Shown here: positions 1 to 34,545 of the stretch, piece after piece
Numbering within the stretch: position 1 is the first letter of the stretch
Layout of the letters: each line of letters starts with the position of its first letter
From: an uncultured Reyranella sp.
GTDB taxonomy: Bacteria > Pseudomonadota > Alphaproteobacteria > Reyranellales > Reyranellaceae
Assembly: GCA_937915145.1 (NCBI GenBank)
Contig: CALDNT010000225.1
Coordinates: 1-34,545 of the forward strand
Reading direction: 5' to 3'
Length of the DNA stretch: 34,545 nucleotides
Made by a program: the position numbers and the translations under genes
The notes under the pieces: generated by a model
What the model was told of the DNA's origin: nothing
What the model saw: the letters and a program-made list of their open reading frames with translations, nothing else
Databases searched by the model: none

Positions 1-127
1 CTTGCTCGCCGCAACACGCCTCTGGCTTAGAACTTATGAGTCCACGCCCTAGTCGGAGTGTCTCCACGGCCTTAAAGTCCGCGGGCATTTCGAGCCCGCA
101 TTCCATCGCCGATGGGGAGACCCGCCC

Positions 128-1933
128 GTGAGACTGATCAATCCGAACCCCTTCACCACGCGCCCCGAGATTGTCGGGACGTTTGGCGTAGTCACTTCCA
201 CGCACTGGATCGCCACTGCGGTCGGCATGGGCATTCTCGAAAAAGGCGGCAACGCCTTCGATGCCGCCATCGCCACGGCCTTCACGCTGCAGGTCGTCGA
301 GCCGCATCTCTGCGGCCCTGGCGGCGATGTCCCGCTGATCCTGCACGACGTCCGCCGCGGCAAGACCGAAGTGATCTGCGGCCAGGGTTCGATGCCGGCC
401 GGTGCCACCATCGCCCACTACAAGGGCCTCGGTCTCGATCTTATTCCCGGTACCGGACTGCTGCCGGCCTGCGTCCCCGGCACGTTCGATGCCTTCATGC
501 TGGTGCTGCGCGACTACGGCACGATGCGGCTTGCCGACGTGCTGTCGCCCGCCATCGGCTACTGGCTGAACGGCTTTCCGCTGGTTGAACGCGCCTCAGC
601 CACCATCGCCACCGTGGCCGATCAATTCCGTACCCATTGGCCGACCTCGGCGGATGTCTTCCTGCCGGGTGGCAACGTGCCCAAGCCGGCATCGATGTTC
701 CGCAACGTGGCGCTGGGCAACAGCTATGCCCGCATCCTCAAGGAAGCCGAGGCCGGCGGCGGTGGTCGCGAGGCCGAGATCGAGCGGGCCCGCAATACCT
801 GGAGCCAGGGCTTCGTCGCCGAGGCAATCGACAGGTTTTGCCGGTCGCAGGAGATCATGGACGTCTCGGGCCAGCGCAATCGTGGCGTGCTGACGGGCGA
901 GGACATGGCCAGGTGGCAGGCCACTGTCGAGGCGCCGCTCACCTACGAATACGGCCGCTACAGCGTTTGCAAGGCGGGGCCATGGACGCAAGGGCCCGTC
1001 GTGTTGCAGCAGCTGGCCCTGCTCAAGGGGTACGACCTCGACGGCATGGATCCGACCAGCGCCGACTTCATCCATTTGCAGGTCGAGTGCCTGAAGCTCG
1101 CCTATGCCGATCGCGAGTCCTTTTATGGCGACCCCGCCTTCGTCGATGTGCCGATGCAGACCCTTCTGTCCGATGCCTACAATGCCGATCGCCGGGGATT
1201 GATCGATGCCGGGCGCGCCTCCCTCGAGCAGCGACCGGGCAAGGTCGACGGCTATGGCGGCGTGGTGAAGCTGCGCCGTGCCGACAGCGTGCGGCTGGGC
1301 GTGGCATCGAGCGGCGCCGGCGAGCCCACCGTCGGCCGTGTCGGCCAGACCACCGGCGACACGGTGCATTTCGACATCGTCGACAAGGACGGCAACATGA
1401 TCTCGGCAACCCCGTCGGGCGGCTGGCTGCAAAGCTCGCCGGTCATTCCCGAGCTTGGCTTTCCGCTCGGCACGCGTGGCCAGATGTTCTGGCTGGAGGA
1501 GGGCCTGCCGGGCTCGCTGGCGCCAGGCAAGCGGCCGCGCTCCACTCTCACGCCCACGTTGGCGCACCGTGACGGCCAGCCGTACATGGTCTGGGGTTCG
1601 CCCGGCGGCGACCAGCAGGATCAGTGGATCACCCAGCATTTCCTGCGCCACGTCCATTGCGGCATGAACCAGCAGGAGGCGATCGATGCGCCGGCATGGC
1701 ACAGCGAGCATTTCCCCAGCTCGTTCTGGCCACGCACAGCCCGCCCCGGCGTGCTGGTCCTGGAGGGTCGCATCCCGAAGGACACAGTGGCCGAGCTGAA
1801 GAAGCGCGGTCACGAGGTCGAGATCAACGACGACTGGTCGGAGGGTCGGATCACCTCGGCCACCCGCGACGATCCGTGGCGCAAGGCCGCCGCCAATCCG
1901 CGCGGCATGCAGGGCTACGCGGCGGGACGCTAA
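128..1933 (+). CDS. Gamma-glutamyltransferase-family Ntn hydrolase
   Basis: A 601-residue member of the gamma-glutamyltransferase (GGT) family, which are proenzymes that cut themselves to expose an N-terminal threonine nucleophile. The N-terminal part has the family signature (GGNAFDAAIAT near residue 40, VEPHLCGPGGD near 58). The small-subunit start is visible as GDTVHFDIVDKDGN, making Thr412 the predicted nucleophile. The downstream SPGGDQQDQW segment matches the GGT SPGG oxyanion region. The start is GTG with GGGGAGA 8 bp upstream. No signal peptide is seen, unlike periplasmic GGT, so the enzyme is probably cytoplasmic and closer to the HpxW/YwrD-type branch, where oxamate and other amides are substrates. 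The true substrate cannot be read from the sequence. It is followed 5 bp later by a DUF1028 gene and is probably co-transcribed with it. Confidence 0.9.
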   Translation: MRLINPNPFTTRPEIVGTFGVVTSTHWIATAVGMGILEKGGNAFDAAIATAFTLQVVEPHLCGPGGDVPLILHDVRRGKTEVICGQGSMPAGATIAHYKGLGLDLIPGTGLLPACVPGTFDAFMLVLRDYGTMRLADVLSPAIGYWLNGFPLVERASATIATVADQFRTHWPTSADVFLPGGNVPKPASMFRNVALGNSYARILKEAEAGGGGREAEIERARNTWSQGFVAEAIDRFCRSQEIMDVSGQRNRGVLTGEDMARWQATVEAPLTYEYGRYSVCKAGPWTQGPVVLQQLALLKGYDLDGMDPTSADFIHLQVECLKLAYADRESFYGDPAFVDVPMQTLLSDAYNADRRGLIDAGRASLEQRPGKVDGYGGVVKLRRADSVRLGVASSGAGEPTVGRVGQTTGDTVHFDIVDKDGNMISATPSGGWLQSSPVIPELGFPLGTRGQMFWLEEGLPGSLAPGKRPRSTLTPTLAHRDGQPYMVWGSPGGDQQDQWITQHFLRHVHCGMNQQEAIDAPAWHSEHFPSSFWPRTARPGVLVLEGRIPKDTVAELKKRGHEVEINDDWSEGRITSATRDDPWRKAAANPRGMQGYAAGR

Positions 1934-1938
1934 GACCC

Positions 1939-2652
1939 ATGACCTGGTCGATCATTTTCCATGAACGCGACAGCGGCCGGATCGCCATCGCGGTCGCCAC
2001 CAAGTTCTTCGCTGTCGGTGCGCGTGTTCCGAACATCGAACCCCAGAAAGGGGCGGTCTGCACCCAGGCGCTGACCAACCCGCTCTACGGTCCACGCGGT
2101 CGGCGCCTGATCCGTGAAGGCATAGGGGCATCCGATATCGTGCGCCTGCTGATCGCTCCCGATGCCGGCCGCGAACACCGCCAGGTCCATGTCATGGATG
2201 CCGGCGGCCGCTTCGCCGCCCATACCGGCGCCGAGTGCGTGCCATGGTGCGGTCACTGGACCGGCGACGACCTGTCGGTCGCAGGCAACATGCTGGCGGG
2301 TCCCGGCGTCGTTTCGGAGACCGTCCGGGTCCTGCGTGAACGCACCGACCTCGCGTTGCCGCGCCGTATGATCGCCGCCATGAGAGCAGGCGAGGCCGCC
2401 GGCGGCGACAAACGCGGCAAACAGTCCGCCGCCCTCGTCATCTACGGCAACCAGGAATATTCCGAACTCGATCTCAGGGTCGACGACCATATCGAACCGT
2501 TGCTGGAACTCGCGCGGCTCGAGTCCGTGAGCCGCGAGCGCTGGACGCACTTCCGCGCCTTCACGCCCACGCGCGAAAATCCCGCAGGTATCTTCGACCG
2601 CACCGAAATCGAGGCCGGCGTGGCCAGGAGCCTGGCTGCCGAAGACGTTTGA
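1939..2652 (+). CDS. DUF1028 family protein, GGT-linked copy
   Basis: A 237-residue DUF1028 protein, a family with an Ntn-hydrolase-like fold and no settled reaction. It carries the usual landmarks: an AVATKFFAVGARVP start region, NPLYGPRG near residue 50, GNMLAGPGVV mid-protein, GEAAGGDKRGKQSAA, and the LRVDDH motif near the C-terminus. I chose the ATG at 1939, 5 bp after the GGT stop, because the family begins M-T-[WF]-S-I. The open frame runs further upstream but only overlaps GGT. Coupling to GGT suggests a part in handling gamma-glutamyl or amide compounds; that is inference. A second, more divergent DUF1028 gene lies at 32910-33584. Confidence 0.88.
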   Translation: MTWSIIFHERDSGRIAIAVATKFFAVGARVPNIEPQKGAVCTQALTNPLYGPRGRRLIREGIGASDIVRLLIAPDAGREHRQVHVMDAGGRFAAHTGAECVPWCGHWTGDDLSVAGNMLAGPGVVSETVRVLRERTDLALPRRMIAAMRAGEAAGGDKRGKQSAALVIYGNQEYSELDLRVDDHIEPLLELARLESVSRERWTHFRAFTPTRENPAGIFDRTEIEAGVARSLAAEDV

Positions 2653-2684
2653 TCGCCGCGAATGGACCCGATGAGACTGAGCCA

Positions 2685-2718
2685 CGCCCGCGCACCGGTT
2701 GTTGCCGGTGCGCGGGCG
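2685..2718. terminator. Strong hairpin between convergent genes
   Basis: A perfect 14-bp inverted repeat (2685-2698 pairing with 2705-2718) around the 6-base loop TTGTTG. It lies between the DUF1028 stop (2652) and the stop of the convergent GNAT operon (2820). No T-run follows on either strand, so it is not a textbook intrinsic terminator. Its position suggests a bidirectional transcription stop or an RNA 3'-end stabiliser. The rest of the 2653-2819 gap holds nothing else I can recognise. Confidence 0.5.
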
Positions 2719-2819
2719 GGCCGGTGACGCCGCCTCGGCCCCAAGCCGGATGCCCGCACACCCCGAGAGGTGACGGGCCGACCGGCAATTCGTTGCGACG
2801 TCCGTTTCCTTGTCCGTAC

Positions 2820-3386
2820 TCAGTTCGAGGCGATACCCAGCGGCACGCCGGCGGCGTCGAGTTGCGGTTCGGGACGCAGCACCACCGACTCAGGCGCCTC
2901 GACCTCTGGCAACGGCTTGCTCGGATCGACCGCCTTGACCATCGCCACGATCCGCTTGGCGCCAGAGGCGGCTTCCTCGGCAACCAGCCGGCGCCAGCCA
3001 TGCTTCTCCCAGTACGCCACGTCGCCCGGCAGCGTCTGGACGTAGAGCATATTGCACCCCCGTCCCGCAGCCAGCGTGCGACAGCGCTCGAGCAGGAGCT
3101 CGCCGATGTGATGGCCGCGGAAGCGCTGGATGACGGCCAGCCGTTCGGGCATGGCGAACGACTGAAACCAGCGCAGGCGGACCGTGCCTACCGGTTCGTC
3201 GCCGACATAGGCGATGACGTGAGTGGCGCCGAAATCGTGACCGTCGAACTCCTCGGAGTACGGCACGTCGAGTTCACCGATGAAGCAGGCCGCCCGTACG
3301 GCGAAGGCCTGCAGAGAGTCCTCCATCCTCATGGCAAGCTTGGTGGTGACGGCCGCGCCGCCGATTGATTGTGCGATTGTGTTCAT
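2820..3386 (-). CDS. GNAT-fold acyltransferase, paralogue A
   Basis: A 188-residue GNAT-type N-acyltransferase. The N-terminal half has the pattern VRAACFIGELDVPYSEEFDG-H-D seen in many GNATs, then the beta4 strand GTVRLRWF. The acyl-CoA loop reads QRFRGHHIGELLL (near residues 86-98), close to the classic Q/R-x-x-G-x-G/A. The last about 25 residues form an extension with VLRPEPQLDAAGV, which recurs in the adjacent paralogue. A GAGGGAGA ribosome site precedes the ATG. It is the third gene of a - strand operon, 12 bp after paralogue B. The acceptor substrate is unknown. Confidence 0.8.
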   Translation of the reverse strand: MNTIAQSIGGAAVTTKLAMRMEDSLQAFAVRAACFIGELDVPYSEEFDGHDFGATHVIAYVGDEPVGTVRLRWFQSFAMPERLAVIQRFRGHHIGELLLERCRTLAAGRGCNMLYVQTLPGDVAYWEKHGWRRLVAEEAASGAKRIVAMVKAVDPSKPLPEVEAPESVVLRPEPQLDAAGVPLGIASN

Positions 3387-3398
3387 CTGATATCTCCC

Positions 3399-4022
3399 TC
3401 AATTCGCCCGACGACCGCCGTCCCAACCCGCATGCGGATTGCTTGCGCCCCGCTCCATCGACTGCTCCAGGACTCCCGGCGCATCGAGTTGGTCTTCCGG
3501 ACGGTTGAGCACCATCGGGTCGGTAAATACTGTCGGTATGTGGTCCGGATCGACGCTGAGGTCGCAAGCAAAGGCGCCATATTCGTGATCCGAGAAATGA
3601 AATATCCTGTCGTCGACCTTATGGAAGCCGCCACGCTCCATGATCTGCCACAGGCGATGCTGCGAATGCAGGTAGGCCTTGGGATAGCCCTTCTTGCGGG
3701 CGAACTCCTTGGCCCACTCGACGAAGGGCATGAACAGACCCAGCGAGCGGTAGCGTTTCAGAATGACCGCGCGCTCGAATTTGGCGAAAGTGGCAAACCA
3801 CCTCAAACGCATGCATGCCGCCGGCTCACCGTCGACATATAGTATGAGATGGCTGGCAGAGTAGTCGTTGCCGTCGAATTCCTCCCAATACGGACAATGC
3901 TGTTCGCCCATGTAGACAGCAGCGCGCAACATGTAGCACTGCAGCATTTCGTCGGAAGTCGAAGCAAGCTTGATGGTCACGGCGGGATGGTTCGATAGCC
4001 CCGCAGCTAGTTGCACTGTCAT
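3399..4022 (-). CDS. GNAT-fold acyltransferase, paralogue B
   Basis: A 207-residue GNAT-like protein, clearly paralogous to its downstream neighbour. It shares the VTIKLAS start, LRAAVYMGEQHCPYWEEFDG-N-D, the MRLRWF strand, and a C-terminal extension with VLNRPEDQLDAPGV. Its acyl-CoA loop is altered (KRYRSLGLFMPF): the glycine after arginine seen in paralogue A is replaced, so acyl-CoA binding may differ or be lost. It starts 1 bp after the stop of the membrane/nucleotidyltransferase gene, so translation is probably coupled. The pair may work as a heterodimer (inference). No specific substrate can be assigned. Confidence 0.78.
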   Translation of the reverse strand: MTVQLAAGLSNHPAVTIKLASTSDEMLQCYMLRAAVYMGEQHCPYWEEFDGNDYSASHLILYVDGEPAACMRLRWFATFAKFERAVILKRYRSLGLFMPFVEWAKEFARKKGYPKAYLHSQHRLWQIMERGGFHKVDDRIFHFSDHEYGAFACDLSVDPDHIPTVFTDPMVLNRPEDQLDAPGVLEQSMERGASNPHAGWDGGRRAN

Positions 4023-4023
4023 G

Positions 4024-5319
4024 TCAGTCCCCCTCGGTCAGTACTCCGTTATCGTTCCGGAAACGGCGGCCCCCAGCCGCCACCACCGGAGCATTCGCAG
4101 TCAATTGCTCGAGCACTTCGGTAACCACGGCCGAGGTCATTCCCTTGGTCCCACCCCGGATCGCAGTTGCTGAAACGGTATCGCGACGCAGGATCCGCCA
4201 CGGGTAGATCCAGCCGCATTCGTCGTAGATCTGGCGGACGGTCATGCCGCCGATATCCGTGCCGTGCAGACCGTGCAGCCGCGCCCCGGGATTGGCTTTC
4301 CTGATCTCGGCGATTACGCCCTGGAAGCCCTTCTTGTTGTAGGTCTCGCTGGAAAACGCGACCTCGACGCGGTTGCCAAGACCGGCTTCCGCCAACGCGA
4401 GTTCGATCAGCACCTTCCGCGTCTCGGGCGGCAGGAACATCCGCCCCGACGGGAAGTAGTCGACATTCATGTCGGCCTTGTCGGTGGTCTCGTAGACTTG
4501 AAAGCCGCTCTGCATCCGGCCGACCCGGAGTTCGCCCTTGCGGAACGCCTCGGCATGGATTCGCGGCACCAAGGTCGGATGGATGACGACCTTGTCGAGG
4601 CCGCGCTCGTCCATCGCCTGCCGCACCATGGCCAGATGGGTGTTGTGGAAGGGGTTGAAGGTGCCGAAGAAGAGCCCAATGCCGCCCTGGGGCGCCAGCT
4701 TCGAGCGGAGATCCGACAGCAACCCGATGCCGAACAACACCGCGCCGAAGCCGAAGCCCACGACCAGGAAGGCCTCGCGAGCAACCGGTATCCCGGCTGT
4801 GCCGAACGATGCGAGTACGATGTTGACTGCCAGACCCACCAGCACGTTGCGGTTCGCATCGCCCACGCCGCGTGCGACGAGGTACATGCCGAGATACTGG
4901 GTGCCCTGCGAGGCGAGCGTCGTGATGAGCGCGGCTGAGGCGAACCCGCCCACCGATGCAATGCCATCACGGTTCAGTGCTCCACCCCACAACATAATCC
5001 CGAATACCGCCAGATTGAACCCGTACTGCGGGATAAACCTTCCGAGCCGGCCAGCCGTGACGAAGCCAAACAGATTGCTGGCCCACAGGTCGGCTTTGTT
5101 GCTGAGCTTGGCGTAGCTCGGCATGAACACCCCGACGAAGACTGACACGCCAATCAGCGACGGGTTAGCCCAACTGCCGTGCGCGTACGCATAGCTCAAG
5201 TAAGAAAGAAGGGCAGCGAATGCCGCCATGCGAGTCGAAGGACTGCGCACATAGCGGACGAACCGGTCGACGAACGTCGAATACCTGGTCGTCTTGTTGT
5301 CCGAGCCGACGACGGCCAC
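4024..5319 (-). CDS. Membrane protein fused to NadD-like nucleotidyltransferase
   Basis: A 431-residue two-part protein. Residues about 30-205 are hydrophobic with roughly five to seven membrane spans (for example about 31-45, 54-67, 100-114, 122-150, 158-172, 182-202). Residues about 212-400 look like an HxGH-class nucleotidyltransferase of the NadD type: GLFFGTFNPFHNTH near 215-228, HGTDIGG near 352, and SATAIR at 383-388 in place of the family ISSTxIR. The HxGH motif reads H225-N-T-H228, so the glycine is replaced by threonine while both histidines stay. The family transfers a nucleotidyl group from NTP to a phosphate; the substrate here is unknown. The start is GTG. It heads an operon with two GNAT genes and is divergent from a LysR gene. 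I do not know a named family with this membrane fusion. Confidence 0.7.
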   Translation of the reverse strand: MAVVGSDNKTTRYSTFVDRFVRYVRSPSTRMAAFAALLSYLSYAYAHGSWANPSLIGVSVFVGVFMPSYAKLSNKADLWASNLFGFVTAGRLGRFIPQYGFNLAVFGIMLWGGALNRDGIASVGGFASAALITTLASQGTQYLGMYLVARGVGDANRNVLVGLAVNIVLASFGTAGIPVAREAFLVVGFGFGAVLFGIGLLSDLRSKLAPQGGIGLFFGTFNPFHNTHLAMVRQAMDERGLDKVVIHPTLVPRIHAEAFRKGELRVGRMQSGFQVYETTDKADMNVDYFPSGRMFLPPETRKVLIELALAEAGLGNRVEVAFSSETYNKKGFQGVIAEIRKANPGARLHGLHGTDIGGMTVRQIYDECGWIYPWRILRRDTVSATAIRGGTKGMTSAVVTEVLEQLTANAPVVAAGGRRFRNDNGVLTEGD

Positions 5320-5411
5320 CGAAGCACCCTACCCCGTTAGAAGCGTCAATCGGAATATCCACAACCGGTAGATTGACTAACGAATACGAGGACTAAATAA
5401 GCGACGCTGGG

Positions 5412-5440
5412 CCTATACGATCGGTGAAAAAAGTCGTCTA
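5412..5440 (-). promoter_or_regulatory. Candidate sigma70 promoter of the membrane-NT/GNAT operon
   Basis: On the - strand, TAGACG (5440-5435) and TATAGG (5417-5412) are separated by 17 bp; each matches four of six consensus bases. Transcription would start near 5405, leaving a leader of about 85 bases before the GTG at 5319. The whole 5320-5553 gap is visibly richer in A+T than its surroundings, as expected for a divergent promoter region shared with the LysR gene. A partial dyad AGACA-N4-TGTCA lies nearby (about 5454-5468) and could be a regulator site. This is weak, motif-only evidence. Confidence 0.3.
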
Positions 5441-5553
5441 ATGGCCTACGAATGAGACACAAATGTCATTTCGCCGATAATGGCGTAAGGTAAACCACGA
5501 GGCTTCATTCAAGTAAACTTCGAGCCCGCAACCTTATTGTATCGATTGTTACT

Positions 5554-6513
5554 ATGGTCACGACACCCCCACGCAAGAGCAAAGTCCCAAATATTCTGGG
5601 TGACTGGGACGACGTTCGTTTTTTCCTGGCCGTCGCCAAGACCGGCAGCTTCAGTGCGGCCGCGACCCAGCTCAACACCAAGCAGACGACAGTCGGCCGG
5701 CGCATCCAGGCCCTCGAGCGCCGGTTGGGCGCCAAGCTGTTCGATCGTCACCGCCACGGTATGGAAGTGACCCCTGCCGCACGCGGCGTGCTCATGCAGG
5801 CCGAATCGATGATGTCGAACGCCACTTCGATCGAACGTCATCTCGCCGGTCTCGACCGCGAGATGGCGGGCATCGTACGCATCGCCGCCACCGAAGGGCT
5901 CGCGGCACACTGGCTGGTGCCGCGGCTGAGCCAGTTACGCCGTTCGCACCCGGACATCATCGTCCAGGCGATCGCGGGCGATCAGGTTCTCGATCTCGCC
6001 ACCCGTCAGGCCGACCTTGCGATCCGCTTCTTCCGACCGACATCGAACCAGCTCGTGGCCGCACGAGTCGGGCAGTTCAACATGTCGATCCTCGCCTCCG
6101 CGTCCTATGTTGAGCAGTACGGCTTGCCGCAAAAACTCAGCGACCTGCGCGAGCATCACATTGTTGATCACACAACGCTGCACACACTGCCGGCAATGAA
6201 GCCTTGGAGCGAAGCCGTCGAAAGCAGCACCAACATCGTCCTGCGCACCAACTCGTCGTACGCGGCCATCGCGGCAGTGCAGGTAGGCTACGGTATTTCG
6301 GTGTTCCCCGACTACGTCACCAAATCGTCGACCCTGATCGCGGCACCAATCGACCTGAATATCATCCGTGATATCTGGTTGGTCAGTCACGAGGAGACCA
6401 ACAAGGGGGTCCGCATCCGCACGGTGATCGACTACGTTCGGGAGCAGTTCCGCATCGACGAGCGTGAGTGGTTCTCCGCGTCTTTGCGCGGCAATTCGAT
6501 GGTGGCCGCCTAA
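5554..6513 (+). CDS. LysR-family transcriptional regulator
   Basis: A 319-residue LysR-type regulator. The winged helix-turn-helix is at about residues 18-77 (DVRFFLAVAKTGSFSAAA, then TTVGRRIQALERRLGAKLFDR), followed by a linker helix and a periplasmic-binding-protein-like effector domain (VRIAATEGLAAHWLVPRL near 110 onward). The effector domain keeps the family layout, including YGISVFPDYV near 250. The gene is divergent from the membrane-NT/GNAT operon across 234 bp, and LysR regulators commonly control a divergent target, so that operon is the most likely one. Its stop overlaps the stop of the convergent HIT gene. Confidence 0.92.
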   Translation: MVTTPPRKSKVPNILGDWDDVRFFLAVAKTGSFSAAATQLNTKQTTVGRRIQALERRLGAKLFDRHRHGMEVTPAARGVLMQAESMMSNATSIERHLAGLDREMAGIVRIAATEGLAAHWLVPRLSQLRRSHPDIIVQAIAGDQVLDLATRQADLAIRFFRPTSNQLVAARVGQFNMSILASASYVEQYGLPQKLSDLREHHIVDHTTLHTLPAMKPWSEAVESSTNIVLRTNSSYAAIAAVQVGYGISVFPDYVTKSSTLIAAPIDLNIIRDIWLVSHEETNKGVRIRTVIDYVREQFRIDEREWFSASLRGNSMVAA

Positions 6514-6962
6514 GGGGCCACCCCCGGTATCGCCGCCAACAGTCTCTTCCACACGGCCTCGATCTCGGCCTTGTCGCCGGGCTTGTATTCCCAGTTGAGC
6601 GCCACCCCGTCGTTCGGGCGGCGCGGCATGATGTGGATGTGCAGGTGCGGGACGCTCTGCCCGGCGCCTTCGCCGTTAGCCTGAAGCAGGTTCACGCCGT
6701 GCGGCTTCAGTTCGCCAATCATGGCCTTGGCGACACGCTGTGCGGTCTTCGCAACGGCGGCCAGCACCTCGGCTGGAATGACGTCGACCATCGGCCAGTG
6801 GCCCTTGGCGACTGCCAGCGCGTGGCCCGGATTGACCGGGTTGATGTCCATGAAGGCGATCGTCGCGTCATCCTCAAGCAGCTTGAAGCAGGGGATCTGA
6901 CCCGCGATGATCTTGCAGAAGATGCAGCTTCCATCGGTCGGATGGTTCCCCAGATTGCTCAT
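6510..6962 (-). CDS. HIT-family nucleotide hydrolase/transferase
   Basis: A 150-residue histidine-triad protein. The catalytic motif HLHIHIMP is at about residues 126-133, and the N-terminal CIFCKIIAGQIPC (about 13-25) matches the zinc/cysteine start of bacterial Hint-like HIT proteins. The DINPVNPGHALAVAK segment is also typical. Such proteins hydrolyse nucleoside phosphoramidates or dinucleotides; the exact substrate is not visible. The ATG overlaps the meaB stop as ATGA, making this the last gene of the glyQS-ppdK-meaB operon. Confidence 0.92.
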   Translation of the reverse strand: MSNLGNHPTDGSCIFCKIIAGQIPCFKLLEDDATIAFMDINPVNPGHALAVAKGHWPMVDVIPAEVLAAVAKTAQRVAKAMIGELKPHGVNLLQANGEGAGQSVPHLHIHIMPRRPNDGVALNWEYKPGDKAEIEAVWKRLLAAIPGVAP

Positions 6963-7891
6963 CGTGCTTCCTCCAGCGCCTTGCTCAGCACGCGCAGCCG
7001 TTCGAAGGGCTGGCCATCGGCCGGCAATGTCAGATCAAAGCCGAGACGGCCGAGCCGGGCAATCCCTTCGCGCCCGAAGCGTTCGCGCAGCGACTCCTCG
7101 ATCCAGCCCTCGCTCTGACGATGGCGGGTGATCGCGAGCCGGCCCTCGTCCGCCAGATATCGACGATGCGCCTCGAGCGTCTGCGTCAGCCCGTCGATGC
7201 CGGCGCCGCTGCGCGCCGACACCGCCAGCACCTTGAGGGGCCACAGACCTTTGCCGGCGACGGCCAGCGACAGTGCGACCGCCACGTCGGTCCGAGCCCG
7301 CTCGGCGGCGGCGCCGAGATCGGCTTTGGTAACAGCGATCAAGTGCGGAATCTCGACAATACCCGCCTTCATGAATTGCAGGGAGTCGCCCGAGCCCGGC
7401 TGGACACAGAACACTACCGTATCGGCGACCTCGGCCACGTCGGTTTCAGACTGGCCAACACCCACGGTCTCGATCAGCACCCAGTCGAACAGCGCCCGCA
7501 TCACGACCATCGCCGCCACCGTCTGGTCGGCAAGGCCACCAAGGCGGTCGCGCGCCGCCATCGAACGCACGAACACGCCGTCGTCCGCGGAATCATGGAC
7601 GATACGCACGCGATCACCCAGCAACGCACCGCCGCTGGCTTTGGATGAAGGATCGACCGCGATGACGCCGACGCTCTGGCCGTTCGCGCGCCACGCCGCA
7701 ACCAGTGCTGCGCAAAGCGAGGACTTGCCGACCCCGGGCGGCCCGGTGACGCCGACCACGTGGCCGCACGGCTGACGCCAGGCGGCATCGAGCAGGGCCT
7801 GCGTCGTCGTGTTCTCGGAGTCGCGCTCAATTGCTGCCAGTGCCGCCGCAAGCGCCCGCTTGCCGCCGTCACGAAGCGCCTGAAGCATCAT
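6959..7891 (-). CDS. meaB: MeaB/ArgK-type G3E GTPase
   Basis: A 310-residue P-loop GTPase of the MeaB/ArgK family, chaperones of adenosylcobalamin-dependent acyl-CoA mutases such as methylmalonyl-CoA mutase. Walker A is GPPGVGKSS (about 50-58), the Mg/base-2 segment AVDPSS is near 79, the switch ETVGVGQSE is at about 141-149, and TKAD (about 188-191) supplies guanine specificity. GALLGDRVR matches the family. A longer frame reaches 7966 but would overlap ppdK by about 75 bp; I chose the ATG at 7891, which overlaps the ppdK stop as ATGA. A second ATG follows immediately at 7888. No mutase gene is in the window, so the partner is encoded elsewhere. Confidence 0.88.
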
Positions 7892-10563
7892 TCCGTCTTG
7901 AGCGGACCGCCCAACGCCGCCTGTGCCGCGGAAAGCCGGGCGATCGGCACGCGATAAGGCGAACATGAGACATAGTCGAGACCGGCCTTGTGGCAGAAGA
8001 ACACCGAGGCCGGGTCGCCGCCATGCTCACCGCAGATGCCGAGCTTCAAATCGCCTCGGGTCTTGCGCCCGCGCTCACTGGCGATCTCGATCAGTTCACC
8101 GACGCCCTCGATGTCGAGCGAGGCAAAGGGATCGTGCTCGAAGATGCCGCGTTGCTGGTATTTTTCCAGGAATGACGCCGAATCATCGCGGCTGAGGCCA
8201 AACGTCGTCTGCGTCAGATCATTGGTGCCAAAACTGAAGAACTCCGCCGACTTGGCAATGTCGCCGGCACGCAGCGCTGCACGCGGGAGTTCGATCATGG
8301 TGCCCACCAGGTATTCCAGCTTCTGGCCCGAGAGCTGGCTTACCTCGCCGGCAACCTGGTCGATCACAACCTTCATCAGGTCGAGTTCCTTCAGGGTTGC
8401 GACCAACGGGATCATGATCTCGGGGATTACGGTCTTGCCATGCTTCTTCTGGACCTCGGCGACCGCCTCGAAAATGGCGCGCGCCTGCATCTCGTAGATT
8501 TCGGGATAGGAGATGCCGAGCCGCACGCCGCGATGACCGAGCATCGGATTGAACTCGTGCAGCTTGTGAGCCCGCGACTCGATCTCGGCCGCCGACACCC
8601 CCAGATCCTTCGCGACCTGATCCATGTTCGCCTGGGTCTTGGGCAGGAATTCATGCAGCGGCGGGTCGAGCAGACGGATCGTGACCGGCAATCCGGCCAT
8701 GATCTCGAACAGCCCGACGAAATCTTGGCGCTGCATCGGCTGGATCTTGGCCAGCGCCTCGCGCCGGCTCTTCTCGTCGTCGGCCAGGATCATCTGGCGC
8801 ACTGCAACGATACGGTCGCCCTCGAAGAACATATGCTCAGTACGGCAGAGCCCGATGCCTTCGGCGCCGAATTTGCGCGCTTGAGCGGCGTCCGTGGGCG
8901 TCTCGGCGTTGGCGCGGATCCCCAACGTGCGGAACTCGTCGGCCCACTCCATCAGCGCGGCAAAATCGCCGCTGAGTTCTGGCTGAACGGTCGGCACGAC
9001 GCCCAGCATGATCTCGCCAGTGGTGCCGTCGAGGGTGAGGAACTCACCGGCCTTCACGACCGTGCCGCGGACCTTGAGCGTACCGGCGGCACCGTCGATG
9101 CGCACGTCGCCGGCACCGGCAATACAGGGCTTGCCCATGCCGCGCGCCACCACGGCGGCGTGGCTGGTCATGCCGCCCGTCGAGGTGAGGATGCCTTCGG
9201 CGGCATTCATGCCGTGGATATCCTCGGGGCTGGTCTCCCGGCGTACCAGAATGACCTTCTCGCCAGCCCGCGCCTGCTTTTCCGCCTCGTCGGCAGTGAA
9301 CACGACCTTGCCCGAAGCCGCACCCGGCGACGCCGGAAGGCCCTTGGCGATCACCTTGCGACTGGCCTTGGGGTCGAGCGTCGGATGCAGAAGCTGGTCG
9401 AGCGACGCCGGCACGATACGGGCCACCGCTTCCTTCTTGTCGATCAACCCGTCATGCACCATGTCGACGGCGATTTTCAGCGCTGCCTTGGCGGTGCGCT
9501 TGCCGTTGCGCGTCTGCAGCATATAGAGCTTGCCGCGCTGCACCGTGAACTCGATATCCTGCATGTCGCGGTAATGCTTCTCGAGCTGCGTCCGCACCCC
9601 GTCGAGCTGTTTGAAGACTTCCGGCATCACCTCTTCCATCGCCGGTGCATCGGATTTCTGCGCCAGCTTGCCCTGCACGGTCAGATGCTGCGGCGTGCGA
9701 ATGCCGGCCACCACGTCCTCGCCCTGGGCGTTCACCAGATACTCGCCGTAGAACAGGTTGGCACCGGTTGACGGGTCGCGCGTGAAGGCGACGCCGGTGG
9801 CGCAATCCTCGCCCATGTTGCCGAACACCATGGCCTGAACGTTGACAGCGGTGCCCCAGCTTTCCGGAATCGAATGCAGGCGGCGGTAGGTGATGGCGCG
9901 CTGGTTCATCCACGAGCCGAACACCGCGCCGATCGCGCCCCAGAGCTGCTCCCGCGGCTCCTGCGGGAACGGCTTGCCGGTGCGCTTCTCGACGATCTTC
10001 TTGTACTCGCCCACGACGGCACGCCAGTCGTCGGCCTTGAGGTCGGTATCGAGCTGGACGCCGAGATCCTCCTTGCGGAGTTCCAGCGCCTCCTCGAAGT
10101 AATGGTGCCCGACGTCGAGCACGACGTTCGAATACATCTGGATGAAGCGGCGGTAGCTGTCGTAGGCGAAACGCTCGTCGCCCGACGACTTGCCGAGGCC
10201 GAGCACCGTGCGGTCGTTGAGACCGAGATTGAGCACCGTATCCATCATGCCCGGCATCGAGGCGCGCGCGCCGGACCGCACCGAGACCAACAGAGGATTA
10301 TTGGGATCGCCGAACCTGACACCCAGGATCTTCTCGATTGCGGTGATGCCCGCCTCAACCTCATCCTTCAATTCAGGCGGATAGGCGTTGTTGTTGGCAT
10401 AGTACCAGGTGCAGAGTTCGGTGGTGATGGTGAAACCCGGCGGCACCGGCAGACCGAGGCTCGACATCTCCGCCAGGTTGGCGCCTTTGCCGCCCAGCAG
10501 ATTGCGCATCTCGGCCCGGCCCTCGGCCTTGCCATCCCCGAAACCATAAACCCACTTGGCCAT
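7888..10563 (-). CDS. ppdK: Pyruvate, phosphate dikinase
   Basis: An 891-residue PPDK, which interconverts pyruvate, ATP and phosphate with PEP, AMP and diphosphate. The nucleotide-binding domain opens with [10 protein letters not shown] (about 24-33) and [11 protein letters not shown]. The swivelling phosphohistidine domain has [15 protein letters not shown], with His468 as the phosphocarrier. The PEP/pyruvate barrel ends with [10 protein letters not shown], where Cys844 is the expected catalytic cysteine. Length fits the family. It begins 2 bp after the glyS stop and its own stop overlaps the meaB start, so it sits inside a translationally coupled operon. It probably serves PEP/pyruvate balance in gluconeogenic growth. 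Confidence 0.97.
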
Positions 10564-10565
10564 TC

Positions 10566-12617
10566 TCAGCCCTCGATCTTCGAGAAATCCGCGACCGCGT
10601 CCATGGTCGCACGAATCTGGTTGAGTAGTTTTAGCCTGTTCAGCCGCAATTCAGGACTGCCCGCGACGTTCACCGTGACCTTGTCGAAAAAAGCATCGAT
10701 CGGGCCGCGCAGGCCGGCGAAGGCTGCCATCGCCCCGGCAAAATCCTCGGCGGCGAGCGCCGGCGCGAGCCCGCGCTCGACATCCGCCAGGGCCAAGGCA
10801 ACGTCTTTCTCTTCGACCTGTTCCAGCAGCGCAGTATCGGGCGTGCCGGCGATCTTCGCCGCGAGTGCTTTGTCCTTCTTCTCCTCGGCGCGAACGATAT
10901 TGGCGGCACGACCGTAACCCGTCAGCAGGTTCCTGCCGGCCTCACTGCCGAGAAACACCTGCAGCGCCTCGACCCGAGCCAGAAGGCGGACCAGATCATC
11001 TTCATGCCCCAGCGCCAATACCGCGTCGACCACGTCGTGGCGAACACCCTTCTCGCGCATCTGGACCTTCAGACGCTCGGCAAAGAATGCCAACAGATCC
11101 TCTGCCTTGAAGAATTTCTGCAGCGGCAGGCGAATCCTGTTCTCGACCACGATGCGGATGATGCCCAGGGCCGCGCGCCGCAGCGCAAAGGGATCGCGAG
11201 AGCCGGTCGGTTTCTCGCCGATCGACCAGAAGCTCGCGAGCGCATCGAGCTTGTCGGCCAGCGCCACGGCGATCGATACCGGTGCGCTGGGGCAGCGGTC
11301 ATTCGGGCCGGCCGGCGTGTAGTGATCGCCGATCGCGTCGGCAACCGAAACCGGGAGTTCCTCACTCAGGGCATAGTAGCGGCCGATGATGCCCTGAAGC
11401 TCGGGGAACTCGCCTACCATGCCGGTCACGAGATCGGCCTTGCACAGCAACGCCGCCTGCTCGACGAGGCCGAGATCGGCGCCGGGCACATGCCCCGCGA
11501 TCTCTACGGCAAGCTTGGCAATGCGCCCGACGCGCTCGGCCTGCGTCCCAAGTTTGGCATGAAAAACGATGTCCTTCAGCGCCGGCAACCGGTCTTCCAG
11601 CCGAACCTTGCGGTCCTGATCCCAGAAGAACTTGGCATCGGAGAGCCGCGCGCGCAGCACGCGTTCGTTACCGTCGACGATGGCGGCACCGCCGTCGCAC
11701 CCTGCAGTGTTGGCCACCACGACGAAGCGGTTGGCAAGCGCGCCGTCGGCCGTCGTCGTCGCGAAATAGCGCTGATGCGTCTTCATGGAAACGATCAGCA
11801 CCTCCGGCGGAACATCCATGAACGCGGCATCGATGGTGCCAAGCATCGGCACCGGCCATTCGACCAGGCCGGCCACTTCGTCGAGCAGCCCGTCATCCGC
11901 CTTCAACGTCACCTGCGCGTCGGCGCAGAGCTTTTCCGCGCCCTCGAGAATGATCTTCTTGCGGTCCGCCGCATCAACGATGACATGCGCGGCCTTGAGC
12001 TTGGCGGCGTAGTCGGCAAAGCCCGTGACCCTGATCTCGCCCTTGGACAGGAAGCGGTGCCCGCGCGTCAAATCGCCGAAGGCGATCGGTTTCATCGCGC
12101 CGCCAGGCGCGATCTCGCCCACCAGCACCTTGCCGTCGAACAACGCCACGATCGACTGCAGCGGCCGTACCCACTGCATCGTGCCACTGCCCCACTTCAT
12201 CGACTTCGGCCAGGGCAGCGACTTCATCGCGCCATCGATGATCGCCGGCAGAGCAGCGGCCGTCGGCCCACCCTTCTTCGTCACGACGGCGAACCAGAAT
12301 TCACCCTTGCCGGTGTCGCGCTTCTCGGCCTGATCGAGCGACGAGAGTCCCGCGGCTTTCAGAAACCCCTGGATCGCCTGGTCCGGCGCCCCGACGCGCG
12401 GTCCGCGCTTTTCCTCGCTCACGTCCTCGCGCGCAGCCGCCAGGCCATCGACGACCAGCGCCAACCGCCGCGGCGTCGCAAAGGCGCGCGCGCCGGCGAA
12501 GGCAAGGCCGGCGGCCTTCAGCCCGTCGCAAACCAGCCGCTTGAGATCGTCTGAGGCTCGCGCCTGCATGCGCGCCGGAATCTCTTCCGAAAGAAGTTCG
12601 AGAAGAAGCTCGGCCAT
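10566..12617 (-). CDS. glyS: Glycyl-tRNA synthetase beta subunit
   Basis: A 683-residue GlyS, the beta chain of the alpha2beta2 bacterial glycyl-tRNA synthetase. The start [18 protein letters not shown] is the family hallmark. Further matches are the [11 protein letters not shown] segment near 185, [10 protein letters not shown] near 280, [10 protein letters not shown] near 328 and [15 protein letters not shown] near 480. The C-terminal helical region is anticodon-binding-like. The gene starts 1 bp after the glyQ stop. Length is normal. Confidence 0.97.
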
Positions 12618-12618
12618 C

Positions 12619-13506
12619 TCAGGCGGCCTTCTTCTGGGTCACAAGCCACGCCTCGCAGCACGCCTTGGCCAGTTCGCGCACGCGCAGGATATAGCTTTGC
12701 CGCTCGGTGACGCTGATCACGCCGCGGGCATCCAGCAGGTTGAAAGCATGGCTCGCCTTGATGCACTGCTCGTAGGCCGGCAGCGGCAGCTTCTTGCCGA
12801 CCAGTCCCGCGCATTCCTTTTCGGCGTCGGCAAAGTGCCGGAACAGCATCTCGGTATCGGCATGCTCGAAATTGTAGGCCGACTGTTCCTGCTCGTTCTG
12901 CAGGAAGACGTCGCCATAGGTCAGGGGCACTTCCGAATCGACGCGGTTGAACGGCAATTCGTAGACGGTCTTCTTGTCGAACAGGTACATGGCCAGCCGC
13001 TCAAGCCCGTAGGTGATCTCGCCCGCAACCAGGTCGACCTCGATGCCACCGACCTGCTGGAAATAGGTGAACTGCGTGATCTCCATGCCGTCGCACCAGA
13101 CCTCCCAGCCCAGCCCCCAGGCGCCCAACGTCGGACTCTCCCAGTCGTCCTCGACCAAGCGGATATCGTGCAGGGCGGTATCGATGCCAATCGCTTCCAA
13201 TGAGCCGAGATAGCGGTCGAGAATGTCGGGCGGCGAGGGCTTCAGGATCGCCTGAAACTGATAATAGTGTTGCAACCGGTTGGGGTTCTCGCCGTAGCGA
13301 CCATCCGAAGGCCGGCGACTGGGCTGCACATAGGCAGCACGCCACGGCTTCGGTCCCAAGGCACGCAACGTCGTCGCCGTGTGAAAAGTGCCGGCGCCCA
13401 TTTCCATGTCGAAGGGCTGCAGGATCACGCAGCCCTGATCCGCCCAATAATTCTGCAGGGTGAGGATCAATTCCTGAAAGCATTGCGGCTTGGCAGGTGC
13501 GGACAC
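12619..13506 (-). CDS. glyQ: Glycyl-tRNA synthetase alpha subunit
   Basis: The 295-residue class II catalytic alpha subunit that activates glycine and charges tRNA-Gly together with GlyS. Diagnostic stretches are [16 protein letters not shown] near residue 18, [17 protein letters not shown], the class II motif-2 region [19 protein letters not shown], and [10 protein letters not shown]. The frame also has a TTG at 13509, but GAGGAG lies 5 bp before the GTG at 13506, which is the better start. It is the first essential gene of the glyQ-glyS-ppdK-meaB-HIT block. Confidence 0.96.
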
Positions 13507-13622
13507 CAAAACTCCTCGAAGCTCAGAAGGCCTTGTATTTCCGTGACTTAAGGCCGTTTTTGCGGTGCGGCAAAATAGGTGCCGGCCCCCGCCCGGTCAA
13601 GCGTACGGAATCGCATGCGGCC

Positions 13623-13892
13623 TTACGGCAAAGGGCAATCCGGACGGCCGCATTGCGTGGCGCCGCTGGAAAGATAGGCGCCGCAGATCCTGCAGGGCAC
13701 CGTCTCCTCTATCACCGGCGGCCGGGCATTGGCCTGCTCCGGCGCGCGCGGTGACGGCGCTGGCGGCGGCGGTCTCGGCGCTTCCGGCGGCGTGCCGACA
13801 AAGCGGTCGAACAGGCCCTTCCAGCGCGAAAAAGTCTTCCACGCCGCATAGATGGCAACGCCGAACAGCGCGAGCTTGAGCAACAGACCCAT
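13623..13892 (-). CDS. PP0621-like small membrane/zinc-ribbon protein
   Basis: An 89-residue protein with one membrane helix at the N-terminus (about 3-18, LLLKLALFGVAIYAAW), a basic stretch, a proline-rich linker (about 35-59), and a C-terminal four-cysteine knuckle (C67-x2-C70 and C81-x4-C86). This layout resembles the PP0621-type conserved small proteins of proteobacteria, whose role is unknown. It is upstream of glyQ on the same strand with a gap of about 115 bp and is divergent from glpD, separated by 93 bp. The zinc-ribbon reading is inferred from cysteine spacing. Confidence 0.65.
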   Translation of the reverse strand: MGLLLKLALFGVAIYAAWKTFSRWKGLFDRFVGTPPEAPRPPPPAPSPRAPEQANARPPVIEETVPCRICGAYLSSGATQCGRPDCPLP

Positions 13893-13985
13893 TTATCGCT
13901 TGTGCGGGCGGCGCGCGGCGCGGTCAAGCAAATCGGGCCAAGCGGCGTCTCGCCTCCGGCGCGGCGCCCGGCTATAGGATCGGCC

Positions 13986-15527
13986 ATGGAAGTGAGGGAG
14001 GACGCCCCGCTCGACCTGTTCGTGGTCGGTGGCGGGATCAACGGCGCGGGCATCGCCTGCGACGCGGCGGGACGGGCGCTGAAGGTCGGACTCTGCGAAA
14101 TGAACGATTTCGCCAGCGCCACCTCGTCGGCCTCGACCAAGCTGATCCATGGCGGCCTGCGCTATCTCGAACACTACGAATTCCGCCTCGTGCGCGAGGC
14201 CCTTCAGGAACGCGAGGTCCTTCTCGCCAAGGCGCCACACCTCTCCTTTCCGCTGCGCTTCGTGCTGCCGCACGAAAGGCATCTGCGCCCGCGCTGGATG
14301 CTGAGGCTGGGCCTCTTCCTCTACGACCATCTCGACTGGCACATGACCCTGCCCAAGTCACAGGCGGTAGACCTGTCGAGCTCGAAGTTCGGTGCCGGGC
14401 TGAAGCCGTCGTTCAAGAACGGCTTCGTCTATTCCGATGCCTGGGTCGACGACGCCCGCCTCGTGATCTCCAACATGAAATCGGCGCGCGAGATGGGCGC
14501 CCGCATCTTCGCCCGGCACCGCTGCGTGTCGGCCCGGCGCAGCGACGACGGCAAGCTGTGGCAGATCGAACTGGCCGGTCCGAACGGCACCGCCGTCCAT
14601 CTCCAGGCCCGAGGCCTGGTCAATGCCACCGGCCCCTGGGTCAAACACTTTCTCGACGAACAGACTCCGATCCGCACCAACAAGCGCGTGCGCCTGATCA
14701 AGGGCAGCCACATCGTTGTGCCGCGCCTCTATGAAGGCGACCATGCCTTCATCCTGCAGAACAGCGACAACCGCATCGTCTTCGTCATCCCCTATGAGCG
14801 CAGCTTCTCGGTAATCGGCACCACCGACATTCCCTCCGAATTCGGCGACAAGCCGGTCTGCACGCCCGAGGAAATCGCCTATCTCTGCGACATTGCCGGC
14901 CACTACATGCAGAAACCGGTGACGCCGGCCGACGTGGTGTGGACCTATTCGGGTGTGCGGCCGCTGTTCGACGATGGCGACGACAACCCTTCGGCGGTCA
15001 CCCGCGACTACCATCTCGAGGTCGATTCACCGGATGGTGCCGCGCCCCTGCTCTCGGTGTTCGGCGGAAAGATCACGACCTACCGCCGCCTCGCCGAGCA
15101 TGCGCTGGCCGATCTCAGCCGGTTCTATCCTCACATGGGCGACGTATGGACCGCGACGCGGCCGGTGTTCGATGGCGAGATGGCCGACGCGCCGACCTTC
15201 GAGGAGGCGTTCGATCGCTTCGTCGATGGTGCCGCCGCGACCAAACCCGGCCTGCCCCAGGACCTGGTCCGCGTGCTGGCACGGCGCCACGGGTCGGGGC
15301 TCGATGAGCTGCTCGAAAAGGTTCGGACGATCGCCGATCTGGGCCAGTGCTTCGGCGGCCACCTCTACGAGGTCGAGGCCCGCTATCTGATGCGCGACGA
15401 ATGGGCAGTCGAGCCCGACGACATCCTGTGGCGTCGGACCAAGGAGGGTCTGCACATGACCCAAGCGCAGCGCGACGCATTCGCACGCTGGATGGTCGAC
15501 CAGCGCTCGAACTTTCCACCGGCCTGA
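13986..15527 (+). CDS. glpD: Glycerol-3-phosphate dehydrogenase (FAD)
   Basis: A 513-residue aerobic, FAD-dependent sn-glycerol-3-phosphate dehydrogenase, a membrane-associated enzyme that oxidises glycerol-3-phosphate to dihydroxyacetone phosphate and feeds the quinone pool. The FAD Rossmann motif VVGGGINGAGIA is at about residues 12-23, followed by the family fingerprint SSASTKLIHGGLRYLEHYE (about 45-63). SVFGGKITTYRRLAEHA near 355 is also diagnostic. I chose the ATG at 13986, just before the FAD motif, rather than the upstream in-frame start at 13902. No glpK, glpF or glpR lies next to it. Confidence 0.94.
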   Translation: MEVREDAPLDLFVVGGGINGAGIACDAAGRALKVGLCEMNDFASATSSASTKLIHGGLRYLEHYEFRLVREALQEREVLLAKAPHLSFPLRFVLPHERHLRPRWMLRLGLFLYDHLDWHMTLPKSQAVDLSSSKFGAGLKPSFKNGFVYSDAWVDDARLVISNMKSAREMGARIFARHRCVSARRSDDGKLWQIELAGPNGTAVHLQARGLVNATGPWVKHFLDEQTPIRTNKRVRLIKGSHIVVPRLYEGDHAFILQNSDNRIVFVIPYERSFSVIGTTDIPSEFGDKPVCTPEEIAYLCDIAGHYMQKPVTPADVVWTYSGVRPLFDDGDDNPSAVTRDYHLEVDSPDGAAPLLSVFGGKITTYRRLAEHALADLSRFYPHMGDVWTATRPVFDGEMADAPTFEEAFDRFVDGAAATKPGLPQDLVRVLARRHGSGLDELLEKVRTIADLGQCFGGHLYEVEARYLMRDEWAVEPDDILWRRTKEGLHMTQAQRDAFARWMVDQRSNFPPA

Positions 15528-15601
15528 TTGTTGAATCGTTGGGCACGTTTGCCCGCCCCGGTCCGTATCATCGGAGCAACCTTTTTCCGGTGAGGCCCGA
15601 C

Positions 15602-16138
15602 ATGGCTTTTCGTCCCCTGCTCCCGGTCATCCCGACCGCTTTTGTGGCAGCCGCAGCTCTTGCCCTGGCAAGCCCGGCATCTGCGTTCGATATCGCGCTC
15701 GACGAAACCGTGGAACTCGCTCAGGCAAGCCCGCCGGCGCGCGGCATGGGCCACGGCATGACCGCGCACAATTTATCCCCTCGCTCGGCTTGTCTGGACA
15801 GGGTGGCGCGCCGCATCGGCAACCGCGCCTACCTGAAAGCCCGGCTCGAGCTAAAACCCGACCAGATGGCCGCCTGGGATGCTTTCGAGAAGGCGGCCAA
15901 TGAGGCCAGCGCCAGGGAGAACGCGCGTTGCGCCACGCTGCCGGAAGAGATGAACGACGCGTCCAACATCGTCGAACGTCTGGCAATGCGCGAGGAGGCG
16001 ATGAAGGCGCGGCTGGCGTCGATACAGTCGGTCAAACCCACGCTCCTTGCCGCCTACGACGTACTGACGCCGGCGCAGAAGGCGGTGCTCGACAAACCCG
16101 CGCGCGGCATGATGGGCCACGGCCCCGGCCAGCGCTAG
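15602..16138 (+). CDS. Secreted LTxxQ (Spy/CpxP-like) protein
   Basis: A 178-residue exported protein. The first about 29 residues form a Sec signal peptide ending in SPASAFD. The mature part is mainly helical, with repeated LTxxQ-type features (LELKPDQMAAWDAF near 82 and LTPAQKAVLD near 160), the pattern of Spy/CpxP periplasmic chaperones and related metal-responsive proteins. It also has GMGHGM and MMGHGPG runs at the two ends of the mature chain; these are Met/His-rich and could bind a metal such as copper (inference). The gene stands alone and converges on aspartate dehydrogenase, with a 4-bp gap. Confidence 0.8.
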   Translation: MAFRPLLPVIPTAFVAAAALALASPASAFDIALDETVELAQASPPARGMGHGMTAHNLSPRSACLDRVARRIGNRAYLKARLELKPDQMAAWDAFEKAANEASARENARCATLPEEMNDASNIVERLAMREEAMKARLASIQSVKPTLLAAYDVLTPAQKAVLDKPARGMMGHGPGQR

Positions 16139-16142
16139 TCGT

Positions 16143-16967
16143 TCACCAGTCGCTCGACCGGACCATCTTCATCAGATCGTCGGCCATGGTGAGCGCGGTC
16201 AGAACGCCGGTCTTGGGATTGTCGGGCATGGCGCGGCCCAGCCGATGCATGTTGAGTTCGCCCGAGTCGGCCACGACTTCGAGGCGGCTCGCATTGGTGC
16301 CGGGCGGCAGGGTCGGATCGGCCACCAGTTCGATCTCGGTGCGTTCCAGGCCAGCGCCGCATAGCGCCACGGTCACGGCGAGATTGGCGTTCTTGGGGTA
16401 AAGGCGGCCGGCGTCGGCCGGCTTGCCGCGGAAGATAACGGTCGGCTCCTTGATCGACGGCAGGTCGAACTCGGTCTCGGCCGGCGTGCCGGTCCAGGCG
16501 TGCGGCGGTTTGATCGATACGTATTTCACGTGTTCGAGCTTGCCCAGCCGCATCGCCAGCAGCCCGTCGATTCCCGAGATCGCCCCCGACGGCAGGCGCA
16601 GCCGCGCGCCGCTCTTTTCGGCCGTCTTGATGTGCTTCTTCCAGAGCCTGGGATCGCCGTAGGCGCCGGTGGCGATCACCATGAGGTCGATGCCCTTCTT
16701 CAGGATCTTCTCGCCCCAGTCGCGGACCGCCTGCTGGCTCGCCGCCTCGACCACCACATCGGGCTTGAGTTTGAGCAACGCCTTCAGCGTGTCGACGACC
16801 GCTACCTTGGCCCCGAGTTTCTCTTTCGTGGCCTTGACGCGGCCCGACCGTACCAGAACGCCGACGATATCGATCGGCGCCTTGTTGGCGGCAAACACCT
16901 CGAACAGCGTCTGGCTGATGGCGCCATAGCCGATCAGCACGATCTTCAGCCGCTTCTTCTTCGCCAT
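16143..16967 (-). CDS. nadX: L-aspartate dehydrogenase-family protein
   Basis: A 274-residue NAD(P)-binding protein of the aspartate dehydrogenase (NadX) family, which oxidises L-aspartate to iminoaspartate/oxaloacetate and can feed NAD synthesis. The dinucleotide-binding GYGAISQTLFE is at about residues 13-23, VVEAASQQAVRDWG near 73, and LPSGAISGIDGLLA near 124. The NLAVTVALCGAGLERT segment near 195 matches the family core. The start at ATG 16967 is preceded by GGGGATCAC; a longer frame to 17030 lacks family similarity. No nadA or nadC is nearby, so a catabolic role linked to the neighbouring enolase-superfamily gene is equally possible. Confidence 0.8.
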   Translation of the reverse strand: MAKKKRLKIVLIGYGAISQTLFEVFAANKAPIDIVGVLVRSGRVKATKEKLGAKVAVVDTLKALLKLKPDVVVEAASQQAVRDWGEKILKKGIDLMVIATGAYGDPRLWKKHIKTAEKSGARLRLPSGAISGIDGLLAMRLGKLEHVKYVSIKPPHAWTGTPAETEFDLPSIKEPTVIFRGKPADAGRLYPKNANLAVTVALCGAGLERTEIELVADPTLPPGTNASRLEVVADSGELNMHRLGRAMPDNPKTGVLTALTMADDLMKMVRSSDW

Positions 16968-17057
16968 GTGATCCCCGCAACTTCCCCGAATGACGCGACT
17001 ATAACGATACCTGCCGGGCCATTCGACCATGACGGCGATGCGGCCAATCCGTGCCGC

Positions 17058-18146
17058 CTATCCCGGCAGCCTGGCCAGTCCATCCCAGTCGAAGGTGATG
17101 CCGTGGCCCGGCCGCATCGGCGCTGGCGCCAGGCCGTCCACGAGCACCAACGGTTCGGCGATGTAGCGGTCGAGTCCGAAGCCGTGCGCCTCCAGATAGC
17201 TGCGATTGGAACAGGCGGCGAGCAGATGGACCGTGACATCGTGGGCGCCATGCGAGGTCACTGGAAGATTATAGGCTTCCGCCAGGTGCGCGACTTTCAT
17301 GAAAGTCGTGACACCGCCGCAATTGGTGACATCGGGTTCGGGAAAGCTCACGCCACCGGCGGCGATCATCTGCTTGAACTCCCACAGCGAGCGCATGTTC
17401 TCGCCGGTGGCAATCGGCAGGCCGCCTTCTCGCAGCACGCGAGCATGGCCCGCCACGTCGTCCGGGATCAACGGCTCTTCCAGCCATAGGGGATCGTGGG
17501 GCCGAAAAGCACGGGCCGCGCGGATCGCTTCGTCGGCCGACCATTTCATGTTGGCATCGACCATGAGCGGGAAGCCCTCGCCGAGATGCGCGCGCATCGC
17601 CGCCAGCTTGGCGACATCCTCCGACAGACGCGCCCGGCCGACTTTCATCTTGATGGCGCGAAAGCCCTTCGCGAGGTTCCCGTCGGTCTGGGCGATCAGC
17701 TCCTTCGCCGTCAGTTCCAGATCGATGCCGCCGGCATAGCAGGGTACCGCGGGATCGTTGCCACCCAACAGCTTCCATAGCGGCAGGCCGGCGCGCCTGG
17801 CCTTCAGGTCCCACAAGGCGATGTCGAAGGCCGAGAGTGCCAGCACCGAGGGACCGCCGCGCCCGCCATAGTGAAGGCCCCACCAGACCTTGCTCCACAG
17901 GTGCTCGATCAGGTCGGCATCTTCGCCGATGACGAGTTCGGGAATCTCGCGCGACAGGATGTCGGCGATCGCCCCGCCGTTGCGGCCGGTCGTATAGGTG
18001 TATCCAACACCCTCACCACCATCGGCATCGCGTACCCGGACCGTCAGCAGCTCGAAAGCCTCCATGACACCATGGGTCGAATCGGTGAGCGGCACATCCA
18101 ACGGAATGCGATAACCCCGCGCTTCCACCTTGACGATCCTGGGCAT
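17058..18146 (-). CDS. Mandelate racemase/muconate-lactonizing enzyme family
   Basis: A 362-residue enolase-superfamily protein. The N-terminal capping domain (about 1-125) is followed by a barrel with the K-x-K motif IKMKVG (about 164-169), metal ligands in VDAN (near 195), WLEEP (near 221) and TGEN (near 247), and a C-terminal base region TSHGAHD (near 297). The lysine pair plus His-Asp dyad is the mandelate-racemase subgroup pattern, so the reaction should start with proton abstraction alpha to a carboxylate, giving racemisation or sugar-acid dehydration. The substrate is unknown. A promoter and operator are visible upstream, and the divergent ABC importer may supply its substrate. Confidence 0.9.
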   Translation of the reverse strand: MPRIVKVEARGYRIPLDVPLTDSTHGVMEAFELLTVRVRDADGGEGVGYTYTTGRNGGAIADILSREIPELVIGEDADLIEHLWSKVWWGLHYGGRGGPSVLALSAFDIALWDLKARRAGLPLWKLLGGNDPAVPCYAGGIDLELTAKELIAQTDGNLAKGFRAIKMKVGRARLSEDVAKLAAMRAHLGEGFPLMVDANMKWSADEAIRAARAFRPHDPLWLEEPLIPDDVAGHARVLREGGLPIATGENMRSLWEFKQMIAAGGVSFPEPDVTNCGGVTTFMKVAHLAEAYNLPVTSHGAHDVTVHLLAACSNRSYLEAHGFGLDRYIAEPLVLVDGLAPAPMRPGHGITFDWDGLARLPG

Positions 18147-18159
18147 CGGCGGCCTTCCT

Positions 18160-18191
18160 GTTGAACGCGGGCGTGTTCAACGTGATTGAAC
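18160..18191. promoter_or_regulatory. Triple TTGAAC operator upstream of the enolase-family gene
   Basis: GTTGAAC (18160-18166) and GTTCAAC (18175-18181) form a perfect 7-bp inverted repeat with an 8-bp spacer. A third half-site, TTGAAC (18186-18191), pairs with the middle one as GTTCAA-N5-TTGAAC. The cluster lies 14-45 bp upstream of the ATG at 18146, just downstream of the predicted transcription start, the usual place for a repressor operator. No regulator gene is adjacent, so the binding protein (GntR, LacI or similar) is unknown. Confidence 0.55.
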
Positions 18192-18204
18192 ATCGCACTC
18201 GTGT

Positions 18205-18232
18205 ATTATCCGCCGATCGCAGCGGCTGTCGA
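18205..18232 (-). promoter_or_regulatory. Sigma70-type promoter for the enolase-family gene
   Basis: On the - strand, TCGACA (18232-18227) and GATAAT (18210-18205), each matching five of six consensus bases, are separated by 16 bp. Transcription would begin around 18197, so the TTGAAC inverted repeats fall at about +6 to +37. Confidence 0.55.
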
Positions 18233-18382
18233 CCATATGACGCCGGGGCGCTCAATGCGCGCGGCAAAATTCAATGAGGATTGCCCGGTTGACCTTCATG
18301 GCTAATGTCGGCAGGCTATTTCGCGTCGCTGGATTTCGGGCCGCTGACGATCTCATCAGTAGAAGCCCGATGCAGGCGCCAT

Positions 18383-18424
18383 ACAGGAGGCGTTGATCGA
18401 ATAACAGGAGGCGTTGATCGAATA
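18383..18424 (+). repeat. Perfect 21-bp tandem direct repeat
   Basis: Two identical 21-bp units (18383-18403 and 18404-18424) carrying AGGAGGCGTTGATCGAATA, ending 58 bp before the ATG of the binding-protein gene. Twenty-one bp is two helical turns, so a dimeric regulator could bind both copies on the same DNA face. The second unit contains TTGATC (18414-18419), which could act as a weak -35 with CATAGC (18437-18442) 17 bp on. Apart from this repeat and the operator/promoter near 18160-18232, I see nothing else in the 18147-18482 gap. Confidence 0.8.
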
Positions 18425-18482
18425 ATCGCTCAACTGCATAGCCAAATTCGGCCCAAAACCATATATCTGGGAGGCGACGTCT

Positions 18483-20108
18483 ATGACCGACGAAGCAAAC
18501 AAGAAGGGCACCGGACGCACGAGGCGTAATTTTCTGGCAGGAACCACGGCGCTTGCCGGGGCTGCACTTGTCGGGCCTGCCGCAGCGCGGGCCGAGGCGC
18601 GCAAGCGCAACGCCAAGCGTGGCGGAACGGTGCGGTTCGGCACCCGCGACGATTCCGTGGGCCTCGATACCCATCGCAACTTCATCTACTTCGTGTCGCA
18701 TCCACTGGCGGCGCTGACCGGCGGGTTGCTCGATTTCGACGCCAACATGAATATCGTTCCCGGCATCGCCGCCTCGTGGGAATCGTCGAAGGACCTGCAG
18801 ACCTGGACCTTCAAGCTGCGCCGCGGCGCTGAGTTCCACAACGGCGAGACGGTCGATGCCAATGCCGTCAAGTGGAACCTTGAGCGCATCATGGATCCCA
18901 AGATCGGACATTCCTTCACCCGATCCACGCTGTCCGATCTGGCGAAGGTCACCGTCGACGACAAGTACACGGTGCAATGCCACTTGAAGAATCCAAGTGC
19001 TGCCTTCGATTCGAACATGACCTACTACCCGGTCAATCTCATGGCGCCGGGCTCGGTCGATACGGCCGACACGCTGCCGGTCGGCTGCGGGCCGTTCAAG
19101 TTCAAGTCGTGGAAGCGTTTCGATACCTGCGAACTGGTGCGGTTCGAGAATTTCTGGGAGACCGATGCGGAAGGCAACACGCTGCCCTATCTCGACGGCG
19201 TCGTCGGCAAGCCCAAGAAGGAGGATCGTGTCCGCCTGACGGCGCTGCGGACCAACGAGGTCGATCTCATCGACAACGTCGCCTATGCCGACGCGCCGAG
19301 CTTCATCAAGGACTACGGCAAGGAGTACGAGACATTCCCGGTGCCGCAAGTCGGCACGGCGTTTATCGCCTTCAACCTCAAGAACGGACCGTTCTCCGAG
19401 AAGGACAATCCGGACGCCCAGATGCTGCGGACGGCCGCCGCCCACGCCATTGACCACCAGGCCATTCACGAGGCGATCTTCAACAACCAGGGTCAGATCG
19501 CCAAGGGATTCTACAGCCCGTCCAGCCCCTGGTATTCGAAGGACGCCAAGTCGTGGCCGACCTACGATCCCGACAAGGCCAAGGCGATGCGCAAGAAGGC
19601 CAAGGACGGCGATGCGAAGATACTGATCATCGCCAACGATTCCTACCCTTACATGAATCAGTCGGGCGAGCTGGTGCACGCCATGCTGAAGGATGCCGGC
19701 TTCAATGCGACATTCGAAATCCATCCGACGCCGGTGATCCAGGACAAATACAACAAGGGCGCGTTCGACATTGATTCGTCGGCCAACAGCTACCGGCTCG
19801 ATCCCGATGGCTGGTTTTCCCGTTCGATTCTGTCGACCGCACCGGAAACCATCCGGCGCCACGGCTACAAGAACGAGAAGGTCGACCAGCTGATCCTTGC
19901 GGCCAGGGTCGAGGCCAACAAGGCCAAGCGGCTTCAGATGTATACCGACATCGAAACGCTCATCAATACCGACCTGCCGCTGATCTACACCCACTTCGTG
20001 CCGTTGCTCGAGGCCGGTACGAAGAAGCTCCACGGCTACAAGCCAGCCTTCACCGGTCCGTTCCAGTACGCCGGTGGCGGATTGCGGACGGCATGGATGG
20101 ATCGCTGA
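18483..20108 (+). CDS. ABC transporter substrate-binding protein (family 5)
   Basis: A 541-residue extracellular solute-binding protein of the peptide/nickel/opine (family 5) type, which delivers ligand to the inner-membrane permease. The N-terminus has a twin-arginine export signal (TRRNFLAG, with Arg14-Arg15, then a hydrophobic stretch to about residue 37 ending AAARAEA), so it is probably exported folded. Family landmarks are WTFKLRRGAEFHNGETVDANAVKWNLERI (read in parts, about 102-130) and VGCGPFKFKSW near 200. GGGAGG lies 8 bp upstream of the ATG. The ligand may be a di/oligopeptide, opine or glycoside; the sequence does not decide. Confidence 0.93.
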   Translation: MTDEANKKGTGRTRRNFLAGTTALAGAALVGPAAARAEARKRNAKRGGTVRFGTRDDSVGLDTHRNFIYFVSHPLAALTGGLLDFDANMNIVPGIAASWESSKDLQTWTFKLRRGAEFHNGETVDANAVKWNLERIMDPKIGHSFTRSTLSDLAKVTVDDKYTVQCHLKNPSAAFDSNMTYYPVNLMAPGSVDTADTLPVGCGPFKFKSWKRFDTCELVRFENFWETDAEGNTLPYLDGVVGKPKKEDRVRLTALRTNEVDLIDNVAYADAPSFIKDYGKEYETFPVPQVGTAFIAFNLKNGPFSEKDNPDAQMLRTAAAHAIDHQAIHEAIFNNQGQIAKGFYSPSSPWYSKDAKSWPTYDPDKAKAMRKKAKDGDAKILIIANDSYPYMNQSGELVHAMLKDAGFNATFEIHPTPVIQDKYNKGAFDIDSSANSYRLDPDGWFSRSILSTAPETIRRHGYKNEKVDQLILAARVEANKAKRLQMYTDIETLINTDLPLIYTHFVPLLEAGTKKLHGYKPAFTGPFQYAGGGLRTAWMDR

Positions 20109-20171
20109 TCGCGACACTCTGACTCCATCGTCAGGCCGGCCTGCCGCGCCCCCCGACCGACGGTTTCACCG

Positions 20172-21122
20172 ATGCTCGCCTACATCATTCGACGTATCGC
20201 CCAGCTGGTTCCGGTTCTCCTGGTCCTGACGATCGTCGTGTTCGGTTTCGTCGAACTCCTGCCCGGCAACATCATCGACACGCTGATCGGCACCGAGGGC
20301 ATCGACGATCCCGAAGTCAGGAAGATCCTGGAAAAGGAATACGGGTTCGACCAGCCGATCTATGTCCGCTACGTCAAGTGGCTGTACCGCGCCGTTCAGG
20401 GCGAGTTCGGCATTTCCCTGGTTACGCGGCGTCCGGTCTCCCTCGAGTTGCTGACCGGGATTCCCGCGACCGTCTATCTCGCGCTCGTCGGCATTACGCT
20501 TTCGATGCTGATCGCCGTGCCGCTCGGCACCATCGCGGCGGTTCGGCGCAATACGGCGGTCGACTACACGGCGCAGGTTACGTCGCTGGCCGGCATTTCG
20601 ATCCCGGAATTCTGGTTCGCCATCCTTTGCGTCCTGCTCTTCTCGCTCTATCTCGGCTGGCTGCCGTCGTCGGGCTATATCAGTCCGTTCGATGATTTCT
20701 GGGGCAGCCTCAAGTTCCTGATCCTGCCCGCGGCGGCGGTCGGGTTTCGCCAGGCTGCGTTCACGACGCGTCTGACGCGCTCCAGCATGCTTGACGAGAT
20801 GAGCAAGGAATATGTCGACACCGCACGCTCGCTCGGTCTCAGCGAACGCAAAGTGATCTTCAAGTACACGCTCCGCAACGCGATGATTCCGACCATCACG
20901 ATCAGCGGCCTGCAGCTTGCCAACCTGCTGGGCGGCACGGTCGTTCTCGAATCGATCTTCGCCTGGCCCGGCATCGGCCGGGCGATCTTCGAGGCCATCC
21001 TCCAGCGCGACTATCCACTGGTCCAGGCCGGCGTGCTGGTGCTGGGAGTCATCGTCGTGGTCATGAACCTGCTGGTCGACCTCACCTACAGCTACCTCAA
21101 TCCACGGGTCAAACTGCGCTAG
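20172..21122 (+). CDS. ABC transporter permease, DppB type
   Basis: A 316-residue inner-membrane permease with about six helices. The N-terminal MLAYIIRRIAQLVPVLLVLT is the DppB/OppB signature. The ATPase-contacting EAA-like loop is in EYVDTARSLGLSERKVIFKYTLRNA (about residues 215-238, read in parts). It lies 63 bp after the binding-protein gene and 11 bp before the partner permease, so the three form one transcription unit. Confidence 0.94.
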   Translation: MLAYIIRRIAQLVPVLLVLTIVVFGFVELLPGNIIDTLIGTEGIDDPEVRKILEKEYGFDQPIYVRYVKWLYRAVQGEFGISLVTRRPVSLELLTGIPATVYLALVGITLSMLIAVPLGTIAAVRRNTAVDYTAQVTSLAGISIPEFWFAILCVLLFSLYLGWLPSSGYISPFDDFWGSLKFLILPAAAVGFRQAAFTTRLTRSSMLDEMSKEYVDTARSLGLSERKVIFKYTLRNAMIPTITISGLQLANLLGGTVVLESIFAWPGIGRAIFEAILQRDYPLVQAGVLVLGVIVVVMNLLVDLTYSYLNPRVKLR

Positions 21123-21133
21123 ATGGCGGGACA

Positions 21134-22090
21134 ATGAGCGAACTGGAAGCACCAAATCTGGTAGTTGCCGGCGGCAGTGGCGGCAGCCGCGTACTGCCCG
21201 CAAGCGTCGGGCCGATGGCCCGACTAGCGACCGCGCTGTCGAACGCCTGGTACGAACTGCGCAAGAGCCGGACCGCGTCGATCGGTCTCGTCATGCTTGT
21301 GCTGCTGTTCAGCGCCTGCGCGGCGACGCCGTGGATTGCGACGCAAAATCCGATCAAGCAGAACTACCGCGAGCGGCTTCAGCCACCGAGCGAGCAGCAC
21401 CTGCTCGGTACCGACCGGCTGGGGCGGGACATCTATTCCCGCCTGCTGTGGGGTGGTCGCCGCCTGGTGACCATTGCCCTGGTCGCAGTGGCGTTTGGCC
21501 TCGCCATCGGTGTCCCCTATGGCGTGCTTTCGGGCTATTATGGAGGCAGGGTCGATACCGTCGCCATGCGATTTGTCGACGGGCTGTTGGCATTCCCCGG
21601 CCTCCTCCTCTACCTGCTAATCGTCACCCTGGCCCGCGAATGGAAGGCGGAGGGTGTCTTCAACGATCTGATTCTCATCTTTGCACTTGGCTTTGCGTTC
21701 ATGCCGGAGGTCGCGCGCCTGTCGCGCGGCTCGGTCCTGGCCGAAAAACAGAAGGAATACGTCGAAGCGTCGCGGGCGATCGGCGATGGCAGCCTGAGCA
21801 TCGCATTGCGCCAGATCCTGCCCAACATCATCTCGCCGCTGATCGTCAACGCAACGGTCCGGCTGGGCTACGTCATCCTGATCATTGCCGCCCTGTCCTT
21901 TCTCGGACTCGGCACCCCGCCGCCGACCCCCGACTGGGGTTCCGACCTCAGCTCCGCGCGCGACTACATGGAAACAGCCCCGCTGATCGCGGCCTTTCCG
22001 GGATTGGCGATCTGCTACACCGTGCTCGCCTTCAATCTGTTCGGCGATGGCTTGCGCGACATCCTCGACCCGCGACTGGTCGAACGGTAG
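21134..22090 (+). CDS. ABC transporter permease, DppC type
   Basis: A 318-residue DppC/OppC-type permease. After a soluble N-terminal tail it has the first helix near residues 52-70 (ASIGLVMLVLLFSACA), the LGTDRLGRDIYSRLLWGGR motif near 91, and an EAA loop KEYVEASRAIGDGSLSIALRQ near 213. The end FNLFGDGLRDILDPRL is typical. It pairs with the upstream DppB-type protein to form the translocation pore. Confidence 0.94.
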   Translation: MSELEAPNLVVAGGSGGSRVLPASVGPMARLATALSNAWYELRKSRTASIGLVMLVLLFSACAATPWIATQNPIKQNYRERLQPPSEQHLLGTDRLGRDIYSRLLWGGRRLVTIALVAVAFGLAIGVPYGVLSGYYGGRVDTVAMRFVDGLLAFPGLLLYLLIVTLAREWKAEGVFNDLILIFALGFAFMPEVARLSRGSVLAEKQKEYVEASRAIGDGSLSIALRQILPNIISPLIVNATVRLGYVILIIAALSFLGLGTPPPTPDWGSDLSSARDYMETAPLIAAFPGLAICYTVLAFNLFGDGLRDILDPRLVER

Positions 22091-22107
22091 GCCCTGCGCT
22101 CAGGGCC
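22090..22107. terminator. Short hairpin between convergent transporter genes
   Basis: GGCCCTG (22090-22096) and CAGGGCC (22101-22107) pair perfectly around the loop CGCT. It fills the 22-bp gap between the stops of the + strand permease and the - strand ATPase. There is no T-run, so a two-way intrinsic terminator is only likely, not certain. Confidence 0.4.
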
Positions 22108-22112
22108 CGCGC

Positions 22113-23111
<999 letters not shown>

Positions 23112-23115
23112 GGCG

Positions 23116-24090
23116 TCAGCCCCGGTTATGCAGATGGCAGGCGGCGAAATGGCCCGGAGCGACTTCCCTGAACTCGGGGCTCTTCTGCCGGCAGATGTCC
23201 ATAGCGTGTGTGCAACGCGGGTGGAATTTGCAGCCCGCCGGCGGGTCCATCATGCTGCACACCGAACCCTGGATCGGCGTCAGATATTTGGACTGGGTGT
23301 CGAGGCGCGGGATCGAATTCAGCAATCCGACGGTATAGGGATGCTGCGGATTGGCGAAGATGTCGCGGGTCTTGCCGCGTTCGACCATGTGCGAGGCGTA
23401 CATCACCCCGATCGTGTCGCAGGAATGGGCGACAACGCCGAGATTGTGGGTGATGAACAACAGCGACATGCCAAGCCGATTGATCATGCTGGTGATCAGC
23501 TCGAGGATGGTGGCCTGGATCGTCACGTCGAGCGCCGTGGTCGGCTCATCGGCGATGAGAAAGCCGGGATTGCAGCTCAGCGCCATCGCCAGCATCACGC
23601 GCTGGCGCATGCCGCCGGAGAATTCATGGACGTAACTGTCGACCCGCTGCTGCGGCGACGGAATGCCGACCAGCGCCAGCAGTTCGATAACGCGCTCGCG
23701 CGCCTCCTTCTTGGTCACGCCGAGATTGGTGCGCAGGGCATCGGAGATCTGTTCGCATACGGTAAATACCGGGTTCAGCGCGCTCATCGGCTCCTGGAAC
23801 ACCATCGCGATGTGGCGGCCGCGCAGGGCGCGCATTTCGGCGTCACTCCTCTCGAGGACATTGTTGCCCTCGAACAGGATGCGGCCGCGCTGGATCTCGC
23901 CGGGCGGGTCGGGAATCAGGCGCATGATCGCCCGGGCCGTCACCGACTTGCCCGAGCCCGATTCTCCCACCAGCCCGAAGGTCTCGCCCCGGGCGATCGA
24001 AAAGGACACGCCGTCCACTGCCGTAAGATCGCCTCGCCTCAGGCGAAAGCGCACAGTCAGATCGTCAAGCTCGAGTACCGTCTCGGCCAT
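23116..24090 (-). CDS. ABC transporter ATPase, DppD type
   Basis: A 324-residue ATPase of the oligopeptide transporter D type. Walker A GESGSGKSV is near residue 39, the signature FSGGMRQRVMLAMAL near 155, Walker B FLIADEPTTALD near 177, and the C-terminal CKFHPRCTHAMDIC near 290 is the Opp/Dpp ATPase extension. It heads the two-ATPase operon; its leader region is the A+T-rich stretch around 24150-24200. It should form a heterodimer with the DppF-type protein under the two permeases. Confidence 0.95.
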   Translation of the reverse strand: MAETVLELDDLTVRFRLRRGDLTAVDGVSFSIARGETFGLVGESGSGKSVTARAIMRLIPDPPGEIQRGRILFEGNNVLERSDAEMRALRGRHIAMVFQEPMSALNPVFTVCEQISDALRTNLGVTKKEARERVIELLALVGIPSPQQRVDSYVHEFSGGMRQRVMLAMALSCNPGFLIADEPTTALDVTIQATILELITSMINRLGMSLLFITHNLGVVAHSCDTIGVMYASHMVERGKTRDIFANPQHPYTVGLLNSIPRLDTQSKYLTPIQGSVCSMMDPPAGCKFHPRCTHAMDICRQKSPEFREVAPGHFAACHLHNRG

Positions 24091-24323
24091 CGTGGGTCAC
24101 TCTCGTCGCGGGTTTACGTTCAGCACACACCCCGCGGGTCAGCGGGCGATGGACCGTTTAATTAAGTACGCGCGGATGACAGTTACTTTTTTTCGCTTCC
24201 CTGTTGCCTACGAGCGTAGGCGAGGAAAACGTGGGAGGCAACACATCAAGACCGCCGAGAGACACGCCGCCATCGCCGGCCGGAACGGGCCCGGGCCGCA
24301 TTTTTCCGGCCCCGCGGGCGCCC

Positions 24324-24352
24324 TTGCGACCCTGGAAGGCCACGGCTATAAC
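24324..24352 (+). promoter_or_regulatory. Sigma70-type promoter for tRNA-Pro
   Basis: TTGCGA (24324-24329; four of six) and TATAAC (24347-24352; five of six) are separated by exactly 17 bp. The start site would be near 24359, about 30 bases before the mature tRNA 5' end. The rest of the 24091-24388 gap holds no gene that I can support. Confidence 0.55.
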
Positions 24353-24388
24353 CGCGCCTCCCGAGCGGGCCGGAGTCCGTAAATCTGA

Positions 24389-24465
24389 CGGAGCGTAGCT
24401 CAGCCTGGTAGAGCACTAGCTTCGGGAGCTAGGGGCCGGAGGTTCGAATCCTCTCGCTCCGACCA
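24389..24465 (+). tRNA. tRNA-Pro (anticodon CGG)
   Basis: A complete 77-base cloverleaf. The acceptor stem CGGAGCG (24389-24395) pairs with CGCTCCG (24455-24461), the D stem is GCTC/GAGC, and the anticodon stem CTAGC/GCTAG closes the loop TTCGGGA, giving anticodon CGG for codon CCG. The T arm is GGAGG-TTCGAAT-CCTCT with one G-U pair. Discriminator A and CCA (24463-24465) are encoded. Confidence 0.95.
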
Positions 24466-24503
24466 ATCGGGAGTCGATGCCAGCGGCAACAACGGCATTT
24501 GGG

Positions 24504-24536
24504 AACGGCGGATCCTCGGGTCCGCCGTTCTTCGTT
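24504..24536 (+). terminator. Intrinsic terminator after tRNA-Pro
   Basis: AACGGCGGA (24504-24512) pairs perfectly with TCCGCCGTT (24521-24529) around an 8-base loop, followed by the T-rich CTTCGTT. It is 38 bp after the tRNA 3' end and also lies downstream of the convergent M23 peptidase gene. Confidence 0.75.
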
Positions 24537-24588
24537 GTGGCGAACATTTCGTCCATGTCATGCCGAATGCCGCCGACGTGCGGTACCG

Positions 24589-25836
24589 TCACCGGCTGAC
24601 CGAGGCCGTGACCGCAGCCTCGCGGCCACGTTCGGCCAGATTCTGCGTCACTTTCTTGCGCAGACGATTGAGGTCGGGCCCGCTCAGCGCGTCACGCTTG
24701 GCCACGGGATGGCTGATCGGATTGACCGGCTTGCCGTCGGCGAGAAGCTCGAAATGCAGATGTGTGCTGGTCGAGCGACCGGTGCTGCCAACGAACCCTA
24801 TTAGCTCGCCGCGCGACACGATAGAGCCTGCCGCGATGCCTGGCGCAAAGCCCGAGAGATGGCCGTACACCGTGGCAAGCTTGCCGGCGTGATTGATGCG
24901 GATCCAGTTTCCATAGCGGCCGTTGGGTCCGGCACCGACCACCACACCGTCGGCCGCCGCGAAGACCGGAGTGCCGGACGGCGCGACGAAGTCGACCCCC
25001 TCGTGCATGAACATCGGTCGCGCCGGGCGCGGCGCGGCTCGCCAGTCGGCACTTCCAAAATTGCCATAGAAGGAAAGACCTGACGAGGACAGCGGCCGCT
25101 CGGCAGGGTTGACCAATGCCTTGAGGCCGGGCGGATGCGCAGGCGGCGCACGCGACGGACCGCCCATCGCGGACGACTTGCCGGCCGTGGGCGGCGGCGG
25201 TGGCTGGTCGAACGGATCGGCACGCAACCCGAAACCTGAAGAGATCGACACGATGTCGAGCGGCAGGCGCAGCAGCGGGGATGTCGTTGACTGTCCATTG
25301 GCCAGCCACAAACGCTCGGCTCTGTCATGCGTGCGGAACCGATGAATGGCGACGGTGCCACGGCCGGCCGTTACCAGTTCCGCCCAAAGCACGCGGCCTT
25401 GCCCTATCGGCGTCCCCATCACCGAAAAAGTCCGCTCGTAGCGGACATGGAAACGGTCGCCGTCGCGGACCTCGCGTGCGAGATCGATCGACGCCGCAAA
25501 GGCCTCCAGTGCCTCCAGCATTGCCGCTCCCGGCACGCCAGCGGCGGCCATCGAGGCCTCGAGTGAACCGGCCACAGCGCCGGCCGCCACGATCTGGCGC
25601 GTAAAAGGCAGAAGTTCGCGCGGATGCTCGCCCGCATCCTCGTGCTCAGATTGCCGTTCAGAGGCAACTCGAATGTCGGCCTCGGCTACCGACGACGCAA
25701 CGTCGCGCCAGTCCCCGCCATCGACCACCGACCCTGGGGCGGAGCGCATATTGCCGCCGGCCACCGGCCGCACGTCGCGCCATTCCCCCAGATCAACCGA
25801 AGATCCCGTAGCGATTCGCCCGTCGCCCTCAAGCAT
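24589..25836 (-). CDS. M23/LytM metallopeptidase, probably 5'-truncated
   Basis: 415 residues from the first ATG. The C-terminal LytM domain is intact: zinc ligands H278 and D282 (HEGVDF), H326 in YGHLS, and H359-L-H361, giving a predicted peptidoglycan endopeptidase. The middle (about 100-205) resembles the domain preceding LytM in MepM/YebA-like proteins and ends SSGFGLR. A proline-rich insert of about 70 residues (about 206-272) separates that from the catalytic core. There is no signal peptide or membrane anchor, odd for a cell-wall enzyme. The frame stays open upstream to about 26037, and a WRDV-containing repeat lies before the ATG, so the true N-terminus seems lost at the junction with the transposase fragment. 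It may be a pseudogene or start at a non-ATG codon. Confidence 0.75.
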   Translation of the reverse strand: MLEGDGRIATGSSVDLGEWRDVRPVAGGNMRSAPGSVVDGGDWRDVASSVAEADIRVASERQSEHEDAGEHPRELLPFTRQIVAAGAVAGSLEASMAAAGVPGAAMLEALEAFAASIDLAREVRDGDRFHVRYERTFSVMGTPIGQGRVLWAELVTAGRGTVAIHRFRTHDRAERLWLANGQSTTSPLLRLPLDIVSISSGFGLRADPFDQPPPPPTAGKSSAMGGPSRAPPAHPPGLKALVNPAERPLSSSGLSFYGNFGSADWRAAPRPARPMFMHEGVDFVAPSGTPVFAAADGVVVGAGPNGRYGNWIRINHAGKLATVYGHLSGFAPGIAAGSIVSRGELIGFVGSTGRSTSTHLHFELLADGKPVNPISHPVAKRDALSGPDLNRLRKKVTQNLAERGREAAVTASVSR

Positions 25837-25869
25837 TGCCGGCCAGACATCCCGCCATTCACCGCGATC
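25651..25869 (-). repeat. Degenerate coding repeats with WRDV core
   Basis: Within the M23 reading frame, three units of about 24-25 residues each carry G-[ED]-W-R-D-V (units about 25869-25795, 25794-25723 and 25722-25651). The first unit begins 11 codons upstream of the first ATG. The units are similar but not identical, so duplication is old. Confidence 0.6.
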
Positions 25870-25937
25870 GGTCGGCGCTGCACGGCTCTGTTCCTCGTCG
25901 CCACCTCCGATCGCTGGGTTGGCGCCGACGCGCAGAC

Positions 25938-26213
25938 TGTCCGCGTTGTGGCGATCGTGATCGCCTGGGCAAGCTGAACGGCGAGACGATCCGGCTCGGA
26001 ACCTACAAGTGCTATGCGTGCCGGAAGATCTTCTCCATCACGCATGGTACGTTGTTCGCCTCGAGCCACGTGCCGCTGCACAAATGGCTGCAGGCGATCT
26101 ACCTCACCGACGGCGGCACCGCGCCGATCCGGCCCCATCATCTGGGCAAGATCCTGAATGTCTCGTTCAGGACGTCATCGGCCATGCTGCAGCGCCTGCA
26201 CAGGCACGTGGAA
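25938..26213 (+). pseudogene. IS1595-type transposase N-terminal fragment
   Basis: An open frame on + contains the N-terminal zinc ribbon and helix-turn-helix region typical of IS1595-family transposases: CPRCGD ... CYACRK, then FSITHGTLFASSHVPLHKW, LQAIYL, and HHLGKILNVSFRTSSAMLQRLHRHVE. The DDE-type catalytic (ISXO2-like) domain that should follow is absent; after 26213 the frame runs antisense into the Crp gene. The family's usual residues before the first CxxC are also missing, the frame there being antisense to the M23 gene. No terminal inverted repeats were found. I read it as a decayed insertion remnant. A stand-alone DNA-binding protein is possible but less likely. Confidence 0.6.
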
Positions 26214-26269
26214 AGTGCCCGCCCGGCTGCTGCTACTGCCGCTGCTGTCCGCCCAACCCGGCGGGGATC

Positions 26270-26980
26270 TCAGGATGCCGGCCGGCCGATCAGCCGGTCG
26301 TACTCGGCCTCGGGCACGCCATAAGACCGCCTGGCGCGCACCTCCAGCCCCTTGCGATTGATGACGGTGATCAGCCCGCGCCGGGCTTTGATCAGGCCGT
26401 TGCCCTCGAGGACGTGGAGGGTGGTTGTGACGCCCGGCCGCCGCACCCCCAGCATCAGGGCAAGAAAGTGATGGGTGAAAGGGAAGTCGTTGCGATCGAA
26501 CCGGTCGTGCGCCATCAGCAGCCAGCGTGCCAGGCGGGCTTCGATCTTGTCGCGACCGTTCGACAACGCCGTTTGCGCGACCTGAACCGCGAACACCTGG
26601 GCATAGCGCAGCAGGCCGAGCCTCAGGGTCTTGCTCTTGTCCATCGCCAGGCCGAGGTTTTTCGCAGACATTCGCAGCGCCGATCCGGTGCCTTGAACAA
26701 AGGTCCGGTTCACCGAGCGGTCGTCGCCCATGACGATACTCAGTCCGGTCATGCCTTCGCGTCCGATAAGGCCGACTTCGATCAAATCACCGGCGCCAGC
26801 TACAACGGAGGCAATGCCACTCTCGAGGAAATAGACGTTCTCGATTGGTTTGTTCGCTTCCTCGAGCACGGTCTCGACCGGCAGGTCAACCGGCGCGAGG
26901 GAATCTGCAAGAAGAGCCCTATCGCGCGCGCCTAGCGAAGCCAGCAACAGATTTCTGGAAATAACACCTTTGACTGGCAT
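26270..26980 (-). CDS. Crp/Fnr-family transcriptional regulator
   Basis: About 236 residues from the ATG at 26980; in-frame starts at 26992 (ATG) and 27010 (GTG) are also possible. The N-terminal cyclic-nucleotide-binding-like beta roll (VYFLESGIASVV, then GLIGREGMTGLSIVMG) is followed by a long helix and a C-terminal winged helix-turn-helix (HHFLALMLGVRRPGVTTTLHVLE). There is no FNR-type N-terminal cysteine set, so an iron-sulfur oxygen sensor is unlikely. The ligand is unknown. Many alphaproteobacterial members of this group act in stress responses. The 3' end nearly touches the transposase fragment. Confidence 0.9.
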   Translation of the reverse strand: MPVKGVISRNLLLASLGARDRALLADSLAPVDLPVETVLEEANKPIENVYFLESGIASVVAGAGDLIEVGLIGREGMTGLSIVMGDDRSVNRTFVQGTGSALRMSAKNLGLAMDKSKTLRLGLLRYAQVFAVQVAQTALSNGRDKIEARLARWLLMAHDRFDRNDFPFTHHFLALMLGVRRPGVTTTLHVLEGNGLIKARRGLITVINRKGLEVRARRSYGVPEAEYDRLIGRPAS

Positions 26981-27026
26981 TCTCTCAACCATCTCCGCAG
27001 GCAAGAGCACACAGACGCCCAGCCAT

Positions 27027-27047
27027 CTGCGCCCGATAAGTGCGCAG
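27027..27047. promoter_or_regulatory. Inverted repeat upstream of the Crp/Fnr gene
   Basis: CTGCGC (27027-27032) and GCGCAG (27042-27047) are inverted copies with a 9-bp spacer, about 45-65 bp upstream of the likely start codon. The position fits an operator, possibly autoregulatory. It could also be chance in GC-rich DNA. I see no gene in 27011-27213. Confidence 0.25.
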
Positions 27048-27213
27048 CTGATAGGATTACCATGTTCTTAACAAAGACAACCCACAATGGGCGTTGAACG
27101 CACCATGTTACGAAATCGTACGGCTGCTTCCCCCTACTCCGGCGCGGCCTGTTTGTTTCACCTGGCTTGCATCGACCGTCGGCCGTTCCGCCACGGCCCA
27201 AGCGGTGACGACT

Positions 27214-27510
27214 CTACATGCAATAGGCCTGGGCCAGGACCACGGCATTGAGCCCCTGCATCTGGCTCTGACTGAGGGTGCCGGGGTCGAGCAGGTTGCC
27301 GCTGACGGATACCGAGGCGTTCGATTTGCGCAGGCCCTGGACGGCATCGCCACGCTTGTCGGCCGGGAGCCGGGCCGACATGCACTCGCACATCTTTTGC
27401 GACGCGGTGACCGTGCATTCCTTCATGAAGTCATCGGCCCGCGCGGCGGACGAAAGACCGAGGACCAGAACAACGGTGGCGGCGACCAGGCCGCACGGGA
27501 CAAATCGCAT
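27214..27510 (-). CDS. Small secreted cysteine-containing protein
   Basis: 98 residues, function not recognised. A Sec signal peptide covers about residues 1-26 (hydrophobic LVAATVVLVLGLSSAARA, cleavage likely before DDF). The mature chain of about 70 residues has four cysteines (KEC, KMCECM, AYC), enough for two disulfides. I chose the ATG at 27510 because GGAGG lies 6 bp before it; the ATG at 27516 directly abuts that site. The gene is divergent from the uracil-DNA glycosylase gene. Confidence 0.6.
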   Translation of the reverse strand: MRFVPCGLVAATVVLVLGLSSAARADDFMKECTVTASQKMCECMSARLPADKRGDAVQGLRKSNASVSVSGNLLDPGTLSQSQMQGLNAVVLAQAYCM

Positions 27511-27631
27511 GGGCATCCTCCAGGCTGATGTTTGCCGCGACATCATAACGGCAGAATGCGGCGCCGGTCAGCCGCCTGGCTGCCGCAGCTGGCGACACCC
27601 GTCCAGCGACGGACCGGGCTATAGTATCGCA

Positions 27632-28222
27632 ATGGCAAAGCCCGACTTCAATACGTTGACGCGGAAGGCGAGAGCCTGCCGGCTGTGCGAGGCCGACCTG
27701 CCTTTCGGACCCCGGCCGGTTTTCCAGATGCACCCCGCGGCCGCCATACTGATCGCGGGACAGGCGCCGGGACGGCGTGTCCACGAAAGCCGAACACCGT
27801 TCGACGATCCCAGCGGCGAACGGCTGCGCGACTGGATGGGGATCGACCGCGAGACATTCTACGACCCCAGGCGCGTGGCGATCCTGCCGATGGGATTCTG
27901 CTATCCCGGCACCGGCAGGTCGGGCGATCTGCCGCCCCGCCCCGAATGCGCCGGCAAATGGCGCGCGCCACTGCTGGCGCTGCTGCCCGCCGTCCGGCTT
28001 ACCCTCGTCATCGGCCAATATGCACTCGATTGGCACCTGAAGGACCGGCAGGAGAAGAGTCTCACCCAAACCGTCAGGAACTGGAAGGCCTACTGGCCCA
28101 AGGTTCTGCCGTTGCCTCATCCCAGCCCGCGCAACAATATCTGGCTGAAGAAGAATCCATGGTTCCAGGGCGATGTCCTGCCCGGCCTTCAGGCCAGGGT
28201 CCGGTCGCTCCTGAAGGCCTGA
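27632..28222 (+). CDS. Uracil-DNA glycosylase family, Fe-S type
   Basis: A 196-residue member of the uracil-DNA glycosylase superfamily (COG1573-like), which cuts damaged bases from DNA. Motif 1 is GQAPGRRVHE (about 43-52) and motif 2 is HPSPRN near residue 165. Four cysteines, C16-x2-C19 and C90-x15-C106, match the spacing of the 4Fe-4S cluster in family 4 enzymes. Motif 1 has an alanine-proline where classic family 4 has glutamate-alanine-proline, so activity could differ. The start ATG at 27632 is the only sensible one. Confidence 0.85.
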   Translation: MAKPDFNTLTRKARACRLCEADLPFGPRPVFQMHPAAAILIAGQAPGRRVHESRTPFDDPSGERLRDWMGIDRETFYDPRRVAILPMGFCYPGTGRSGDLPPRPECAGKWRAPLLALLPAVRLTLVIGQYALDWHLKDRQEKSLTQTVRNWKAYWPKVLPLPHPSPRNNIWLKKNPWFQGDVLPGLQARVRSLLKA

Positions 28223-28237
28223 CGAGGGATTTCAACG

Positions 28238-29002
28238 TCAGCCGAACAGCCACTCGCGCAACAGCCCGAAGGTCCCGGTCGCGAACAGGATGGCCAGCGC
28301 CACGTTGCGGTAGGTGCGTTCGCTGGCGAAGCCGTGGAACAGGCGTCCCCCTGCCCAGGCCCCCAGCACCATCGCCGGGAACAGCACGACGGCACGAGCC
28401 AGCGCCTCCCAGCCGGCAACGCCGGTGGCCAGCACGATGACGATCAGCAGGAACTGCGTCAGGAAATAATAGGTGACGATGTTGGCGCGGTTGACCTCGG
28501 GCCGGTCGTTGCCCGACAGCAGATAAAGCAGCACCGGCGGGCCGCCGACGCTGGTCGTGGCCATCATCGCGCCCGATACCGCGCCGACCGCCACCGTAGC
28601 CGCGGTCGAACGCCGCCCGGTGTATTTCCAGCCGGTCCACATCAAGACAACGAACGCCACGATCACTGCCGAGACCGCCGTCACGATGGTGTTCTTGTCG
28701 ACGCTGGCCAGCAGCCACACGCCGGCCGGCATGGCGGCACAGGCAGCGAGGCTCATCGGTGTCAGCACTTTCCAGTCGGCATGACGGCGGACCTGGGGAA
28801 AGAGTTGTAACGAGACCACCAGTTCAATGGCCACCACCGTCACCACCATGTCGGCCGGGCCGAACAGGATGGCGAAGATCGGCGCCATCAGCATGGCCGA
28901 GCCGAAGCCCGCGAAGCCGCGCATCAGGCCGGCGACCAGCGTGACGCCGATCGCCGTCCACAGACCGGGTCCGTCAAACAGGGCGACGACGTCGGCAATC
29001 AC
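28238..29002 (-). CDS. TauE/SafE-family exporter
   Basis: A 254-residue membrane protein of the TauE/SafE (DUF81) family with about seven to eight helices. The N-terminal repeat GLMRGFAGFGSAMLMAPIFA and the second-half GAVSGAMMATTSVGGPPVLLY are the two inverted-repeat signatures. Members export sulfite or sulfur-containing anions after breakdown of taurine, sulfoacetate and similar compounds. It is the last gene of a five-gene - strand operon that opens with a TauD-like dioxygenase, which favours sulfite as cargo; that is inference. Confidence 0.88.
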   Translation of the reverse strand: MIADVVALFDGPGLWTAIGVTLVAGLMRGFAGFGSAMLMAPIFAILFGPADMVVTVVAIELVVSLQLFPQVRRHADWKVLTPMSLAACAAMPAGVWLLASVDKNTIVTAVSAVIVAFVVLMWTGWKYTGRRSTAATVAVGAVSGAMMATTSVGGPPVLLYLLSGNDRPEVNRANIVTYYFLTQFLLIVIVLATGVAGWEALARAVVLFPAMVLGAWAGGRLFHGFASERTYRNVALAILFATGTFGLLREWLFG

Positions 29003-29026
29003 GATGCAGCGATCACGCGGCTGCGA

Positions 29027-29614
29027 TCATGAGGCGAGCCTGGCGCGCACGAAGTCGATGCGGTCCTGGCCCCAGAACAATTCGCCGTCGACCACGAAGG
29101 TCGGCACGGCGAATACGCCCTGCGCCTCGGCATCGGCCTGGTGCCGGGCGATCTCCCGCGGCCCGTCGTTCGCGGCGAAGGCGTCGAAGCCCGCGGGATC
29201 GACACCGATTTCCGCCAGCAGCGCGTCGATCGCGTCCCGATCCTCGTAGTCGAGCTCGCGCTTGAAGAAGCGCGGATAGGCGAGATCGACCAGGGCGCGG
29301 CCCTTGCCGCTCTTTTCCGCATAGAGCCAGGCCAGATGCACCAGCTTCTGGTCGAAGATCTTCTTCGGCCCGAGCAGGGTGATGCCGCGTGGACCGGCGA
29401 AGCGGCGGGCGTCGGCATAGAGATATTTTATCCTGCGCATGCCGCGCGTGACCGATTCCGGGTCGTTGGGATTGACCGCGCCGCCGATATAGAGCGCAAA
29501 CGGTCGCAGCCGCAGCGTAACACCCAGTTCCTTCTCCAGCGCATAGGCCGGAGCCATGGCGAGGAACGAATAGGGGCTGCGAAGATCGAGCCAGAGGTCG
29601 ACCGTTCGGCTCAT
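29027..29614 (-). CDS. HCCA isomerase-like DsbA-family protein
   Basis: A 195-residue protein of the 2-hydroxychromene-2-carboxylate isomerase (kappa-GST/DsbA-fold) family. The start DLWLDLRSPYSFLAMAPA has the family serine in place of a CxxC disulfide motif, and the end GVFAVPTFVVDGELFWGQDR is diagnostic. Members isomerise aromatic intermediates, in the best-known case in naphthalene breakdown, with glutathione as cofactor. No other aromatic-ring genes are nearby, so the substrate is open. The ATG overlaps the SDR stop by 4 bp. Confidence 0.88.
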   Translation of the reverse strand: MSRTVDLWLDLRSPYSFLAMAPAYALEKELGVTLRLRPFALYIGGAVNPNDPESVTRGMRRIKYLYADARRFAGPRGITLLGPKKIFDQKLVHLAWLYAEKSGKGRALVDLAYPRFFKRELDYEDRDAIDALLAEIGVDPAGFDAFAANDGPREIARHQADAEAQGVFAVPTFVVDGELFWGQDRIDFVRARLAS

Positions 29615-30390
29615 GCCCGCTTGCCCTGCCCCTCGCCGGTCTTGTCGCGCAGGCGGCGCATGCCGCGCAGCCAGCGGTCGCGGTCGAGTTTGCGCGCCAT
29701 GTAGTCCTTCACTTCCGGATGGGTCAGGATCAGGAAGCGTTCCTCGTCCATCGCCTCGATCACCGTCTGGGCCACCGCATCGGTGTTGAGCACACCATCG
29801 ACCGAGGCCGCGGTGGAGCCGGCCATCCGCAGCATGTTGGTGTCGACCGCCTGCGGACAGAGCACCGAGACCGCGATGCCGCGGTCGCCGTACTGGATCG
29901 ACAGATGCTCGGCCAGCGCCACGCCGGCATGCTTGGTGACGCCATAGGGCGCCGAGCCCATCGAGGCCAGCAGGCCGGCGGCGCTGGCGGTATTGAGCAG
30001 GTAGCCCGACTTGCGCTCCAGCATGCCCGGCACCAGGGCGCGCGCGGCATAGACGTGGGCCATCACATGGATCGCCCAGCTGTCGGCCCAGTCCTTGTCC
30101 GACGCGTCCTCGTGGCCGCCGCGGCCGATGCCGGCGTTGGAGAAGAAGACGTCGACCGGTCCGTATTTCTTTTCCGCCTCGGCGATCAGACGCTTGACCT
30201 CGGACTCCCGGCCGATGTCGCCGGCGACCGCCAGCCCGCCGATGTCCTTGGCAACTTTCTCGAGTCGGTCAGCGTCCATGTCGGCCACGACGACGCCCTT
30301 GGCGCCCTCCCTGGCATAGCGCCGGGCGATCGCCTCGCCGATGCCACCCGCCGCGCCGGTGACGACGCAAACCTTGTCTTTGACCTTCAT
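29611..30390 (-). CDS. Short-chain dehydrogenase/reductase
   Basis: A 259-residue classical SDR. The cofactor motif TGAAGGIG is at about residues 11-18, SNAGIG near 88, and the catalytic Ser plus YGVTK (Y-x3-K) around 140-160. VVADMDAD after the second strand has an acidic residue that favours NAD(H). It lies 1 bp from the alcohol dehydrogenase gene and overlaps the isomerase gene, so it belongs to the catabolic operon. Confidence 0.92.
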   Translation of the reverse strand: MKVKDKVCVVTGAAGGIGEAIARRYAREGAKGVVVADMDADRLEKVAKDIGGLAVAGDIGRESEVKRLIAEAEKKYGPVDVFFSNAGIGRGGHEDASDKDWADSWAIHVMAHVYAARALVPGMLERKSGYLLNTASAAGLLASMGSAPYGVTKHAGVALAEHLSIQYGDRGIAVSVLCPQAVDTNMLRMAGSTAASVDGVLNTDAVAQTVIEAMDEERFLILTHPEVKDYMARKLDRDRWLRGMRRLRDKTGEGQGKRA

Positions 30391-30391
30391 G

Positions 30392-31540
30392 TCAGCCCCA
30401 GCTCTCTTGGATCAGTTGCACATATTCCGCCTTGGTCGGCTGGCGCGGCGTCGTCAGGTGGCAGTGATCGCCCAGCGCGCCGTCGGCGATGGCCTCGACG
30501 ACCTCCTGCTTCAGCCCCATGCCCGACAGTCCCTTGGGAATGCCGAGCCGCGCGTTGAGTTCGGCCACGGCATTGGCCACACCCTCGGCATTGCGCTCGC
30601 GCTGTGGCAATCCCATCACCTGCGCCACCCGTGCGTACTTGTCGCCGACCGCCGGCGCGTTGAAGCGCAGCACCGCCGGCAGGTAGACGGCATTCAAAGT
30701 ACCGTGATGCGTGCGATAGCCTTTCAGGCCGCCGGTCGGATGGCTGAGTGCATGCACCGCCCCCAGCCCCTTCTGGAAGACCATGGCGCCTTCCATCGCG
30801 GCCACCGCCATGTTGTAGCGCGCCTCGCGGTCCTGGCCGTCACGGGTCGCGCGCTCGACATAGGTCCACGCCTTCTCCAGCCCATCGAGGGCAATCGAAT
30901 CGGCCGGCGGATTGAAGACGTTCGACAGATAGCATTCAATATTGTGCGTGAAGGCGTCCATGCCGGTGCCGGCCGTCAGATGCGGCGGCAGGCTCAAGGT
31001 CAGTTCGGGGTCGATCAATGCCAGCCGCGGGATCAGGTGCGGACTGCCGATCGCCAGCTTGCGGCCGGAGTCCATGATGATGACCCCGCCGCGGCTCACC
31101 TCGCTACCGGTGCCTGAGGTCGTCGGAATGGCCACGATCGGAGCTACCTTTGAAGTTATCTTGGACGCACCGCCCTCGACAAAGGAATAGGCCTGCAGCG
31201 AATTGCCGGGATGCGTGGCCATCAGGCCGACCGCCTTGGCGAGATCCATCGGCGAGCCGCCGCCGATGGCGATGATGCCGTCGCAGCCCTCGTCCTTGTA
31301 GATCTTCAGCGCGTCACGCATCGCCGCCTCGGTCGGATTCTCCGGCGTGCCGTCGTAGAGCGTGATCGGCATGTTGCCCGGCAGCTGGTCCTTCACTTTG
31401 GCCCACAGGCCGGCGCCGATCACACCCTTGTCGGTGACGATCAGCGGGCGGCGGATGCCGAGGAGCTGCAGTTCGGCGTCGAGAAGTTTCAGCGCCCCGA
31501 AATCGAACTGGATCCGCGTCAGATACGTGATGAGTGCCAT
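30392..31540 (-). CDS. Iron-containing alcohol dehydrogenase
   Basis: A 382-residue group III (Fe-dependent) alcohol dehydrogenase. The NAD-binding GGGSPMDLAKA is near residues 93-103, TTSGTGSEV near 140, and metal ligands appear in GMDAFTHNIE (near 194-203) and GAVHALSHPTGG (near 262), with HHGTLNA near 277. Such enzymes oxidise or reduce short alcohols/aldehydes, lactaldehyde or maleylacetate; the substrate cannot be told. It follows the dioxygenase gene by 9 bp. Confidence 0.92.
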   Translation of the reverse strand: MALITYLTRIQFDFGALKLLDAELQLLGIRRPLIVTDKGVIGAGLWAKVKDQLPGNMPITLYDGTPENPTEAAMRDALKIYKDEGCDGIIAIGGGSPMDLAKAVGLMATHPGNSLQAYSFVEGGASKITSKVAPIVAIPTTSGTGSEVSRGGVIIMDSGRKLAIGSPHLIPRLALIDPELTLSLPPHLTAGTGMDAFTHNIECYLSNVFNPPADSIALDGLEKAWTYVERATRDGQDREARYNMAVAAMEGAMVFQKGLGAVHALSHPTGGLKGYRTHHGTLNAVYLPAVLRFNAPAVGDKYARVAQVMGLPQRERNAEGVANAVAELNARLGIPKGLSGMGLKQEVVEAIADGALGDHCHLTTPRQPTKAEYVQLIQESWG

Positions 31541-31549
31541 GCGATTTCC

Positions 31550-32383
31550 CTATGCGCGAAAGAACGGCCGGTCACCCTTGACGGTGACCCGATGGCCCAG
31601 CCGGCGATTGGGGAAGTAGTCCCACATCGCATGGTGCATGGCCGAGCGGTTGTCCCAGAAGGCGATCGAGTTCGGCCGCCAGGCAAAGCGGCACTGGAAT
31701 TCCGGCGTCTCGCTGTGACGCCACAACATCTCGAGCAGCGCGTCGCTCTCGTTCTTGCGCAGGCCCACGATCCGCGTCGTGAAGTTGCGGTTGACGTAGA
31801 GCGCCTTGCGCCCGGTGACCGGATGGGTACGCACTACCGGATGCTCGTTGCGCGGAAAGCCGCCCGCCTTGGGGGTCTGGCCGAAGCGACCGCCATAGAC
31901 CGGGGCGCCGTCGTGGATCGCCGTCAGGCCTTCACAAAGGCGCCGCAGCGGCGCCGACAGGGTCTCGTAGGCGCGGTACATGTTGGCGAACAGCGTGTCG
32001 CCGCCGCCGTCGGGCGGCACTTCCTTGATATAGAGAATGCTGCCCATCGGCGGCTCGAGATCGCAGCTCACGTCGGTGTGCCATTCCTCGCCGGCCACAT
32101 ATTTCGATTTCTCGTCGGCCTTGATGATCAGCACTTCGGGATGCTCGGCGACCACCGAGAGCGACGACGGATGGATGTGCAATTCGCCGAAGCGGCGGCC
32201 GAACGCCTTGTGCTGCTCGTGCGTCAGCTCCTGGTCGCGGAAGAACACAACCAGGTTCTCCATCAGGGCGTCATGGATCACCTGGAAGGACCGGTTGCCG
32301 AGCGGCCGGGCGAGGTCGACACCGGAAATCTCGGCGCCGATACAGGGCGTGAGCTTGCGCACGTCGATCGATTGGCCGTCCAT
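31550..32383 (-). CDS. TauD/TfdA-family 2-oxoglutarate dioxygenase
   Basis: A 277-residue Fe(II)/2-oxoglutarate-dependent dioxygenase of the TauD/TfdA family. The facial triad is H102-x-D104 (EEWHTDVS) plus a distal histidine near 264 (GHRVTVKGDRPF), which also carries the 2-oxoglutarate-binding arginine. Related enzymes hydroxylate taurine or other sulfonates, alkyl sulfates or aryloxyacetates, releasing an aldehyde and the leaving group. I chose ATG 32383, 8 bp after GAGGAA; ATG 32389 is a close alternative, while the longer frame to 32506 runs into the divergent GNAT. It heads the operon. Confidence 0.92.
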   Translation of the reverse strand: MDGQSIDVRKLTPCIGAEISGVDLARPLGNRSFQVIHDALMENLVVFFRDQELTHEQHKAFGRRFGELHIHPSSLSVVAEHPEVLIIKADEKSKYVAGEEWHTDVSCDLEPPMGSILYIKEVPPDGGGDTLFANMYRAYETLSAPLRRLCEGLTAIHDGAPVYGGRFGQTPKAGGFPRNEHPVVRTHPVTGRKALYVNRNFTTRIVGLRKNESDALLEMLWRHSETPEFQCRFAWRPNSIAFWDNRSAMHHAMWDYFPNRRLGHRVTVKGDRPFFRA

Positions 32384-32430
32384 CCACATTTCCTCTCGCC
32401 TTTTCGTCAAACCTACGCGAGAAAAAGCGC

Positions 32431-32913
32431 ATGAGCGATAGGCTTGTCCTGCGTCAGGCGAAGCTCGGCGATGCGCCTGCAATTGCCGCCACCATCGCCG
32501 CCGCATTCGAACAGTACCGCGGCCGGCTGCAGCCGGAATCCGGCGCTTTCCTGGAAACGGCGGACGCTATCGCCGCCGAACTGGCGAGGGGCGCGACCGC
32601 CATCGTTGCGGAGCGGAACGACGGGATGCTGGGCTGCGTCATGATCAAGGAAATGGAGGGCGACCTCTACCTCGGGCGGCTCTCGGTGCAACCGGCGGCG
32701 CGCGGAACCGGGCTTGCGGCGCGGCTGGTGGCGGCCGTCGAGAATCTCGCCCGCACGCACGGCCTGCCCGGCGTCCGCCTCGGTGTCCGCATCGCGCTGC
32801 CGGACAACCAGCGCCTGTTCACGTCGCTGGGCTATCGCGAAATCTCTCGCGAAGCCCATCCCGGCTTCGACCATCCGACCTCGATCAACATGCGCAAGGC
32901 GTTACAGGTCTAG
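32431..32913 (+). CDS. GNAT-family N-acetyltransferase
   Basis: A 160-residue GNAT. The N-terminal LRQAKLGDAPAIAATIAAAFEQY is followed by YLGRLSVQPAARGTGLAARLVAAVE (about 74-98), which contains the acetyl-CoA loop RGTGLAA, and the C-terminal LFTSLGYREISR. It is unlike the two GNATs at 2820-4022 and has no C-terminal extension. It is divergent from the dioxygenase operon by 47 bp, and its stop overlaps the stop of the convergent DUF1028 gene. Confidence 0.9.
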   Translation: MSDRLVLRQAKLGDAPAIAATIAAAFEQYRGRLQPESGAFLETADAIAAELARGATAIVAERNDGMLGCVMIKEMEGDLYLGRLSVQPAARGTGLAARLVAAVENLARTHGLPGVRLGVRIALPDNQRLFTSLGYREISREAHPGFDHPTSINMRKALQV

Positions 32914-33584
32914 GCGGTCTTCATGCCCGGCGGCGGCACCGCCTGCTCCGGATCGACGGCACGCACGACATAGGCATCGGCCTCCGGCTCGTACATCGAC
33001 CACAGGCGGCCAAGTTCCCCGATGGGGCGCGCGTGATGGTCGACGCGAAGGTCGACGTAGGGGAAGGACTCCCTGTCGACAACGAGCAATGCCGCGGAGA
33101 TGACAGGCTGCCTCTCACCGCCCGCCGCTTCGCCGGCCGCCAGCGCCTCGACGAGCCGGCGGGCCAGCGGCAGCCCGGGCGATTTCTCGAACGCCACCAC
33201 CATGGCATCCGGAAGCGAGGCCGAGCGCACGATGTTGGCGATGGCCGCGCAGTCCCTGCCCTGGGCCTCGCCCTTCTCGCCACGAACGTTGGCGCCGGAA
33301 TAGACGGCAGTGCGGCCCGCGGCATCGATCAGCGCAAGCTGGCGCCAATGACGGTGAGGAGTGGCGGCCACGACCGCCTGCATCGCTTCGCTGGCCGTAA
33401 AGCCCCTGGCCACAAGGTCGAGTGCCAGAGGGCCGAGCCGCGGGTCGGTGCGATGCTGGGTCAACGCCGCACCCACGCCGGCGCGAGCATGCTGGCATCG
33501 CGCACCGACGGAAATCGCCGAGGTCGTCACCACCGCGCCCAGCATTCCGGTCCTGGCGCAGCGGCCGACAAGCGAGAAGGTCAT
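32910..33584 (-). CDS. DUF1028 family protein, urocanase-linked copy
   Basis: A 224-residue divergent DUF1028 protein. It keeps the start TFSLVGRCARTGMLGAVVTT, the GEAAGG turn near 160 and the YVDLRVDHHARP end, but lacks the GNMLAG and RGKQSAA motifs present in the copy at 1939-2652. The ATG at 33584 has GAGGAG upstream; a longer frame to 33677 would overlap hutU and has no family similarity. It starts 10 bp after the hutU stop and is probably co-transcribed, suggesting a part in histidine or another amino-acid pathway. Its reaction is unknown. Confidence 0.82.
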   Translation of the reverse strand: MTFSLVGRCARTGMLGAVVTTSAISVGARCQHARAGVGAALTQHRTDPRLGPLALDLVARGFTASEAMQAVVAATPHRHWRQLALIDAAGRTAVYSGANVRGEKGEAQGRDCAAIANIVRSASLPDAMVVAFEKSPGLPLARRLVEALAAGEAAGGERQPVISAALLVVDRESFPYVDLRVDHHARPIGELGRLWSMYEPEADAYVVRAVDPEQAVPPPGMKTA

Positions 33585-33594
33585 GCGGGTCTCC

Positions 33595-34545
33595 TCAGAG
33601 GCTCGGAAGGTTGAGGTCGTTCTCGCGGGCGCAGGCGATCGCCTCTTCGTAGCCCGCATCGGCGTGGCGCATGACACCGCTGGCCGGATCGTTCCACAGC
33701 ACGCGTTCGATACGCTTGGCCGCTTCGGCTGTGCCGTCGCAGACGATCACCATACCGGCATGTTGCGAGAAGCCCATGCCGACGCCGCCGCCGTGGTGCA
33801 GCGACACCCAGGTGGCGCCCGACGCACAATTGAGCAGCGCATTGAGCAACGGCCAGTCGGACACCGCGTCGGAGCCATCGCGCATCGCCTCGGTCTCGCG
33901 GTTGGGACTGGCCACCGATCCCGAGTCGAGATGATCGCGGCCGATCACGATGGGCGCCTTGAGTTCGCCGCTCGCCACCATCTCGTTGAAGGCAAGGCCG
34001 AGGCGATGACGGTCGCCCAGCCCGACCCAGCAGATGCGCGCCGGCAGACCCTGAAATTTTATCCGCTCGCGTGCCATGTCGAGCCACCTGTGCAGGTGCG
34101 GGCTGTCGGGCATCAGCTCCTTCACCTTGGCGTCGGTCCTGAAAATGTCCTCGGGATCGCCGGACAGCGCGGCCCAGCGGAAGGGTCCGATGCCGCGGCA
34201 GAACAGGGGCCGGATATAGGCCGGCACGAAGCCCGGATAGCTGAAGGCATCGGCCACGCCCTCTTCCAGTGCCATCTGGCGGATGTTGTTGCCGTAGTCG
34301 ACGGTCGGAACGCCCATCTTGTGGAATTCGAGCATGGCGCGCACGTGGCCCGCCATCGACTGCCTGGCCGCCCTGGTGACGGCGGCGGGATCGCTGCCGC
34401 GCTTGTCCTCCCACTCCGCCAGCGTCCAGCCCTTGGGCAGGTAGCCGTTGACCGGATCGTGCGCCGAGGTCTGGTCGGTGACGCAGTCCGGCCGCACGCC
34501 GCGACGCAGCAGTTCGGGCAGAACATCGGCGGCATTACCGAGGAG
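33595..34545 (-). CDS. hutU: Urocanate hydratase, C-terminal part
   Basis: The last 316 residues of urocanase, continuing off the right edge of the window. Urocanase adds water to urocanate in histidine breakdown, using tightly bound NAD. Seen here are the catalytic-cysteine region [21 protein letters not shown], the [15 protein letters not shown] segment, and the highly conserved [19 protein letters not shown] region near the end (read in parts). The NAD-binding N-terminus is outside the window. It is followed by the DUF1028 gene. Confidence 0.95.

Follow-up and report, generated by a model that had tools for sequence, protein, structure and literature searches.

A predicted membrane-embedded relative of NadD with an altered HxGH motif, encoded beside GNAT-fold acyltransferases in Reyranella

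The stretch of DNA analysed here (the window; 34,545 nt, contig CALDNT010000225.1 of assembly GCA_937915145.1) comes from an uncultured Reyranella sp. It includes a gene for a membrane-nucleotidyltransferase protein, which we name TMNT. TMNT and the two GNAT genes that follow it form a tight operon with a divergent lysR gene, and this arrangement is found in nearly all Reyranella loci. The features are as follows:

4024..5319, minus strand: TMNT gene, GTG start, 431 amino acids, from reading of the open reading frame
4699..5241, minus strand: predicted six-helix membrane domain, residues 27-207, from an AlphaFold2 model and hydropathy, with no Pfam family
4027..4683, minus strand: HxGH-type nucleotidyltransferase domain, residues 213-431 (PF01467; NadD fold)
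4636..4647, minus strand: codons for H225-N-T-H228, with Thr or Ser at the third place in 56/56 distinct homologues
4156..4173, minus strand: codons for S383-A-T-A-I-R388, kept in homologues and equal to the motif of the genome's ordinary NadD
3399..4022, minus strand: GNATa, a GNAT-fold acyltransferase (PF00583 just at the cut-off), 1 bp after TMNT
2820..3386, minus strand: GNATb, a second GNAT (PF00583), 12 bp beyond GNATa
5554..6513, plus strand: divergent LysR-type regulator (PF00126/PF03466)
5320..5553, no strand: lysR/TMNT intergenic control region with the block ACAATCGATACAA near the lysR start, from an alignment of 14 loci

The TMNT reading frame runs through GTFNPF-H225-N-T-H228 and VSATAIR (S383-R388). 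PF01467 matches residues 216-248 with 24.6 bits, against a Pfam cut-off of 21, and among sequence-based family matches NadD is the best, though weak. The original prediction had proposed superposing a structure model on NadD. In an AlphaFold2 model of the full-length protein (mean pLDDT a modest 66), residues ~210-407 superpose on NadD crystal structures with Z ~10 and an rmsd of 3.2-3.6 Å over ~150 residues; such models were built from Reyranella sequences only. The reading frame, the PF01467 score and the fold confirm the predicted NadD-like domain with HNTH in place of HxGH. With both histidines kept in a Rossmann-like nucleotide-binding domain and GxFxP ahead of them, TMNT is a member of the HxGH nucleotidyltransferase superfamily. 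Since residues 354-394 of the model have pLDDT <50, the acceptor pocket cannot be read from it.

TMNT homologues were found in 38 loci, almost all labelled Reyranella or near relatives. Within the genus, 57/60 genomes have a match, in each case as a single copy. Beyond Reyranella, homologues occur in three alphaproteobacterial families (f31, f68 and f94) and in one family of another proteobacterial class (f236). The plasmid collection that we searched contains no TMNT relative; with a divergent homologue as the query, it yielded only a 41-residue match to NadD. One draft genome (G009) encodes only TMNT residues 162-430, close behind lysR (L054:7219-8007), and the loss of most of the membrane domain there represents either an assembly error or a real truncation.

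Is the altered nucleotidyltransferase domain still an enzyme? A dead domain, retained as a nucleotide sensor or scaffold, could account for the missing HxGH glycine, and the original prediction held that random change in the motifs among homologues would indicate such a domain. We aligned 56 distinct sequences spanning five bacterial families and two classes, looked for random change, and did not find it. The third place of the motif is Thr in 44 sequences, Ser in 12 and never Gly, whereas the second place varies (N, K, V, R, I or E). Both histidines, GTFNP, HG[ST]DxGG and SATxxR are retained down to 34% identity. A GxD motif is also conserved among the homologues. In both TMNT domains, dN/dS is 0.11-0.24, indicating purifying selection. 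Because the Thr/Ser is fixed, neither histidine nor the arginine of SATxxR has been lost, and dN/dS is low, TMNT does not look like a dead enzyme and is not peculiar to a single genome. We consider a retained but inactive domain very unlikely: every catalytic residue other than the glycine is present, and the glycine itself is replaced by Ala or Trp in single NadDs. Hence, as far as sequence conservation can tell, the domain is apparently active, in line with the altered but working enzyme that had been predicted.

The altered motif raises the question of how far TMNT resembles NadD. Glycine occupies the third HxGH place in 28 of the 30 NadDs that we sampled; of the other two, one has Ala and one has Trp. 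The glycine, described in the original prediction as usually needed, is therefore preferred rather than obligatory, and its absence does not bar TMNT from the superfamily. In NadD-like proteins at loci L067 and L126, the motif reads HEWH and HTAH. The Reyranella genome that encodes TMNT also encodes CoaD and an ordinary NadD, the latter in a proA-nadD-rsfS locus that rules out TMNT as the organism's only NadD. The motifs of this NadD are HDGH and SATAIR. The partner motif S-[SA]-T-x-x-R is present in TMNT as SATAIR, with its arginine, as had been predicted, but since the ordinary NadD has the same letters it is not a deviation.

Other features do separate the two proteins. TMNT scores 26 bits with TIGR00482, against a cut-off of 112, and is also far under the cut-offs of the other NCBIfam NadD and NadR models. 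The NadD motif [YWF][TSM]x[DNH]T ([ST]YTxDT type) is present in 26/30 NadDs but absent from every TMNT; in NadD structures it belongs to the NaMN side of the pocket. Conversely, YFPxGxxF and HG[ST]DxGG are found in nearly all TMNTs and in no NadD, although part of the contrast between the two groups depends on sequence alignment across a strongly diverged stretch. A maximum-likelihood tree resolves TMNT, NadD and CoaD as three distinct groups, with support of 100/97 for TMNT and a TMNT branch about as long as that of CoaD. Together, the presence of an ordinary NadD, the missing NaMN-side motif and the distinct signature place TMNT in a clade of its own, with an acceptor that is probably a molecule other than NaMN. 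Because the NaMN-side motif is missing, the term “NadD-like” holds for the fold and the nucleotide-binding half, and we restrict it to these.

Comparison of neighbours across families identifies a GNAT as the constant partner of TMNT: a gene of this kind lies next to TMNT in Reyranella, in the three other alphaproteobacterial families and in the family from another class. GNATb accompanies GNATa in nearly all Reyranella loci and is absent from those of other families. Loci of the other alphaproteobacterial families consist of lysR, TMNT and GNATa; the lysR gene is divergent in nearly all of them and lies downstream in one. In f236 the order is a BesD/HalD-like oxygenase, GNAT, TMNT, a flavin monooxygenase and an EamA transporter, and the cluster is also adjoined by a LuxR-type regulator, an isopenicillin-N-synthase-like oxygenase and an M20 amidohydrolase. 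Since these further neighbours differ among distant loci, no single pathway is visible. Amide hydrolases recur among them and, with the GNAT partner, lead us to infer a small amine- or amino-acid-related metabolite. In Reyranella, all 14 aligned loci share the block ACAATCGATACAA (window 5535-5552, immediately before the lysR start) with few or no differences, whereas most flanking positions vary; this block is likely to be a LysR operator.

In GNATa of Reyranella, the acyl-CoA loop is degenerate (RYRSLGLF) and lacks a clear RxxGxG, while some distant partners retain a GxG-like loop, in a comparison that leaves out rows L012, L022 and one L033. Hence, the chemistry of the partner is uncertain. 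One GNAT partner weakly matches the model for the N-acyl amino acid synthase FeeM. Two loci (L133 and L134) have genes for a LuxR-type regulator, BesD-like and isopenicillin-N-synthase-like oxygenases, a flavin monooxygenase, PNPOx-like and fatty-acid-hydroxylase proteins, and sugar-type ABC transporters, possibly forming a natural-product cluster.

The neighbourhood also bears on whether TMNT could serve NAD salvage as an additional NaMN/NMN adenylyltransferase, bound to the membrane and perhaps importing pyridine nucleotides or nucleosides there. The NadD fold and the best family matches fit this explanation. So does an isochorismatase-domain hydrolase encoded after GNATa in five loci of f31 and f94, from a superfamily that includes nicotinamidase. 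However, this hydrolase has no match to the NCBIfam nicotinamidase models. Given also the ordinary NadD in the genome, the absence of the NaMN-side motif from all TMNTs, the low NadD/NadR scores and the separate clade, we regard a role in NAD salvage as unlikely.

The N-terminal domain is predicted to form six long helices (residues 27-47, 53-80, 91-111, 126-149, 155-175 and 180-207; mean pLDDT 77). Kyte-Doolittle profiles show 4-5 strong peaks per TMNT homologue, and the charged residues of the domain lie mostly at the presumed cytoplasmic side. Helix prediction, hydropathy and charge distribution make about six membrane crossings the likeliest count, within the five to seven spans originally predicted. 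As far as prediction tells, then, the hydrophobic part does span the membrane, and it is a conserved domain. ASxGxQ is kept in 48/49 sequences and GxG[DER]xxxN in 46/49; these motifs and a conserved RxxRFxxQxxxN stretch are at or near the presumed cytoplasmic side, the same side as the catalytic domain.

We could not assign this domain to a known family. Pfam scans gave weak matches only (phage holin, best E 0.009, 5/19 members), and a membrane-domain profile retrieved nothing significant from PDB sequences. The top Foldseek match, PIP synthase 5d92, is insignificant (E 0.36), and the best VIA-align Z is 6.1, without a strong fold match; apart from PIP synthase, neither list holds a nameable family. 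The domain appears to be an unnamed family. This, and a sequence that has diverged most in members from outside the Alphaproteobacteria, would suit a plain anchor attached to a soluble domain that works alone, an explanation compatible with the catalytic half of the one that we prefer. We find it doubtful, since the polar residues are invariant across alphaproteobacterial families, dN/dS of the membrane domain is as low as that of the catalytic domain, and a standalone copy exists.

The standalone copy (204 aa) is encoded in one alphaproteobacterial genome, directly after lpiA- and acvB-like genes. At this locus (L076:5555-10206), an lpiA/mprF-like gene, an acvB/virJ-like gene and the lone domain lie in a row. 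The lpiA-acvB operon of Agrobacterium both makes and removes lysyl-phosphatidylglycerol (PMC13197417). The position of the lone domain hints at a lipid-related role. TMNT might be a bifunctional lipid-headgroup enzyme like archaeal IPCT/DIPPS, with the cytoplasmic domain activating a headgroup and the membrane domain moving it onto a lipid. Fusion of a nucleotidyltransferase to about six helices, conserved charged residues close to the cytoplasmic side, the PIP synthase match, insignificant though it is, and the lysyl-phosphatidylglycerol genes are all consistent with such an enzyme. In contrast, the CDP-alcohol phosphotransferase signature DxxDGxxARx(8)GxxxDxxxD is found in 0/49 sequences, even DGxxAR being missing, VIA-align gives no strong fold match, and the lone domain lies beside lpiA-acvB-like genes in just 1/43 genomes of that order. 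We therefore think this explanation quite unlikely.

What is the function of TMNT? We propose, with a probability of roughly 55%, that it is a nucleotidyltransferase embedded in the membrane and activates a small, GNAT-linked metabolite that is not NaMN. The proposal builds on what computation has established: the fold, the retained catalytic residues, a third motif place fixed as Thr/Ser, selection against change in both domains, the constant GNAT neighbour and the separation from NadD. TMNT would be an integral membrane enzyme with its C-terminal domain in the cytoplasm, where this domain would work as an HxGH-superfamily nucleotidyltransferase. It would transfer a nucleotide, probably AMP and presumably from ATP, to a small polar metabolite that may come from, or be modified by, the GNAT encoded next to TMNT. 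The six-helix domain would keep the enzyme at the membrane, and the conserved polar residues close to the cytoplasmic side suggest that it may also bind the substrate or hand it on. More tentatively, what the attached domain activates with a nucleotide might be used by the membrane domain itself, as a new kind of catalytic or transport module. One polypeptide, together with a dedicated GNAT, would then both activate the metabolite and move it into or across the membrane.

The conservation of this clade, its fusion to a membrane domain, its distinct signature and its constant GNAT partner point to an activated metabolite not yet described. TMNT genes may be called NadD by automatic annotation, a label that our tests do not support, and we found no earlier description of the family in the open-access literature that we searched.

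NadD-type enzymes (TIGR00482/PF01467) are well known and soluble. TMNT shares with them the fold of residues 210-407, GTFNPxHxxH, GxD and SATAIR. Unlike them, it has a membrane domain, Thr/Ser for Gly, no NaMN-side motif, an extra stretch with YFPxGxxF ahead of R301 and ~40 fewer residues before SATAIR, and it falls in a separate clade. Eukaryotic NMNAT and ATP sulfurylase likewise belong to the HxGH superfamily and have a residue other than Gly at the glycine place; however, these enzymes are soluble, their substrates are known, and their kinship with TMNT is at the superfamily level only. Bifunctional enzymes of the IPCT/DIPPS type combine a nucleotidyltransferase with a CDP-alcohol phosphotransferase of about six membrane helices, but the signature of the latter is absent from TMNT. 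Finally, in neighbourhoods of non-ribosomal pathways, the gene for a HIGH-motif (HUP) enzyme lies beside genes for GNAT, amino-acid hydroxylases and hydrolases (PMC2922099). TMNT loci are similar, in that a nucleotide enzyme of the HUP superclass is encoded beside GNAT, oxygenases and hydrolases. The enzymes of PMC2922099 are paralogues of class-I aminoacyl-tRNA synthetases, whereas TMNT resembles NadD, carries SATxxR and has a membrane domain.
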